Assembly: GCF_008642295.1 (NCBI RefSeq)
Contig: NZ_CP029190.1
Coordinates: forward strand, 6,183,501-6,247,500
Origin: Streptomyces venezuelae
Lineage (GTDB): Bacteria > Actinomycetota > Actinomycetes > Streptomycetales > Streptomycetaceae
Direction of reading: 5' to 3'
DNA: 64,000 bases
A model generated the notes under the pieces. The model worked only from the letters and a program-made list of their open reading frames with translations, was not told the origin of the DNA and did no database searches. Positions 1-64,000 of this stretch are shown here, in pieces (position 1 is the first letter of the stretch; every line of letters starts with the position of its first letter). The translations under genes and the position numbers were made by a program.

Positions 1-2264
1 GCGTGCTGAAGGTGGCCACCGCCGCCGACTTCACCGATGTGATGCCGCTGCCCTGCATCTGGATACCCGGCGGGGTGGAGAGCCACTTCCCGCCCCATCC
101 GTACGGGCTGCCCGGCGCCCGCCCGGTCCTGACCGGCGACACCGTCCGGCATGTGGGCGACGCCATCGCCGTGGTGGTCGCCGAGACCCCGCGCCAGGCC
201 GCCGCCGCGCTGGCCGCCATCACCGTGGACTACGAACCGCTGCCCGTGGTCACCCGGGCCGACCAGGCACTCGCCGAAGGCGCCCCGCAGCTCCACGAAG
301 CCGTCCCCGGCAACCTCAATGCGTACTGGACCTGCGGGGACAAGGAGCGCACCGACGCCGCCATTGCGGCGGCCGAGGTGACCGTCGAGCTGGACCTGGT
401 CAACCAGCGGACCATCAACAGCCCCATCGAACCGCGCGGGGCGGTCGGCGACTACCACGCGGCCACCGGGGAGTACACCCTCTACGCCTCCACCCAGGGC
501 CCCCACAACCACCGCTTCCTGCTGTCCGCCCTGGTCCTCGGGATCCCGTTCAACAAGCTCCGGGTGATCGCCCCGACCGTCGGCGGCAGCTTCGGCACCA
601 AGGGCTACCTCTACCCCGACATGGCGCTGGTCCTGCTGCTGTCCAAGGCGCTCGGCCGGCCGGTGAAGTGGGTGGACACCCGCACCGGCCTGATGAACTC
701 CACGGTCCAGGGCCGTGACCACCGCCAGCACGTCACCCTGGCCGGCACCCGCGACGGCCGGATCACCGCCGTGCGCTGCACCAGCCACGCCAACCTCGGC
801 GCCTACCCGTCCACCATCGGACCCGGTGTCGCCACCGCCCTGATGGGCCGGTCCATCAGCGGCATGTACCAGATCGACGCCGCCTTCTGCGAGGTCTACG
901 CGGCCTTCACCAACACCGTCCCGCTCGGCGCCCAGCGCGGCAGCGGCCGGGCCGAGGCCGCCTTCCTGATGGAACGGCTCGTCGACCGGTACGCCGCCGA
1001 GATCGGCATGGACCCGGCCGAGGTCCGCCGCCGCAACCTGGTGCCGGCCGAGAAGTTCCCGTACGACAACGGGCTCGGCTGGACCTACGACTCGGGCAAC
1101 TACCGGGAGAACTTCGACAAGGCGCTGGAGCTGGCCGGTTACGCCGACATGCCCGCCCGGAAGGCCGAGGCCCGCACCCGGGGCAAGCGGCTCGGCGTGG
1201 GCCTTGCCACCTATGTGGCGATCTGCGGGGTCGGCCCGTCCACCCGAATGTCCCAGGAGGGCATGCTCGGCGGCACCTGGGAGAGCGCCAACATCCGGGT
1301 CCACCCGACCGGCGAGGTCACCGTCACCGTCGGCTCGGCCTCCACCGGCCAGAGCCACGGCACCGTCTTCGCCCAGGTCGCGGCGGCCGAGCTGGGCATC
1401 GACCCGGCGAACGTCCAGGTCCTGGAGGGCGACACGCTCAAGGCGCCGTACGGACAGGGCACCTACGGCAGCCGCTCCTACAGCATGGCCGCGCCGGCCG
1501 TCGCCCTGACCGCCCGGAAGATTCGGAGCAAGCTGGTCCGGGCCGGCGCCGTGTTCCTCGGCATCCCCGAGGAGAAGGTGGTCTACGCCGGCGGCGGGGT
1601 CCACGAGGACGGCAACCCCGAGAACGCCAAGACCTTCGCCGAACTCGCCATGGCCATGTGGTACGGCTGGGGGCTGCCGCCGGAGATCGAACCGGCCCTG
1701 GACGAGACCACCCACTTCGACCCACCGGACTTCAACTACCCCTTCGGCAGCCATGTCGCGGTGGTCGAGATCGACGAACTCACCGGCGAGACCGAGGTGG
1801 TGTCCTACACCGCGGTGGACGACGCGGGCAACATCGGCAACCCGAAGATCGTGCTGGGGCAGATCGAGGGATCGATTCTGCATGGCCTGGGCCAGGCCCT
1901 GATGGAAGCCGCCGAATACGACACCGACGGCCGGCTGATCACCGCCGACCTCACCGGCTACGCCCTGCCGCGCGCCGCCGACGCGCCCTTCTTCACCCTC
2001 GGCAAGACCGTCACACCCAGCCCGCACAACCCGCTCGGCGCCAAGGGCGCCGGCGAGATCGCCACCGTGCCGCCCGCCGCGGCCGTGGTCAACGCCGTGG
2101 TGGACGCCCTCTCCGACCTGGGCGTGCAGCACATCGACATGCCGGTCACCCCGGAGAAGGTCTGGCGCGTCCTGGCCGGCCGAACCGCCGGAACCGGAGG
2201 CACCGGCGGAACCGCAGGCACCGGCGCTGCCGCCGGGACCGGAACGGAAGGGGGACCGCGGTGA
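1..2264 (+). CDS. Molybdenum hydroxylase large subunit (xanthine dehydrogenase/aldehyde oxidase type), 5'-truncated
   Basis: Molybdopterin-cytosine-dinucleotide-binding catalytic subunit of a xanthine dehydrogenase/aldehyde oxidase/CoxL-type enzyme. The frame is open to the left edge, and about 70-90 N-terminal residues expected for the family are outside the window. Visible motifs are the Moco-contacting GGSFGTKG near residue 198 of the visible part, a QRGSGRAEAAF stretch, and near the C-terminus GAKGAGE, which carries the catalytic glutamate of the family. The AYxCSFR loop of true CO dehydrogenases is absent, so an aldehyde or purine substrate is likelier than CO. The last 25 residues are a Gly/Thr/Ala-rich tail (GTGGTGGTAGTG type). 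Its stop overlaps the start of the FAD subunit, so the two are co-translated. The iron-sulfur subunit is not in view and may lie upstream. Confidence 0.93.
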   Translation, partial: VLKVATAADFTDVMPLPCIWIPGGVESHFPPHPYGLPGARPVLTGDTVRHVGDAIAVVVAETPRQAAAALAAITVDYEPLPVVTRADQALAEGAPQLHEAVPGNLNAYWTCGDKERTDAAIAAAEVTVELDLVNQRTINSPIEPRGAVGDYHAATGEYTLYASTQGPHNHRFLLSALVLGIPFNKLRVIAPTVGGSFGTKGYLYPDMALVLLLSKALGRPVKWVDTRTGLMNSTVQGRDHRQHVTLAGTRDGRITAVRCTSHANLGAYPSTIGPGVATALMGRSISGMYQIDAAFCEVYAAFTNTVPLGAQRGSGRAEAAFLMERLVDRYAAEIGMDPAEVRRRNLVPAEKFPYDNGLGWTYDSGNYRENFDKALELAGYADMPARKAEARTRGKRLGVGLATYVAICGVGPSTRMSQEGMLGGTWESANIRVHPTGEVTVTVGSASTGQSHGTVFAQVAAAELGIDPANVQVLEGDTLKAPYGQGTYGSRSYSMAAPAVALTARKIRSKLVRAGAVFLGIPEEKVVYAGGGVHEDGNPENAKTFAELAMAMWYGWGLPPEIEPALDETTHFDPPDFNYPFGSHVAVVEIDELTGETEVVSYTAVDDAGNIGNPKIVLGQIEGSILHGLGQALMEAAEYDTDGRLITADLTGYALPRAADAPFFTLGKTVTPSPHNPLGAKGAGEIATVPPAAAVVNAVVDALSDLGVQHIDMPVTPEKVWRVLAGRTAGTGGTGGTAGTGAAAGTGTEGGPR

Positions 2265-3097
2265 TCCTCACCGACTTCGACTACGCCCGGCCCGCAGGGC
2301 TGGACGAGGCACTCGTCCTGCTCGGCCGCACCCCCGGCGCCCGTGTGCTGGCCGGCGGCCAGAGCCTGCTCCCCGAGCTGCGCGGCGGCACCGCCACCGC
2401 CCGGCTGCTGGTGGACGTCCGCCGGCTCGAGGAGCTGCGCGGTATCGACGGCAGCCCGGACGGAGCACTCCGGATCGGCGCCGCCACCACCCTCGCCGAA
2501 CTCGCCGGGCACCCCCTGGTGCTCGGCTCGGCACCGGGACTGGCCGCCGCCGCCCGAGCCAACGGCGACCCGCAGGTCCGCAACCTCGGCACCGTCGGCG
2601 GCAATCTGTCCGCCGGAGGCCGCGCCACCGACCTGCCGGTGGCGGCCATCGCCGCCGACGCCCGGGTGGAACTGGCCGGGCCGCACGGCCGGCACTCGCT
2701 GCCGGCCGAGGAGTTCGCCACCGCCGGACCGCCGCGGGGCTCCCTGGTCACCGCCCTGCTGGTGCCCGCCGGCGGCCGGGCCGCCGCCTTCGAGAAGACC
2801 GCCGACCGGGCCACCCGCTACCCGCTCTGCGCGGCTGCGGTACGGATCACCCCCGACGGCCCGCGGATCGCCGTCACCGGCGCCACCGCGCGCCCGCTGC
2901 GGCTGACCGGGGTCGAAGCCCGGCTGCACGGCACCGAGTCCACCACCGAGTACACCACCGAGGCCGTGCTCGCGGCCTTCCGCGCCGAGCCCCGGGAGCT
3001 GTTCGTACCCGGCCGCGGCACCTCGGCCGAATACCTCGGCCATCTCGCGGGGGTCCTGACCGCCCGCGCACTCAAGCGGGCGCAGGCCCTGACCTGA
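2261..3097 (+). CDS. FAD-binding subunit of molybdenum hydroxylase (CoxM/XdhB type)
   Basis: Medium subunit of the molybdenum hydroxylase, about 278 residues, the normal size for CoxM/XdhB. It carries FAD between the iron-sulfur subunit and the final acceptor. The N-terminal FAD_binding_5 motif LAGGQSLLPELRGG is clear, followed by the second flavin loop NLGTVGGNLSAGGRATDLP and a C-terminal CO_deh_flav_C domain. GTG at 2261 is chosen because it gives the 4-base GTGA overlap with the upstream stop and has a purine-rich GGAAGGGGGA ribosome site just before it; the frame stays open upstream only as a shadow of the large subunit. The aspartate in ATDLP replaces the more usual AD-PA. The subunit order L-M is typical of Streptomyces loci. 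Confidence 0.93.
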   Translation: MILTDFDYARPAGLDEALVLLGRTPGARVLAGGQSLLPELRGGTATARLLVDVRRLEELRGIDGSPDGALRIGAATTLAELAGHPLVLGSAPGLAAAARANGDPQVRNLGTVGGNLSAGGRATDLPVAAIAADARVELAGPHGRHSLPAEEFATAGPPRGSLVTALLVPAGGRAAAFEKTADRATRYPLCAAAVRITPDGPRIAVTGATARPLRLTGVEARLHGTESTTEYTTEAVLAAFRAEPRELFVPGRGTSAEYLGHLAGVLTARALKRAQALT

Positions 3098-3134
3098 CCG
3101 GGCCCGACCGCCTTCCCACGGGGGAGTGACCGCA

Positions 3135-4463
3135 GTGGCACGACAGATCCCGAATCCGAGCACGGGGGGTACGCGGCACCAGCCGCCTCCCGGACCGCGC
3201 CCCGGACCGCGCCCCGGACCGCCGCCCGCGCCGGTGGCCGGGCCGGCGGCCGGGGCACCGGCCCGCCCCGGCGCAGCCGCCTTCTGGCTGGTCGGCACCG
3301 TCCTCGTCCTGCTGATGCTGTCCTCCTCCGTCCCCTCCGCCCTCTACGTCCTCTACCAGGACCGGTGGGACCTCTCCTCCGGCATGATCACGGTGGTCTT
3401 CGCCCTGTACGCGGTCACCGTCCTGGCCGGCCTGCTGGTCTTCGGCTCGCTCTCCGACACCCTCGGCCGCCGGCCCGTCCTCACCGCCGGACTGCTCCTG
3501 GCCATCGTCTCCATGGGCCTGTTCGCCGCCGCCCAGGGGCCGGTCTGGCTGCTCGCCGCCCGGGCCGTCCAGGGGCTCGCCGTGGGCCTGGCCACCGGGG
3601 CGATGGGCGCCGCCCTGCTGGAACTCGCCCCCCGGTCCCGGCCCGCCCTGGGAGCCCAGGTCAACAGCGCCGGTCCCACCGTCGGCATCGGGCTCGGCGG
3701 CATCGGCGCCGGCCTGCTCGTCCAGTACGCCCCGGCCCCGACCTCCCTCAGCTACCTGATCCTGATCGGGGCGTTCGCCCTCTGCCTGGCCGGGGTGCTG
3801 CGGATGCCCGAGAGCGCTCCCGGCGCGGTGCGCTCCGGCGGGTTCGCCTTGGCCCCGCACCGGATCCATGTGCCCGCCCCGGCCCGCCGCCGCTTCGCCG
3901 TCCTGATCCTCACCATCATCGCGGTCTGGTCGGTCGGCGGCTTCTACCTCTCCCTCGGCCCGCATCTGGCCCTCTCCCTGCTGGAGAGCACCAACTACCT
4001 GGCCGGCGGGGCCACCGTGGCCCTGCTCGCCGGCGCGGCCACCGCCGCCCAGCTGCTCCTCGGCCGTACCGAGGCGCTGCGGACGGCCGTGCTGGGCCTG
4101 CTCGGCCTGCTCGCCGGCCTGGGGCTGGTGCTGCTTTCCCTCGGGCTCGGCTCCGCCGCCGTGTTTCTGGTGGCCACCGCGGTCCTCGGCAGTGGCTGGG
4201 GCGCCGCCTTCCTCGGCTCCTTCCGAGCCCTGAGCGCCCTCGCCGACCCCGTCCACCGCGGGGAACTCACCGCCGCCGTCTATGTCTTCGCCTATCTGGC
4301 CATGAGCGTGCCCGCGGTGCTCGCCGGCCTGTTCACCAACCTCCACGGGCTGCACCCCACCTCGGTCGGCTTCATGGCCGCGGTCGCGGGGGTCTGCGCG
4401 CTCGCGCTGCTGGCCACGCTGCGGCTGGGCGCCCGGACCCGGGCCGGGAGGGGGACGGCATGA
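3135..4463 (+). CDS. MFS transporter
   Basis: Major facilitator superfamily transporter of about 442 residues with a proline-rich cytoplasmic N-terminus (residues 10-40) followed by about 12 hydrophobic segments. The signature loop between TM2 and TM3 reads GSLSDTLGRRPVL. The substrate cannot be told; the family covers drug and metabolite export. GTG at 3135 is preferred because a GGGGGAG site lies 8-10 bases upstream; an in-frame GTG at 3126 is possible but sits right on that site. The gene follows the oxidase subunits after a short gap and its stop overlaps the start of the histidine kinase by 4 bases, so transporter and kinase are translated together. That coupling suggests the kinase monitors or controls something related to the transported compound (inference). 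Confidence 0.88.
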   Translation: MARQIPNPSTGGTRHQPPPGPRPGPRPGPPPAPVAGPAAGAPARPGAAAFWLVGTVLVLLMLSSSVPSALYVLYQDRWDLSSGMITVVFALYAVTVLAGLLVFGSLSDTLGRRPVLTAGLLLAIVSMGLFAAAQGPVWLLAARAVQGLAVGLATGAMGAALLELAPRSRPALGAQVNSAGPTVGIGLGGIGAGLLVQYAPAPTSLSYLILIGAFALCLAGVLRMPESAPGAVRSGGFALAPHRIHVPAPARRRFAVLILTIIAVWSVGGFYLSLGPHLALSLLESTNYLAGGATVALLAGAATAAQLLLGRTEALRTAVLGLLGLLAGLGLVLLSLGLGSAAVFLVATAVLGSGWGAAFLGSFRALSALADPVHRGELTAAVYVFAYLAMSVPAVLAGLFTNLHGLHPTSVGFMAAVAGVCALALLATLRLGARTRAGRGTA

Positions 4464-5926
4464 CCGAGGAGGAACTGCGGGCCGCCCTCCACGGGCTGGA
4501 GATCTTCGCCCGGCTCACCGAGGAGCAGCTGGACTGGCTGGTGTCGGTGTCCGAGCCCCGGGTGCTCCCCGACGGCGCGGTGCTCTTCCGCGACGGGGAG
4601 GAGGCCTCGGAGTTCCATGTGCTGCTCTCCGGCGGCCTGGTGGTCACCAAGGTGGTGGACGGCCGGGAGGAGGTGCTGACCCGGCACTCCACCGATCAGG
4701 AGTCCGCCGAGGAGCACGACGGCAAACCCGCCGCCGCCCACCGGTTCACCGGGGAGCTGCCGCTCCTGACCGAGGGCGGCTATGTGGCCACCGCCGCCGC
4801 CAGCGGACCGGAGACCACCGTGGTCGCCTACTCGAAACCGGCCTTCTTCGAGATGCTGACCCGCTGCCACGGGGTGGCCGCGGTGCTGATCCCGGTGCTG
4901 GCCTGGCGGATCAAGTCCTCCGAGGTGCAGGCCCGCAAACGGGCCACCGTGGAGGCCCTGGGCACGCTGGCCGCCGGACTCGCACACGAACTGAACAACC
5001 CGGCGGCGGCCGTGGCCCGGGCCGCCCAGGAACTCGGGCCGGCCCTGGACCGGCTCACCCGTACCGCGCAGGCCTGGGGCGCGGCGGCGGGCACCGCCGA
5101 ACGCCCCGTACTCGACCGGCTGGCCGAGGAGCTGGACAAGGTGCCACCGCCGGCCACCAGTGATCCGCTGGCGCAGGCCGACGCCGAGGAGGAGATCGCC
5201 GACTGGGCCGAGGCGGAGGGCGCCGGGCAGCCCGGACTGCTCGGCGCCGGGATCGCCGACCTCGGCCTGGAGGCGGACTGGCTGCGGGACCGGCTGGCCG
5301 GGGTGGGCGACACCGCCCGGCCCGCCGCCCTGGACCATCTCGCCGCCCTGCTGGAGACCCGGGCGCTGGCCGCCGAGCTCCGCGCGGCCGGCCCGCGCAT
5401 CTCCCAACTGGTCGCCGCCACCCGGGATTACGCCAATCTCGACCGGGCTCCCGAGCAGCGGTTCGCGGTCACGGAGGGGCTGGAGAACACCCTGGTGGTG
5501 CTGCGCGCCAAGCTCGCCGGGATCAGCATCGTCCGGGCCTACGAGCCGGATCTGCCGGAGATGACCGGGTATCCGAGCGAACTGAACCAGGTGTGGACCA
5601 ACCTGGTCGACAACGCGGCCGAAGCCATGGAAGGGGCCGGGGTGCTCACGCTGCGTGTGCGCGCGGAGGGCGACTGCATGGTCGTCGAGATCGCCGACAC
5701 CGGCCGCGGCATCCCCGAGGCATCCCTTCCGCGCATCTTCGAGCCGTTCTACACCACCAAGGACGTGGGGAAGGGGACCGGTCTGGGGCTGCACCTGAGC
5801 TACCGGATCGTGACCCAGCGCCACCACGGCTCGCTCACGGCGCGTTCCCGGCCGGGCGAGACCCGCATGATCGTCCGTCTGCCCATCGTTCCGACCGAGA
5901 AACGGAGCCGACATGGCCGCTTATGA
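4460..5926 (+). CDS. Soluble sensor histidine kinase with N-terminal cyclic-nucleotide-binding-like domain
   Basis: Protein of 488 residues without membrane segments. Residues about 10-135 form a Crp-type cyclic-nucleotide-binding fold (VLFRDGEEASEFHVLLSG, then the cassette FTGELPLLTEGG). The phosphate-binding cassette normally carries an Arg before Thr/Ala; here the sequence is GGYVATAAA with Val at that place, so cNMP binding is doubtful. The kinase core has H-box AAGLAHELNNP (His176), N-box LVDNAAEAM, G1 DTGRGIPEASLP and G2 GKGTGLGL, all intact. Residues 190-330 are an acidic helical insert. It overlaps the MFS gene by 4 bases and the NTF2-like gene by 14 bases, so four functions appear coupled. 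No response regulator is adjacent. Confidence 0.9.
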   Translation: MTEEELRAALHGLEIFARLTEEQLDWLVSVSEPRVLPDGAVLFRDGEEASEFHVLLSGGLVVTKVVDGREEVLTRHSTDQESAEEHDGKPAAAHRFTGELPLLTEGGYVATAAASGPETTVVAYSKPAFFEMLTRCHGVAAVLIPVLAWRIKSSEVQARKRATVEALGTLAAGLAHELNNPAAAVARAAQELGPALDRLTRTAQAWGAAAGTAERPVLDRLAEELDKVPPPATSDPLAQADAEEEIADWAEAEGAGQPGLLGAGIADLGLEADWLRDRLAGVGDTARPAALDHLAALLETRALAAELRAAGPRISQLVAATRDYANLDRAPEQRFAVTEGLENTLVVLRAKLAGISIVRAYEPDLPEMTGYPSELNQVWTNLVDNAAEAMEGAGVLTLRVRAEGDCMVVEIADTGRGIPEASLPRIFEPFYTTKDVGKGTGLGLHLSYRIVTQRHHGSLTARSRPGETRMIVRLPIVPTEKRSRHGRL

Positions 5927-6254
5927 CATCGCCAAACTGCACCCGGTGTTCGTCCGCCAGATGGACGCCCTCGCCGCGCTCGACATCGATGCGGTGATGA
6001 AGAACTACACCGAGGACGCCGTACTCCTGCGATTCGAAGGAGTATCGGTCGGAATCGACGAGGTGAGGGAGACGTTCACCGGCTATCTCACCCTGAAACC
6101 CACCCTCGTGGAACTCCAGGAGTACGTCGAGACCGAGGACACGATCTTCTATCGGGCGATCATGAACCTCAATGGCGCGCCGGAGCACGCGTTCGGGACA
6201 CTGGTGGTCCGCGATGGCCGGATCTGGCGCCAGACGGCCGGCTTCGGCAGCTGA
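5913..6254 (+). CDS. NTF2/SnoaL-like small protein
   Basis: Protein of 113 residues with an NTF2-like (SnoaL) fold signature: N-terminal helix, then MKNYTEDAVLLRFEG, a beta-rich middle, and the C-terminal strand TLVVRDGRIWRQT. Such proteins are small ligand-binding or isomerase-like domains, and no catalytic residues can be assigned. ATG 5913 lies inside the end of the kinase gene (14-base overlap), which implies translational coupling, so it may be an accessory ligand binder for the kinase. It is followed by a strong 14-bp hairpin that ends the transcript before the TMEM175-type gene. Confidence 0.8.
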   Translation: MAAYDIAKLHPVFVRQMDALAALDIDAVMKNYTEDAVLLRFEGVSVGIDEVRETFTGYLTLKPTLVELQEYVETEDTIFYRAIMNLNGAPEHAFGTLVVRDGRIWRQTAGFGS

Positions 6255-6255
6255 C

Positions 6256-6269
6256 CCCGGATATCCGGG
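6256..6269. promoter_or_regulatory. Perfect 14-bp palindrome, candidate operator
   Basis: CCCGGATATCCGGG is a perfect palindrome starting just after the stop of the NTF2-like gene and 82 bases before the TMEM175-type gene. It is compatible with a dimeric repressor site, but with a single copy the assignment is speculative. Confidence 0.3.
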
Positions 6270-6289
6270 TAGCGTACGCGAGGAGGCGC

Positions 6290-6319
6290 GCGGGGAGGGC
6301 GGCAGGCCGCCCTCCCCGC
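6290..6319. terminator. Strong hairpin terminator after the kinase/NTF2 operon
   Basis: Perfect 14-bp stem GCGGGGAGGGCGGC / GCCGCCCTCCCCGC with a 2-base loop. There is no T-tract, as is usual for Streptomyces terminators. It separates the MFS-kinase-NTF2 transcript from the TMEM175-type gene. Confidence 0.65.
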
Positions 6320-6350
6320 TGCCATCGAATCACAGGGCAAAGGGGAGGCC

Positions 6351-6995
6351 ATGGAACAGGAAACCAACCGGGTCGAGGCGTTCAGCGATGGCGTATTCGC
6401 CATTGTCATCACCATTCTCGTCCTGGAAATCAAGGTCCCGGAGGAGCACGGTTCCGACCTCTGGCACGGATTATGGGCACAGTGGCCGCACTATGCCGCA
6501 TACGTGGTGAGTTTCCTCGTCGTCGGCGTCATGTGGGTCAACCACCACACCATCTTCGGCCACCTGCGGCGGGTCGACCGGCCCCTACTGTTCCTCAACC
6601 TCCTTGTTCTGATGGTGGTTTCGGTGATCCCGTGGACCACCTCCGTCCTCGCCGAACATCTCAAGGACGACGAGGCGGCCAAGGTCGCCGCAATTCTGTA
6701 CAGCGCGTGGACAGTCGTCTACGCCCTTGCCTTCAGTGCCTTCTGGTGGTACGTCACCCGGGTCGGCCATCTCTTCCACGAGCACGTCGACAAAGACGGC
6801 GCACGGGCCACACGGATGCGCTTCGGCCTCGGAGCCATCGCCTATCCCATCACCGTCGTCCTGTCCTTCATTTCGGCGCCACTCGCCCTCGTCGCACACT
6901 TCTTCATCGCCATCTACTATGCGGCGAACCAGATCCCCATCCCTCTCGTGGTAGAAGACGAGCGGCTCGAATCTGCCAGCGACCTCAGGAAGTAG
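6351..6995 (+). CDS. TMEM175-family (DUF1211) membrane protein, putative potassium channel
   Basis: Protein of 214 residues with about six membrane segments. The N-terminal FSDGVFAIVITILVLEI is the diagnostic FSDxVFAI filter helix of prokaryotic TMEM175 potassium channels, which assemble as tetramers of a single six-helix repeat; the length fits. The next segments (YVVSFLVVGVMWVNHHTIF, FLNLLVLMVVSVIPWT) match the family pattern. ATG 6351 follows AAGGGGAGG at a good distance. Codon use is slightly less GC-biased than in neighbours (several TTC/ATT and GAA codons). The preceding hairpin gives it its own transcript, although it sits beside the cNMP-type kinase operon. Confidence 0.85.
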   Translation: MEQETNRVEAFSDGVFAIVITILVLEIKVPEEHGSDLWHGLWAQWPHYAAYVVSFLVVGVMWVNHHTIFGHLRRVDRPLLFLNLLVLMVVSVIPWTTSVLAEHLKDDEAAKVAAILYSAWTVVYALAFSAFWWYVTRVGHLFHEHVDKDGARATRMRFGLGAIAYPITVVLSFISAPLALVAHFFIAIYYAANQIPIPLVVEDERLESASDLRK

Positions 6996-7069
6996 CCGCC
7001 GGGGCCTACGGCCGTTCTCGCCGGTCAAGTAGGGTATTGGATCTAGCTGGTCGCGGGGGAGGCGCAGTG

Positions 7070-8416
7070 ATGGCTCGCGTAGTCCTGCCGGAGGAATCCG
7101 CCAAGGAAGTCTCCGAATTGATCGACGTATTGATATCTCTGTTCTTCGAATCCTTACCCCGGCGGGACCAGCGCAACTGGGCCCGCGTTTACCTGAACGG
7201 TCTCGTCGGAACGACCGGCAAGAAAACCATTCGCAACATCGCCGGCACCGGGGCCAGTTCGGTGGAACAGAGTCTCCAGCAGTTCATCAGCAAATCCCCC
7301 TGGGACTGGACCCCGGTCCGCCGTTCCCTCGCCCAGCACCTCGAACGCACCGCACAGCGTCCCCTGGCCTGGGTGGTCCAGCCCATGGTCATCGAAAAGG
7401 CCGGGGACCGCTCGGTCGGCGTCGGCCGCCAGTTCGTCCCCCAGCTCGGCCGCACCGCCAACTGCCAGCAGGCCAGCGGCATCTGGCTGGCCTCCAGTGA
7501 CGCCAGCTTCCCGGTCGAATGGACCCTCACCCTCCCCGGGCCCTGGACCAGCGAACTGCTCCGCCGCCGCCGGGCCGGCATCCCCGACACCGCCCGTTCC
7601 CTCACCCCCGCCCAGGACGCCGTACACGCCGTCCAGCGGATGGCCGCAGGCTGGCAACTCCAGCGCCGGCCGGTGGTGATGGAGGTCGGCAACGCCGAAC
7701 TCCCGCAGTGCATCGAAGCCCTCTCCCTCCAGGACATCCCGTTCGTCCTGAAGGTGGACGGCTCCGTGCCGGTCTCCTTCGGCGGCGCCGGACGCCACAA
7801 ACCCGGCCCTCACACCGCACCCGCCCGCGAACTCATCGATTCGTTGCGCTCCCAGCGCCGGGTGGTCGAATGGACCCGGCACGGCCGGCCGGAGGGCGCG
7901 GTCACCCTGCTCACCTCCGCCGCCATCCTCGCCGCCGCCGCCGAGGACCGGCCGGCAGCCCTGCCGCCCACCCCCCTGCTGCTGGTCGGGGCCTGGACCG
8001 AAGCCGCCCTGCTGCCCTCCGAGTTCTGGATCACCAACATCGGCGACCGCCCGCTGGCCCAGCTGTTCCTGCTGGCCAAGCTCACCGACCGGGTCGCCCT
8101 GGACTACGCCGAGGTGTGCGAACCCGTGGGCATCCGCGACTTCGAGGGCCGCTCCTTCCGCGGCTGGCACCACCACGTCACCCTCGCCAGCGTCGCGCAC
8201 GCCGCCCTGCTGCTCGGCGCCCGCGCCCACCGGACCGACAGCGCCGCCACCACAGGCCGCGCCGCCACCACCGGCACCACGGGCCGTACCGGCAGCGTCG
8301 CCGGACTGCCGCCCGGCACCAGAGCGCCGTACCCCGGCCCCTCCCGGCCCGCCCCCGTGCTGCCGCCCCGGCCCTTCATCCCCGGCCAGCTCGCCCGGCG
8401 CGAGTACATCCGCTGA
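7070..8416 (+). CDS. IS701-type transposase-derived protein lacking the DDE triad (probably domesticated)
   Basis: Protein of 448 residues clearly related to IS701-type DDE transposases: the N-terminal region SLPRRDQRNWARVYLNGLV, the core SVGVGRQFVPQLGRTANCQ, and the C-terminal RSFRGWHHHVTLASVAHAA match family blocks in order. The catalytic positions are changed. Where active members have DDT/DET before the SVGV block this protein has QPMVIEKAGDR; the second Asp block reads VVMEVGN; and the expected IE before the GLD-YEVR block reads LD. A Pro/Thr-rich tail (residues 390-440) is extra. No terminal inverted repeats or target duplication are visible and codon use matches the chromosome. It ends 7 bases before xdhC. 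ATG 7070 with GGGGGAGG upstream is preferred over GTG 7067. The role is unknown; a DNA-binding regulator is one possibility. Confidence 0.8.
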   Translation: MARVVLPEESAKEVSELIDVLISLFFESLPRRDQRNWARVYLNGLVGTTGKKTIRNIAGTGASSVEQSLQQFISKSPWDWTPVRRSLAQHLERTAQRPLAWVVQPMVIEKAGDRSVGVGRQFVPQLGRTANCQQASGIWLASSDASFPVEWTLTLPGPWTSELLRRRRAGIPDTARSLTPAQDAVHAVQRMAAGWQLQRRPVVMEVGNAELPQCIEALSLQDIPFVLKVDGSVPVSFGGAGRHKPGPHTAPARELIDSLRSQRRVVEWTRHGRPEGAVTLLTSAAILAAAAEDRPAALPPTPLLLVGAWTEAALLPSEFWITNIGDRPLAQLFLLAKLTDRVALDYAEVCEPVGIRDFEGRSFRGWHHHVTLASVAHAALLLGARAHRTDSAATTGRAATTGTTGRTGSVAGLPPGTRAPYPGPSRPAPVLPPRPFIPGQLARREYIR

Positions 8417-8423
8417 CGCCCCG

Positions 8424-9614
8424 ATGCTGGACATCGCGGAAGAACTGCGCGCATGGTGTGCCGCCCGGCGGGAGTTCGCACTGGCCACGGTCGTCTCGGT
8501 GAGCGGCAGCGCCCCGCGCGGCCCCGGCGCCTCCCTGGCCGTGGACGACCGGGGCACCGCCCTGGGCAGCATCTCCGGCGGCTGCGTGGAATCGGCCGTG
8601 CACGAGCTGTGCCTGGCCGCCCTCGCCTCCGGGGAAACCGGCGTCCACCGCTTCGGCTACAGCGACGACGACGCCTTCGCCATCGGCCTGACCTGTGGCG
8701 GGGTCCTCGACGTCCTGGTCACCCCGGTCCGCAGCCTGGATCCGGTGCGGCCCGTCCTCGGCGCGGTCCTGGACACCACCGCGCTCGGCGGCCGGGCCGC
8801 CCTCGCCCGGGTGGTCAGCGGCCCCCCGGCACAGCACGGCCGGGCCCTCGCGGTCCGGCCCGACGGCTCGTACGAGGGCGGGCTCGGCGGCGGTGCGGCC
8901 CTCGACCGGGCCGCCGCCGGCCGGGTCCGGGACCTCCTGCTGGCCGGCCGCACCGGAACCGCCGACCTCGGCACGGCCGGCGGGCTGTGCGGGGACCCCC
9001 TGACCCTGCTCGTCGAATCGGTGGCCGAACCGCCCCGCCTGCTGGTCTACGGGGCCATCGACTTCGCCTCCGCACTGGCCCGGATCGGTGCCTTCCTCGG
9101 CCACCGGGTCACCGTCTGCGACGCCCGGCCGGTGTTCGCCACCCCGGCCCGCTTCCCCGGCGCCGACGAGGTGGTCGTCGACTGGCCGCACCGGCACCTG
9201 GCCGCGGAATGGGAGGCCGGCCGGCTGGATGCCCGTACCGCCGTCTGCGTGCTCACCCACGACGCCAAGTTCGACGTACCGCTGCTGGCCCTGGCCCTGC
9301 GGCTGCCGCTGGGCTACGTCGGGGCCATGGGCTCCCGCCGCACCCACGCCGACCGGACCGCCCGGCTGCGTGCCGAAGGCCTCACCCGTGCGGAGCTCGC
9401 CCGGCTCCGCTCGCCCATCGGCCTCGACCTCGGGGCCGGCACCCCCGAGGAGACCGCGCTGGCCATCGCGGCCGAGCTCACCGCGGTCCGGCACGCCGCC
9501 CCCGCAACCCCGCTGACCGTCGGCCGGAACCCCATCCACCGCCGTCAGCCCGACCGGCCCCTCACATGGTCGACGACCGCCCGGAACCCGGCCGAAGGTG
9601 AGAAGTCCATGTAG
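8424..9614 (+). CDS. xdhC: XdhC/CoxF family molybdenum hydroxylase maturation protein
   Basis: Protein of 396 residues in the XdhC/CoxI family, which binds and sulfurates the molybdenum cofactor before insertion into xanthine dehydrogenase-like enzymes. The N-terminal XdhC/CoxI domain shows SGSAPRGPGASL and the SISGGCVES motif; the C-terminal Rossmann-type XdhC_C domain shows RIGAFLGHRVTVCDARP, VCVLTHDAKFDVP and GAMGSRRTHADR. It starts 7 bases after the transposase-derived gene, so the two are probably one transcript. It is separated by 5 kb from the hydroxylase subunits at the left edge but is the natural maturation partner for them. The last 70 bases overlap the convergent cupin gene. Confidence 0.92.
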   Translation: MLDIAEELRAWCAARREFALATVVSVSGSAPRGPGASLAVDDRGTALGSISGGCVESAVHELCLAALASGETGVHRFGYSDDDAFAIGLTCGGVLDVLVTPVRSLDPVRPVLGAVLDTTALGGRAALARVVSGPPAQHGRALAVRPDGSYEGGLGGGAALDRAAAGRVRDLLLAGRTGTADLGTAGGLCGDPLTLLVESVAEPPRLLVYGAIDFASALARIGAFLGHRVTVCDARPVFATPARFPGADEVVVDWPHRHLAAEWEAGRLDARTAVCVLTHDAKFDVPLLALALRLPLGYVGAMGSRRTHADRTARLRAEGLTRAELARLRSPIGLDLGAGTPEETALAIAAELTAVRHAAPATPLTVGRNPIHRRQPDRPLTWSTTARNPAEGEKSM

Positions 9615-9913
9615 TCGACATCGCTCAGCGCCACCGGGACGTGCCCCGGCCTCCAGTAGAAGGCCTGCCCCTCCTCGTACACCTCGTCCCCGTCCGCGGT
9701 GCGCATCTGCAGGCGGCCCTTGAAGATGTAACCCCAGTGGGGGACCTGGCACCTGTCGTCCGGCTGCCCGGTGAGCGCCGGGCCCAGGTCCGTGCCCTCC
9801 GGGAGGTGGACGAACGCCACCGTGAGGTCCCCGCCGATCTCCTTCATCCGGAGTTCCACCCCGCCGCCCTCCAGGGCGACCGGGGTCTCGTCCCGTGTCA
9901 CTGCTGTGGACAT
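9545..9913 (-). CDS. Cupin-domain protein
   Basis: Small protein of 122 residues with a single cupin barrel: PHWGYIFKGRLQMRTADG followed by EEGQAFYWRPGHVP, the two cupin motifs with His and Glu residues available for a metal. ATG 9913 is chosen because GGAGGGAAGG lies directly upstream; longer in-frame starts lack a ribosome site. It converges on and overlaps xdhC by 70 bases and is divergent from guaB1. Substrate or ligand is unknown. Confidence 0.82.
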   Translation of the reverse strand: MSTAVTRDETPVALEGGGVELRMKEIGGDLTVAFVHLPEGTDLGPALTGQPDDRCQVPHWGYIFKGRLQMRTADGDEVYEEGQAFYWRPGHVPVALSDVDYMDFSPSAGFRAVVDHVRGRSG

Positions 9914-10040
9914 GGTTCCTTCCCTCCAATAGCCCCCTGTGTCGCCCCCTCCCCAGTCTCCGCCGGTCCGGTCGGCGGTACCCGGTGGGACCAAGGTCCC
10001 GTAGGAACGGACCAGGGGGCCCGGTATGTCCTGGACGATC

Positions 10041-10067
10041 TGCCCGGGCGGTGTAAACGCCCGGGCA
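10041..10067. promoter_or_regulatory. Perfect 10-bp inverted repeat upstream of guaB1
   Basis: Arms TGCCCGGGCG and CGCCCGGGCA flank the 7-base loop GTGTAAA in the region between the divergent cupin and guaB1 genes, 75 bases before the guaB1 start. It could be an operator for either gene or a leader hairpin in the guaB1 mRNA. Confidence 0.45.
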
Positions 10068-10139
10068 TGGGAGAATGAAGTACGTGCGTTTTCCTCGGCT
10101 GCCCTGTCCGAGGGTCACCATCGATCGACTGGGATTTAG

Positions 10140-11585
<1,446 letters not shown>

Positions 11586-11605
11586 TACCTCCCGCAGCAC
11601 CCCGC

Positions 11606-11649
11606 CTGCCCGCCCCACCGCGTCCCCCCGGACGCGGCGGGGCGGGCAG
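11606..11649. terminator. Terminator of guaB1
   Basis: Stem of 20 positions with 19 pairs: the left arm begins CTGCCCGCCCC and ends CGCGTCC, the right arm begins GGACGCGG and ends GGGCGGGCAG, with a CCCC loop. It starts 20 bases after the guaB1 stop. No T-run. Confidence 0.75.
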
Positions 11650-11913
11650 CGCCGTTCCCGGCCTCCGGATGGCCGGATCCGTACGGTCCACCGGTCGCCG
11701 GGGAAAAATCTTGCGGTCCCGTTGAACCGGGCCGCTACCGCCCGACCGCTCGTCCCGACCCCTCGGCGCCGGCCGGCCGCTCGGCCGACCGCTCACCGCG
11801 CCACCGGGCCGCCGGTCGGCGTCGCCGCCGGCATCCGCCAGGTGGCGGATCACTCCCGGCGTCAGCTCGGTCACCCTCTGGACATCGGCAGCCAGACCGA
11901 AGGAGCGACCACG
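11650..11913. other. Intergenic region before the sigma factor gene
   Basis: The gap between guaB1 and the sigma gene totals 328 bases. After the terminator it contains a GAAAAATCTTGCGG stretch near 11702, unusually AT-rich for this chromosome, and then GC-rich sequence up to the AAGGAG ribosome site at 11900. A promoter is likely here, but no convincing -35/-10 pair is visible. No small ORF with good codon bias was found. Confidence 0.4.
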
Positions 11914-12462
11914 GTGACCACGACACTTGCGCGCCGCACCGACGAACGAGCCCTCGCCCACCTCCAGCGCGAGCACGGACGCGCCCTCTACGGTTTCCTG
12001 CTCGGCCTCACCTACGGCGACCGGCAGCGCGCCGAGGACCTGGTGCAGGAGACCCTGGTACGGGCCTGGACGCACCCGGAGGCCCTGGAGAGCGACCACG
12101 CCTCCATGCGGCCCTGGCTGTTCACCGTGGGCCGCCGCCTCGCCATCGACGCCCGCCGCGCCAGACTGGTGCGCCCCGCCGAGGTCGGACCCGAGGTCCT
12201 CGAACAGGCCCCGCAGCACGAGGACGGCTCCGAGAGGTCCGTCGCCGCCCTCGACGTCCGCGAGGCGCTGCGCACCCTCAGCCCCGAACACCGCGACGTG
12301 CTGGTGCAGATCTACTTCCGCGGCGCCTCGGTCTGCGAAGCCGCCGAAGCCCTCGGCATCCCGGCGGGCACCGTCAAATCCCGTACGTACTACGCCCTGC
12401 GCGCCCTCAAGGCCGTCATGCCCGGCTACGGCCCCCCGGCCGCCGCCCGGCTCGCCGCCTGA
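11914..12462 (+). CDS. ECF-type RNA polymerase sigma factor
   Basis: Protein of 182 residues. Sigma region 2 spans about 20-85 (HGRALYGFLLGLTYGDRQRA then EDLVQETLVRAW and RPWLFTVGRRLAID), and region 4 spans about 115-165 (LRTLSPEHRDVLVQIYFRGA then AEALGIPAGTVKSRTYYALR). GTG 11914 with AAGGAG eight bases upstream fixes the start; the frame is open further upstream but without coding character. No anti-sigma gene is adjacent, so it may be controlled transcriptionally or by a distant partner. Its last 37 bases overlap the convergent LuxR-family gene. Confidence 0.9.
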   Translation: MTTTLARRTDERALAHLQREHGRALYGFLLGLTYGDRQRAEDLVQETLVRAWTHPEALESDHASMRPWLFTVGRRLAIDARRARLVRPAEVGPEVLEQAPQHEDGSERSVAALDVREALRTLSPEHRDVLVQIYFRGASVCEAAEALGIPAGTVKSRTYYALRALKAVMPGYGPPAAARLAA

Positions 12463-15299
12463 GCCGCCACCTGGGTGCGCGAACGGACCTGCAACTTGCC
12501 CAGGATGTGCGACACATGGGTCTGCACGGTCCGGCGCGACAGCAGCAGCTCCGCGGCGATCTCCGGGTTGGAACGCCCCTCCGCCACCAGCAGCGCGACC
12601 CGCAACTCGGCCGGGGTCAGCGCCTCCCAGCCGTTCGCCGCGTTCCGGCGGGCACTGCGGCTGCTCCGCCGCACCCCCAGCCGGCGCAGCCGGGCATCGG
12701 CCAGGGCGATGTCCCCGGCCGCGCCCAGCGCCTCGTACCGGCCGACGGCCCGGGCCAGCGCCGCCCGCGCGGCCACCAGCTCGCCGTGCCAGGCCAGCGC
12801 CACCGCCAGCTCCTCCAGGGAACGCGCCAGCGGCAGCGGGCGCGCCGCGCGCTCCGCCCGCTCCACCGCCCGGCCCAGCAGCACGGGATCCTGCCCGAAC
12901 AGGCCCCGGCAGCGCAGGACCGCGGTCGCCGGACCGGGAGACGCGGGGAACCCGGCCGCCAGCTCCTCGCACGCGGCCACCGCCCGACGGGCCGTCGCGG
13001 TGTCCCCGGTCTCAAGGGCCAGCCGGACGATCTCCGGCAGCACCTCGTGCCGGTCCGCGGGCGCCGCCACCGCCACCGCCGCGGACAGGGCGGGCAGCAG
13101 CGCCGCCAGCGCCTCCGCCGGCCGGCCGTCCCGCTCGGCCAGCCTCGACCGCGCCAGCAGCACCCAGCAGGAGTGCCCGCGCGCCGACGGCAGCTCCACG
13201 GCCTGCCGGGACAGCCGCCCCAGCTCCCGCCGGGCCGCCGCCGGCCGGTCCCGGTGGGCCAGGATCAGCGCGCGCAGCCCGCGGACCGCCACCGGCAGCC
13301 AGGCATCGGAGGTCCGCCAGGCCTCGGCCCGGCCCGCCGCCGCCAGCGCCTGCTCCCACCGGCCGTACCGGTAGTGGAACTCGGCGAACCGGGCCTCCGT
13401 GCCCATCAGCCGGCCCGTGGACCGGCTGCGCTGCGCCAGCTCCCGGGCCTCGCTCAGCGCCTTGGCCACGATCAGCGGCTGGTCGAGGCGGGTGTGCCCG
13501 TCGGCCTGGCAGGCCAGCAGCAGCAACCGCCGGTCGTCGGCCTCCGGACTGCGCCGGGCCCAGCCGATGCCCTGGGCGATGTGGTGCAGTGACTCCACCT
13601 CCCGGCCCAGCCGGAACAGCACGAAGGACAGCGCGTGATGCGCCTCCGCACCACACAGCGCATCACCGAGCGCGGCTGCACCGGCCACCACCCGCACGGC
13701 CTGCGGGTACGCCTCCCCGGCACGGCCCAGTTCGGTCAGCGCCAGCACCCGGCCGGCCTCCAGCCGGGACCGCGGAACCGGGCCGGGGAACTCCCGCTCC
13801 AGCGCCCGCTCCGCCACCCGCAGGGCCTGCGCCGCGTCCCCCTGCGCCAACAGGGCCGACACCAGCCGGAACTCCAGCGCCGCCCGCCGGTCCGGGTCCT
13901 CGGCCCGCTCGCACAGCGCGGCCAGCAGACCCACCGACTCCGGGCGCCGCAGCACCAGGGCCGCCTCCGCCAGATGCTCCTCCAGAGCCGCCCGCTGCGC
14001 ACCCGGCGCAGCCCCGCCCGCCTCGGTGTCCTGGGCGAGGGCCCGCTCGATCAGCTCGGCCGCCAGCCCCGGCGCGCCGGGGATCAGCCGCCCCGCCGTC
14101 CCGGCCAGCCAGCCGAGGCCCCACGCGTCCAGCGGACCGGCCGCCACCAGCTGCTCGGCCGTCCGGGCCGGCGGCGCCCCGGCCCCGTCCAGGGCCCGGG
14201 CCCCGTCCTGGTGCAGCGCGGACCGCAGCGGGCCGGGCAGATCCGCGTACAGGGCCTGCCGTACGACCGGATGCCGGAACTCCAGCCGGCCGCCCGCCTC
14301 GCGCAGCAGCCCGGCGGCGAGCGGCTCCTCCAGCAGCCCGAGCAGGTCCCGGGCCGGCCGGTCCACCAGGCAGGACAGCTCCCGTACGGTGAACTCCCCG
14401 CCCAGCAGCGCCGCATGGCGCAACAGCCCGTAGGCGGCGGGGGACAGGAAGTCCAGACCCTGCCGGGCCAGCCCGGCGGGCGGACCGGGCAGCTCGCCGT
14501 CCGGTACGACCGGCTCGACGACCCCCGCCCCGTCACCAGCCCCAGCCCTGTCACCTGGCCCGTCGCCGGCCTCGGCGGACAGCAACCCGAGGCCGGCCCA
14601 GTGGCCGATCAACTGCCGCAGGTGGGAGGGGTTCCCGCCAGCCCGGCGGGCCAGCTCGCGCAGCCGCGGTCCGGGAGCCGCCCCGAGCAGCGCCCCGATC
14701 GCGGCGGCCGTCTCCTCGGCGTCCAGCGGGTGCAGCGGCACCCGCCGGGCCCCGGACCGGTCCAGCGCGGTGCACAGCCGCTCCACCTCCGGGCGCCACA
14801 GTCCGCTGCGCAGCCCGGTTGCGAGCAGCAGCGGCAGCCCGGAGGCCAGCCGGCCGAGCCGCTGCCACAGCAGCAGACTGGCCGGATCGGCGTCTTGCAG
14901 ATCGTCCAGGACCAGTACCAGCGGACCGGTGGCGCACCCTTCCCCGACCGCCGCGACCAGCGTGTCGAGGGCGGCGGCCAGCCCCGCCTCGGGGCGGTCG
15001 GCGGCCAGCAGCAGCCCGCCCACCACGGCCCGCAGCTCCCGGGCCCCCGCCCCGGCGCCGTCGGGGCACAGGCAGTCCAGCGCGGCCCGCAACGGCAGCC
15101 GCACCGCGTCCGGACCGGCGGCCCCGGTCCGCACCCGGCACCCGGCCCGGCCCGCCCGGTCCGCCAGCGCACGCAGCAGCGTGCTCCGGCCCGCACCGGG
15201 CTCCCCTTCGACCAGCAGAGCGCCCCCGGCACCCTCCTCGGCCACCGCACGCACCGCCTCCCGGACCACGGCCGGCAGTTCCCCCTGCCCGATCCGCAC
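12426..15299 (-). CDS. LuxR-family regulator with AAA ATPase domain (LAL type)
   Basis: Large ATP-binding LuxR (LAL) regulator of about 957 residues. The N-terminal AAA module has Walker A GEPGAGRST (residues 32-40) and Walker B LVLVLDDLQDAD. A long alpha-helical, TPR-like middle follows, and a C-terminal LuxR helix-turn-helix (LTPAELRVALLVAEGRSNPEIAAEL, with SRRTVQTHVSHILGKL). Such proteins sense maltose-type inducers or control secondary metabolism. Start GTG 15299 is chosen because GGAGGGGGG lies five bases upstream; the alternative GTG 15386 adds 29 residues with weaker third-position GC and rare AGG/GGA codons. It lies downstream of the LytS-type kinase on the same strand. Target genes are unknown. 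Confidence 0.88.
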   Translation of the reverse strand: MRIGQGELPAVVREAVRAVAEEGAGGALLVEGEPGAGRSTLLRALADRAGRAGCRVRTGAAGPDAVRLPLRAALDCLCPDGAGAGARELRAVVGGLLLAADRPEAGLAAALDTLVAAVGEGCATGPLVLVLDDLQDADPASLLLWQRLGRLASGLPLLLATGLRSGLWRPEVERLCTALDRSGARRVPLHPLDAEETAAAIGALLGAAPGPRLRELARRAGGNPSHLRQLIGHWAGLGLLSAEAGDGPGDRAGAGDGAGVVEPVVPDGELPGPPAGLARQGLDFLSPAAYGLLRHAALLGGEFTVRELSCLVDRPARDLLGLLEEPLAAGLLREAGGRLEFRHPVVRQALYADLPGPLRSALHQDGARALDGAGAPPARTAEQLVAAGPLDAWGLGWLAGTAGRLIPGAPGLAAELIERALAQDTEAGGAAPGAQRAALEEHLAEAALVLRRPESVGLLAALCERAEDPDRRAALEFRLVSALLAQGDAAQALRVAERALEREFPGPVPRSRLEAGRVLALTELGRAGEAYPQAVRVVAGAAALGDALCGAEAHHALSFVLFRLGREVESLHHIAQGIGWARRSPEADDRRLLLLACQADGHTRLDQPLIVAKALSEARELAQRSRSTGRLMGTEARFAEFHYRYGRWEQALAAAGRAEAWRTSDAWLPVAVRGLRALILAHRDRPAAARRELGRLSRQAVELPSARGHSCWVLLARSRLAERDGRPAEALAALLPALSAAVAVAAPADRHEVLPEIVRLALETGDTATARRAVAACEELAAGFPASPGPATAVLRCRGLFGQDPVLLGRAVERAERAARPLPLARSLEELAVALAWHGELVAARAALARAVGRYEALGAAGDIALADARLRRLGVRRSSRSARRNAANGWEALTPAELRVALLVAEGRSNPEIAAELLLSRRTVQTHVSHILGKLQVRSRTQVAAQAASRAAAGGP

Positions 15300-15408
15300 G
15301 TCGGCCCCCCTCCCGCAGCCTGCCCATGGTGCCGATCCGGCTTGCTCGGAGAACACGGGCCGCCGGCCCCACGGGTTCAGTGCCACGCGTGCCTTCGCCG
15401 GACCCTGC

Positions 15409-16623
15409 CTAGGAGTGCACGCCCGCCCGGTACTTGGGGATCCGCACGGTGATCTTCATGCCGGCTCCGACCCCCGTCTCGATGACCAGGCCGTGGCCGT
15501 CCCCGTACACTTGCCGCAGCCGCTCGTCGACATTGGGCAGTCCGACCCCCGACGAGGACCCGCTCTGCTCCCCGGCCAGGATCCGCCGCAGCAGCTGCGG
15601 GTCCATCCCCACCCCGTTGTCCTCGATCGTCAGCAGCGCCTCCGAGCCCGCGTCCCGGGCCACGATGGCGATCCGGCAGGTGCCGGTGGAGTCCTCCACC
15701 CCGTGCTTGACCGCGTTCTCCACCAGTGGTTGCAGGCACAGGAAGGGCAGCGTCACCGGCAGCACCTCCGGGGCCACCTGGAGGGTCACCTTCAGCCGGT
15801 CCCCGAACCGGGCCCCGGCCAGGGCCAGATACTGCTCGATGGACCGCAGCTCCTCGGCGAGCGTGGTGAACTCCCCGTGCCGGCGGAACGAGTAGCGGGT
15901 GAAGTCCGCGAATTCCAGCAGCAGTTCCCGGGCCCGCTCCGGATCGGTCCGGACGAACGAGGCAATGGCGGCCAGGGAGTTGAAGATGAAGTGCGGGGAT
16001 ATCTGCGCCCGCAGCGCCTTGATCTCCGCCTCCATCAGCCGGGTCCGCGACCGGTCCAGCTCCGACAGCTCCAGCTGCACCGAGACCCAGCGGGCCACCT
16101 CCGTCGCGGCCCGCACCAGCACCGCCGACTCCCGCGAGCCGTAGGCCACCAGCGCGCCGAGCATGCCGTCCTCCCCGGTCAGCGGCGCGATCACGGCCCA
16201 CTTCAGCGGGCAGTCGGGCCGCTGGCACTCGGTCCGTACGCTCGCACTGCGCCCCGAGGCCAGCATCTGGCCCACCCGCTGCATGGCCCGCCGCTGGTGG
16301 TGGTCGGCCCCCGGCCCGTCCCAGGCCAGCACCGATTCCCGGTCGGTCAGGCACAGCGCCTCCGTGCCCAGCAGCGACCGCAGCCGCCGGGCCGCCTTGC
16401 GGGCCGCGTCCTCGGTCAGCCCGGCCCGCAGCGGGGGAGCGGCCAGCGAGGCCGTGTGCAGGGTGTGGAACGTCGCCCGCTCCACCGGCGTGCCCAGGTC
16501 CAGGCCGCCGCCGGCCCGGCCGGCCCGCCGGGTCTGCCACCGGCCCAGCCAGAACCCCAGCGCCAGGGCGATACACGCCAGGGCACCGGCCACCGCCGGC
16601 CCGGCGACCGCCCCGCCCGTCAC
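15409..16623 (-). CDS. LytS/YpdA-type sensor histidine kinase
   Basis: Sensor kinase of 404 residues. One N-terminal membrane segment (VAGALACIALALGFWLG), a GAF-like sensor region (about 70-205), then a His_kinase (LytS-type) domain whose H-box reads QISPHFIFNSLAAI, followed by an HATPase with PLVENAVKHGVE, IEDNGVGMD and SGVGLPNVDERL. A cysteine pair in TECQRPDCPLKW lies in the sensor and could be redox active or metal binding. GTG 16623 overlaps the symporter stop (GTGA), so kinase and transporter are co-translated. The cognate regulator is the LytR-type protein at 19157-20014. The arrangement recalls BtsSR/YpdAB systems that monitor a nutrient and its transporter (inference). Confidence 0.9.
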   Translation of the reverse strand: MTGGAVAGPAVAGALACIALALGFWLGRWQTRRAGRAGGGLDLGTPVERATFHTLHTASLAAPPLRAGLTEDAARKAARRLRSLLGTEALCLTDRESVLAWDGPGADHHQRRAMQRVGQMLASGRSASVRTECQRPDCPLKWAVIAPLTGEDGMLGALVAYGSRESAVLVRAATEVARWVSVQLELSELDRSRTRLMEAEIKALRAQISPHFIFNSLAAIASFVRTDPERARELLLEFADFTRYSFRRHGEFTTLAEELRSIEQYLALAGARFGDRLKVTLQVAPEVLPVTLPFLCLQPLVENAVKHGVEDSTGTCRIAIVARDAGSEALLTIEDNGVGMDPQLLRRILAGEQSGSSSGVGLPNVDERLRQVYGDGHGLVIETGVGAGMKITVRIPKYRAGVHS

Positions 16624-18422
16624 CGCGCACCCCCCGACCCGGCCGCCGAACCCGTTGCCGGACCGGCCACCGGACCGCCCGCCGCCGGGCCGGCCACCGG
16701 AGCCGCCGCAGGATGTCCGGCCACGTCCTCCGGCAGATGCAGCCGGGCCACCGTGGCCGCCGCGTTCCGCGGGATCCGCCCGCGGGTCGCCAGCGACACC
16801 ACGACCATCGTCAGGAAGCCCAGCGGCACCGACCAGACGGCCGGCCAGGCCAGCAGCGTGTGCACCCAGCCCGCCGGAGCCAGCCCGGCCCGGGTCGTCA
16901 GCACCGCGCTCAACGCCGCCCCGCCACCGGTGAGCAGACCGGCCACCGCCCCCGGCGGGGTCAGCCCGCGCCACCAGATGCCCAGCACCAGCAGTGGACA
17001 GAACGAGGACGCGGACACCGCGAACGCCAGCCCGACCGCATCCGCCACTGGCACCGCCCGTGCCGCGAAGCTCCCGGCCAGCGGCACCGCCATGGCCACC
17101 GGCACCGCCAGCCGGAACATCCCCACCCCGCGCGAGGGCAGCACGTCCTGGTGCAGCACCCCGGCCACCGCCATCGTCAGCCCCGAGGCGGTCGACAGGA
17201 ACGCGGCGAACGCCCCGCCCGCCAGCAGCGCCCCCAGCAGATCGCCCGGCAGCCCGCCGAGCATCCGCTCCGGCAGCACCAGCACCGCCGCGTCGGCGGC
17301 CCCGGTCAGCGCCAGCTCCGGGGCGTAGATCCGGCCCAGCGCCCCGTACACCGGGGGCAGCAGGTAGAACGCACCGACCAGCCCCAGCACCACCAGGGTG
17401 GTCCGCCGCGCCGCCCGCCCGTTGGGGCTGGTGTAGAAGCGGACCGCGACATGCGGCAGCCCCATGGTGCCGAGGAAGGTCGCGAGGATCAGCCCGTACG
17501 TGGCGTACAGCCGGTACCCGTCCTGCTCCCCGGACAGCGGCTGCGACCACCCGGAGACCTTCTCGTCCGCGCCCGACCGGGTGTCCGGAACAGGGGAGTC
17601 CGGCAGGAACACCAGCTCCGTCTGCGCCCGTACCTCGTGCTCTCCGGTCCCCAGCGTCACCGGCTGCGCCCGGTACGCCCGCCCGTCGATCTGCCCGCTG
17701 ACGGTCAGCGTCAGCGGCGCCGCCAGGGACATCCGGACGTCCTCGGCGAGGGTGACGGCGGTGCGCTCGCGGAACACCGCCTCCGCGTCGAACCGGGCCC
17801 GCGGCGCGCCGTCCCCGGCCCAGGCGGCGATCAGGAAGAAGGCGGGCACCAGCAGCGCGGTCAGCTTCAGCCAGTACTGGAAGGCCTGGACGAAGGTGAT
17901 GCTGCGCATCCCGCCGGCCGCCACCGCCGCCGACACCACGAACGCGACCACCACCCCGCCCACCCAGTCCGGTGCGCCCGTCAGGATCTGCAGGGTCAGC
18001 CCGGCGCCCTGCAACTGGGGCAGCAGGTACAGCCAGCCCACCCCGAGCACGAACAGCACGGCGATCCGTCGGACTGCGAGCGACTCCAGGCGCGCCTCGG
18101 CGAAATCGGGCAGCGTGTACGCCCCCGAGCGCCGCAGCGGCGCCGCCACCAGCACCAGCAGCACCAGATACCCGGCGGTGTACCCCACCGGGTACCAGAG
18201 GAGCTCCGGCCCCTGGAGCATCACCAGCCCGGCGATGCCGAGGAAGGAGGCGGCGGACAGGTACTCCCCGCTGATCGCCGCCGCGTTCAGCCGGGGCCCC
18301 ACCGTGCGCGAGGCGACGTAGAAGTCGGAGGTGGTCCGCGAGATGCGCAGCCCGAGCGCCCCCACCAGCACGGTGGCCAGGACGACGACGGTGACCGCGG
18401 TCAGCGCGTACGTCTGGTTCAC
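16620..18422 (-). CDS. Sodium/solute symporter (SSS family, acetate/monocarboxylate ActP-like)
   Basis: Solute:sodium symporter of 600 residues with about 13 membrane helices. Family marks: SGEYLSAASFLGIAGLVML in TM2 and GLPHVAVRFYTSPNGRAAR near residue 330. A soluble loop at about residues 200-300 (the DVRMSLAAPLTLTVSGQIDG region) is an extension seen in actinobacterial ActP/MctC-like members. The likely substrate is a short monocarboxylate such as acetate, pyruvate or propionate, but this cannot be fixed. The small DUF485 partner usual beside ActP genes is missing. The C-terminus is Gly/Pro/Ala-rich. GTG 18422 is the start; it shares a transcript with the downstream LytS-type kinase by a 4-base overlap. 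Confidence 0.88.
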   Translation of the reverse strand: MNQTYALTAVTVVVLATVLVGALGLRISRTTSDFYVASRTVGPRLNAAAISGEYLSAASFLGIAGLVMLQGPELLWYPVGYTAGYLVLLVLVAAPLRRSGAYTLPDFAEARLESLAVRRIAVLFVLGVGWLYLLPQLQGAGLTLQILTGAPDWVGGVVVAFVVSAAVAAGGMRSITFVQAFQYWLKLTALLVPAFFLIAAWAGDGAPRARFDAEAVFRERTAVTLAEDVRMSLAAPLTLTVSGQIDGRAYRAQPVTLGTGEHEVRAQTELVFLPDSPVPDTRSGADEKVSGWSQPLSGEQDGYRLYATYGLILATFLGTMGLPHVAVRFYTSPNGRAARRTTLVVLGLVGAFYLLPPVYGALGRIYAPELALTGAADAAVLVLPERMLGGLPGDLLGALLAGGAFAAFLSTASGLTMAVAGVLHQDVLPSRGVGMFRLAVPVAMAVPLAGSFAARAVPVADAVGLAFAVSASSFCPLLVLGIWWRGLTPPGAVAGLLTGGGAALSAVLTTRAGLAPAGWVHTLLAWPAVWSVPLGFLTMVVVSLATRGRIPRNAAATVARLHLPEDVAGHPAAAPVAGPAAGGPVAGPATGSAAGSGGAR

Positions 18423-18686
18423 CGGACGGAACCCTTCAGCAGGGGGAGCAGGGGGGAGGGTGACCGGAGTCTATGCACGCCTCCGGCCCCCGCAACAGGC
18501 ACGATCCGGCGAAACCGCACCCCCGACCACCCGGATCCGGCCGCGGCCCGCCACCGTCGTCCACCGGCCCCGGGGGACAGGGGCGTCCGGCGGATCGCGG
18601 CAGGCCCGGCCCTCCCCGAGACTCCGTCCGGGGGGACCCCCCCAGCACTACGGCCCGCCACGGCCGTTCCGCGTCCCGCCGGAGGG

Positions 18687-18962
18687 CTAGCGCACCCGGT
18701 CCCCGTGCCCCACCGAGTCGCGCAGGGCGATCTCCAGTTCCACATAGGACTGTTCGGCCCGCCGGAAGGCCAGCATCAGCGCGGCCTCCGCGTGCGGGGG
18801 GAGGTGTGGCCGGGAGGCCTGTCCGGCCTCGTACAGCACATCGGCCCAGCGGGCCGCCACGCTGCGCAGCCGGGCCAGGAGGGCCGCGGCCTCCGCCGGT
18901 CCTGCGGGCCCGGTCCGGGGAAGACCGGCCAACTCGTCCACCAGCGCCTGGATGTCGGACAT
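18687..18962 (-). CDS. Small hypothetical protein
   Basis: Protein of 91 residues, mostly alpha-helical by composition (AEAAALLARLRSVAARWADVL, then LMLAFRRAEQSYVELEIALRD), with no recognised domain. ATG 18962 has GGAGGAG a few bases upstream, which supports translation. It lies between the response regulator gene (upstream, same strand) and the symporter gene, so it may belong to the same transcript and serve as an accessory of the transporter/two-component unit. Function unknown. Confidence 0.7.
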   Translation of the reverse strand: MSDIQALVDELAGLPRTGPAGPAEAAALLARLRSVAARWADVLYEAGQASRPHLPPHAEAALMLAFRRAEQSYVELEIALRDSVGHGDRVR

Positions 18963-19156
18963 CTCGCTCCTCCCGCCCGGAAGATCCACGATACGGGCGG
19001 GCCGGGGCCCGGACGCCCGCCCGGCCGGCCGCTGCGGCCGGTGGCGGCGGCGGAGCGCCGTACGCGGCGCCGGGCGCGACGAACGGCAGCCGGCCCGCGC
19101 CGAGCGGTCAGGCCGGGCGGGCGGGCGTCCGTCCGGCCGTGGTCCGGCCGGGCCGG

Positions 19157-20014
19157 TCAGCCGGTGGCCTGCCGCATCAGCAGCTCCCGCAGCTCCCTCG
19201 CATGGCGCCGGCTGACCTGCAGTTCCGCCGATCCGACCCGGACACTGGTGGTGCCCGCGTCCAGCCGCAGTTCGTCGATCCGCCCCAGTGCCACCAGGTG
19301 CCTGCGGTGGATCCGGACGAACCCCCGGGCCGCCCACCGCTCCTCCAGCGTGGACAGCGGAATGCGCACCAGGTGGCTGCCCTCGTCGGTGTACAGCCGG
19401 GCGTAGTCGCCCTGGGCCTCGACGTACGCGATGTCCGCGATGGCCACGAACCGGGTCACCCCGCCCAGTTCGACCGCGATCTGGTCCGGGGTGCGGTCCG
19501 CGATCGTGACCTCCGGACCCGGCCGGCGCGGTACGGGCGCGGGATGCAGGGCCCGGTGCCCCCACTCGGCCCGGTCCGCCCGGTCCGCTCGGTCCGCGGT
19601 GCTCTCCACCGCCTCCTGCGTCCGGCCGAGCTGCGCACAGACCCGGCGCACCGCCTCGGCCAGCCGTTCCGGCCGCACCGGTTTCAGGACGTAGTCCACC
19701 GCCTTCAGGTCGAAGGCCTGGACGGCGAACCCCTCGTGGGCGGTGACGAACACGATCAGCGGCGGCCGGGCGAACCCGGCCAGCAGCCGGGCGATGTCCA
19801 GCCCGGTCAGGCCCGCCATGTGGATGTCCAGGAAGACGACGTCGATGCCGTCGGCCCCCTCGGGCCCGCCCTCCAGCGCCCGGGTGATCCGGCGCAGGGC
19901 CCCGGTGGCGTCGGAGGCGCCCTCCGCACTGTGCACCCGTGGATCGGAGCGCAGCAGGTAGAGGAGTTCCTCCAGAAGCGGCTTCTCGTCGTCTACGGCC
20001 AGTACGCGCAGCAT
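19157..20014 (-). CDS. LytR/AlgR-family response regulator
   Basis: Response regulator of 285 residues. The receiver domain occupies about 1-125 with acidic DD at 8-9, phosphoacceptor Asp63 in VVFLDIHM, a Thr in FVTAHEG and Lys in VLKPVRP. A variable linker contains a short ADRADRAD repeat. The LytTR DNA-binding domain follows (about 175-280: YVEAQGDYARLYTDEGSHLV, GFVRIHRRHLVAL). ATG 20014 is the first Met that begins the receiver fold. It is the obvious partner of the LytS-type kinase, split from it by the 91-residue gene and the symporter. LytTR proteins bind paired direct repeats. Confidence 0.92.
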   Translation of the reverse strand: MLRVLAVDDEKPLLEELLYLLRSDPRVHSAEGASDATGALRRITRALEGGPEGADGIDVVFLDIHMAGLTGLDIARLLAGFARPPLIVFVTAHEGFAVQAFDLKAVDYVLKPVRPERLAEAVRRVCAQLGRTQEAVESTADRADRADRAEWGHRALHPAPVPRRPGPEVTIADRTPDQIAVELGGVTRFVAIADIAYVEAQGDYARLYTDEGSHLVRIPLSTLEERWAARGFVRIHRRHLVALGRIDELRLDAGTTSVRVGSAELQVSRRHARELRELLMRQATG

Positions 20015-20146
20015 GGCCCGGAGTGTAGAGGCTGTCCGGGAGATGCGCGCGGCCCCCGGCGGGGGAGGCCGGGGGCCGCGCGGTCCGGCGGACGGGTCCG
20101 GACCGGGGATCGGGCGCACGCGGCCCGGAGGGGCGTGCGCCCGCGG

Positions 20147-21103
20147 TTACTTGAGGGTGATGAGCTTGCCCTCCGGGGACACCGCGTACCAGGTGCCGCC
20201 GACGCCCTGTCCGTTGGTGTCGCCGGGCTTCTTGTCGCCGGCGAAGGTGTAGACCGGCCAGCAGTCGACGGTCTGCTGCTTCGTGCCGTCCGGGCGGTCC
20301 AGGACCAGGTAGTTCCGCGAGGTGATGCCCTTGGTGTCGGCCTTGTCCACCGGGGCGACCACCGGCCACTTGGTCAGGCAGTCGCCGACGCACTTGGAGA
20401 CCATCGGCCAGGCGGTGTCCGGCTTGAACCGGTAGACCGTCATGCCGTTCCTGTCCACGATGTGCTCGCCGAGCTTGGGGTCCTTGCGCACCGAGAGCCC
20501 CGGCTGCTGCCCGGTCGCGGCCTCGCCGCCGGCCTCCCCACCGGACCCGGCCGCCGCCTTCGCGGCCTTCTTGCCGTCGGCCGCGAGGGCGAACCAGGTG
20601 CCGCCGACGCCCTGCCCCTTGGTGTCGCCGGGCGCGGTGTCCTTGGCGAACCGGTAGGCCGGCCAGCCGCCCACCGTCAGCTGCTTGGTGCCGTCGGTAC
20701 GGACCACCTCGCCCAGCAGCGCGGGGTCCTGGCCGGCTGCCGCGGTCGCGTCGCCCGCCGGGACCGGGGGCCAGGCCTTGGCGCAGTCCCCGTCACAGGT
20801 GGCCTTCGAGGGCTTCGCGGTGTCGGGGTCGAACCGGTAGAGCGTGAACCCGGCGCCGTCGGTCAGCACCGGGCCGAGCGCCTCGTTCTGGGCGATCTTG
20901 AGCTCGCCGGCCGGCTTGGCCTGCGCGCCCGCGTCGGCCGCGTAGCCCGCGTCGCCCGCGGGGGCCTGGGAGGAGGCCGCGGTCCCGGCTCCGGCCACCT
21001 TGACCGCGTCACCGGCCTTGTCCTCCGTACCGCCGCACGCCGTCGCCGTGAGGGCGACGACGATCGCGACGGCCGCGAGGGAAGTTCCGCGCATCTTGCC
21101 CAT
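20147..21103 (-). CDS. Lipoprotein with four repeats of the PF03640 secreted-repeat type
   Basis: Lipoprotein of 318 residues. Signal peptide MGKMRGTSLAAVAIVVALTA, then TAC with the lipidated Cys followed by GG. The mature part has an A-B-A-B repeat: TLYRFDPDTAKPSKATCDGDCAKAWPP and TVYRFKPDTAWPMVSKC are the A units, and PAYRFAKDTAPGDTKGQGVGGTW and PVYTFAGDKKPGDTNGQGVGGTW the B units. This fits the secreted repeat family with conserved YxF, a Cys pair and WP. A Gly/Ala-rich linker separates the halves. The conserved Cys and Trp suggest a redox or metal function outside the membrane, which is not proven. ATG 21103 has GGGAG seven bases upstream. Confidence 0.85.
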   Translation of the reverse strand: MGKMRGTSLAAVAIVVALTATACGGTEDKAGDAVKVAGAGTAASSQAPAGDAGYAADAGAQAKPAGELKIAQNEALGPVLTDGAGFTLYRFDPDTAKPSKATCDGDCAKAWPPVPAGDATAAAGQDPALLGEVVRTDGTKQLTVGGWPAYRFAKDTAPGDTKGQGVGGTWFALAADGKKAAKAAAGSGGEAGGEAATGQQPGLSVRKDPKLGEHIVDRNGMTVYRFKPDTAWPMVSKCVGDCLTKWPVVAPVDKADTKGITSRNYLVLDRPDGTKQQTVDCWPVYTFAGDKKPGDTNGQGVGGTWYAVSPEGKLITLK

Positions 21104-21215
21104 GTTGATCTCCCAGATGTGATCCGTGTCGCCGCCGCGGTGGGCGGGCAACTGTGTGGGAGACACGCCGCGCCGGCCCGGATCTGTTCAATGCGGCCGG
21201 TGTGGGGAGCTTCAC

Positions 21216-22238
21216 TCACCTCCCGGTGAACCCGGCCCGGCGCAGGGCCGTGACCACAGTCAGACCGAGAAGCGCATGCCCGGCGTCGTTCGGGTGCAGT
21301 CCGTCCGCGAGGTGCTCGGGCCCCAGCACGTCCCGGCCGGGCAGCAGGGCGAGCCGTTCGTCGCCGCCCGCGATCCGGTCGCCCACCGCCCGCTCCATGG
21401 CGTCCCGCAGGGCCCCGAGGGTGGCGCCCAGCCGGTTCGGGGTGCGTTCGGCATCGGGCCGCAGCACGGGGGAGAGCAGGAGCAGCGGGGTCCGGGGGTG
21501 GCCCTGGCGGACCAGCTCCAGGAAGGCGCGGGTGGTTTCGTACATCAGCGGCACCGAATACGGCACCCGTGACCAGCAGTTGGTGCCGAAGGCCAGGGTG
21601 AGGGCGTCGGCCGGCAGTGCCGCGAGCTGTTCGGCGGTGGCGAGTTCGCCGCGGGCGGCGCCCGCATAGCCGAGGTTGACCGTGTCCCAGCCCAGGGCCC
21701 GCCCGGCCACCGCCGGCCAGCCGTGGGCGGGCCGGGTCGACCACCAGCCCTCGGTGATCGAATCGCCGTGCACCACCCAGCGCGGGGCGGCGGGCGGCGG
21801 GAGGAGCGGGCCGCCGATCCCGCGCAGCGCGAGCAGGGTCGGGGACTGGGCCTCCGGCGGGTGCACGGTGTACGGGCCGCGCCCCGGCGGGAGCCCGACG
21901 CGGACCACGGCCTCGGGGGCGGGCTCGGTGAACTGCTCGGCGAGCAGTCCCTCCCGGTTCCACAGCGCGAACCCGTGGGCGAGGTCCCGCAGCGCATCGG
22001 TGGGTCCGGGCACGGCCGCCCGGTAGTGGATCTCCACCGCCCGGGCGGGCCGGGCCGGATCGGTGGCGAATTCCAGCCGGACCCCGATCGGCAGGGTCGC
22101 CCGCTCCCCGGTGTCCCAGGGCAGCCGCATGGTGTCGGCCGGGTCGGCGCGGACTGGCCGCTGCCGGTCCAGCCAGGCCACCCCGCGCAGGAACGGTCCC
22201 GGGTCCAGCCACCGCTCGGTACCGCCGTCAGCGCTCAC
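21216..22238 (-). CDS. SGNH/GDSL-family hydrolase
   Basis: Protein of 340 residues without a signal peptide. An N-terminal beta-sandwich region (about 1-150) is followed by an SGNH hydrolase domain: block I VVHGDSITEG (Ser160), block II NLGYAGAARGE, block III FGTNCW and block V DGLHPNDAGH with the Asp-x-x-His pair. All four catalytic blocks are intact, so esterase or deacetylase activity on a carbohydrate or lipid is likely; the substrate is unknown. GTG 22238 is the first start of the frame. It sits alone between the lipoprotein and the divergent permease promoter. Confidence 0.85.
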   Translation of the reverse strand: MSADGGTERWLDPGPFLRGVAWLDRQRPVRADPADTMRLPWDTGERATLPIGVRLEFATDPARPARAVEIHYRAAVPGPTDALRDLAHGFALWNREGLLAEQFTEPAPEAVVRVGLPPGRGPYTVHPPEAQSPTLLALRGIGGPLLPPPAAPRWVVHGDSITEGWWSTRPAHGWPAVAGRALGWDTVNLGYAGAARGELATAEQLAALPADALTLAFGTNCWSRVPYSVPLMYETTRAFLELVRQGHPRTPLLLLSPVLRPDAERTPNRLGATLGALRDAMERAVGDRIAGGDERLALLPGRDVLGPEHLADGLHPNDAGHALLGLTVVTALRRAGFTGR

Positions 22239-22669
22239 GCTTCGCCTCCGATCGTCGGACGGGGAACGCCGGGCAGGCTCGGGAAACCCCGGCGAACGTC
22301 ACACCCGTACCCCGCGCGGGCCCCGTTCCACCCCGGCGGAGCGCCCCGCGGGACGGCACGCTGTGATAGATCTGACGAAGTGTCAATGGTGGTAGCCGAG
22401 AGTGACCGCGCAGCGATCGATCGTCCGCGCGCAACAAACGGCCATCACGGACAGATCCGTGCAACGATCGTGCGCGAACGTGCAAGGATGGTGCATTACG
22501 GGCGGGAACCCCCAGCCCCTAGGCTCACTCGCTGTACGTGGAGTGGCGTGACCGCCTCCCCGGCGGTCCCCTGCTTCAGGCCTGACAGTCATGTCGGGGT
22601 CCTGCTCCTGCTCGGATCGCTGCGGTCGACGCCTTACCCCCCGATCCGCAGTGTCAGAAGGAGTCCTTC
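22239..22669. promoter_or_regulatory. Permease upstream region with three GYGCAA half-sites
   Basis: This 431-base gap between the divergent SGNH hydrolase and permease genes carries GCGCAACAA at 22429, GTGCAACGATCG at 22459 and GTGCAAGGATGG at 22480. The spacings of 30 and 21 bases closely match those of three such elements before the davA-like gene (31 and 22), so a common AsnC/Lrp protein, most likely the one encoded at 24147-24602, probably binds both. The region also has a comparatively AT-rich stretch GATAGATCTGACGAAG near 22364. No small gene was seen. Confidence 0.55.
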
Positions 22670-24136
22670 GTGCTGGACCACGGCCAGGCGCCGCCGCTCA
22701 CCGCGCGGCCCGCCCACCCGCTGCTTCGCCGCAAGCCCGTAGAGCGTCTCGTCCAAGAGGCAGGCCAGGGCGAGGGCGGTGCCCTGCGCCGTTCGCTCAC
22801 CATGTGGCAGCTGACGATGATCAGCATCGGTGCCACCCTGGGCACCGGCATCTTCGTCGTCCTCGGCGAGGCCGCCCCCAAGGCCGGCCCGGCCGTCACG
22901 ATCTCCTTCATCATCGCGGGCCTGACCGCGCTCTTCTCGGCCCTCTCCTACGCGGAGCTGGCCGGCTCGGTGCCGGTCTCCGGCTCCTCGTACTCGTACT
23001 CGTACGCGACCATGGGCGAGCTCATCGCCTGGATCTGCGGCTGGTGCCTGGTCCTGGAGTACGCCGTCTCCGTCTCGGCCGTGGCCGTGGGCTGGGGCCA
23101 GTACCTCAACGAGCTCCTCGACGGGACCATCGGCGTCACCCTCCCCGAGAAGCTCTCCGCCGCCCCGCTGGGCGACGGCGGCTGGGTCAACCTGCCGTCG
23201 CTGGTCGTGGTCCTGCTCGCCATGGTCTTCCTGATGCGCGGCGCCAAGGAGAGCGCCCGGGTCAACACGATCATGGTCGTCGTCAAGATCGTCACGCTGC
23301 TGCTCTTCATCGGCATCGGCGTCATGGGCATCAAGGCCGGCAACTACGCCCCGCTCGCCCCGCTCGGCATCACCGGCATCAGCGCCGCCGCCTCCACCCT
23401 CTTCTTCTCCTACATCGGCTTCGACGCCGCCTCCACCGCCGGTGAGGAAGCCAAGAACCCGAAGAAGGACCTGCCGCGGGCGATCATGCTCTCCCTGGGC
23501 ATCGTCACCGTCCTGTACGTCCTCGTCGCCTTCGTCGCCGTCGGCGCCATGCCGTGGGAGGACTTCGAGGGCACCGAGGCCGCGCTCGCCCAGATCATGA
23601 CCGACGTCACGGGCGGTACCTTCTGGGGCGTCGTCCTGGCCGCCGGCGCCGTCGTCGCCATCGCCTCCGTCGTCTTCGCCGTCCTCTACGGCCAGACCCG
23701 CATCCTGTTCGCGATGTCCCGCGACGGCCTGGTCCCCAAGGCGTTCGCCAAGATCGACCCCAAGACCGGCACCCCCCGCGTCAACGTGCTCATCGTCTCG
23801 GTCTTCTGCGGCGCCCTCGCCGCCTTCATCCCGCTGGGCGAGCTGGCGAACGCCACCAGCATCGGCACGCTCTTCGCGTTCGCCCTGGTCAACGTGGCCG
23901 TGATCATCCTCCGCCGCACCAAGCCGGACATGCCGCGCACCTTCAAGGTGGCCCTCTTCCCGGTCACCCCGATCCTCGGCTTCATCGCCTGCGGCTACAT
24001 GATGTACAGCCTGCCGGTGGCGACCTGGGTCGCCTTCGGTGTCTGGATGCTGGTCGGACTCGTGATCTACTTCTTCTACGGAATGCGTCGCTCCACCCTG
24101 GCGGTGGCCGCGGCCGAGGTACCGACAGAGAAGTGA
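22670..24136 (+). CDS. APC-family amino acid permease (cationic amino acid transporter-like)
   Basis: Permease of 488 residues with about 12 membrane helices. The first helix carries the APC substrate-binding pattern TMISIGATLGTGIFVVLGEAA; later FFSYIGFDAASTAGEEAKNP is the TM6 signature of the cationic amino acid transporter branch (YfnA/CAT). GTG 22670 has AAGGAG at a standard distance. The gene lies 10 bases before the AsnC-type regulator and shares its promoter half-sites with the davA/davB-like genes, which fits lysine uptake feeding the monooxygenase route (inference from context). Confidence 0.88.
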   Translation: MLDHGQAPPLTARPAHPLLRRKPVERLVQEAGQGEGGALRRSLTMWQLTMISIGATLGTGIFVVLGEAAPKAGPAVTISFIIAGLTALFSALSYAELAGSVPVSGSSYSYSYATMGELIAWICGWCLVLEYAVSVSAVAVGWGQYLNELLDGTIGVTLPEKLSAAPLGDGGWVNLPSLVVVLLAMVFLMRGAKESARVNTIMVVVKIVTLLLFIGIGVMGIKAGNYAPLAPLGITGISAAASTLFFSYIGFDAASTAGEEAKNPKKDLPRAIMLSLGIVTVLYVLVAFVAVGAMPWEDFEGTEAALAQIMTDVTGGTFWGVVLAAGAVVAIASVVFAVLYGQTRILFAMSRDGLVPKAFAKIDPKTGTPRVNVLIVSVFCGALAAFIPLGELANATSIGTLFAFALVNVAVIILRRTKPDMPRTFKVALFPVTPILGFIACGYMMYSLPVATWVAFGVWMLVGLVIYFFYGMRRSTLAVAAAEVPTEK

Positions 24137-24146
24137 TTCACCCCCC

Positions 24147-24602
24147 GTGCGACTGAACGATCTCGACGAACGCATCGTGCACGCCCTCGCCGAGGACGCC
24201 CGCCGCTCCTATGCGGACATCGGCTCCGAGGTCGGCCTGTCCGCGCCCGCCGTGAAGCGGCGCGTGGACAGGCTCCGGGCCGAAGGCGCCATCACCGGCT
24301 TCACCGTCCGGGTGGACCCGGCGGCCATGGGCTGGGAGACCGAGGGCTTCATCGAGATCTACTGCCGCCACAACACCTCGCCGGACGACATCCGGCGGGG
24401 CCTGGAGCGGTACCCCGAGGTGGTGTCCGCGTCGACCGTGACCGGCGACGCGGACGCCCTCGTCCAGATCTTCGCCTCCGACATGCGCCACTTCGAGCGG
24501 GTCCTGGAGCGCATCGCGGGCGAGCCCTTCGTGGAGCGCACCAAGTCGGTCCTGGTACTCTCCCCGCTCCTCCGCCGCTTCACCTCGGGCGCCCCCACGT
24601 AA
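24147..24602 (+). CDS. Lrp/AsnC-family transcriptional regulator
   Basis: Regulator of 151 residues. An N-terminal winged helix-turn-helix (LDERIVHALAEDARRSYADI, then VGLSAPAVKRRVDRLRAEGAI) is followed by the RAM/AsnC_trans_reg effector domain (about 65-145). These regulators form octamers that bind amino acids and wrap DNA bearing several half-sites. It begins at GTG 24147, 10 bases after the permease stop, so the two are cotranscribed. The regularly spaced half-sites before the permease and davA-like genes are its probable targets, with lysine or an intermediate as the probable effector (inference). Confidence 0.92.
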   Translation: MRLNDLDERIVHALAEDARRSYADIGSEVGLSAPAVKRRVDRLRAEGAITGFTVRVDPAAMGWETEGFIEIYCRHNTSPDDIRRGLERYPEVVSASTVTGDADALVQIFASDMRHFERVLERIAGEPFVERTKSVLVLSPLLRRFTSGAPT

Positions 24603-24636
24603 CCCCGCGGCAGGGGTGGGGGCCCACACCGGCAGG

Positions 24637-24714
24637 GCGCAACGAATCGCCGCCAAGGGGACGGAACGCGCAACGAATCGCACGCCAGCGCGCAACAATG
24701 GCGCCTTGTTGCGC
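24637..24714. promoter_or_regulatory. AsnC-type operator array and overlapping davA promoter
   Basis: Two identical GCGCAACGAATCG elements begin at 24637 and 24668. A palindrome follows with arms GCGCAACAA (24690-24698) and TTGTTGCGC (24706-24714) around TGGCGCC. The four half-sites fit an oligomeric Lrp/AsnC protein. The right arm contains TTGTTG (24706-24711), 18 bases before TACCGT (24730-24735), an acceptable -35/-10 pair, so binding would cover the promoter of the downstream genes. Confidence 0.65.
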
Positions 24715-24777
24715 CGGGACGGCAAAACGTACCGTCTATAGGACCGCATTCACCCCATCTGCCACAGAGGTCCGCCC

Positions 24778-25584
24778 ATGCCCCCGCTGCGCACCGCCCT
24801 CCTCCAGAGCTCCGGACGGCTCGGCGACGTCGCCGAGAACCTGAAGGTCCTCGACGAGGCCGCCGCGCGCGCCGCACAGGCGGGTGCCGGGCTCCTCGTG
24901 GCACCGGAGATGTTCCTCACCGGCTACGCCGTCGACCTCGCGGACATCCCCTCCCTCGCCGAGACCCGGGACGGCATGTCCGCCCGGACCATCGGCGAGA
25001 TCGCCCGCCGCAACGGCCTCGCCGTCCTCTACGGCTACCCCGAGCGCGACGCCGACACCGGCACGGTCTACAACTCCGCCCAGCTCATCGGCCCCGACGG
25101 CACCCCGCTCGCGAACTACCGCAAGACCCACCTCTTCGGCAGCTTCGAGCAGGACGCCTTCACCCCCGGCGACACCCCCGTCGTCCAGGCCGACCTGAAC
25201 GGCCTCCGCATCGGCATCATGATCTGCTACGACGTGGAGTTCCCCGAGAACGTCCGCGCCCACGCGCTCGCCGGCACCGACCTCCTCCTGGTGCCGACCG
25301 CCCAGATGCACCCCTTCCAGTTCGTCGCCGAGCAGCTCGTCCCCGTCCGGGCCTTCGAGAACCAGATGTACATCGCGTACGTCAACCGCACCGGCCCCGA
25401 GGGCGAATTCGAGTTCGTCGGCCTCAGCTGCCTGGCCAGCCCCGACGGCACCACCCGCACCCGCGCCGGCCGCGGCGAGGAAATGGTGTTCGGCGAGGCC
25501 GACCCCGAGCTGCTGCGGGCTTCGCGCGAGACCAACCCCTACCTCCGCGACCGCCGCCCCGGGCTCTACGCCTCCCTGATCTGA
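24778..25584 (+). CDS. davA: Nitrilase-superfamily amidohydrolase, 5-aminovaleramidase (DavA)-like
   Basis: Carbon-nitrogen hydrolase of 268 residues. The nitrilase triad is intact: Glu44 in VAPEMFLTGY, Lys116 in NYRKTHLFG and Cys150 in IMICYDVEFPEN. From memory the sequence closely parallels Pseudomonas DavA, which hydrolyses 5-aminovaleramide to 5-aminovalerate and ammonia (shared blocks PEMFLTGY, YGYPER, NYRKTHLFG, CYD-EFPEN, VPTA-M). The next gene is a DavB-like monooxygenase that would make this amide, which strongly supports the call. ATG 24778 follows a short leader with GAGG. Other omega-amides remain possible substrates. Confidence 0.85.
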   Translation: MPPLRTALLQSSGRLGDVAENLKVLDEAAARAAQAGAGLLVAPEMFLTGYAVDLADIPSLAETRDGMSARTIGEIARRNGLAVLYGYPERDADTGTVYNSAQLIGPDGTPLANYRKTHLFGSFEQDAFTPGDTPVVQADLNGLRIGIMICYDVEFPENVRAHALAGTDLLLVPTAQMHPFQFVAEQLVPVRAFENQMYIAYVNRTGPEGEFEFVGLSCLASPDGTTRTRAGRGEEMVFGEADPELLRASRETNPYLRDRRPGLYASLI

Positions 25585-25649
25585 CCCGCCCCACCGCCCC
25601 CGCCCCCAGCTCCACCCGCTGAGCCCTGTCCGCAAGGAGTCGTACCCCC

Positions 25650-27347
25650 ATGACGTCCACGGTGCCCACCACCGCCGTCCCGCACAGCGACGGACAGCCG
25701 CCGATCACCATGTTCGGCCCGGACTTCCCGTACGCCTACGACGACTTCCTCGCCCACCCGGCGGGCCTCGGCCAGATACCCGCGACCGAGCACGGCACCG
25801 AGGTCGCCGTCATCGGCGGCGGGCTCTCCGGCATCATCTCGGCCTACGAGCTCATGAAGATGGGCCTCAAGCCCGTCGTCTACGAGGCCGACCAGATCGG
25901 CGGCCGGCTGCGCACCGTCGGCTTCGAGGGCGCCGAGACCGAGGGCCTGACGGCCGAGATGGGCGCCATGCGCTTCCCGCCGTCCTCCACCGCCCTCCAG
26001 CACTACATCGACCTGGTCGGCCTGGTCACCGAGCCCTTCCCGAACCCGCTCGCCGAGGCCACCCCCTCCACGGTCGTCGACCTCAAGGGCGAGACCCACT
26101 ACGCCGAGACCATCGCCGACCTCCCGCAGATCTACCGCGATGTGGCCGCCGCGTGGAACGCCTGTCTGGACGAGGGCGCCGACTTCTCCGACATGAACAC
26201 CGCCATGCGCGAGCGGGACGTGCCGCGCATCCGCGAGATCTGGGCCAAGCTCGTCGAGAAGCTCGACGACGAGACCTTCTACGGCTTCCTCTGCAAGTCG
26301 GAGGCCTTCAAGTCCTTCCGCAAGCGCGAGATCTTCGGCCAGGTCGGCTTCGGCACCGGCGGCTGGGACACCGACTTCCCCAACTCCATCCTGGAGATCC
26401 TCCGGGTCGTCTACACCGAGGCCGACGACCACCACCGCGGCATCGTCGGCGGCTCGCAGCAGCTGCCGCTGCGCCTGTGGGAGCGCGAGCCCGAGAAGAT
26501 CGTCCACTGGGCCCAGGGCACCTCCCTGTCCTCCCTCCACGACGGCACCCCGCGCCCGGCGGTGACCCGACTGCACCGCACGGCCGGCAACCGGATCACC
26601 GTCACCGACTCCTCCGGCGACATCCGCACCTACCGCGCCGCGATCTTCACGGCCCAGTCCTGGATGCTGCTGTCGAAGATCGAGTGCGATGACACGCTCT
26701 TCCCGATCGACCACTGGACGGCGATCGAGCGCACCCACTACATGGAGTCCAGCAAGCTGTTCGTTCCCGTCGACCGGCCGTTCTGGCTGGACAAGGACGA
26801 GGAGACCGGCCGCGACGTCATGTCGATGACGCTGACCGACCGGATGACCCGCGGCACCTACCTGCTGGACAACGGCCCCGACAAGCCGGCCGTCATCTGC
26901 CTCTCCTACACCTGGTGCGACGACAGCCTGAAGTGGCTCCCGCTGTCCGCGAACGAGCGGATGGAGGTCATGCTGAAGTCCCTCGGCGAGATCTACCCCA
27001 AGGTCGACATCCGCCGCCACATCATCGGCAACCCGGTCACCGTCTCCTGGGAGGACGAGCCCTACTTCATGGGCGCGTTCAAGGCCAACCTCCCCGGCCA
27101 CTACCGCTACCAGCGCCGCCTGTACACCCACTTCATGCAGGACCGGCTCCCCGAGGACAAGCGCGGCATCTTCCTGGCCGGCGACGACATCTCCTGGACG
27201 GCCGGCTGGGCCGAGGGCGCCGTGCAGACCGCGCTCAACGCGGTCTGGGGCGTCATGCACCACCTGGGCGGCGGCACCGATGCCACCAACCCGGGCCCGG
27301 GCGACGTCTACGACGAGATCGCCCCGGTCGAACTCCCCGAGGACTGA
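25650..27347 (+). CDS. davB: Flavin monooxygenase/oxidase, L-lysine 2-monooxygenase (DavB)-like
   Basis: Flavoprotein of 565 residues. The FAD-binding GxGxxG reads VIGGGLSGIISAYELMKMG, followed by VVYEADQIGGRLRT and MGAMRFPPSSTA; the C-terminal flavin loop is FLAGDDISWTAGWAEGAVQTA. From memory, blocks such as ITMFGPDFPYAYDD, FGQVGFGTGGWDTDFPNS and TLTDRMTRGTYLLDNG align almost residue for residue with Pseudomonas lysine 2-monooxygenase DavB, which oxidatively decarboxylates lysine to 5-aminovaleramide. The related tryptophan monooxygenases and phenylalanine oxidases are alternatives, but the adjacent DavA-like amidase favours lysine. ATG 25650 has AAGGAG upstream. A T-tailed terminator follows. 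Confidence 0.87.
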   Translation: MTSTVPTTAVPHSDGQPPITMFGPDFPYAYDDFLAHPAGLGQIPATEHGTEVAVIGGGLSGIISAYELMKMGLKPVVYEADQIGGRLRTVGFEGAETEGLTAEMGAMRFPPSSTALQHYIDLVGLVTEPFPNPLAEATPSTVVDLKGETHYAETIADLPQIYRDVAAAWNACLDEGADFSDMNTAMRERDVPRIREIWAKLVEKLDDETFYGFLCKSEAFKSFRKREIFGQVGFGTGGWDTDFPNSILEILRVVYTEADDHHRGIVGGSQQLPLRLWEREPEKIVHWAQGTSLSSLHDGTPRPAVTRLHRTAGNRITVTDSSGDIRTYRAAIFTAQSWMLLSKIECDDTLFPIDHWTAIERTHYMESSKLFVPVDRPFWLDKDEETGRDVMSMTLTDRMTRGTYLLDNGPDKPAVICLSYTWCDDSLKWLPLSANERMEVMLKSLGEIYPKVDIRRHIIGNPVTVSWEDEPYFMGAFKANLPGHYRYQRRLYTHFMQDRLPEDKRGIFLAGDDISWTAGWAEGAVQTALNAVWGVMHHLGGGTDATNPGPGDVYDEIAPVELPED

Positions 27348-27370
27348 TACCGCCCCGCCCCCGCGAACCA

Positions 27371-27411
27371 CGGGCCGCCGCCGCGCACACTGCGCAGCGG
27401 CGGCCCGTTTT
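27371..27411 (+). terminator. Rho-independent terminator of the davAB genes
   Basis: Outer stem CGGGCCGCCGC / GCGGCGGCCCG (11 bp), one C-A mismatch, inner GCGC/GCGC, loop ACACT, then TTTT. It starts 24 bases after the davB stop. Confidence 0.85.
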
Positions 27412-27442
27412 CACACCACCGGGATCACCCGGGATCACACGG

Positions 27443-27655
27443 TCAGAGGATGCGCACGTTCTGGGCCTGCGGGCCCTTGGGCCCCTGTCCGACCTCGAAC
27501 TCGACCCGCTGGTTCTCCTCCAGGGAGCGGAACCCCTGGCCCTGGATCTCGGAATAGTGCACGAAGACGTCCGGGCCGCCGCCGTCGGTGGCGATGAATC
27601 CGAACCCCTTCTCCCCGTTGAACCACTTGACCGTGCCCTGTGTCACCTGTGCCAC
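27443..27655 (-). CDS. Cold-shock domain protein (CspA family)
   Basis: Protein of 70 residues, a single cold-shock (S1-like OB) domain with RNP1 KGFGFIATD and RNP2 DVFVHYSEI, preceded by [11 protein letters not shown]. It binds single-stranded RNA or DNA as a chaperone. GTG 27655 is chosen because GGGAG lies 8 bases upstream and it gives the usual family length; the in-frame ATG 27682 has no ribosome site. The C-terminus [12 protein letters not shown] is typical of Streptomyces members. It is convergent with davB. Confidence 0.93.
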
Positions 27656-27756
27656 CGTTGTGCTCCCTGCGTTCTCGCTCATCCAACCGACAGCGGTGAT
27701 GCACCGCTGAGGGAGGCTGCGCAGTGTGCGCAGCCGCCAAACGCACCGCCGGCCGC

Positions 27757-28410
27757 TCAGCCCGTGGGGGTGAGCAGGCAGCGGCTGACCAGGCCGACCC
27801 CCGCATCGAGGGATTCGGCGAACTCCTCCGCCAGATCGGGCAGCCCGCGCAGGTTCCACAGCAGGCGGGCGCCCGCCCAGGCGCCGTCGCGGGCCCGTTC
27901 CAGGCTCCAGGCGCCGACCAGATGGGTCAGCGGATCGGCGATCTGGAGCAGGTCCGGCCCTGGCATCAGATCCTCGCGGATGCGCTCCTCCAGCGCGACC
28001 AGGGTGTCACCCACTTGGTCGAAGTCGCCTTCCAGTGCGCCGGGGGCGCAGTCCAGTGCCCGGCAGGTGGCCACCACGGCGAGGGCCAGGTCGTGGCCGA
28101 TGTGCGCGTTGATCCCGGCCAGCGCGTACTGGAGCGGGCGCACCCCCGGATGGCGGCGGTACTGGAACAGGGGCCGCCAGCACGCGGGCGTCCGGTGCCC
28201 GGCCGTGGCGGCCTCCACGGCCGTGAGGTAGCGATCGGCGAACCGTACGGTGAGGGCCTCCGCCCGCCGCGGGTGCGGGAAGGTTCCGCCCGCGATCCGG
28301 TGGTGCAGGGTCTCCGTCACCGTCAGGTACACCCGGTTGAAGACCGCGACCCCGTCGTGCGCGGGCAGCCGCTGGTCCAGGGCGCGCATCCGCGCCAGTA
28401 CCGCATCCAT
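27757..28410 (-). CDS. DUF5995 family protein
   Basis: Protein of 217 residues, largely alpha-helical. The motif [18 protein letters not shown], with conserved Asn and His, is the hallmark of DUF5995 proteins, whose function is not known; two more histidines lie in [14 protein letters not shown] 28410 is the first Met of the conserved region but has only a weak ribosome site, so a start further upstream towards 28490 is possible. It follows the uracil permease on the same strand. Confidence 0.8.
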
Positions 28411-28496
28411 GGGAGGCAGGTTCCCAGCCGGCGCCGGCAAGAGGGAGGACTTGGCCGTGCGCTTCGCCGGTTCGGGCGAATCGCACGGCACCGGGG

Positions 28497-29876
28497 TCAC
28501 TCGGACGTGTTGTCGTACCCGGAGGTGCCCTCGTCCAGCAGCGGCTCCTGCGTCTTGAGGTGGGCCGGGGCGAAGTACCGCAGCGCGTGGTAGCCGGTGA
28601 TGACCACGATGGTGCCGAGCGCGATGCCGCCCAGCTCGAAGGTGTCGGTGAACCGGAGCTTCACCCCGCCGACCCCGATGATGATGCCCGCCGCGGCCGG
28701 CACCAGGTTCAGCGGATTGCGCAGGTCCACCCGCCCGTTGATCCAGATCTGCGCGCCCAGCAGACCGATCATGCCGTACAGGATCACGGTGATGCCGCCC
28801 AGGACCCCGCCGGGGATCGCCGCGACAACCGCACCGAACTTGGGGCACAGGCCGAACAGCAGCGCGAAGGCGGCTGCCGCCCAGTACGCGGCGGTCGAGT
28901 AGACCCGGGTCGCCGCCATCACGCCGATGTTCTCCGAGTACGTGGTGTTCGGCGGCCCGCCCACCGCGGTGGACAGCATCGAGGCGGCGCCGTCCGCCGC
29001 GATCGCGGTGCCCAGCTTGTCGTCCAGCGGGTCCCCGGTCATCTCGCCGACCGCCTTCACATGGCCGGCGTTCTCCGCGATCAGGGCGATCACCACGGGC
29101 AGCGCGACCAGGATCGCCGACCACTCGAAGGCGGGCGCGTGGAAGGAGGGGAAGCCGATCCAGTCGGCCTTGGCCACCGCCGACAGGTCCAGCCGCCAGT
29201 GGTCCACGGCCGCCGTACCGCCGAGGGTCGAGTGGATCTTCCCGAAGACCCGGTCGAAGAGCCAGGAGATCCCGTACCCGAAGACCAGCCCGAGGAAGAT
29301 CGCGATCCGCGACCAGAACCCGCGCAGGCACACCACCGCCAGCCCGGTGAACAGCATCGTCAGCAGGGCCGTCCACTGGTCCTGCGGCCAGTAGGTCGAT
29401 GCCGTCACCGGCGCCAGGTTGAAGCCGATCAGCATCACCACCGCGCCCGTCACCACGGGCGGCATCGCCGCATGGATGATCCGCGCGCCGAACCGCTGTA
29501 CCGCAAGGCCCGACAGGAACAGCGCCGCGCCGACAACGAACACCGCGCCGGTGACGGTGGCGCTGTCGCCGCCGCTCGCCCGGATCGCCGCCGCCACGCC
29601 CACGAAGGAGAGCGAACAGCCCAGGTAGGAGGGGATCCGGCCGCGGGTGGCCAGCAGGAAGATCACCGTGGCGATGCCGGACATCATGATGGCCAGGTTG
29701 GGATCCAGTCCCATCAGCACCGGCGCGACGAAACTCGCGCCGAACATCGCCACCACATGCTGGGCGCCGAGCCCGGCGGTACGCGGCCAGGACAGCCGCT
29801 CGTCCGGCCGGACCACCGCTCCCGGAGCGGGCGTCCGCCCGTCTCCGTGCAGGGTCCAGCGCACGCCGAGGCCCAT
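28497..29876 (-). CDS. Uracil/xanthine permease (NCS2, UraA-like)
   Basis: NCS2 nucleobase:proton symporter of 459 residues with about 14 helices. The substrate-binding signatures are present: ALIAENAGHVKAVGEMTG in TM8, and the TM10 stretch GGPPNTTYSENIGVMAATRV. The latter (NTTYSENIG) is characteristic of the UraA/uracil branch. ATG 29876 has GGAG five bases upstream and is preferred over GTG 29882. The acidic C-terminus (EPLLDEGTSGYDN) is cytoplasmic. The gene stands between an MFS gene and DUF5995 on the same strand and is a probable pyrimidine salvage transporter. Confidence 0.9.
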   Translation of the reverse strand: MGLGVRWTLHGDGRTPAPGAVVRPDERLSWPRTAGLGAQHVVAMFGASFVAPVLMGLDPNLAIMMSGIATVIFLLATRGRIPSYLGCSLSFVGVAAAIRASGGDSATVTGAVFVVGAALFLSGLAVQRFGARIIHAAMPPVVTGAVVMLIGFNLAPVTASTYWPQDQWTALLTMLFTGLAVVCLRGFWSRIAIFLGLVFGYGISWLFDRVFGKIHSTLGGTAAVDHWRLDLSAVAKADWIGFPSFHAPAFEWSAILVALPVVIALIAENAGHVKAVGEMTGDPLDDKLGTAIAADGAASMLSTAVGGPPNTTYSENIGVMAATRVYSTAAYWAAAAFALLFGLCPKFGAVVAAIPGGVLGGITVILYGMIGLLGAQIWINGRVDLRNPLNLVPAAAGIIIGVGGVKLRFTDTFELGGIALGTIVVITGYHALRYFAPAHLKTQEPLLDEGTSGYDNTSE

Positions 29877-29939
29877 GTTCACTCCGTTCACCCGTCGACC
29901 ATGTGCAAGGATCATGGCCGCAGGGCGGCCCAGGACATG

Positions 29940-31160
29940 TTACGGCCGGATAGCGGCGGATTCGTCCCGATTGGCCGGAGCGGGCTTCCCGCCGGCCGGC
30001 TTCGGCCGGAGCACCCCGGCCCCCGCCACCAGCGCGAACGCCAGCAGGGTGACCAGCCCGAACGACACCACCAGCGAGGTCGCGTCGGCCACCGCCCCGA
30101 TCGCCGAGGGCGCGATCAGCCCCGAGGTGTAGGTGATCGTCGCCACCCCCGCGATGGCCTGCGCCGGCGCCGGCCCGCTGCGCGCCGCGGCGGCGAAGGC
30201 CAGCGGCACCACCACCGCGACGCCCAGGCCGATCAGCCCGAACCCGGCCAGCGCCCCGGCCGGATCCCGGACCAGCACCACCAGTAGACCGCCGGCCGTG
30301 GCCAGCAGGCCCCCGGCCCGTATGGTGCGCACCGGGCCGAAGCGGTCCACCACCCGGTCGCCCGCGAGCCGGGTCACCGCCATGGTCAGCGCGAACGTGG
30401 TGGTGGAGGCGGCGGCCAGGCCCGCATCCGTGTGCAGGACGTCCCGCAGGTAGACGGCCGACCAGTCCAGGCTCGCGCCCTCCGCGAACACCGCGGCGAA
30501 ACCGATGGCCCCGATCAGCAGGGCCGACTTCGGCGGCATCGCGAAATGCGGCGGCGCCTGCTCGTCCTGACCGCTCGGCAGATCGAGGACCCCGCGTACG
30601 GCGACCAGCCCGGCGGCGGTCAGCGCGAGCGCGGCGACCAGGTGGTGCAGCCGGGCATCGGCCCCCGCATGCGCGGCGACCGTGCCGGCCGCCGAGCCGA
30701 GCAGCGCCCCGGCGCTCCACATCCCGTGCAGTGAGGACATGATCGACCGGCCGAGCCGGTTCTCCGTCTCCACCCCCAGGGCGTTCATGGCCACATCGGA
30801 CATCCCGGAGGTCGCGCCGTACACCAGGAGCGCCACGCAGAGCACGGGCAGGTTCGGCGCCAGGCCCGGCAGGACCAGGGAGAGCGTCCACAGGGCCAGC
30901 AGGACGCGCAGGGCGGCGCGGGCGCCGAACCGGTGGTTGATCCGGCCGGCCAGCGGCATCGCGAGCGCGGCCCCGACCGCGGGGAAGGCGAGGGCCAGCC
31001 CGAGGGCGCCGGAGCCGAGCCCGGCATGGTCCTGGATCCACGGGATCCGGGTCGCAAAGCTGCCGGTGACGGCTCCGTGGACGCAGAAGACGGCGGCGAT
31101 GGCGATTCGGGCGCGGCGCAGCCGCGCCGGGGTGGGGTCGGACTCCCCGGGCATCCTCAT
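29940..31160 (-). CDS. MFS transporter (YbjJ-like)
   Basis: Major facilitator transporter of 406 residues with 12 helices; LAFPAVGAALAMPLAGRINHRFGARAAL carries the loop 2-3 motif. Its general shape resembles the YbjJ/fucose-permease-like group, but the substrate is unknown. The start ATG 31160 has no Shine-Dalgarno site and lies 10 bases from a strong palindrome; a TAGTTT hexamer in the palindrome's edge could be a -10, giving a leaderless or near-leaderless mRNA. It is divergent from the ROK regulator, its probable repressor. Confidence 0.85.
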   Translation of the reverse strand: MRMPGESDPTPARLRRARIAIAAVFCVHGAVTGSFATRIPWIQDHAGLGSGALGLALAFPAVGAALAMPLAGRINHRFGARAALRVLLALWTLSLVLPGLAPNLPVLCVALLVYGATSGMSDVAMNALGVETENRLGRSIMSSLHGMWSAGALLGSAAGTVAAHAGADARLHHLVAALALTAAGLVAVRGVLDLPSGQDEQAPPHFAMPPKSALLIGAIGFAAVFAEGASLDWSAVYLRDVLHTDAGLAAASTTTFALTMAVTRLAGDRVVDRFGPVRTIRAGGLLATAGGLLVVLVRDPAGALAGFGLIGLGVAVVVPLAFAAAARSGPAPAQAIAGVATITYTSGLIAPSAIGAVADATSLVVSFGLVTLLAFALVAGAGVLRPKPAGGKPAPANRDESAAIRP

Positions 31161-31170
31161 GGCGCGTAAA

Positions 31171-31193
31171 CTATCAGGAACCCTGCCTGATAG
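31171..31193. promoter_or_regulatory. Operator-like palindrome between the MFS and ROK genes
   Basis: Arms CTATCAGG and CCTGATAG, perfect 8-bp inverted repeat with spacer AACCCTG, in the 74-base gap between the divergent starts. AT content is much higher than in the surroundings. It is the expected site for the ROK protein to control both the MFS gene and itself. Confidence 0.75.
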
Positions 31194-31234
31194 ATAAGGC
31201 GTATGTCCTCTCCTCCGCTCCCTAGGATGAGCGC

Positions 31235-32434
31235 GTGACCGCTGCCCCCTCGCCCGCCTCTCCCAGCACGGCCCGGGCCATCAACGACCGGCTGGCCCTC
31301 AACCTCCTCCAGGAGGAAGGGCCGCTGACGGCGAGCCAGCTCAAGACGAGGACCGGGCTGTCCCGGCCGTCCGTCGCCGACCTCGTCGAACGGCTCGGCA
31401 CGGCCGGCCTGATCGAGATCGTGGGGGAGTCCGGCGCACAGCGGCGCGGACCCAACGCCCGGCTGTACGGGATCGTCGCCCGCCGCCACTTCCTCGCCGC
31501 CGTGGACGTCCGTACGGACAGCGCCACGGCGGTGGTCACCGACCTGCTCGGGCACCCCCTCGCGGAGGCCGCGCTGCCGGTGGCCGCGCCCCGGGACGCG
31601 CTCGCCGTGCTCCGGCAGACCGCCCGCGCGGCCGGGGCGGACGCCCTGCACACCGTGATGGTCGGCGCCCCCGGCCTGGTCGCGCCCGCCACCGGAGAAC
31701 TCCGCGACACCACCGGCCTGCCGTCCTGGCACCGGGAGCTGGTCGGCCTGCTCCGGCGCGAACTGCCCGCCCGGGTCCTGGTGGAGAACGAAACCAACCT
31801 GGCGGCCGTAGCCGAGCAGCGCCTCGGCGCAGCCCGCGACCTCGACTCCTTCGTCCTGCTGTGGCTGGGTGCGGGGGTGGGCGCGGCGGTGGTCCTGGAC
31901 GGGCGGCTGCGCAGGGGCGCCTCCGGCGGCGCGGGCGAGATCGGCTTCCTGCCGGTGCCCGGGACGGGCGGGCTGCCCTCCGCCACGGAGTGCGCCGGCG
32001 GGTTCCACGCGCTGGCGGGCGCGGCGGCGGTGGCCGAACTGGCCGCCACCCACGGCGTTCCCGGCCCGGCCCTCACCGCACTGACGGCGGCCACCGCGAC
32101 CACCGCCGCGCCTGCCGCCTCGGGCGCGCCTGCGGGTCCGGGCCGGGCCGGCGCCGAGGCCTTCCTGGAGGCGTATGCCGAGCGGCTCGCGCTCGGCGCC
32201 GCCGCCGTGGCCGCCGTACTCGACCCCGGCTGCGTCATCCTCGGCGGCGAGCTGGGCCGGGCCGGCGGTCCCGCCCTCGCCGACCGGGTGGCCCGCCGGC
32301 TGGCCGGCCTCACCCCGGTCCCCACCGCCGTTCGCGCCACCGCCCTCGGCGACCCGGCCGTCCTGGCCGGGGCCCGTCTCGCCGCCCGCGACGCCGCCCA
32401 GGAGGTGGTGTTCGGGTTCGCGGGGCCGGGCTGA
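31235..32434 (+). CDS. ROK-family transcriptional regulator
   Basis: Regulator of 399 residues: an N-terminal winged helix (about 10-65; LLQEEGPLTASQLKTRTGLS, then RPSVADLVERLGTAGLI) and a ROK sugar-kinase-like domain (about 85-395) with VENETNLAAVAEQRLGAARD and WLGAGVGAAVVLDG. The zinc-binding CxCGxxGCxE motif of classical NagC/Mlc proteins is absent; the sequence there reads SATECAGGFHAL, so it belongs to the degenerate group common in Streptomyces. The ligand is probably a sugar or sugar-like molecule carried by the divergent MFS protein (inference). GTG 31235 has AGGA upstream. Confidence 0.88.
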   Translation: MTAAPSPASPSTARAINDRLALNLLQEEGPLTASQLKTRTGLSRPSVADLVERLGTAGLIEIVGESGAQRRGPNARLYGIVARRHFLAAVDVRTDSATAVVTDLLGHPLAEAALPVAAPRDALAVLRQTARAAGADALHTVMVGAPGLVAPATGELRDTTGLPSWHRELVGLLRRELPARVLVENETNLAAVAEQRLGAARDLDSFVLLWLGAGVGAAVVLDGRLRRGASGGAGEIGFLPVPGTGGLPSATECAGGFHALAGAAAVAELAATHGVPGPALTALTAATATTAAPAASGAPAGPGRAGAEAFLEAYAERLALGAAAVAAVLDPGCVILGGELGRAGGPALADRVARRLAGLTPVPTAVRATALGDPAVLAGARLAARDAAQEVVFGFAGPG

Positions 32435-32455
32435 GGCGCCGGGGCCGGGGGCCGG

Positions 32456-33202
32456 TCAGGCCGCGGCCCCGGTGCGGCGTGCCAGGAACTCCGTGAACGT
32501 GCCCCGCCCCACCGCATGCGCCGGGGTCAGGTGCCCGCCCCGGCGGAAGGCCGCGAAGGTCTTCCCGGGCAGCCGCACCCCCAGCACCGGCCGCCGCCGC
32601 CCGGCCGCCTTCAGGTACGCGCGGGCCGCCGCGGCCATGTCCAGCACCTCGGGCCCGCCCATGTCCGCCACCCGCCCGGCCGGAGCCGCCACCGCCAGCC
32701 CGGCCAGCCGGTCGGCGACCTCCTCGACCGCGATCGGCTGGTCCCGGACCCCGCCCGGCACCAGCAGCACCGGCAGCTTCGCCACGGCCTCGAAGTACCC
32801 CAGCACCAGATCGTGGAACTGGGTGGTGCGCAGCACCGTCCAGCCGAGCCCCGACTCCTCGATCATCCGCTCGACCCGGTGCTTGGCCCGGTAGTAGGGG
32901 AGCGGCACCTCGTCCACCCCCACGATCGAGATGTAGACCAGATGGCCGACCCCGGCCGCCCGGGCCGCCCGGATCAGGTGTCCGGCCGCCTTCTCGTCCC
33001 CTCCCTTCGGGGAGCTCGCGCAGTGCACGACCGCCTCCACACCCGCCAGGGCCGCCTCCAGACCGGCGCCCGTCAGCAGGTCCACCGGATACTCCCGGGA
33101 GCTCCGGCTCAGCACCCGGACCTCGTGGCCGCCGGCCCGCAGCCGCTCCACCAGCGGCCTGCCGAGGGTGCCGGTGCCACCGGTGACGAGAATGGTGCTC
33201 AT
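32456..33202 (-). CDS. NAD(P)H-binding SDR-type protein (NmrA-like), ECF41 partner
   Basis: Atypical short-chain dehydrogenase of 248 residues. The Rossmann motif ILVTGGTGTLGRPLVERL starts at residue 4, followed by VVHCASSP and ISIVGVDEVPLPYYRAKHRVE, with a degenerate YxxxK. It resembles NmrA/TMR-type NAD(P)-binding proteins. ATG 33202 is the natural start of the fold. It lies just downstream of an ECF41-type sigma gene on the same strand; ECF41 sigma factors are typically encoded beside a COE protein (carboxymuconolactone decarboxylase, oxidoreductase or epimerase), and this one fits the oxidoreductase/epimerase type. Confidence 0.85.
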   Translation of the reverse strand: MSTILVTGGTGTLGRPLVERLRAGGHEVRVLSRSSREYPVDLLTGAGLEAALAGVEAVVHCASSPKGGDEKAAGHLIRAARAAGVGHLVYISIVGVDEVPLPYYRAKHRVERMIEESGLGWTVLRTTQFHDLVLGYFEAVAKLPVLLVPGGVRDQPIAVEEVADRLAGLAVAAPAGRVADMGGPEVLDMAAAARAYLKAAGRRRPVLGVRLPGKTFAAFRRGGHLTPAHAVGRGTFTEFLARRTGAAA

Positions 33203-33273
33203 GGGATGCCTGCCTTCCGGGTACGCGGTGTGCGCTGCGCGGCACGCGGGGTGCGCTGCGCGCGGTGCGGTCG

Positions 33274-34179
33274 TCAGCCGAGACCGGACAGGCCCCCGGA
33301 ATGTGACAGCTGGCCGTGGAAGAACCTCAGCTTCTCCGGATTGATGATGTTCCGCACCGTGGTGACCAGCCCGTTCTCGAACTCGAACTGCACCACGGCC
33401 AGCCCCTCGAAGACGAGCGCGGGCGCGCCGTTGACCTCGAGGACGGAGACCGGGACGGCCGTTTCGGGCCGCTGCTGCACTCCGATCAGGAAGCGCGCCA
33501 CCTTGTTCCGGCCCAGGACGGGCCGTCGCGCCGCGCTGACCCGGCCGCCGCTGTCCGACACGTAGACCGCCCCGGCCGCCAGCAGTTGTTCCAGCCCGGC
33601 CAGATCTCCGTCCCGCGCCGCCGCCAGGAAGCGCGCCACCAGGTCCTGCCACTGCCCGGGGTCGGGCTCGAAGCGCGGCCGGGAGGCCGCCGCCACCCGC
33701 TGGGAGGCCCGCCGGAACAGCTGCCGGCAGTTCGCCTCGGACAGCTCCAGCAGCCCGGCGATCTCACGGTGGCCGTAGCCGAAGGCCTCCCGCAGGACGT
33801 ACACCGCCCGCTCCACCGGGGTGAGCTGCTCCAGCAGGACCAGCAGGGCGAGCGAGACCCCCTCGCGCTGTTCGGCGGATTCCAGCGGGCCCAGGGCGCC
33901 GTCCCCGGTGAACACCGGCTCCGGCAGCCAGGGGCCGGTGTACTGCTCGCGCCGGGCCCGTGCGGAGTCGAGCCGGTTGAGGCAGAGCCGGGTGACGGTC
34001 CTGGCCAGGAAGGCGCCGGGGTGTTCCACGTCCGCCCGGTCCGCGGCGCTCCAGCGCAGCCAGGCGTCCTGGACGGTGTCCTCCGCTTCGGCGGCCGAGC
34101 CGAGCATCCGGTAGGCGATGCCGAACATCCGGCCGCGGTGCTCCTCGAAGGCGGCTGTGGCAGCCGAGTCGTCGATCAC
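33274..34179 (-). CDS. ECF41-type sigma factor with C-terminal SnoaL-like domain
   Basis: Sigma factor of about 301 residues. Region 2 (about 8-75: EHRGRMFGIAYRMLGSAAEA, EDTVQDAWLRW) and region 4 (about 120-175: LTPVERAVYVLREAFGYGHR, LSEANCRQLFRRASQRV) are followed by a SnoaL/NTF2-like domain. Near the C-terminus lies NPEKLRF, equivalent to the NPDKL signature of ECF41 proteins, in which the C-terminal extension acts as a built-in anti-sigma or activator. GTG 34179 is preferred; the upstream GTG 34209 lies inside the chitinase terminator hairpin. Its own COE-type gene and promoter are its likely targets, as in described ECF41 systems. Confidence 0.9.
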   Translation of the reverse strand: MIDDSAATAAFEEHRGRMFGIAYRMLGSAAEAEDTVQDAWLRWSAADRADVEHPGAFLARTVTRLCLNRLDSARARREQYTGPWLPEPVFTGDGALGPLESAEQREGVSLALLVLLEQLTPVERAVYVLREAFGYGHREIAGLLELSEANCRQLFRRASQRVAAASRPRFEPDPGQWQDLVARFLAAARDGDLAGLEQLLAAGAVYVSDSGGRVSAARRPVLGRNKVARFLIGVQQRPETAVPVSVLEVNGAPALVFEGLAVVQFEFENGLVTTVRNIINPEKLRFFHGQLSHSGGLSGLG

Positions 34180-34198
34180 CGTCCGAGCATGGCAGGAG

Positions 34199-34221
34199 CC
34201 CGGCAGCACCAGGCTGCCGGG
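34199..34221 (-). terminator. Terminator of the chitinase gene
   Basis: Perfect 9-bp stem CCCGGCAGC / GCTGCCGGG with loop ACCAG, 30 bases after the chitinase stop and 20 bases before the sigma gene start. Confidence 0.7.
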
Positions 34222-34250
34222 CCCTCCCTCAGGTCACCCGATCACCGCGA

Positions 34251-36626
34251 TCAGCAGGCTCCCTGGTCCTTCCAGACACCCCATTCACCGGTGGTGCCGG
34301 GCTCTTCGTTCTGTGTCCACCACTGGGCCTTCCAGTTCCGGCCCTTGTGCGAGACGAGGTTGCCGCTGTTGTAGACCGTGCCCGCGACGTATGCCGGGTT
34401 GGTGCAGGTGCCGCCCGGCGGGGTGGTCGGGGGCGTGGTCGGCGGGGTCGTCGGGGGCGTGGTGGGCGGCGTGGTCGGCGGGGTGGTCGGCGGCTGGGTG
34501 CCGCCGCCCGGCTGGACCACGGTGGTGCCGCGGGCCAGGTCGCCGGCCAGTGCGTAGGTGGTGCCGGAGATGTTCACCGTCCAGTTGGAGGGGGTGGACA
34601 CCGGCAGGTAGTAGTTGAACGCCAGGTCGACCGTGGCGCCGGGGGCCAGCGACTGCCAGGCCGGGAGCTTCAGCGAGACCCGGTGGAAGTCGCCCTTCAG
34701 GCCGCCGACGTTGTTGCCGGTGTGGCCGCTGCTGATCACCTTGGTGCCGAAGCCGGACTGGTCGGAGGCGTTGTTCGGAGCCGAGGTCGAGTAGTCGAAC
34801 TGGAACTCGGTGCCGCCGGGCAGTGCGGTGTTCGTGTTGTTGGTGATCTTGATCTTCGGGGTCAGCGGGTAGTTGGAGTCGCCCAGCTTGAACTCGGTGA
34901 ACTCCGCCTTGACGTCCACGGCCTGGGTGGGCAGCGCGGTGGCGCCGGCCTTCTTCGCACCGTAGGGGGAGGCCGCCTTGAACTTCTGGTACATCACGTC
35001 GGTGAGCGTGTCACCCATCTCGTACTGGCCCTTGGCCGCGTTGTACGCGTAGTCGCCCGCGAGCTCCCACACCATGGTGCCGCCGATGCCGCGGTCGACC
35101 ACGTAGTCCGCCTTGGCGGCCACCGACTGCTCGTCCTCGGTGGACAGGAAGACCTTCTTCTGCGCGTTCCACAGCCACGGCGCGACCAGCGTCGAGTCGT
35201 ACTTGCGGGCGTAGGTGCCGGTCAGCGTGGTGTTCGCCGGGAAGCCGTACTTGGTGACGTAGTCGCCGACGACGCCCTTCTCCAGGTTCTTGGCGTGCCA
35301 CATCGGGTTGGAGCCCGCCGGGGACTCGGCGCCGTTGGTGTCCTTGTCGTGCCACAGGTTGTCGATGCCGACCGCGCCGTCGCCGCACTTGGTCAGGCCT
35401 GCGCCGGCCGGGCAGCTGGTCGCCGGGGCCTTGCCCCACAGGCCGTCGGTGCCGCCCTGGACGTTCTTGAACCCGCGGGTGTAGTACGGCAGGCCGATGT
35501 TGATCCGGCCGGCCGGCATGGAGCCCCGGAAGTAGTGGTAGGCCCAGTCGGTGTTCAGGTAGCCGATGCCGCCGTACTGCTGGGAGCCGTACACGCCGGC
35601 CGCGGCCAGTTCGCCGTCCTTGCCGTCGTCGAAGAGCGAGGCGTTCGGGCCGACGTACTCGTTCCAGGCGCCGTGCAGGTCGTAGGACATGATGTTGACG
35701 TAGTCCAGGTACTGCTGCATCTGGAAGGTCTCCATACCGCGCAGCAGGTAGCCGGAGGACGGTGCGGCCACGGTCAGCAGGTAGTGCTTCCCGTCGGCGG
35801 CGCCCGCGGTGTCGAGCTTCTGGCGGAGGGTCTTCATCAGGGCCGCGTACCCCTGGACCAGCCCGGCCCGGCGGGCGTTGGCCAGCTGCCAGTCCAGCGG
35901 GTTGCCCGCGTCCTTCATCGTCGTCGGGTACTCGTAGTCGATGTCGACGCCGTTGAAGCCGTACTTCTTGATGAAGGCGACGGTGGAGTCCGCGAAGGTG
36001 TTGATGCCGGCCTGGTTGACCGAGCCGTCCGCGTTGGTGGCCATGGAGTAGAAGCCGCCGGAGTTCACCCGGTTGCCGTCGTCGCCGAAGTAGCCGCCGG
36101 TCTCGGCCCAGCCGCCCACCGAGACGAGGGTCTTGACGTTCGGGTACTGCTTCTTGAACTTGCTCAGCTGGTTGAAGTGGCCCTGGTAGGGGAACTGCGG
36201 GTCCATCTCGGCCCCGGCGACGCCCGGCCAGGTCATCCCGGTCGCGGGGTTGTTCGGCCCGTCCGTGCCCACCGAGATCTTGTTGTCGGAGCCGACGTGG
36301 GCGAAGGCGTAGTTCAGGTGGGTGACCTTGCCCCACGGAATGTTGTTCGCGAGGTAGGCGGGCTCGCCGTTCTTGCCGGTCCGCCAGCCGGTGAAGTAGC
36401 CGATGACCCGCCGCTGGTGGTCGGCGCCCATCTTCTCGCGGCCCTCGGTGTCGTAGACCGAGCAGTACGGGACGTCGACGCCCGGGGTCTTGTACAGCCC
36501 GTCCGGTCGACAGGACTCGTTGTCGGCGGCGTGTGAGACGCCGGCCGAAAGGCCGCCGACGAGCAGTCCGGCAATGGCGGCGCCGGACGCCAGCAGCATC
36601 GCTCTGGCGCGTGTGGGGGACAGCAT
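34251..36626 (-). CDS. Secreted family 18 chitinase with two carbohydrate-binding modules
   Basis: Exported chitinase of 791 residues. Signal peptide is about 1-33 (RARAM, hydrophobic core, SHA|ADN). The GH18 catalytic domain (about 70-560) has the DxxDxDxE motif [10 protein letters not shown] with acid/base Glu232, and [12 protein letters not shown] upstream. A beta-sandwich chitin-binding region follows (about 590-710: [13 protein letters not shown] to [15 protein letters not shown]). A Pro/Thr linker has six PPTT repeats, and a C-terminal CBM5/12 module contains WWTQNEEPG and [13 protein letters not shown] 36626 has AGGAGG six bases upstream. Transcription should be induced by chitin breakdown products via the DasR-type repeats in its promoter. 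Confidence 0.95.
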
Positions 36627-36739
36627 CGTGCCTCCTGGGGAGGGGAGGGGGTGCAGGACACAAAGTGCGTACGGGTAAGGCGAATTGGCCCGTGACGTGC
36701 GCACATCTGACGGGCTGTCTCCCTGGGAATGTGAAGCAG

Positions 36740-36768
36740 ACATTAAGAGGACTAGACCACCTCGTCAA
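36740..36768 (-). promoter_or_regulatory. Chitinase promoter (HrdB type)
   Basis: On the minus strand TTGACG (36768-36763) and TAATGT (36745-36740) are separated by exactly 17 bases, an excellent vegetative sigma promoter. Transcription would start near 36733, leaving a leader of about 105 bases. Confidence 0.8.
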
Positions 36769-36781
36769 TAGGTCTGGACCA
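36748..36781 (-). promoter_or_regulatory. Pair of chitinase 12-bp direct repeats (DasR-type sites)
   Basis: On the minus strand TGGTCCAGACCT (36781-36770) and TGGTCTAGTCCT (36759-36748) lie 22 bases apart, one on each side of the -35 box. The first is identical to the direct repeat known from Streptomyces chitinase promoters and matches the DasR response element, so repression is expected to be relieved by glucosamine-6-phosphate. Confidence 0.8.
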
Positions 36782-36902
36782 AAGTGGGAACAGGGTGGCG
36801 AGGGCCCGTCGAGAACCACTCGCGTGTGAGTCAGGCCACAGCGCTTCACTCGCATGGCCGCCGAGCGCCCGTGGCACACTGGGCCTCGTACCAGTAGCAG
36901 CA

Positions 36903-37029
36903 GCGCACTCCGGGGTCGGTGTAATTCCGAACCGGCGGTTACAGTCCGCGACCCGTCCGCATCCAGCGGCCGGTTGACCAGGTGAAATTCCTGGACCGAC
37001 GGTTAAAGTCCGGATGGGAGGCAGTGCGC
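36903..37029 (+). ncRNA. FMN riboswitch (RFN element)
   Basis: Conserved RFN blocks are present in order: CCGGGGTCGGTG, AATTCCGAACCGGCGGTTA, AGTCCGCGA, then GGTGAAATTCCTGGACCGAC, GGTTAAAGTCCGGATGGGAGG. Closing stem P1 pairs GCGCACT (36903-36909) with AGTGCGC (37023-37029). It controls the downstream rib operon by FMN. The expression platform is about 160 bases long and contains a GCCGCC/GGCGGC hairpin at 37050-37064, so the switch does not directly mask the ribD ribosome site. Confidence 0.95.
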
Positions 37030-37192
37030 GGCGGGCCAGTCACCGGTACGCCGCCGTCGGCGGCTCGTCCCCGTATCCGCGGGAGCGCGGGCCGTGCATT
37101 TCCGGCCAGGCGTTCCCGTGTGCGCCAGTCCGCTTCATCTGTCGTATCCCGACAGGCCCCGGAGTCCGTGCCCGATGAGGCAGGAGGACCCG

Positions 37193-38320
37193 GTGGCGAA
37201 CCACGCCGACACGCCCGACGCAACCGCACCGCATGACGCATCCGCCATGCGGCGTGCCATCGCGCTCGCCTCCCGCGGCCTCGGCTCCACCAGCCCCAAC
37301 CCGGTCGTCGGCTGTGTCATCACCGACCGCGCCGGCACCGTCGTCGGCGAGGGCTGGCACCAGCGGGCCGGCGGCCCGCACGCCGAGGTCCACGCCCTGC
37401 GCGCGGCCGGCGAGGCAGCCCGCGGCGGCACCGCGTACGTCACCCTCGAACCCTGCAACCACACCGGCCGCACCGGACCCTGCGCACAGGCCCTCGTGGC
37501 GGCCGGCATCAGCCGCGTCGTGTACGCCGTCGCCGACCCGAACCCGCAGGCCAGCGGCGGTGCCGCCACCCTGCGCGCGGCCGGGGTCACGGCCGAGGGC
37601 GGCCTCCTGGAGGCCGAGGCCGAGGCGGGCAACACCGCCTGGCTCACCTCCGTACGCCTCGGCCGCCCGCACGTGACCTGGAAGTACGCCGCCACCCTCG
37701 ACGGCCGCAGCGCCGCCGCGGACGGCTCCAGCCGCTGGATCACCTCCCCCGAGTCCCGCGCCGACGTCCACCGCCTGCGCGCCGAGTCCGACGCCGTCCT
37801 CGTCGGCGGCGGCACCCTCCGGGCCGATGACCCGCACCTGGCCGTCCGCGGCATCGAGGGCGCCACCCAGCCGCTGCGCATCGCACTCGACACGCACGCC
37901 GGCCTGCTCCCGACCGCCCGCATCCTCGACGACGCCGCACCCACCCTGCTCGTCGTCGGCGAGGACGCCGACACCCGGCACCTGCCGGACGCGGAGCTGC
38001 TCCGGCTCCCCCTCCACGACGGCCGCATCGGCGTGCACGACCTGCTCGCCCGGCTCCACTACCGGGGCGTCCGCTCCCTCCTCCTGGAAGGCGGACCCGC
38101 CCTCGCGGGCGCCTTCCTCGAAGGCGCGGCCGTCGACCGGATCATCGGCTACATCGCTCCGGCACTCCTCGGCGCGGGCCCCGCCGCCCTCGCCGACGCC
38201 GGAGTCACGAACATCTCCCAGGCGTTGCGCCTGGACATCACGGAGGCCGTCCGCATGGGCCCCGACCTCCGGATCACCGCCGTACCCGCCACCGCCACCA
38301 CCGCCCCCAAGGAGCACTGA
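37193..38320 (+). CDS. ribD: Riboflavin biosynthesis deaminase/reductase
   Basis: Bifunctional enzyme of 375 residues that deaminates and then reduces the pyrimidine intermediate of riboflavin synthesis. The N-terminal deaminase has zinc ligands in [10 protein letters not shown] and [13 protein letters not shown]; the C-terminal reductase (about 160-370) starts [15 protein letters not shown] and has [11 protein letters not shown] and LLLEGGP. GTG 37193 follows AGGAGGACCC; the frame is open back to GTG 37094 and an ATG at 37175, but the chosen start gives the usual N-terminus. First gene after the FMN riboswitch; its stop abuts ribE. Confidence 0.95.
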
Positions 38321-38932
38321 GTGTTCACCGGAATCGTCGAAGAACTCGGTGAGGTCACCGCCGTCGAGCAGCTCGAGGACGCCTCCCGCTTCCGCCTGCG
38401 CGGCCCCGTCGTCACCGAGGACGCCAAGCACGGCGACTCCATCGCCGTCAACGGCGTCTGCCTGACCGTGGTGGACACCGCGGACGGCGAGTTCACCGCC
38501 GACGTGATGCAGGAGACCCTGAACCGCTCCAGCCTCGGCGCCCTCGTCCAGGGCTCCCGGGTCAACCTGGAACGCCCCATGGCCCTAGGCGGCCGGCTCG
38601 GCGGCCACCTGGTCCAGGGCCATGTGGACGGCACCGGCGAGATCGTCTCCCGCACCCCGTCCGAGCACTGGGAGATCGTCAAGGTCTCGCTCCCGGCGAA
38701 CCTCTCCCGCTACGTGGTCGAGAAGGGCTCCATCACGGTCGACGGCGTCAGTCTCACCGTGGTCGAGGCCGCCGCCGACTACTTCACCGTCAGCCTCATC
38801 CCGACCACGCTCTCGCTGACCACGCTCGGCATCAAGCAGCCCGGCGACCCGGTCAACCTCGAGGTCGACGTCCTCGCCAAGTACGTCGAGCGGCTGCTCG
38901 GTGACAAGGGTGCGCAGGAGGCCGGCCGGTGA
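38321..38932 (+). CDS. ribE: Riboflavin synthase alpha chain
   Basis: Protein of 203 residues that dismutates two lumazine molecules to riboflavin. Two homologous barrels: [12 protein letters not shown] and [13 protein letters not shown] in the first half, GHVDGTGEI and [13 protein letters not shown] in the second. GTG 38321 directly follows the ribD stop; its own stop overlaps the ribM start. Confidence 0.96.
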
Positions 38933-39578
38933 GCGCCGTCGACTGGCTGAACTCCGAGGCCTTCACCGTCCTTGGCCAGCACATCCTGTGGTCCGACATG
39001 ATCGGCAACACCATCGGCCTGATCGCCCTGGCGCTCGGCTGGCGCCGCTCTATATGGACCTGGCCCGCCCAGTTCCTCTCCGGGGCCATCCTCTTCGTCG
39101 CCTTCGCCGCCGGACACCTCACCGGCAGCGCCGGCAAGCAGGTCGTGGTCATGCTCGTGGCCGCCTGGGGCTTCTGGCAGTGGAACCGCGGCCGGCAGCA
39201 GGCCCAGGACGGCACCATCGCCGTCCGGTTCGCCAGCTGGACCGAACGCGGCCTGCTGGCCGGCGCCGCCGCCCTCGGCACCGTCGCCGTGGCCCTGCTG
39301 TTCACCGCCTACCCGTCGCTGTCCTGGGACCCCTGGCCGGACGCCTACATCTTCGTCGGCACCGTCGTCGCCATGTACGCCCAGTCGCGCGGTCTGGTCG
39401 AGTTCTGGTTCGCCTGGCTGCTGGTCGACCTCGTCGGCGTCCCCCTCAACTTCGCCAACGGCTACGCGTTCTCCGGCTTCGTCTACATCCTCTACGGCGC
39501 GCTCGTCCTGTGGGGCATGCGCGACTGGTGGCTCCGTTCCCGTACCCACACCGCCCAGGCCCTCGAAGGAGCAACGGC

Positions 39579-39582
<4 letters not shown>
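38929..39582 (+). CDS. ribM: PnuC-family riboflavin transporter RibM
   Basis: Membrane protein of 217 residues with about six helices in the PnuC (nicotinamide mononucleotide transporter) fold: [20 protein letters not shown], then WGFWQWNR and [20 protein letters not shown]. Within actinobacterial rib operons this family member is RibM, shown in Streptomyces davaonensis and Corynebacterium to import riboflavin by facilitated diffusion. GTG 38929 overlaps the ribE stop and its stop overlaps ribBA, so expression follows FMN status through the riboswitch. Confidence 0.92.
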
Positions 39583-40844
<1,262 letters not shown>

Positions 40845-40889
40845 CCACACCGATCAGAGAAGTACCCGTACAACGCACCGAGGAGAGCT

Positions 40890-41375
40890 GTGAGCGGCAA
40901 GGGCGCACCCGAACTGAGCGTGAAGAACTGTGGCGACCTCCGGGTCGCGGTCATCGCGGCCCAGTGGCACGAGAAGGTCATGGACGGACTGGTGGACGGC
41001 GCCCTGCGCGCCCTCCACGAGCTCGGCATCGACGAGCCCACCGTGCTGCGGGTCCCGGGCAGCTTCGAGCTCCCGGTGGTGGCGAAGGTACTCGCCGGCC
41101 GCGGCTACGATGCCATCGTCGCCCTCGGCGTGGTCATCCGCGGCGGCACCCCCCACTTCGACTACGTGTGCCAGGGCGTCACCCAGGGCCTGGTGCAGGT
41201 ATCGCTCGAGACCGGAGTCCCCGTCGGCTTCGGCGTTCTGACCTGCGACAACGAGGAGCAGGCACTGGACCGTGCCGGACTCGAAGGGTCGAACGAGGAC
41301 AAGGGGCACGAAGCGGTCACCGCCGCCGTCTCCACCGCAATGACCCTGCGGACGGTCAGCGAACCCTGGCGCTAG
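40890..41375 (+). CDS. ribH: 6,7-dimethyl-8-ribityllumazine synthase
   Basis: Lumazine synthase of 161 residues, forming icosahedral or pentameric shells. Motifs: [50 protein letters not shown] with the catalytic His, and [23 protein letters not shown] 40890 has GAGGAG upstream. Last rib gene; hisE follows after 34 bases, so read-through into the histidine genes is possible. Confidence 0.96.
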
Positions 41376-41409
41376 CGGCGCGGGGAAACCCCGTATTCTG
41401 AGGACCATC

Positions 41410-41688
41410 ATGGCGAACGAAACCTCCAAGACCTTCGAGGAGCTCTTCTCCGAGCTCCAGGCCAAGGCCGACGGCGACCCGAGCACCTCCCGCACCGCAG
41501 AGCTGGTCGGCAAGGGCGTCCATGCCATCGGCAAGAAGGTCGTGGAGGAGGCCGCAGAGGTCTGGATGGCCGCGGAGTACGAGGGCAAGGAAGCCGCCGC
41601 CGAGGAGATCTCGCAGCTGCTGTACCACGTCCAGGTGATGATGGTCGCCCGCGGGATCTCCCTCGACGACGTCTACAAGCACCTCTGA
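41410..41688 (+). CDS. hisE: Phosphoribosyl-ATP diphosphatase
   Basis: HisE of 92 residues, second enzyme of histidine synthesis: [20 protein letters not shown], then [17 protein letters not shown] (metal-binding EExxE) and [30 protein letters not shown] hairpin and a TATTCT hexamer at 41394 before the gene could mark its own promoter. hisG lies 84 bases downstream. Confidence 0.95.
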
Positions 41689-41772
41689 GCAGCCGGCCCC
41701 TCCCCTCCCTCCCCGCACCACCCGTCCGCTCCGCACAGCACCACCATTTACGCGAACAAAGGAACCGTCCTC

Positions 41773-42621
41773 ATGCTGCGCATCGCCGTCCCCAACAAGG
41801 GTTCACTCTCCGGGCCTGCGTCGGAGATGCTCCATGAGGCCGGCTACCGGCAGCGCAAGGAATCCAAGGAACTCGTCACGGTCGACCCCGACAACGAGGT
41901 CGAGTTCTTCTACCTGCGCCCCAAGGACATCGCCATCTACGTGGCGTCCGGCAAGCTCGACATCGGCATCACCGGCCGTGACCTGCTCCTGGACTCCGGC
42001 GCCAACGCGGAGGAGATCCTCCCGCTGAACTTCGGGCGCTCCACCTTCCGCTATGCCACCAAGCCCGGCACCGCGAAGGGCCCCGAGGACTTCCAGGGGA
42101 TGACGATCGCCACCTCGTACGAGGGGATCGTCGCCAAGCACCTCGCCGACCAGGGCATCGACGCCTCCGTCGTGCACCTGGACGGCGCGGTCGAGACCGC
42201 CATCCAGCTCGGCGTCGCCGAGATCATCGCGGACGTGGTGGAAACCGGCACCAGCCTGCGCAACGCCGGCCTGCACGTCATCGGCGAGCCCATCCTGAAG
42301 TCCGAGGCCGTGGTCATCCGCCGCAACGGCGCCGATGCCGACAACCCGCAGGTCCAGCAGTTCCTGCGGCGCCTCCAGGGCGTCCTGGTCGCCCGGACCT
42401 ACGTGATGATGGACTACGACTGCCGCGCCGAGCACCTCGAGCGCGCCGTCGCCCTCACCCCGGGCCTGGAGTCCCCGACCGTCTCCCCGCTGCACAACGA
42501 GGGCTGGGTCGCCGTCCGCGCCATGGTCCCCGCCAAGGACGCCCAGCGGATCATGGACGACCTCTACGAGCTCGGCGCCCGCGCGATCCTGACCACCTCG
42601 ATCCACGCCTGCCGCCTCTGA
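41773..42621 (+). CDS. hisG: ATP phosphoribosyltransferase (long form)
   Basis: HisG of 282 residues, the long form with a C-terminal regulatory domain that binds histidine. Motifs: MLRIAVPNKGSLSGPASEML, KLDIGITGRDLLLDSGA, the PRPP loop ADVVETGTSLRNAGL, and the C-terminal PSVSPLH-like TVSPLHNEGWVAVRAMV. ATG 41773 follows AAAGGA. First step of histidine synthesis; catalytically paired with hisE. Its stop shares one base with the next start. Confidence 0.96.
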   Translation: MLRIAVPNKGSLSGPASEMLHEAGYRQRKESKELVTVDPDNEVEFFYLRPKDIAIYVASGKLDIGITGRDLLLDSGANAEEILPLNFGRSTFRYATKPGTAKGPEDFQGMTIATSYEGIVAKHLADQGIDASVVHLDGAVETAIQLGVAEIIADVVETGTSLRNAGLHVIGEPILKSEAVVIRRNGADADNPQVQQFLRRLQGVLVARTYVMMDYDCRAEHLERAVALTPGLESPTVSPLHNEGWVAVRAMVPAKDAQRIMDDLYELGARAILTTSIHACRL

Positions 42622-43124
42622 TGAGCGCCGACCAGCCGCCCGTGCCGGCCACCCCCGCCACCCCCGCCACGCCCGTTCCGCCGGCCCTCCCGGCCCTGCC
42701 CGTCACCTTCCGGCCGACCCGTACCCGGGTGGTCCTGCTGGGCGTCGGCGCGGCCATGTTCGCGACCATCACCGTGGTAGCGCTGATGCTGGAGCGCCTC
42801 ACCACCGGCGAGCGGATCAGCTTCGTCTTCGTGGCCGTACTGCTCAGCTCCGTCCTGGTGCTGCTGTCCCGCCCCAAGGTGGTCGCCGACGAATCCGGCG
42901 TCACCGTGGTCAACCTCACCACCACCCGCCGGCTGGAGTGGGCGGAGATCCTCCGCGTCAACCTCCGCCAGGGCGACCCCTGGGTGTTCCTGGACCTCAG
43001 CGACGGCACCAGCCTGCCCGCCCTGGGCATCCAGCCCGGCGTGGCCCGCAACCAGGCGATCGCCGACGCCCGGGCCCTGCGCGGCCTGGCCGAGACCCGC
43101 GGCACCGGCTCGCGCGAAAACTGA
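42621..43124 (+). CDS. PH-domain membrane protein
   Basis: Protein of 167 residues with a Pro/Ala-rich start, two membrane helices (VVLLGVGAAMFATITVVALML and FVFVAVLLSSVLVLL), and a C-terminal bacterial PH-like domain (about 90-150: VVADESGVTVVNLTTTRRLEW then LRQGDPWVFLDLSDG). Overlaps hisG by one base (TGATG), so they are translated together. Widely kept beside hisG in Streptomyces; function unknown. Confidence 0.87.
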   Translation: MSADQPPVPATPATPATPVPPALPALPVTFRPTRTRVVLLGVGAAMFATITVVALMLERLTTGERISFVFVAVLLSSVLVLLSRPKVVADESGVTVVNLTTTRRLEWAEILRVNLRQGDPWVFLDLSDGTSLPALGIQPGVARNQAIADARALRGLAETRGTGSREN

Positions 43125-43306
43125 GCCCCCGTTGCGGGGACGATCTCACTGACTACTCTGGTGGCGGGGCGCCGCCGCGCGCCCTGCCCCCGGCCCCGGG
43201 ACCCCGTGGCCCGCGGGCACCTGCGACTTGAGGAGTGACTCCCTCCAGCAATGGACGGATCGTCCGGTAGTACCCGCGCCGCCCTCTCTCCGGAGCCGGC
43301 GGCATC

Positions 43307-44725
43307 ATGACCATCCCGCTACTCCTGCTCGGCGCCGCCTTCGTCCTGATCCTCGCCAACGGCTTCTTCGTGGCCGCCGAATTCGGCCTGGTCACCGTGG
43401 AGAAGCCGGAGGCCGAACGCGCCGCCGCCGATGGCGACCGCCGCGCCCGTACGGTGGTCAAGGCCCTGCGGGAGCTGTCCTTCCAGCTCTCCGGCACCCA
43501 GCTCGGCATCACCATCACCTCCCTCGTGGTCGGCATGCTGGCCCAGCCCGCGCTCGCCGCCCTGCTGTCCGCGCCGCTCACCGCGGCCGGCCTGCCCGCC
43601 GGGGCCGTGCCCTCCCTCGCCGTGGTCATCGGCATGCTGCTCGCCTCCGCCGTCCAGATGGTGGTCGGCGAGCTCGTCCCGAAGAACTGGGCGGTCTCCC
43701 GCCCGCTCCAGGTCGCCCGCTTCGTGGCCGGCCCGCAGCACCTCTTCTCCAGCGTCTTCCGCCCGGTCATCGCCGGCCTGAACGCCGTCGCGAACCGGCT
43801 CGTGCGGGCGCTGGGCGTGGAACCCGCCGAGGAGCTGGCCTCCGCCCGCACCCCCGGCGAACTCGTCTCCCTGGTCCGCCACTCGGCCCAGGCCGGCGCC
43901 CTCGAACAGGACACCGCCGACCTGTTCGTCCGTACCCTCTCGCTGGGCGAGCTCACGGCCCAGCACGTGATGACCCCGCGGGTGAAGGTCAGCGCCCTGC
44001 AGCAGACGGCCACCGCCGCCGACGTGCTGAACCTGACCCGGGCCACCGGCCTGTCCCGGTTCCCCGTCTACCGCGAGCGGATCGACGAGATCACCGGCGT
44101 GGTCCACCTCAAGGACGCCCTCGCCGTGTCCGAGCCGGAACGGGCCCGGACCGGTGTGGGCCTGATCGCCGTGCCGCCGCTGCTGGTCCCGGGCACCCTG
44201 CCCGTCCAGCCGCTGCTGGAACTGCTCCGCACCGAACAGCCGATGGCCGTGGTCGTCGACGAGTACGGGGGCACCGCCGGCGTGGTCACCCTGGAGGACA
44301 TCGTCGAGGAACTCGTCGGCGAGGTCCGCGACGAACACGACCACGCCGAGGCCCGCCCCGAACTGGCCCCCGCCCCGGCCGAGGACGGCCGCCCGGCCTG
44401 GGAGGCCGACGGCAGCTGCCGCGTCCACACCCTCCGCCGGATAGGCCTGGAGGTCCCGGAAGGCCCGTACGAGACGGTCGCCGGCCTGGTCGCCGACCTG
44501 CTCGGCCGGATCCCCGCCCCCGGGGACCGGGCCGAACTGCCCGGCTGGAAGCTGTGCGTCCGCCAGGTCGGCCGCAACCGCGCGGAACGCGTCCGCCTGA
44601 TCCCGGCCCCGGCCGTACCGGCGGCACTGGCACTGGCTGCCGCCCTGCCGGCCCCGCAGACCGCCGCCCATCTACCCCTTGACCGATCAGGCAACCGCTC
44701 CGAACTGGAAGGGGCCACCCGATGA
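43307..44725 (+). CDS. CNNM/CorC-type hemolysin family membrane protein (first copy)
   Basis: Protein of 472 residues: an N-terminal DUF21 (CNNM) membrane domain (about 1-190; ILANGFFVAAEFGLVTVEK, SGTQLGITITSL), a tandem CBS pair (about 205-330; VMTPRVKVSALQQTATAADV, MAVVVDEYGGTAGVVTLEDI) and a C-terminal CorC_HlyC domain. The family is linked to magnesium or cobalt transport and ion homeostasis; hemolysin is a historical name. ATG 43307. Overlaps the second copy by 4 bases. Confidence 0.92.
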   Translation: MTIPLLLLGAAFVLILANGFFVAAEFGLVTVEKPEAERAAADGDRRARTVVKALRELSFQLSGTQLGITITSLVVGMLAQPALAALLSAPLTAAGLPAGAVPSLAVVIGMLLASAVQMVVGELVPKNWAVSRPLQVARFVAGPQHLFSSVFRPVIAGLNAVANRLVRALGVEPAEELASARTPGELVSLVRHSAQAGALEQDTADLFVRTLSLGELTAQHVMTPRVKVSALQQTATAADVLNLTRATGLSRFPVYRERIDEITGVVHLKDALAVSEPERARTGVGLIAVPPLLVPGTLPVQPLLELLRTEQPMAVVVDEYGGTAGVVTLEDIVEELVGEVRDEHDHAEARPELAPAPAEDGRPAWEADGSCRVHTLRRIGLEVPEGPYETVAGLVADLLGRIPAPGDRAELPGWKLCVRQVGRNRAERVRLIPAPAVPAALALAAALPAPQTAAHLPLDRSGNRSELEGATR

Positions 44726-45756
44726 GCGCGCTGCAACTGCTCTTCGCCCTCTTTCTGGTCCTGGCCAACGGCTTCTTCGTGGGCGCGGAATTCGCCCTGG
44801 TCTCGGTCCGCCGCAGCCAGATCGAACCCCTCGCCGCCGAGTCCAAGCGGGCCCGGCAGGTCCTGTACGGGCTGGAGAACCTGCCCCGCATGATGGCGGC
44901 GGCCCAGTTCGGCATCACGGTGTGCTCGCTCACCCTCGGCGCCGTCGCCGAGCCCACCGTGGCCCGGCTGCTGGAACCCGTCTTCCACGCCGCTCACGTC
45001 CCGGACGGCCTGATCCACCCGCTCGGCTACGCCGTCGCCCTGTCGGCGGTGGTCTTCCTGCACCTGGTCATCGGCGAGATGCTCCCCAAGAACCTCGCGA
45101 TGGCCGCGCCCGAGCGGACGGCCCTGTGGTTCAGCCCCGGCCTGGTCGCCTTCGCGCGGCTCTGCGGGCCGGTCACCACCGCGCTCGGCGCCTGCGCGCA
45201 CTGTGTGCTCCGCCTGTTCAAGGTGGAGCCGAAGGACGAGGTCGAGTCCGTCTACACCAGCGCCCAGCTGGGCCGGCTCGTCCAGGACTCCCGACTGGCG
45301 GGCCTGCTCGAACCGGTGGAACAGGAGCGCCTGGAAGACGCCCTGGAACTGGGCAGCCGCCCGGTCACCCATGTCCTGCTGCCGCGGGACCGCCTGGTCA
45401 CGGTCCGCCCCTCGGCCACCCCGCACCAGATCGAGCAACTCACGGTCCGCACCGGCTACTCCCGCTTCCCGGTCCGCACGGACGCCGGCGCCTTCATGGG
45501 CTACGTCCACGTCAAGGACGTCCTCGACCTGGAGGACCGAGAACGAGCGGTACCGCAGCGGGCGTGGCGCCGCATGCCGACGCTGAGCGCGACGCTCCCG
45601 CTGGACGACGCGCTGACGGTCATGCGCAGGGACGCCACCCACCTGGCCCAGGTCGCCGACCCGACGGGCCGCATCCTGGGCCTGGTCGCCCTGGAGGACG
45701 TCCTGGAAATGCTGGTAGGCAAAGTCCACGACCCCGCCCACCGAGTCCCGGCGTAG
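44722..45756 (+). CDS. CNNM/CorC-type hemolysin family membrane protein (second copy)
   Basis: Protein of 344 residues: DUF21 domain (about 1-185; LVLANGFFVGAEFALVSVRR, AAAQFGITVCSLTLGA) and a CBS pair (about 205-335; THVLLPRDRLVTVRPSATPH, GLVALEDVLEMLVGKV), but without the C-terminal CorC_HlyC domain found in the copy before it. The 4-base ATGA overlap and the difference in domain content suggest the two act as a complementary pair or heteromer. Probable divalent cation transporter or regulator. Confidence 0.92.
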   Translation: MSALQLLFALFLVLANGFFVGAEFALVSVRRSQIEPLAAESKRARQVLYGLENLPRMMAAAQFGITVCSLTLGAVAEPTVARLLEPVFHAAHVPDGLIHPLGYAVALSAVVFLHLVIGEMLPKNLAMAAPERTALWFSPGLVAFARLCGPVTTALGACAHCVLRLFKVEPKDEVESVYTSAQLGRLVQDSRLAGLLEPVEQERLEDALELGSRPVTHVLLPRDRLVTVRPSATPHQIEQLTVRTGYSRFPVRTDAGAFMGYVHVKDVLDLEDRERAVPQRAWRRMPTLSATLPLDDALTVMRRDATHLAQVADPTGRILGLVALEDVLEMLVGKVHDPAHRVPA

Positions 45757-46316
45757 CCGCCCCGGCCGGGGCGCGGGGCTCCGCCCCAGGGCCCGCGGGG
45801 CCGAGTCCCGGGCGGAGCCCCGGGAACCCGGTCGGGGGCCGCAGGCCCGGGTTCCCCGGCGTAGTTCGGGCCGCGGGCGACTCTCGGGGCTCCGCCCCAG
45901 GGCCCGCGGGCCTGGACGCGTGTCCGGCGCCGCAGGCCCCGGGTTCCGGGCGGGGCCCGGGGAACCAGGCGGGTGTGGGGCGCAGCCCTACGGGCGGGGT
46001 CGGGGCTCGCGGGGCCCCGGGTTCGGGCGGGGCCCGGGGAATCAGGCGGGTGTGGGGCGCAGCCCCACGAGCGGGGTCCGGGGCCGCAGGCCCCGGTTTC
46101 GGGAAGGGGCGGGGTGGGGCAATCCGCCGCGCAGCGGCCCAGTCCCGAAGCCCGGCCCCGCGTACTGGCCCGGCGTACCGGCCTGGCCCCGCGCAGCGGC
46201 CCGGCCTCGGGGCCCGGCCCCGCGTACGGCTCGGCCTCGCGCAGCGGCCTGGCCCGGCGTACCGGCTCGGCCCCGCGCAGCGGCCCGCCCGGCCCCCCGT
46301 ACGGCGCGGCCCAGCG
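45757..46316. repeat. GC-rich tandem and dispersed repeat tract between convergent genes
   Basis: About 560 non-coding bases of extreme GC content. A unit of about 65 bases starting GGGCGGGGCCCGG at 45948 recurs at 46025 (period 77) with few changes; it includes AGGCGGGTGTGGGGCGCAGC. GGGGCTCCGCCCCAGGGCCC near 45776 recurs near 45896. From 46140 to 46316 short units of the type GCCCCGCGCAGCGGCCCGGC and GGCGTACCGG alternate. Open frames here have no consistent codon pattern. It lies between the convergent CorC-type and ATPase genes, so transcription termination or a structural role is possible. Confidence 0.7.
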
Positions 46317-48263
46317 CTAAAGCCCCGGCTCCGACTGCGGTCCCCGCCCCGACAGGACCTCCCCGTACGCCTGCATCAAGTCCGGCAGCCGCAGCGTCGC
46401 CAGGTCCTCCCGCGATGGCGTTCCCCCGTACCCCGCCAACCGCAGATCCCGGTACGCACAGCTCTTCTCGTACAGCGTCCGCAGGAACCGCCCGTTGCCC
46501 AGCTCGTCGATCCAGCCCTGGTCCACCACGTGCCCGCTGATGCTCCGCAGCTCGTCCAGCGCCTCCTCGTCCCAGCGGTCCCCGTTCGACTCCGCCAGCA
46601 CGCCCCCGATCGCCGTCAGCTCCAGCGGCCGGTAACTCGGGAAGTCCACCCGCGTGGTGAACCGCGAGGACAGCCCCGGGTTCGCGGCCAGCAGCCGGTC
46701 CATCCCCGCCGGATAGCCGGCCAGGATCACCACCAGGTGGTCCCGGTTGTCCTCCGCCCGCTTCAGCAGCACCTGCAACGCCTCGTCCCCGTACGCGTCG
46801 CCCTTGCTGTACCCCGAGTTCGACAGGCTGTACGCCTCGTCCACGAACAGCACCCCGCCGATCGCCGAATCGATCAGCTCGTTCGCCTTCACCGCGGTCT
46901 GGCCCAGGAACTCGCCCACCAGGTCCGCCCGCTGCGCCTCCACCAGATGGTCCCCGCCCAGCAGTCCCAGCGCGTAGAACACCCGCCCGAGGATCCGCGC
47001 CACCGTGGTCTTGCCCGTCCCGGACGGCCCCGAGAACACGAAGTGGCGTTTCGGCGGCTGCACCGGAAGGCCCTGCCCGGCCCGCAGCCGGGCCATGTGC
47101 AGCTGCGCCGAGAGCGCCTTGACCTGCCGCTTGACCGGTTCCAGGCCCACCATCCGCTCCAGCTCGGCCAGCGCCTCGGCGAGCAGCGCCGGGTCCGCCG
47201 GGCCGGGCGGCAGCCCGGCGGGCGCGGCCTGCGGCGGTACCGCGGCCTTCCGGCGTACGCCGTCCGTCCGGCCGCCCGGTCCCGGCGGCGGGACACCGGC
47301 CCCGGGCCCAGGCCCCGCAGCCGCCCCCGTCCCCGCGCCAGGCGGCGCCCCGGCGGACGGCCCGGCCGCCGGCCCCGCGAACCGCGGCTCCGCCGGCTCC
47401 CCGCCCAGTAACGGGTCCGGCTCCGCCAGGGTCGGCATCACCGCCGCGAAGTCACCGCCGACCGGCGACAGGTCGTACCCCTCCAGCCCGTCCGACTCGG
47501 CGGCGATGGCCGTCAACCGGGCCGCCGTGTCCATGAACGCCGGATCCACCCGGTGCACCGCCCGGTACAGCGGCAGCGCGGCGGCGCTGCGCCCCGTCCC
47601 CTCATGGGCCCGCGCCAGCCAGTACCGCAGCTCCTTGCGCTGCGGCTGCTCGCTGCGGCACCGCATCAGCGCCGCCGACAGCATCGGCTCCGCCTGCCCG
47701 TACATCTCCAGCCGGACCCGGGCCATCCCGCCGAACAGCCCCGCCTCGATGCCCAGCAGCGGATCGTCCACCAGCGGCTCGGTGTGCCGGACCAGCTGCT
47801 CCCAGTCCTTCACCAGATAGGCGCGGCAGGCGTGCAGGAACCGGACCTGGGCATCGGCGTCCACCGGTGGCAGGGCGGCGAGGGCCTGGTCCAGTTCGGG
47901 CACATGGCGGCCGTCCAGCCAGTGCGAGGCGTGCGCCAGCAGCAGATCGCGCCGGCTCTCCAGCACCGGCTGCACCCACCAGCCCAGCCAGTACCAGGAG
48001 TTGAGGGTCCGCCGGTGCCGGGCCCGCTGCTCCCCGAACCGGTCCCGGTGGGCGTACATCCGCAACAGCGCATGGGTGGTGTCCACCCGCAGCGCGTGCA
48101 GCCCCAGCCAGGCGTCCGCCATCGTGGGGTCGAGTCGTACGGCCGCCCGGAACTCCTCCTCGGCCTGCGGATAGGCGCCCATGGTGCAGGCGTCCACCCC
48201 GCGCAGCCAGGCGAGTTCGGCCGGGGCGTGCGCGCTGCCGCTGCCCTGCGTGCCGAAGTCCAT
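46317..48263 (-). CDS. EccA-like AAA+ ATPase (CbxX/CfxQ family) with N-terminal TPR region
   Basis: Protein of 648 residues. Helical TPR-like region about 15-255 (GAYPQAEEEFRAAVRLDPTM), a Pro/Gly/Ala-rich disordered linker (about 285-345), then a CbxX/CfxQ AAA+ module: GLEPVKRQVKALSAQLHMAR, Walker A FSGPSGTGKTTVARI, Walker B GVLFVDEAYSL, sensor I VVILAGYP and arginine finger region NPGLSSRFTTRVDF. This is the layout of EccA of type VII (ESX) secretion, but no ESX substrate or membrane gene is in the window. ATG 48263 follows GGGGGA; GTG 48275 is an alternative. Confidence 0.87.
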   Translation of the reverse strand: MDFGTQGSGSAHAPAELAWLRGVDACTMGAYPQAEEEFRAAVRLDPTMADAWLGLHALRVDTTHALLRMYAHRDRFGEQRARHRRTLNSWYWLGWWVQPVLESRRDLLLAHASHWLDGRHVPELDQALAALPPVDADAQVRFLHACRAYLVKDWEQLVRHTEPLVDDPLLGIEAGLFGGMARVRLEMYGQAEPMLSAALMRCRSEQPQRKELRYWLARAHEGTGRSAAALPLYRAVHRVDPAFMDTAARLTAIAAESDGLEGYDLSPVGGDFAAVMPTLAEPDPLLGGEPAEPRFAGPAAGPSAGAPPGAGTGAAAGPGPGAGVPPPGPGGRTDGVRRKAAVPPQAAPAGLPPGPADPALLAEALAELERMVGLEPVKRQVKALSAQLHMARLRAGQGLPVQPPKRHFVFSGPSGTGKTTVARILGRVFYALGLLGGDHLVEAQRADLVGEFLGQTAVKANELIDSAIGGVLFVDEAYSLSNSGYSKGDAYGDEALQVLLKRAEDNRDHLVVILAGYPAGMDRLLAANPGLSSRFTTRVDFPSYRPLELTAIGGVLAESNGDRWDEEALDELRSISGHVVDQGWIDELGNGRFLRTLYEKSCAYRDLRLAGYGGTPSREDLATLRLPDLMQAYGEVLSGRGPQSEPGL

Positions 48264-48619
48264 CACGTCCCCCACAAGCCTGCCCCCGTGGTGCGCAGCA
48301 ACCCCCGCATTGCACAGCCGAGTTGCCTCTGCGCCGATGAAATCAGGCTGGCATCGTACCTGCGGCCACGGACCTTACGCAGTGCGCCGGAGAGACGGAT
48401 CCACCGGCGCCCCGACGGCATCAATGTCACACACAGTGAAGGGCGGGGGAGGGGGAGGAGCTGCGGAGGGCAGTACGAAGCCCCCGGTCACGGGGGAACA
48501 ACCGGGGGCTTCGCGTCCGCAGTGGCCGTGTACGGCCACGCATTCAGAACGTAAGGCCGGTGCGGGCCCCAGGTCAAGCGGTGCCGGGCAGGCCGGCGCG
48601 AGCGGACCGGCCGGGCCGG
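48264..48619. other. Intergenic region with two hairpins
   Basis: A gap of 356 bases between two minus-strand genes. It contains the terminator hairpin at 48476-48513 and a smaller GTGGCCG/CGGCCAC hairpin at 48521-48538. The part next to the ATPase gene (48276-48400) should hold its promoter; TACGAT at 48358-48353 on the minus strand is a possible -10 but has no clear -35. No small gene is apparent. Confidence 0.4.
48476..48513 (-). terminator. Hairpin terminator downstream of the uridine kinase-like gene
   Basis: Perfect 13-bp stem CGAAGCCCCCGGT / ACCGGGGGCTTCG with a 12-base loop, 107 bases after the stop of the kinase gene. No T-run on the minus strand. Confidence 0.6.
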
Positions 48620-49267
48620 TCAGGCCTGGGGGAGTTCGTCACCCTCGGTAACGGAACCGGGGGTTCCTGTCGTCCCACCCGCCCCGGAAGTCCACTCGTA
48701 TCCCGTACCGCACTGGCGCACCAGGGTGTCGGCGAAGGGGCGTGAAGGATCGTCCGCGAAGTGCGCGAGCTCCGCGCGCTCCCAGCCGTCCCAGAAGAGG
48801 TCCAGTTCGCGCCCGTCCCGGTTCCGGCCGCGCCCCCAGGACAGCGTGCGCGGGGTTTCCATCCACAACAGCCGGGCCAGATGCGGGCGCAGCGCCCGCC
48901 GGCCCGCCCCCACGCCCTCCACCAGCAGCAGCGGAACGGGCTCCAGCACCCGCGCCGGGCCGAACCTGCGCTCCACCCAGTCGTACGGCGCCCAGTGCGC
49001 GGCCCGCCCCGTGGACAACGGCTCCAGCACCTGTCGGCGCAGCCGCTCCGTCCAGCCGAACAGCTCCTCGTGCGTGGCCACGTCGTCGAGGTGCAGCACG
49101 GGCACCCCGCCCAGCGCCTCGGCGAGCCGCTCCGCGAAGGTGCTCTTCCCGGACCCGGCGTGCCCGTCGATCCCGATCAGCCGCACCGGCCCCAGCGAGG
49201 GCGGCAGCACGGCGAGCTCCTGCGCGAGCCGGCGGAGCGGGTGAGAGGGCGGACGGAACTCTTCCAC
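48620..49267 (-). CDS. Uridine kinase-like P-loop kinase
   Basis: Protein of 215 residues. P-loop GIDGHAGSGKSTFAERL (about 32-48), LHLDDVATHEELFGW as the substrate loop, and LLLVEGVGAGRRALRPHL as the Walker B/lid region. This is the uridine kinase (phosphoribulokinase/uridine kinase superfamily) pattern seen in Streptomyces; the exact nucleoside or coenzyme substrate is not certain. GTG 49267 is the first start but has a weak ribosome site. The C-terminus is Gly/Thr-rich and disordered. Confidence 0.82.
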   Translation of the reverse strand: MEEFRPPSHPLRRLAQELAVLPPSLGPVRLIGIDGHAGSGKSTFAERLAEALGGVPVLHLDDVATHEELFGWTERLRRQVLEPLSTGRAAHWAPYDWVERRFGPARVLEPVPLLLVEGVGAGRRALRPHLARLLWMETPRTLSWGRGRNRDGRELDLFWDGWERAELAHFADDPSRPFADTLVRQCGTGYEWTSGAGGTTGTPGSVTEGDELPQA

Positions 49268-49463
49268 CCGCCCAAGCCTACGGGCGCGGGGGCCGGCCCC
49301 CGCGACCGGCGGCCCCCGCTACCGCCGGCCTCCGCTACCGCCGGCCCCGGCCGGCCCGGCGCCGGGGCGGCTGCGACACGCGCCCCGTACGCCCTGGCCC
49401 CGGGTGGCCCGACCTGGGAGGGTGGCGGGAGCTGCCGCCTCGACCGACCTGGGGGTCCCGCCC

Positions 49464-50837
49464 ATGACCGAACTCACCCCGCGCCGGACCCTGCTGGCAG
49501 CCGCCCTCGCCGCAGCCGCCGCGGCGGGCGGCAGCCCCGCCGTCCAGTCCGCCTCGGCCGCCGCCCCCGGGAGCTCCGGCGCAGCCGCCGGCCCCACGGT
49601 GGACAACCGGTTCTGGTTCTCGTCCGCGGACTGGCAGGCCGGAACCCACCACGGCACCACCGCCGTCCCCGGCGCCCGCCCCGCCCTCGCCTTCGCCGCG
49701 CCCGCCGGCCGCACCGCGTACACCGACCCGCACACCGGCAGGCAGGGAACCTGGGAGTACGCGGCCTGGACCTCCCCGGTGCACCGGTCCGCCGTGCCCG
49801 CCACCGAGGTCATCGCCTCCTGGAACGCCCGCACCCCGGCCGGCAGCTGGCTCCAGACCGAACTCCGCGGCACCTACACCGACGGCACCGCCACCCCCTG
49901 GTACGTGATGGGCCGCTGGGCCTCCGGGGACGCCGACATCCGCCGCACCTCCGTCGACGGCCAGACCGACGGCCGCTCCACCGTATGGACCGACACCCTG
50001 GTCGTGGACGACCCGGCCAAGGGCCTGCGGCTGCGGGACTGGCAGCTCCGGCTGACCCTGTACCGCCGCCCCGGCGCCGACCTGCGCCCGGTGGTGTGGC
50101 TGGCCGGGGCGATGGCCTCCGATGTGCCCGACCGGTTCACCGTCCCCGCCTCCGGCCCCGGCCGGGCGGTGGCCGGCCACGGCCGGGAGCTGAAGGTGCC
50201 GCGGTACTCCCAGGAGACCCATGCCGGCCAGTACCCGGAGTACGACAACGGCGGCGAGGCCTGGTGCAGCCCCACCTCCTCCCAGATGGTCATCGAGTAC
50301 TGGGGCCGGAAGGCCGCCCCGCAGGACCTGGCCTGGGTCCGGCCGGAGTACGCCGACCCGCAGGTCTGCCACGCGGCCCGGTCCACGTACGACCACGCCT
50401 ACCGGGGCTGCGGGAACTGGCCCTTCAACGCCGCCTACGCAGCCACCTACCCGGACATGGCCGCCGTGGTGACCCGGCTGACCTGCCTCACCGACCTGGA
50501 GGCCCTGATCGCGGCCGGGATCCCGGTCATCACCTCCCAGTCCTTCCGCGAGGGCGAGCTGACCGGCGCCGGATACGGCACGGCGGGCCATCTGATGACG
50601 GTCGTCGGGTTCACCCCGGCCGGCGATGTGATCGCCAACGACCCGCACGCGCCGACCAACGCCGCCGTCCGCCGGGTCTACCGCCGCCGCGAGTGGGAGA
50701 ACGTCTGGCTCCGGACCAAGCGGTACAACGCGTCGGGCAAGGCCGTCTCCGGCAGCGGCGGCGTCTGCTACCTCTACGTCCCCGCCCTTCCGGACCCCGG
50801 CCGGACGGCCGCACTGCGGGCGGTCGGAGTGCTCTGA
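49464..50837 (+). CDS. Secreted C39-type cysteine peptidase
   Basis: Exported protein of 457 residues. The signal peptide has a twin Arg (TPRRTLLAAALAAAAAAGG), so the Tat route is likely. A beta-rich domain (about 45-235) is followed by a peptidase C39-like papain fold (about 245-455): nucleophile Cys268 in GGEAWCSPTSSQM, His in GTAGHLMTVVGF and Asn/Asp in IANDPHAP. This family also contains proteins with structural or lysin-like roles. ATG 49464 is preferred over GTG 49404, since GGGGG lies upstream and the signal peptide then has normal length. Confidence 0.87.
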   Translation: MTELTPRRTLLAAALAAAAAAGGSPAVQSASAAAPGSSGAAAGPTVDNRFWFSSADWQAGTHHGTTAVPGARPALAFAAPAGRTAYTDPHTGRQGTWEYAAWTSPVHRSAVPATEVIASWNARTPAGSWLQTELRGTYTDGTATPWYVMGRWASGDADIRRTSVDGQTDGRSTVWTDTLVVDDPAKGLRLRDWQLRLTLYRRPGADLRPVVWLAGAMASDVPDRFTVPASGPGRAVAGHGRELKVPRYSQETHAGQYPEYDNGGEAWCSPTSSQMVIEYWGRKAAPQDLAWVRPEYADPQVCHAARSTYDHAYRGCGNWPFNAAYAATYPDMAAVVTRLTCLTDLEALIAAGIPVITSQSFREGELTGAGYGTAGHLMTVVGFTPAGDVIANDPHAPTNAAVRRVYRRREWENVWLRTKRYNASGKAVSGSGGVCYLYVPALPDPGRTAALRAVGVL

Positions 50838-50918
50838 AAACCCTGCATGACCTGCAAACAAACGGGCATAAGGTGGACATAAAGGGCAATCGAGTACGTC
50901 TCTAGGAGGCGGCCCGCC

Positions 50919-51347
50919 ATGACCACCCATCCGAGAATTGAGCAGCACCCCGACCTCGCCGAGATGCGCACGCGGTTCGAGCGGGTGACGAGCACCCCCC
51001 GAGCCCAGGCCGTGGAGACACTGGCCCTCATCACCGGCCTGTACCTGGCGGCCTCGCCCTGGATCGCCGGGTTCAGCGGGCTCGGCCCGCTGGCCGTCAA
51101 CAACCTGATCACGGGCCTCGCGTTCTGCGTCTGCATGAGCGGCCTGGGCTCCGCCTACGAGCGCACCCACGCGATGGCCTGGACGGCGGTCGCGCTGGGT
51201 GCCTGGACCATCATCGCCCCGTGGGTCATCGCGGGGGAGATGGACACCACCCGCAGCGTGGTCAGCAACGTGATCGCCGGTGGCGTGGCCCTGTGCCTCG
51301 GCCTCGCCATGGTGGCCATGGCGGGACGTGATCGAGACACCGTCTGA
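50919..51347 (+). CDS. SPW-repeat membrane protein
   Basis: Protein of 142 residues with four membrane helices. Two SPW repeats are visible: YLAASPWIAGF in the first pair of helices and IIAPWVIAG in the second, where Ser is replaced by Ala. The N-terminal 30 residues are soluble. ATG 50919 has AGGAGG at ideal spacing. The 80 bases before it are AT-rich for this genome and probably hold the promoter. Function unknown; the family occurs in actinobacteria and proteobacteria. Confidence 0.88.
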   Translation: MTTHPRIEQHPDLAEMRTRFERVTSTPRAQAVETLALITGLYLAASPWIAGFSGLGPLAVNNLITGLAFCVCMSGLGSAYERTHAMAWTAVALGAWTIIAPWVIAGEMDTTRSVVSNVIAGGVALCLGLAMVAMAGRDRDTV

Positions 51348-51376
51348 CCTCGGGAAACACCGAAGGGCGGGGGTGT

Positions 51377-51418
51377 GGGCCCCGGCGGCAGTGACCAACG
51401 TCTCTACCGCCGGGGCCC
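51377..51418. terminator. Terminator of the SPW gene
   Basis: Perfect 12-bp stem GGGCCCCGGCGG / CCGCCGGGGCCC with an 18-base loop, 30 bases after the SPW stop. Confidence 0.65.
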
Positions 51419-51486
51419 CGGTCGCTGGCACATTGGAGGGACACCGGGGGGTGTCCGTTCACTGCCAGACGATCGTGAGAACACCC

Positions 51487-51636
51487 ATGACTGCGAACAC
51501 CGCCGCCCTCGCCCGCGCCCGCAAGCTGACCCGGACCGGCGGTCCGAAGGACGACTCCAAGTGGCTCGAGAACGTCCTCGGCTGGACCCTGGTGGTCGTC
51601 GTGGCCATGTTCGTCACCCAGGTCGGCTGGCTGTAA
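51487..51636 (+). CDS. Small single-pass membrane protein
   Basis: Protein of 49 residues: a basic, hydrophilic N-terminus (ARARKLTRTGGPKDDSKW) and one C-terminal membrane helix (VLGWTLVVVVAMFVTQVGWL). ATG 51487 follows a short leader; the helical and charge pattern is coherent and the codon use is normal. It lies between the SPW gene terminator and the TetR regulator. Function unknown. Confidence 0.7.
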   Translation: MTANTAALARARKLTRTGGPKDDSKWLENVLGWTLVVVVAMFVTQVGWL

Positions 51637-51662
51637 CCGCCCCCGGTCACTCCGGATGCGAT

Positions 51663-51684
51663 ACTGCCGGGATCTTTCGGCAGT
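51663..51684. promoter_or_regulatory. Inverted repeat before the TetR gene, candidate operator
   Basis: Arms ACTGCCG and CGGCAGT around GGATCTTT, 19 bases before the TetR start. It fits an autoregulatory TetR operator; it could also be a weak terminator for the small membrane protein gene. Confidence 0.45.
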
Positions 51685-51702
51685 CAAAGGCGAGGTCCGG
51701 AT

Positions 51703-52464
51703 TTGAATCGTGGTCAACAGCGCGGAACGACCGAGCGTTCGCAGGTCCGCAGAGCCGAACTGATAGCGATCGGGCGACGGTTGTTCGCCGACACCTCGTA
51801 CGACGCACTGTCCATGGACGACATCGCCAAACAGGCCGGCGTCGCCAAAGGGCTGATCTACTACTACTTCGAGAGCAAGCGCGGCTACTACCTGGCCATC
51901 GTCGAGGACTCCGTCGCCGAGCTCGTCGCCCGGGCCGCCGGCGAGCTGGAGCTGCCCCCCGCCGAGCGGGTGCACCGCACCGTCGACAGCTACCTGCACT
52001 ACGCCGAACACCACCAGGCCGCCTACCGCACCATCGTCACCGGCGGCATCGGCTCGGACGCCGAAGTCCTGGCCATCCGGGACACCGTCCGCGAGGAACT
52101 GGTCGCCACCATCGCCGAGGGCGCCTACGGCCGCCGCACGCTGCCGCCGCTCGCCCGCCTCGCCCTGATCGGCTGGCTCTCCGGGGTGGAGGGCGCCACC
52201 CTCGACTGGATCGGCACCCTGCGCACCCCCGGCCGGCCCGGCCGGGAGGAGCTGGGCGCCCTGTTCGTCCGGCAGCTGCGGGCCACCCTGGCGGTCATCG
52301 GCGAGTTCGTTCCCGAATGCCCGGCTCCGCCGCCGCTCCCCGGAACGCCCGCGTTCACGGTGCCCGGCCCGGCCCCGGCCGCGGCCCCCGTCGTCTTCCC
52401 GGCCGCCTCCGGCCCCGGCCCAGGTCACAGCCCGGGATCAGCCGATCTTGCACCCGTGACGTAA
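51703..52464 (+). CDS. TetR-family transcriptional regulator (TTG start)
   Basis: Regulator of 253 residues. The N-terminal HTH is clear (SMDDIAKQAGVAKGLIYYYFESKRGYY), with a helical ligand domain (about 75-210) and an unusual Pro/Ala-rich tail of about 40 residues. The only start that keeps the N-terminus is TTG 51703 with GAGG eight bases upstream. It precedes the acyl-CoA dehydrogenase gene in the same direction and may control it together with itself. Confidence 0.9.
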   Translation: MNRGQQRGTTERSQVRRAELIAIGRRLFADTSYDALSMDDIAKQAGVAKGLIYYYFESKRGYYLAIVEDSVAELVARAAGELELPPAERVHRTVDSYLHYAEHHQAAYRTIVTGGIGSDAEVLAIRDTVREELVATIAEGAYGRRTLPPLARLALIGWLSGVEGATLDWIGTLRTPGRPGREELGALFVRQLRATLAVIGEFVPECPAPPPLPGTPAFTVPGPAPAAAPVVFPAASGPGPGHSPGSADLAPVT

Positions 52465-52620
52465 AGCATCCGATCGGGCATACTCAACCCGCCGCAGCCG
52501 CTCGTCCGTCCCTCCCGTGATCCGGGAGGGCAGCATCGGCTGCCTGAGCATCGAGACCCGGCGGCGCGTCCCACACCTCGCGTGCCGCCGCCGCGCCCGA
52601 CGAGGGAGGAGAGCGCCGCC

Positions 52621-53796
52621 ATGACCGACCGCGCCCCGCAGCCGGTGGACCGTCAGCTGCCCACCGAGGAGTCCCGGGACCTCCTCGCACTGGTACGCGA
52701 GATCGCCGGACGGGAGATCCGCCCGCAGGCCGCCGAGGAGGAGGAAGCCGGCCGCTTCCCCCGCGAGGTCTTCCGGCTGCTCTCCGACGCCGGCCTGCTC
52801 GGCCTCCCGTACGCCGGTGAGTTCGGCGGCGGTGAGCAGCCGTACGAGGTCTACCTCCAGGTCCTGGAAGAGCTGGCCGCGGCCCGGCTCACCGTCGGCC
52901 TCGGGGTCAGCGTGCACTCGCTGGCCTGCCACGGCCTGGCCGGCTACGGCACCAAGGAGCAGCAGGGCGAGCACCTGCCCGCCATGCTCGGCGGCGGCCT
53001 GCTCGGCGCCTACTGCCTGTCCGAGCCCTCCTCGGGCTCCGACGCCGCCTCGCTGACCACCAAGGCCGTCCGCGACGGCGAGGACTGGGTGATCACCGGC
53101 ACCAAGGCGTGGATCACCCACGGCGGAGTCGCCGACTTCTACACCGTTCTCGCCCGCACCGGCGGCGAGGGCCCCAAGGGCATCACGGCCTTCCTGGTTC
53201 CCGGCGACGCGGAGGGCCTCTCGGCCGCCGCCCCCGAGAAGAAGATGGGCATGAAGGGCTCGCCCACGGCCCAGCTGCACTTCGACGGCGTACGCGTTCC
53301 GGACAGCCGCCGGATCGGCGAGGAGGGCCAGGGCTTCACGATCGCGCTGGCCGCCCTGGACGCGGGCCGCCTCGGCATCGCCGCATGCGCCATCGGTGTC
53401 GCACAGGCCGCCCTGGACGAGGCCGTGGCCTACGCGCTGGACCGCAAGCAGTTCGGCCACCCCATCGCCGACTTCCAGGGTCTGCGCTTCATGCTGGCCG
53501 ACATGGCCACCCGGATCGAGGCCGGCCGGGCGCTCTACCTGGCGGCGGCCCGGCTGCGGGACGCGGGCAAGCCGTTCTCGCGGCAGGCGGCGATGGCCAA
53601 GCTCTTCTGCACCGACACGGCCATGGCCGTGACCACGGACGCGGTACAGGTGCTCGGCGGATACGGCTACACCCAGGACTTCCCGGTGGAGCGGCTGATG
53701 CGGGAGGCGAAGGTCCTGCAGATCGTCGAGGGCACCAACCAGATCCAGCGCATGGTGATCGCCCGCCACCTGGCGGGGCCGGAGACGCGGGCGTAG
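52621..53796 (+). CDS. Acyl-CoA dehydrogenase
   Basis: Flavoenzyme of 391 residues in the acyl-CoA dehydrogenase family, catalysing alpha,beta-dehydrogenation of an acyl-CoA. Signatures: YCLSEPSSGSDAASLTTKA (FAD loop), KAWITHGGVADFYTVLART, KMGMKGSPTAQLHFDGVRVP, and the catalytic base Glu370 in QIVEGTNQIQRMVIARHLAG. ATG 52621 has GGGAGGAGAG upstream. Chain-length preference cannot be seen. The TetR gene lies 156 bases upstream. Confidence 0.95.
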   Translation: MTDRAPQPVDRQLPTEESRDLLALVREIAGREIRPQAAEEEEAGRFPREVFRLLSDAGLLGLPYAGEFGGGEQPYEVYLQVLEELAAARLTVGLGVSVHSLACHGLAGYGTKEQQGEHLPAMLGGGLLGAYCLSEPSSGSDAASLTTKAVRDGEDWVITGTKAWITHGGVADFYTVLARTGGEGPKGITAFLVPGDAEGLSAAAPEKKMGMKGSPTAQLHFDGVRVPDSRRIGEEGQGFTIALAALDAGRLGIAACAIGVAQAALDEAVAYALDRKQFGHPIADFQGLRFMLADMATRIEAGRALYLAAARLRDAGKPFSRQAAMAKLFCTDTAMAVTTDAVQVLGGYGYTQDFPVERLMREAKVLQIVEGTNQIQRMVIARHLAGPETRA

Positions 53797-53822
53797 CCCG
53801 GCCCTGACCCGCCGGACGCGCC

Positions 53823-54080
53823 CTAGTCCTCGAAGAGGGGGCCGTCGGGCCATACGGGCGCGGTGGCGACCCGGTACCACTCCGGGTCGCCCCGGCCCGG
53901 CAGGGTCCGCCCCTCGCCCGCCCAGCGGGCGATGAGATCGCGGTAGATGGGCGGATCGGGCGGCGGCTGGGCCGGCGCATGCGCGGGCGCAGTTCGGGCA
54001 GCCGACTGCTGAACCGATTCTTCGTAGCCCGGTGGGACCGGCCGCCGCCGTCTCCCGGTTGAAGCATCAAGCAGGGTCAT
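53823..54080 (-). CDS. Small hypothetical protein
   Basis: Protein of 85 residues, Pro/Ala-rich in its first half with a basic RRRRP stretch; the second half IYRDLIARWAGEGRTLPGRG and DPEWYRVATAPVWPDGPLF is more ordered and looks conserved. ATG 54080 with CAGG upstream. Convergent with the acyl-CoA dehydrogenase gene. Unknown function; moderate confidence that it is real. Confidence 0.55.
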   Translation of the reverse strand: MTLLDASTGRRRRPVPPGYEESVQQSAARTAPAHAPAQPPPDPPIYRDLIARWAGEGRTLPGRGDPEWYRVATAPVWPDGPLFED

Positions 54081-54454
54081 GCCTGGGCCAACGCTGTGCG
54101 GCGGCGCCGGGTCACTGGGCCCATACGTTCGAGTGGTGCTCCTTTTTGGGGGCTCGGTTCGCCTCCGGGGCGCTGTTGTCGGCTCCAGGAGGGCGTGCGT
54201 CCTCGAAAACGCTCGTTCTCCCCCAGGCTTCGCCCGGGGGGACCCCCACGCGTTTTCTCCGGGCGCTCGCCCTCCTTCGCCGACGCGCCCCTTCGGCTCA
54301 CTCGCCCGCGCAGGCTTCGCCGGGCCGGCGCAACCGTGCGGGTGGCCACGGGTGTCGGGGTGTCAGGGAATGACACGACCCTGGTCCCGCGTGCGGTTTC
54401 TGACGTACCGTCATATCCGCCGCACCGCCCACCCCCGCGCCCAGGAGGTTTGCC
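54081..54454. other. Intergenic region with inverted repeats and candidate operators
   Basis: A 374-base gap between divergent genes. A nested inverted repeat spans 54205-54257: outer arms GAAAACGC and GCGTTTTC, inner imperfect arms CCCCCAGGC and GCCCGGGGG, resembling the short GGGGGGACCCCC elements scattered in Streptomyces chromosomes (a related piece is at about 18630-18650). Next to the + strand gene are two clean palindromes: GTGTCA-GGGAA-TGACAC (54360-54376) and TGACG-TAC-CGTCA (54401-54413), which look like regulator sites. Confidence 0.5.
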
Positions 54455-55591
54455 ATGCCCGCGGACCGCCCCATCGCCCTCGACGAATACCCCATCCACC
54501 AAGTCCCGTTGTCGATGAAACACATCGCCACCGGCGACCGGAACGCCTACGACCGCTGCATCTTCCACGTCTTCGACCACGCCGGCCGCTTCGTTCTCAT
54601 CGCCGGCCTCGGCGTCTACCCCAACACCGGCGTCATCGACGCCTACGCCACCCTCCGCACCGGCGACGAACTCCTCGCCGTCCGCGCCTCCGACGCCCTC
54701 ACCGACGACCGGATGAACCTCTCCGTCGGCCCGCTCAGGATCACCGTCGACACCCCCCTCAAGCAGCTCACCCTGCACTGCGACCCGGCCCCCGAAGACC
54801 CCGCCGGCCTCTCCTTCGACATCACCTGGACCGCCGGGTTCCCCGCCGTCTGGGAACCCCACCACGTGCAGCGGCGCGGCGACCGGCTGATGCTGGAGGG
54901 CCGCCGCTTCGTCCAGGCCGGCCAGGCCACCGGCACCCTCCGGGCCCGGGGCGAGGAGATCACCCTGACCCCGGGGGAGTGGACCGGCACCCGCGACCGC
55001 AGCTGGGGGGTCCGCCCCATCCCCGGCGAGGACGGCGGCCGGGCCGCCGAAGAGCACCGCACCGAGGGCTTCCACTGGCTCTGGATCCCCGTCCGGTTCG
55101 AGGACCGCTTCCTCATGGTCATCGTCCAGGAGGACGCCGACGGCCACCGCACCCTCACCGAGGCCGTCCAGGTCTTCCCCGAGGCTGCCGGCCGCCCGGA
55201 CACCCAGCTCGGCTGGCCGTACGCCGACATCGCCTACCGGCCCGGCAGCCGCCACCCCGAGTCCGCCGTCATCCACCTCACCGACCCGGTCTCCCGCAAG
55301 CCCCTCGAACTCGGCGTCGAGATCCTGTGCTCCTCCCCGCTCGCCGTCGGCGCCGGTTACCCGCCGGCCGGCGACTGGCAGCACGGCAGCTGGCAGGGCC
55401 GCGGCTGGACCGACCGCCGCGTCTACGACCTGTCCGACCCCACCGCCCACCCCATGGCCGCGTTCGGCGTCACCGACCACTCCGCCCGCTTCACCCTCGA
55501 CGGCCGCACCGGCCACGGAATCTTCGAACACGGCAGCTTCGGCCGCCACGACCCGAGCGGCTTCACCGACTACTCCTCCGTCGCCCCGTAG
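54455..55591 (+). CDS. Conserved hypothetical protein, lipocalin/CrtC-like beta-rich
   Basis: Protein of 378 residues without signal peptide or membrane helices, rich in beta-strand patterns and Trp/His (FHWLWIPVRFEDRF, EWTGTRDRSWGVRPI, YAEIAYRP-like repeats). It resembles the uncharacterised family (DUF7064/7065 type, hydroxyneurosporene-synthase/diels-alderase-like fold) usually encoded beside an APH-type phosphotransferase, as here. The HXW and RDRSWGVR motifs are probably functional. ATG 54455 has AGGAGG seven bases upstream. No reaction can be assigned. Confidence 0.75.
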   Translation: MPADRPIALDEYPIHQVPLSMKHIATGDRNAYDRCIFHVFDHAGRFVLIAGLGVYPNTGVIDAYATLRTGDELLAVRASDALTDDRMNLSVGPLRITVDTPLKQLTLHCDPAPEDPAGLSFDITWTAGFPAVWEPHHVQRRGDRLMLEGRRFVQAGQATGTLRARGEEITLTPGEWTGTRDRSWGVRPIPGEDGGRAAEEHRTEGFHWLWIPVRFEDRFLMVIVQEDADGHRTLTEAVQVFPEAAGRPDTQLGWPYADIAYRPGSRHPESAVIHLTDPVSRKPLELGVEILCSSPLAVGAGYPPAGDWQHGSWQGRGWTDRRVYDLSDPTAHPMAAFGVTDHSARFTLDGRTGHGIFEHGSFGRHDPSGFTDYSSVAP

Positions 55592-55683
55592 GCACCCCGG
55601 CACGCCCCCAGCACCCCCGGCACCTCCGGCACCTCCGGCACACCCCCGTCACACCCCAGGAACAGGACAGGAAAGGGGCAGCA

Positions 55684-56784
55684 ATGGCAACGGCACCACG
55701 TCCCCGCACCTCCACCCGCGACCCGGAAGAACTCGGCCGCCGCCTCACCGCCTGGCTGGACCGCACCCTCCCCGGCGCCCGGATCAGCGGCATCACCGTC
55801 CCCGGCTCCAACGGCATGTCCAGCGAGACCCTGCTCTTCGACATCGAGCACCCCGACACCCCGATCCGGGCCTGCGCACTCCGGCTGGCCGCGGACCCCG
55901 CCGCCTACACCGTGTTCCCGACCTACGACATGGCCCGCCAGCACCGCGTGATGAGCCTGGTCGCCGAGCACACCGACGTGCCCGTACCGCGCGTGGAGTG
56001 GCTGGAGGAGGACCCCGGCCCGCTCGGGGCGCCCTTCTTCGTGATGGCCCGGGCCGAGGGCCGGGTGCCGCCGGACGTCATGCCGTACACCTACGAGGGC
56101 AACTGGGTGCACGCCGCGACCGACGCCGAACGGGCCGAGCTCCAGGAGCAGAGCATCTCCCTGCTCGCCCGTCTGCACGACCAGTTCCCGGCCAAGGAAG
56201 CCGCCTTCCTGCTGCCCGAAAGCGGCACGGGCAGCCCGCTGCGCCGGCACGTCGAGTCCCAACGCGCCTACTACGAGTGGGTCGTCCGGGACCTGGCCCG
56301 TTCACCCCTGCTGGAGCGGGCCTTCGACCGGCTGGCGGAACTCTGGCCGGCCGACGAGGGCGAACCCGTCCTGAACTGGGGCGACGCCCGTATCGGCAAT
56401 GTGATCTACCAGGCCGACGGGTTCCGGCCGGTGGCCGTCCTCGACTGGGAGATGGCCGCATACGCACCGCGCGAGGTCGACCTCGGCTGGACCGTCTACC
56501 TCCACCGGTTCTTCCAGGACCTCACGGTCGGCTTCGGCCAGCCCGGACTCCCCGGCTTCCTGCGCCGCGAAGACCTGGAACGCAGGTACGCCGAACTCAC
56601 CGGGCACACCCCGCGCGACATGGAGTTCCACACCCTGTACGCGGCGCTCCGGCACGGCATCGTGATGCTGCGGATCGCCTACCGCCAGGCGCACTTCGGG
56701 GAGGTGGAGATCCCCGCCGACCCCGACGGCCTGATCCTGCACCACGCCAGCCTGGCCGCCATGGTGCAGGGAACCTACTGGTAG
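55684..56784 (+). CDS. APH-type phosphotransferase family protein
   Basis: Protein of 366 residues with the aminoglycoside phosphotransferase/ACAD10 kinase-like fold: SNGMSSETLLFDI (glycine-rich nucleotide loop), the catalytic loop LNWGDARIGNVIY, and metal-binding Asp in VAVLDWEMAAYAPREVDLGW. The catalytic loop has Trp-Gly-Asp where antibiotic kinases have His-Gly-Asp, typical of the branch that acts on non-antibiotic substrates such as acyl derivatives. It follows the DUF7064-like gene after 92 bases and is probably cotranscribed. It should not be read as a resistance gene. Confidence 0.85.
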   Translation: MATAPRPRTSTRDPEELGRRLTAWLDRTLPGARISGITVPGSNGMSSETLLFDIEHPDTPIRACALRLAADPAAYTVFPTYDMARQHRVMSLVAEHTDVPVPRVEWLEEDPGPLGAPFFVMARAEGRVPPDVMPYTYEGNWVHAATDAERAELQEQSISLLARLHDQFPAKEAAFLLPESGTGSPLRRHVESQRAYYEWVVRDLARSPLLERAFDRLAELWPADEGEPVLNWGDARIGNVIYQADGFRPVAVLDWEMAAYAPREVDLGWTVYLHRFFQDLTVGFGQPGLPGFLRREDLERRYAELTGHTPRDMEFHTLYAALRHGIVMLRIAYRQAHFGEVEIPADPDGLILHHASLAAMVQGTYW

Positions 56785-56794
56785 ACGAGGGCGC

Positions 56795-57250
56795 TCAGGC
56801 CGCCCGTACGTGCTGACGCAGCTGCGGCGGCGCGGCCACCAGCCGGACAGGACGCGAGCCCGGACCGCCGACGTGCGAGAAGGGCTGCGTCCGCCAGTCC
56901 AGCCCCTGAGGGAGCGTCAGCACCACGACCGGCTCCAGCTCTTGCGTATCGGCGGCACCGATCACCGGCAGCGCATCGGACACCGGACGCCCGGTACCGG
57001 CGCAGACCGTGAGCCCGAAGGGGTTCCACGGGGTCAGGCAGAGGGCGTGCTCCGGAAGGTGCTCCTCGTCGGCGACGAGGGCGATGGACTGCCCGCAGTC
57101 GGGGCAGGTCGCATGGTGTATGTCGAAGGACTCGGCCTCGTCGAGATAGCCGGCGTCCTCGGGGTCCTCCGCTCCCTCGGCCTCGGTGCCGGCGTCGAGG
57201 AGCTCGACTGGCTCGGGCTCGCTACGGGCTGCGCGCTTGGTGTTCGACAT
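56795..57250 (-). CDS. Hypothetical protein with CPDC motif
   Basis: Protein of 151 residues. An acidic, low-complexity N-terminus (about 15-50, many Glu/Asp/Ala) is followed by HHATCPDCGQSIALVADEEHLPEHALC, a zinc-ribbon-like or half-knuckle motif with CxxC, His residues and a third Cys, and a C-terminal region with VVVLTLPQGLDWR. ATG 57250 has AAGGGGGAG eight bases upstream. Convergent with the phosphotransferase gene (10 bases apart) and divergent from the AsnC-type regulator. Function unknown. Confidence 0.75.
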   Translation of the reverse strand: MSNTKRAARSEPEPVELLDAGTEAEGAEDPEDAGYLDEAESFDIHHATCPDCGQSIALVADEEHLPEHALCLTPWNPFGLTVCAGTGRPVSDALPVIGAADTQELEPVVVLTLPQGLDWRTQPFSHVGGPGSRPVRLVAAPPQLRQHVRAA

Positions 57251-57455
57251 GGTTGTACTCCCCCTTGGGTGGGCCGGGCGGGCAGGTTCGGCCTCGGCCA
57301 CAGCAAGCACTTCCCGCCATGCCGCACGAGTAACCACAACACCCCGGCAGAGGACTGCATACCCCTGTGGCTTTGGTCACATGCCTGCTGCAGGTGCCTC
57401 CTGCGGCGAGACGGTACTGGGCGAGGACCACTTCTGGGCCTTAGGTTGAGCGGCT

Positions 57456-57905
57456 ATGAGCGCAATGGAGGAGTTGGACCGCCAGATCGTGGATCTGCTC
57501 GTACGGGACGGGCGGATGAGCTACACGGACCTGGGCAAGGCCACGGGCCTGTCCACGTCGGCGGTCCACCAGCGAGTACGCCGCCTGGAACAGCGCGGGG
57601 TCATCCGCGGCTATGCCGCCGTCGTCGACCCCGAGGCAGTCGGCCTGCCCCTGACCGCCTTCATCTCGGTCAAACCCTTCGACCCCTCGGCGCCGGACGA
57701 CATCGCGGAGCGCCTGTCGGGTGTACCGGAGATCGAGGCCTGCCACAGCGTCGCGGGCGACGAGAACTACATCCTCAAGGTCCGGGTGGCCACCCCGCTG
57801 GAGCTGGAGGACCTCCTGGGCCGCCTCCGCGCCCTGGCCCACGTCGCCACCCGCACCACGGTGGTCCTCTCCACCCCGTACGAATCCCGCCCACCCCGCA
57901 TCTGA
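57456..57905 (+). CDS. Lrp/AsnC-family transcriptional regulator
   Basis: Regulator of 149 residues: N-terminal winged HTH (LDRQIVDLLVRDGRMSYTDL, GLSTSAVHQRVRRLEQRGVI) and a RAM effector domain (HSVAGDENYILKVRVATPLE). ATG 57456 or the in-frame ATG 57465 could be used. No amino-acid gene is adjacent; the nearest are the divergent CPDC protein and the downstream amidohydrolase. The effector is unknown. Confidence 0.92.
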   Translation: MSAMEELDRQIVDLLVRDGRMSYTDLGKATGLSTSAVHQRVRRLEQRGVIRGYAAVVDPEAVGLPLTAFISVKPFDPSAPDDIAERLSGVPEIEACHSVAGDENYILKVRVATPLELEDLLGRLRALAHVATRTTVVLSTPYESRPPRI

Positions 57906-58007
57906 CCCGCCGCAGCACGCCGCCGCCCGCCGCAGCCCGCCGAGCCGGACCGCACGGCGGGCGGACCCGTGTCGTCCGGGGCCGTCGCGACCCGCGAAAC
58001 TGATCCC

Positions 58008-59645
58008 ATGACGCATGGCCATGGCGCGGCGACCCCGCACGACGATCAGCCCCGGACCGTACTCCTCCGCCGTGGCGAGGTGCACAGCCCCGCCGACCCC
58101 TTCGCCACCGCGATGGTCGTCGAGCGCGGCCACATCGCCTGGGTCGGCTCCGAAGGCGCGGCCGACGCCTTCGCACAAGGAGTCGACGAGGTCGTCGACC
58201 TCGACGGAGCCCTTGTCACCCCCGCTTTCACCGACGCCCATCTGCACGCCACCTCCGCCGGCCTCGCCCTGACCGGCCTCGACCTCACCCGGGCCCGGTC
58301 CCTGGCCGAGGCCCTGGACCTCGTACGGGCCCACGCCGACGGCCGGCCCGGTGACCGGGTCCTGCTCGGCCACGGCTGGGACGCCGCCCGCTGGCCCGAG
58401 CGCCGGGCCCCCCGCCGCGAGGAACTGGACGCGGCCACCGGCGGCCGGCCGCTCTACCTGAGCCGGATCGACGTCCATTCCGCGGTGGCCACCACGGCCC
58501 TCCTCGACCGGGTGCCCCGCCTCCGCGAGACCCCCGGCTTCCACGACGGCGAGCCGCTGACCCGGGACGCCCACCACGCCGTCCGCGCCGCCGCTTTCGC
58601 CGCGGTCACCCCCGGCCAGCGCGAGGAGGCCCAGCGGGCCGCACTCCGGCAGGCGGCCTCCCTCGGCATCGGCTCCGTCCACGAGTGCGGCGGGCCGGAC
58701 ATCTCCTCGCCCGAGGACTTCACCGCCCTGCTGAACCTCGCCGAGGCCGAGCCCGGCCCCCGGGTCTTCGGCTACTGGGCCGACCGGGACCTGGCCCTTG
58801 CCAAGGAGCTCGGCGCCATCGGCGCCGCCGGCGACCTCTTCGTGGACGGCGCCCTCGGCTCTCACACCGCCTGCCTGCACGCCCCGTACACCGACGCCGC
58901 CCACACCGGCACCGCCTACCTCGGCACCGACGAGGTGGCCGCGCACGTCGTCGCCTGCACCGAGGCCGGTCTGCAGGCCGGCTTCCACGCCATCGGCGAT
59001 GCCGCGATCACCGCCGTGACCGACGGGATCCGCCGGGCCGCCGACACGGTCGGCCTGGCCCGGATCCGGGCCGCCCGGCACCGGGTCGAGCACGCCGAGA
59101 TGATGACCCCGGCCACCATCGCCGCCTTCGCGGAGCTCGGTCTGACCGCCTCCGTGCAGCCCGCGTTCGACGCCAACTGGGGCGGCCCGGAGGGCATGTA
59201 CGCCGACCGGCTCGGCGCCGACCGCGCCCGTACCCTCAACCCGTACGCGGCCATGCTCAAGGCCGGTGTCCCGCTCGCGTTCGGTTCCGACGCACCCGTC
59301 ACCCCCCTCGACCCCTGGGGCACGGTCCGGGCCGCCGCCTTCCACCGGACCGCCGAGCACCGGATCTCCGTACGCGCCGCCTTCACCGCCCACACCCGCG
59401 GCGGCTGGCGGGCCATCGGGCGGGACGACGCCGGTGTCCTGGTGCCGGGCGCCCCCGCCGACTACGCGGTCTGGCAGACCTCGGAACTGGTGGTCCAGGC
59501 CCCCGACGACCGGGTCGCCCGGTGGTCCACAGACCCCCGTTCCGGCACTCCCGGACTGCCCGACCTCAGCCCCGGCACGGACCTCCCGGTGTGCCTCGCG
59601 ACGGTGGTCGGCGGCCGGGAGGTATTCGTACGCCCACAGGGGTGA
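58008..59645 (+). CDS. YtcJ-like metal-dependent amidohydrolase
   Basis: Protein of 545 residues in the amidohydrolase_3 (YtcJ/LAF3) group of the amidohydrolase superfamily. Metal ligands: TPAFTDAHLHATSAG (HxH), AGFHAIGDAA, RHRVEHAEMM and the terminal Asp in FGSDAPVTPLDPW; the chain ends PADYAVWQTSELVVQAPDD, typical of the composite domain. Substrate unknown; the family hydrolyses N-substituted formamides and similar amides. ATG 58008 is chosen; a GTG at 57969 is possible, and neither has a strong ribosome site. Confidence 0.87.
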   Translation: MTHGHGAATPHDDQPRTVLLRRGEVHSPADPFATAMVVERGHIAWVGSEGAADAFAQGVDEVVDLDGALVTPAFTDAHLHATSAGLALTGLDLTRARSLAEALDLVRAHADGRPGDRVLLGHGWDAARWPERRAPRREELDAATGGRPLYLSRIDVHSAVATTALLDRVPRLRETPGFHDGEPLTRDAHHAVRAAAFAAVTPGQREEAQRAALRQAASLGIGSVHECGGPDISSPEDFTALLNLAEAEPGPRVFGYWADRDLALAKELGAIGAAGDLFVDGALGSHTACLHAPYTDAAHTGTAYLGTDEVAAHVVACTEAGLQAGFHAIGDAAITAVTDGIRRAADTVGLARIRAARHRVEHAEMMTPATIAAFAELGLTASVQPAFDANWGGPEGMYADRLGADRARTLNPYAAMLKAGVPLAFGSDAPVTPLDPWGTVRAAAFHRTAEHRISVRAAFTAHTRGGWRAIGRDDAGVLVPGAPADYAVWQTSELVVQAPDDRVARWSTDPRSGTPGLPDLSPGTDLPVCLATVVGGREVFVRPQG

Positions 59646-59954
59646 TGAGGTCTGCCTCCGTTCGGCGCGGGCGGCCGGACCCGGATAGGTTCGGCCGGGT
59701 CCACCAAAGGACGCCCGTACCGGACGGATCCGTCGGCTCAGCGCGCCCGCGCCTCGGGGGCGAGGGAAGGTTTCGCCGGGCGGTGGGGTGCGACCCGGGT
59801 GGGGCCCGGCGGTCCAGTAGACAACGGTTTCGGCCGCCCGCAGCCAGCGGGAGCCGGGCCGGCCCGAAGGACGCCGGGTCCCGATCCCCCGGACACCGCC
59901 TAGAGTGGGGAGTCACCAGTGACAGGACGTACCAAGACGTACTAAGGGGAATCA
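59646..59954. other. Intergenic region upstream of ppm1
   Basis: A 309-base GC-rich gap. TAGAGT at 59901 is a possible -10 and is followed by the direct repeat GACGTACCAA / GACGTACTAA (59927-59946) just before the AAGGGGA ribosome site. No clear -35 and no small gene were seen. Confidence 0.4.
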
Positions 59955-60731
59955 GTGAGCGACGGCGGTGAGCGGGGGTACGGGCCGCTCGGCACGGTTC
60001 TGGTGATCATTCCGACCTACAACGAGGCGGAGAACATCGGGCCGATCGTCTCCCGAGTGCGCGCCGCGGTGCCCGCGGCCCACGTCCTGGTGGCCGACGA
60101 CAACAGCCCGGACGGCACCGGCAAGCTCGCCGACGAGCTGGCGGCCGAGGACGACCGGGTCCACGTCCTGCACCGGAAGGGCAAGGAGGGCCTGGGCGCG
60201 GCCTACCTGGCGGGATTCCGCTGGGGCCTGGAGCGCGAGTTCGGCGTCCTGGTCGAGATGGACGCAGACGGCTCCCACCAGCCCGAGGAACTGCCCCGGC
60301 TGCTGACCGCCCTCAAGGGCGCCGACCTGGTGCTGGGCTCCCGCTGGGTGCCCGGCGGCCGGGTGGTCAACTGGCCCCGGCACCGCGAGATCCTCTCCCG
60401 CGGCGGGTCGACCTACTCCCGGCTGATGCTGGACGTGCCGATCCGTGATGTGACCGGCGGCTACCGGGCCTTCCGCCGGCAGACCCTCGAAGGGCTGGGC
60501 CTGGAGGAGGTGGCCTCGGCCGGCTACTGCTTCCAGGTCGACCTGGCCCGGCGGGCGGTGCAGAAGGGCTTCCGCGTGGTGGAGGTGCCGATCACCTTCG
60601 TCGAGCGCGAGTTCGGCGACAGCAAGATGAGCAAGGACATCGTGGTGGAGGCCCTGTGGCGGGTCACCACCTGGGGCCTGAGCACCCGCGCGGCCAAACT
60701 CGGCATCCCGGGCACCGGCACCCGGGGCTGA
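59955..60731 (+). CDS. ppm1: Polyprenol monophosphomannose synthase (GT2 family)
   Basis: Glycosyltransferase of 258 residues (GT2, dolichol-phosphate mannose synthase type): [20 protein letters not shown], the [11 protein letters not shown] site, DxD in [15 protein letters not shown], and [15 protein letters not shown] near the C-terminus. It transfers mannose from GDP-mannose to polyprenyl phosphate for protein O-mannosylation. The multispan acyltransferase domain of the mycobacterial fusion is absent, as in Streptomyces Ppm1. GTG 59955. In Streptomyces coelicolor ppm1 likewise lies close to rbpA. Confidence 0.9.
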
Positions 60732-60829
60732 TTCCCCGGGGGCCGAGTTCCCATGGGCCGAGTCCCTAGGGGACGGCCGCTACCTCCGGCCGACGCCGGT
60801 TTTACGGAGCACCCGGCACACTGGGTGGT

Positions 60830-61414
60830 ATGACGACCGGCGCTCCCACCTCGACGGCCCCCCGGCGCTCGCCGCGCCCCCGAACTTTCGTGCCCCTGGG
60901 CATCGCCGCCTGGCTGGTCCTGGAGATCTGGCTGCTCGGCCTGGTCTCGCAGCAGCTGGGCGGCCTCGCGGTGCTCGCGCTGCTCGCGGGCGGTTTCGTG
61001 CTGGGCGTGGTGGTCATCAAGCGGGCCGGCCGGCGCGCCTTCAAGAACCTCACCAGCACCTTCCAGCAGGCCCAGGAAGCGGTCCAGACGGGCCGGCCGC
61101 CCACTGCCCCGCAGCCCGCGGCCAAGGGCTCCGGCAATGGCCTCACCATGCTGGCAGGCCTGCTGCTGATCATGCCGGGCCTGCTCTCCGATGTCCTCGG
61201 CCTGCTCCTGCTGCTGCCGCCGGTCCGGGCCCTGGTGAGCCGCCGGGCCGAGCGCACCCTGCAGAAGAAGATGGCCTCGGCGCCGGCGGGCAGCTTCGGC
61301 GACGCGTTCCAGCAGGCCCGTATCCACTACCCGGACGGCAAGATCGTCCAGGGCGAAGTCATCCGCGAGGACCCAAGCCCGGACCCGACCCCCCGCCCTC
61401 CCCTGACCCCCTGA
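60830..61414 (+). CDS. fxsA: FxsA-family membrane protein
   Basis: Protein of 194 residues with the FxsA cytoplasmic membrane fold: VPLGIAAWLVLEIWLLGLVS, GGLAVLALLAGGFVLGVVVI with KRAG, then LTMLAGLLLIMPGLLSDVLG and LLLLPPVRALV. FxsA relieves phage T7 exclusion in E. coli; its cell role is unclear. The C-terminus is soluble and charged. ATG 60830. Convergent with rbpA across a 620-base repeat tract. Confidence 0.88.
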   Translation: MTTGAPTSTAPRRSPRPRTFVPLGIAAWLVLEIWLLGLVSQQLGGLAVLALLAGGFVLGVVVIKRAGRRAFKNLTSTFQQAQEAVQTGRPPTAPQPAAKGSGNGLTMLAGLLLIMPGLLSDVLGLLLLLPPVRALVSRRAERTLQKKMASAPAGSFGDAFQQARIHYPDGKIVQGEVIREDPSPDPTPRPPLTP

Positions 61415-61957
61415 CCCACCGCACCCCCTGCCCCGCCCGCCCTACCGGCGCCCGGGCCAGAGGCATGCCCGCGGCCGGCGCCCGGGGCCGCCGTGCCATC
61501 GCCCGAGCAGCGGCCTGTCCGCGCCCGGGGCCACCGTGCCGCCGCAGGCCCGGGCCGGGCCCGGCCCGCCGCAGCGGCGACCAGGCAGCCGTAGGCCCGC
61601 GTGTATTCGCGGCCGGGGCCGCCCTGCCGCCCCGGGCCGCGCCCGGTCGACGGTCCCGCGCTCTCCGCAGGCCGGGCCCCGCCCGCCGTACCAGAGGGCG
61701 GGGCAGCGGCATTCCCGCGGCCGGGGCCGCGCCGTGCCTCCCCGGGCCGTCGCAGACCGGCGCCCCGGGCCGCGCCCGGTCGACGGTCCCGCGCTCTCCG
61801 CAGGCCGGGCCCCGCCCGCCGTACCGGCGAGCGGGGCAGCGGCATGCCCGCGGCCCGCGGCCGGGGCCGGGCATGGCCCGGCCGCAGGGGCGCCCGGGCA
61901 GCCGTAGGCCCGCGTACATTCGCGGCCCGGGCCGGCCCGGGCCGCGGCAGGCATGGC
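61415..61957. repeat. GC-rich repeat tract downstream of fxsA
   Basis: About 540 non-coding bases. A 93-base unit at 61630-61722 recurs at 61763-61855 (offset 133); the first 63 positions are identical and the rest differ by a few bases near GTACCAGAGGG versus GTACCGGCGAG. A further element GCAGCCGTAGGCCCGCGT then ATTCGCGGCC occurs at about 61590 and 61889. Reading frames here give Arg/Gly/Pro-rich strings on both strands and no real gene. The tract lies between convergent genes. Confidence 0.75.
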
Positions 61958-62009
61958 GAAGAGCCGCTGGGCTCCGCCACCCTCGGGTGGCGGAGCCCAG
62001 CGGCTCTTC
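61958..62009. terminator. Perfect 25-bp hairpin between fxsA and rbpA
   Basis: Arms 61958-61982 (starting GAAGAGCCGC, ending GCCACCC) and 61985-62009 (starting GGGTGGCGGAG, ending GGCTCTTC) are exact reverse complements with a 2-base loop. It is placed as the terminator of rbpA on the minus strand and would serve the + strand equally. Confidence 0.85.
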
Positions 62010-62036
62010 AACTGCGCAGACGTGCCCGAAGGCGCG

Positions 62037-62411
62037 CTACGCGGACTTGCGGCTGTCCCGCGGATGCACGGCAATGTTCATGGCTCCGGAGCGCAGGACG
62101 GCCAGCCGCTCGGCCAGCACCTCCTCGAGCTCCTCGCGGGTACGCCGCTCCATGAGCATGTCCCAGTGCGTTCGCGCAGGCTTGCCCTTCTTCTCTTCGG
62201 GCCCGTCCCCGTCCACGAGGAGTGCCTGGGCGCCGCACGCCTTGCACTCCCACTCCGGCGGAATCTCTGCCTCAACCGAGAACGGCATCTCAAATCGATG
62301 TCCGTTCTGGCATGCGTACTCCACCGCCTGGCGCGGGGCCAGATCGATGCCGCGGTCCGTCTCGTAGCTGGTAACCACGAGGCGCGTACCGCGGAGAGCT
62401 CGCTCACTCAT
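62037..62411 (-). CDS. rbpA: RNA polymerase-binding protein RbpA
   Basis: Protein of 124 residues that binds the beta' clamp and the principal sigma factor HrdB, stimulating initiation and lowering rifampicin sensitivity. Zinc ligands are in the typical place: Cys34 and His38 in EYACQNGHRF, Cys56 and Cys59 in ECKACG. The C-terminal sigma-interaction region reads THWDMLMERRTREELEEVLAERL. ATG 62411. A canonical sigma-R promoter lies upstream, in line with published control of rbpA by the thiol-stress sigma factor in Streptomyces coelicolor. Confidence 0.96.
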   Translation of the reverse strand: MSERALRGTRLVVTSYETDRGIDLAPRQAVEYACQNGHRFEMPFSVEAEIPPEWECKACGAQALLVDGDGPEEKKGKPARTHWDMLMERRTREELEEVLAERLAVLRSGAMNIAVHPRDSRKSA

Positions 62412-62471
62412 GAATCGTGCCTCCCGGGCTTGTCGCCCACAGGACAGGTGTCGCTGTCGTCGTCATCCGGT

Positions 62472-62499
62472 CAACGTCCGGTCGGCGGTATAGATTCCC
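62472..62499 (-). promoter_or_regulatory. Sigma-R promoter of rbpA
   Basis: On the minus strand GGGAAT (62499-62494) and GTTG (62475-62472) are separated by exactly 18 bases, a perfect match to the sigma-R consensus. The start point would be near 62465, giving a leader of about 55 bases. Confidence 0.88.
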
Positions 62500-62679
62500 G
62501 CTCCGGGTCATGCGTCGCCCGTCGTGCCGCCCCTTGTTGTACCCACCAATGCCCGTTTTGTCACATCTGGCAGCAGATGTCACCCAACGTCTTCACTTCT
62601 TCAACACGCAGTAACGGTCCGCCTGGCAGGCCAAAGGCGTACACTACCGGCCTTTCACTTGAACGTGTAAATCCGTTCG

Positions 62680-64000
62680 TCAAATCCGTGCGGGAACCGG
62701 GTTCCCGGCCGCTTCCACGGCCCGCCGGACCGGCACCCGGGCCAGCAGGACGAAGCCCACCGCGAAGAATGCCACCAGCGAGATGATCGCGTCCCGGTAG
62801 CTGCCGGTGAGCTGGTAGGTGAGGCCGAACACCAGGGGCCCCACCCAGGCGACCCCACGATCGCTGATCTCGTACGCGGAGAAGTACTCGGCCTCCTTGC
62901 CCGCCGGCACCAGGTGGGAGAACAGCGACCGGGACAGTGCCTGGCTGCCGCCCAGCACCAGCCCGATCATCGCGGCCAGTGCGAAGAACCACACCGGGGT
63001 CCGGGCCGGCAGAAAGTATCCGGCGGCCAGGGTCAGGGTCCAGGCGGCCAGCGAACCCAGGATCGTCCGCTTGGCGCCGTACACCCGGGCCAGCCGGCCC
63101 ATCCCCAGCGCTCCCGCCACCGCCAGCACCTGCACCAGCAGCACCGCCACGATCAGGGTGGACTGCTCCAGCTCCAGTTCCTCCGAGCCGTACACGGAAG
63201 CCTGCGAGATCACCGTCTGCACGCCGTCGTTGTAGACCAGGTAGGCCAGCAGGAACGACAGGGTCAGCGGATGCCGCCGCATGTCCTTCAGCGTGGCCGC
63301 CAGCTGCTTCCAGCCGGTGCCCACCGCCGGCGCCGCCGGATCCCGGACCACCCTCCGGTCCCGCAGCCGCCGCAGCGGGATGATCGCGAACGCCCCCCAC
63401 CACAGACCGGCCGAGGCCAGACAGATCCGCACCGCCATGCCCTCGGTCAGCCCGAAGGACTCGTGCCCCTGGTAGAGCACCAGGTTCAGTACGAGCACCA
63501 GCGCGCCCGAGGCGTAGCCGAAGGCCCAGCCGCGCGAGGAGACCGTGTCCCGCTCGTCCGGGCCCGCGATCTGCGGCAGGTACGAGTTGTAGAGGACCAT
63601 CGAGACGGCCAGCGAGGCATTGGCCACCACCAGCAGCAGCCCGCCGAGCAGATAGCGGTCCCCGCCCAGCAGGAACATTCCGGCAGCCGCGGTCGCCCCG
63701 GTGTACGCGGCGGCGGCGAGCAGCGGCTTCTTCCGGCCGGTCCGGTCGGCCAGCGCGCCGACCAGCGGCATCACCAGCACCGCCACCAGCACCGACAGCG
63801 ACACCGAGTAGGCGAAGAAGGACCCGGCCCGCACGGGTATGCCCAGCGGGTGCACAAAGCCCTCGGCATCGGCGGCGTTCTTGGCCACCGAGGTCAGATA
63901 CGGCCCGATGAACACCGTCAGCACGCTCGTCGAGTACACCGAGCAGGCGAAGTCGTAGAAGTACCAGCCGTGCTGCTCGCGTCTTCGGGCCGCTGCCCCG
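62680..64000 (-). CDS. UMF1-type MFS transporter, 5'-truncated by the window edge
   Basis: Major facilitator of the UMF1 (Atg22-like) group, with 440 residues visible. The frame continues through the right edge with EQHGWYFYDFACSVYSTSV, the conserved W-YDFA- start of the family, so only about 10-30 residues are missing. VGALADRTGRKKPLL is the loop 2-3 motif. About 12 helices. Substrate unknown. The GTG at 63939 is internal and not the true start. It reads towards the rbpA promoter region. Confidence 0.9.
   Translation of the reverse strand, partial: GAAARRREQHGWYFYDFACSVYSTSVLTVFIGPYLTSVAKNAADAEGFVHPLGIPVRAGSFFAYSVSLSVLVAVLVMPLVGALADRTGRKKPLLAAAAYTGATAAAGMFLLGGDRYLLGGLLLVVANASLAVSMVLYNSYLPQIAGPDERDTVSSRGWAFGYASGALVLVLNLVLYQGHESFGLTEGMAVRICLASAGLWWGAFAIIPLRRLRDRRVVRDPAAPAVGTGWKQLAATLKDMRRHPLTLSFLLAYLVYNDGVQTVISQASVYGSEELELEQSTLIVAVLLVQVLAVAGALGMGRLARVYGAKRTILGSLAAWTLTLAAGYFLPARTPVWFFALAAMIGLVLGGSQALSRSLFSHLVPAGKEAEYFSAYEISDRGVAWVGPLVFGLTYQLTGSYRDAIISLVAFFAVGFVLLARVPVRRAVEAAGNPVPARI

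Follow-up and report, generated by a model that had tools for sequence, protein, structure and literature searches.

The window studied here is a stretch of 64,000 nucleotides of the Streptomyces venezuelae genome which holds, directly before an xdhC-family gene, a gene for a transposase-like protein, TPL. Is this gene a mobile element, the remnant of one or a gene of the host, and what could such a protein do beside a molybdenum hydroxylase maturation factor? An earlier note on this DNA had seen in it a transposase without catalysis, domesticated perhaps as a DNA-binding regulator of xdhC.

The protein and its catalytic positions

The start of TPL at 7070 is also the one picked by a gene caller based on coding scores, and GGGGGAGG is the ribosome-site-like stretch of the ORF. 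The TMEM175 gene ends 74 bases upstream and xdhC starts 7 bases downstream (Table 1), so that the position and the gap given in the earlier note were found again; an MFS transporter gene is also among the genes before TPL. The note had further claimed the length and the conserved blocks of an IS701-type transposase, and indeed Pfam DDE_5 matches the protein (E 6.7e-42) while the NCBIfam IS701 transposase model NF033540 gives it 295.8 bits against a cut-off of 150. TPL thus shares with IS701 family transposases its sequence family, its length and part of the conserved columns: it is 28-36% identical to intact IS701 proteins, and 22 of the 58 columns conserved in these stay at 80% or more in the inactive relatives. 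A homologue search with TPL gave 291 proteins, 120 of which were listed and aligned; the PDB sequence search gave no match up to E 1. In the predicted structure a Tn5-like DDE/RNase H fold is matched over the chain, with about 10% identity to Tn5 transposase. The N-terminal part is a basic, helical domain with a net charge of +6, hardly above the median of +5 that intact IS701 proteins and inactive rows have in common, so that this charge is no proof of DNA binding. The C-terminal tail (residues 396-448, window 8255-8413) is mostly of low confidence in the model and has a dN/dS of 0.54. The window's own genome also holds an IS701 relative with intact catalytic letters (L083).

Table 1. Positions of the features discussed in the text, in window coordinates unless a locus is named
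Feature	Position	Strand	Basis
Molybdopterin-binding (Mo) subunit of molybdenum hydroxylase, open at window edge	3..2264	+	
FAD-binding subunit of molybdenum hydroxylase	2261..3097	+	
cNMP-binding histidine-kinase-like protein	4460..5926	+	
SnoaL-like protein	5913..6254	+	
TMEM175-family membrane protein	6351..6995	+	
Spacer TMEM175-TPL, putative regulatory region, conserved beyond fourfold sites	6996..7069	+	
Sigma-B-type promoter-like site GTTCTC-N12-GGGTAT, 33 bases upstream of ATG	7014..7037	+	
TPL, catalytically changed IS701-type transposase-like protein, 448 aa	7070..8416	+	ORF, Pfam, NCBIfam, predicted fold
Gln104-Pro105 codons, at first catalytic Asp (DDT block)	7379..7384	+	MAFFT, profile-profile
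Glu205 codon, at second catalytic Asp; most inactive relatives have Asp	7682..7684	+	MAFFT, profile-profile
Ala343 codon, at catalytic Glu	8096..8098	+	MAFFT, profile-profile
Cys350 codon, at Lys of (presumed) YREK-type motif	8117..8119	+	alignment
xdhC-family maturation factor, directly 3' of TPL, same strand	8424..9614	+	
IMP dehydrogenase-family gene (called guaB1), right-hand neighbour of locus	10143..11585	+	
Tail-to-tail pair in window's own genome, locus L080	8833-11906		
Tail-to-tail pair in window's own genome, locus L081	6094-9218		
Tail-to-tail pair in window's own genome, locus L082	6189-9177		

The earlier note had proposed an alignment with active IS701 transposases. We assigned the catalytic columns by two methods which agree, MAFFT and a profile-profile alignment with intact IS701 proteins (probability 100), and both put changed residues there. 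The DDT block reads QPM in TPL (residues 104-106), the second Asp is replaced by Glu205, and Ala343 stands at the catalytic Glu; the D-D-E triad is thus absent. Thr339 and Cys350 stand at the Arg and the Lys of what we take to be the YREK-type motif. The claim that all three catalytic residues are lost therefore holds for the letters of TPL, with the reservation that position 205 is still acidic; the "LD" which the note had put in place of the catalytic Glu was one column off.

In the alignment of the 50 proteins P0001-P0050, 49 have Pro in column 105; column 205 holds Glu in 46 of them and Asp in 4, and 44 show Ser or Ala in column 343. The context set (see below) has 98 inactive rows, of which 90 are acidic in column 205 (80 with Asp, 10 with Glu) and 19 retain Glu in column 343; the first Asp of the DDT block is kept in 10 rows, the second in 1 and the Lys of the motif in 0. 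Since column 205 is mostly Asp and column 343 sometimes Glu, "all three lost" fits TPL and not every member of its family. These acidic residues are what would speak for an enzyme still active as nuclease or transposase by means of other residues around Glu205. We hold this to be highly improbable, since the DDT block and the equivalents of Arg339 and Lys350 are gone from nearly all inactive rows, and since TPL lies at a fixed locus, as one copy in each of the 7 genomes with an orthologue, and without terminal repeats of 12 bases or more. Catalysis is not expected of TPL, and an active insertion sequence was set aside on the catalytic residues, the copy number and the repeats.

A quick IQ-TREE search on 66 selected rows puts all 50 inactive ones on one side of a branch with an SH-aLRT of 100, the 16 intact IS701 rows being opposite; the larger FastTree tree gives the same split with a support of 0.76. 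The inactive clade includes rows from Streptosporangiaceae, Thermomonosporaceae and Micromonosporaceae. The simplest reading of these trees is that catalysis would have been lost once, in an ancestor of the whole inactive clade. To judge from these alignments, TPL is one member of a wider inactive family which is still annotated "transposase". The NCBIfam "IS701 family transposase" model, an equivalog model, scores the inactive TPL far above its cut-off, which is why automatic annotation labels TPL and its listed relatives "transposase".

Fixed locus, selection and the xdhC link

Orthologues of TPL (at least 84% identity) were found in 7 of 61 Streptomyces genomes, one copy each, and none in the other 54. 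We fetched 44 loci, 36 of which are Streptomyces orthologue loci. The gene guaB1 comes after the TPL locus in 33 of the 36, and the other 3 contigs end before it. Neither a variable location nor several copies, which would betray mobility, are thus seen, and no IS-like pair of terminal inverted repeats with arms of at least 12 bases was found around TPL in 6900-8600. A single repeat pair (I3) straddles TPL, and its right arm falls inside xdhC, about 100 bases in. TPL differs in this from IS701 transposases, as it does by its changed catalytic and YREK-type residues and by its tight arrangement with host genes.

The median dN/dS of TPL is 0.20 (778 of 780 pairs from 40 sequences, pairs which share sequences and are not independent), the middle half lying at 0.17-0.26; for comparison, the median of xdhC is 0.24. 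The constraint is strongest in residues 1-95 (median 0.11). The reading frame is whole in 35 of the 36 orthologue loci, the contig of the remaining one (L033) stopping near the gene end. A decaying insertion-sequence remnant carried along in an operon could find some comfort in the annotation as transposase and in the fast C-terminal tail. It is contradicted already by the whole frames, the dN/dS and the many conserved columns, and we give it next to no credence; a pseudogene was set aside on the dN/dS.

Purifying selection and lost mobility, the two marks of a domesticated transposase, are both present. That TPL is domesticated is thus well supported, by the fixed locus, the single copy, purifying selection, the kept fold and one ancestral loss of catalysis. 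The earlier note had foreseen this result, including a dN/dS below 1 and the want of inverted repeats; a sporadic multi-copy distribution with terminal repeats, which it had named as telling against domestication, was looked for and is not what these genomes display.

A domesticated inactive transposase could serve as an inhibitor of transposition, a dominant-negative protein shielding the host from active IS701 elements. The Tn5 inhibitor protein, which lacks the N-terminal end, is such a case; TPL keeps its N-terminal domain. At 28-36% identity to intact IS701 proteins, shared ends or mixed dimers are unlikely, and the fixed place of TPL and the PucR and AfsA neighbours of its relatives would be left unexplained. 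We consider this explanation very unlikely and set it aside, TPL being too diverged from intact IS701.

The link with xdhC, by which the earlier note had proposed a regulator of that gene, proved the weakest part of its reading. On the one hand, xdhC is next to TPL in 27 of the 36 Streptomyces loci (25 called as genes, L022 and L024 found by tblastn at a contig end), and the TPL stop and the xdhC start overlap in 24 of the 25 loci with a called xdhC. The pair is also found in another genus, at 44-50% TPL identity (L232 and L234, where the TMEM175, kinase and GlgB genes are on the other strand, L232 having a second, weaker TMEM175 match before TPL). In the sample of 61 genomes, xdhC matches of at least 79% occur only in the 7 genomes with TPL. 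On the other hand, xdhC is absent from 8 of the 36 loci (the contig of L033 ends too early to be judged). When a closer xdhC was sought in these 8 genomes, whose assembly completeness is not stated, only copies of 63-65% identity were found elsewhere. TPL is less constrained in the 8 strains, where its pairwise dN/dS lies between 0.19 and 0.54, than in the middle half of all pairs. The kinase, SnoaL and TMEM175 genes are also absent from the fetched locus in L036, L037, L041 and L042, where TPL is still beside guaB1. A strict regulator of xdhC was set aside on account of the 8 loci. In the family at large, moreover, TPL-like genes mostly adjoin other regulators or a glucan/stress gene island. 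These arrangements argue for a TPL-xdhC pair that is old, with a link that is real and separable: TPL does not need xdhC. Sphaerisporangium melleum (L043, 3-12518) has xdh, kinase, SnoaL, TMEM175, TPL and xdhC genes grouped, and the 21 kb fetched there include no guaB1. Identity is 85% for its Mo subunit, which lies partly at the edge, and 62% for its TPL.

Neighbours of the inactive relatives

We examined the genomic context of best hits of homologue searches, which are no random sample. Of 119 loci (L041-L050, L080-L145, L152-L154, L227-L266; not included are the remaining orthologue loci, L007-L040 and L146-L151) 112 were kept. The seven others (L084, L094, L106, L123, L232, L253, L259; L094 and L106 do carry a PucR gene) had no called TPL gene that reaches 250 aa. 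Fourteen loci are intact and 98 inactive, including L113, L122 and L125, which start with DE- and have lost the catalytic Glu. Neighbours were classed by BLAST clusters, and Pfam was run on 7 PucR members, one AfsA and one TetR.

The neighbour seen most often is a GAF / GGDEF-like / PucR-HTH regulator, mostly of 575-700 aa. It lies at +1 and convergent (tail-to-tail) in 33 of the 98 inactive loci and in 0 of the 14 intact ones (Fisher p 0.009, only indicative because related loci do not count as independent); the gap between the two genes runs from -52 to +229 bases. The distances of PucR proteins and of their paired relatives correlate (Mantel r 0.83; 0.62 for distant pairs), and this co-divergence may reflect nothing other than the shared descent of linked genes. 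The partners belong to a distinct GAF-PucR subfamily, found with inactive genes at L080-L082 and 30 other loci, and some pairs overlap. Of the 17 HTH_30 matches over the cut-off in the window's genome, 3 are partners of relatives (L002-L004); a further 13 PucR stretches include a single one, L275, that is close to the paired regulators. None of the 22 PF13556 matches of this genome is in the window, the nearest being about 350 and 690 kb away; as TPL has no such partner, the link to regulators comes from its sister clades. GAF-PucR activators of the SrmR type, which act on antibiotic clusters (PMC8388888, in the part consulted), have the domain type of these partners; they correspond to the partner and not to TPL.

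AfsA-type and TetR-type genes are both within six genes in 24 inactive loci (L108-L112, L116, L120, L133, L135, L137, L238-L242, L244, L246, L247, L257, L266 and four others), 2 of which also have PucR. In these gamma-butyrolactone islands the inactive relative is often divergent from the TetR gene. A PucR, AfsA-type or TetR-type neighbour is present in 58 of the 112 loci, and in 0 of the 14 intact ones. Nearer relatives of TPL belong to an island that comprises GlgB, GlgX, maltokinase, NDP-sugar, TPP-enzyme and DJ-1 genes. Varying sets of this glucan/maltose island, also with a MinD-like ATPase, were seen at L044-L050, L086, L113, L136, L227, L228, L281 and L282, with none of its genes seen for the short L047. 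TPL-like genes stand side by side in L087 (7872-10411) and L088 (7986-10547, the second called as a 138-aa piece). A relative of TPL, always below 60% identity, is held by 317 plasmid records; among the 40 listed, 38 are annotated (IS701 family) transposase, 1 has no feature and 1 no annotation. Two plasmid copies which we opened show a run of NDP-sugar, SDR, TPL and kinase (maltokinase or phosphotransferase) genes, and no PucR or AfsA gene is annotated within 7 kb of the C-1027 plasmid copy.

These neighbourhoods raise a wider proposition, for which we find the case evenly balanced: that actinomycetes hold a large, ancient class of dead IS701 transposases turned into dedicated transcription (co-)regulators, each clade with its fixed partner (GAF-PucR activators, gamma-butyrolactone receptor/synthase islands, the kinase-TMEM175-xdhC stress block). 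If true, the annotation "IS701 family transposase" would hide this class, and a Streptomyces family discarded as mobile-element noise would turn out to regulate stress genes and antibiotic clusters. Bacteria would then offer a clear example of a single, ancient DDE-transposase domestication with a radiation after it, and each partner pair would give a direct, testable regulatory hypothesis, silent biosynthetic clusters included. TldR proteins, presumably with a dead active site, resemble TPL in concept alone, the protein being unrelated and its mechanism RNA-guided. They are transcription factors derived from TnpB, a transposon enzyme turned regulator (PMC13418256, seen in part). Among the matches listed in the open-access literature, nothing concerns inactive IS701 proteins or their pairing with PucR or AfsA; in the part consulted of PMC8987985, which uses "domesticated", IS701 and DDE occur 0 times.

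A putative regulatory role and the upstream spacer

TPL probably does a job for the host, most likely as a DNA-binding protein that controls genes nearby. The reading we put first, with about even confidence, is that of a domesticated, non-cutting DNA-binding protein used in regulation. Binding and regulation together are the most economical account of the constrained N-terminal domain, the conserved upstream region and the repeated pairing with regulators, and a regulatory role is plausible since inactive relatives repeatedly adjoin transcription regulators. The main rival, which we find rather unlikely, supposes a partner other than DNA: the inactive RNase H-like fold would be a protein-protein adaptor or assembly factor for XdhC, and for PucR in the sister clades. 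The recurrence of the TPL-xdhC pair across genera, the co-divergence of PucR with the relatives and the freedom of the active-site columns to change would all suit it. It accounts poorly for the retention of TPL in the 8 loci without xdhC and for the strongest constraint falling in the N-terminal part, which in Tn5 transposase binds the transposon ends.

As a DNA-binding regulator, TPL would descend from an old IS701-type clade that lost cutting once, before spreading in actinomycetes. Its target would be specific DNA that it binds and leaves uncut, probably the conserved stretch of about 72 bases upstream of its own gene, and it would tune the transcription of TPL and xdhC as one unit, with a sigma-B-type promoter as the possible start. 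The molybdenum hydroxylase and kinase block nearby would perhaps also be tuned under stress, and the proteins of sister clades would have a GAF-PucR activator as partner or act within gamma-butyrolactone islands.

The mean pairwise identity of the spacer is 85% (34 sequences of 71-75 bases, with one outlier of 22), compared with 71% at the fourfold sites of TPL and 54% in two other spacers. This conservation may reflect a promoter and a ribosome site alone. The promoter-like site fits the sigma-B-type consensus quoted in PMC8346170 (consulted in part). Such sites number 2 in the window for 0.93 expected by chance, so that it is position and conservation that argue for this one. L036, L037 and L041 have no xdh block; they keep TPL and show an altered promoter-like part. 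A genome-wide search with the 20-base core of the spacer, allowing up to 3 mismatches, gave its own site only, hence no wider regulon was found. One can also notice in the spacer an inverted pair, CCTAC at 7005-7009 and GTAGG at 7029-7033, which overlaps the promoter-like -10 and may be due to chance.
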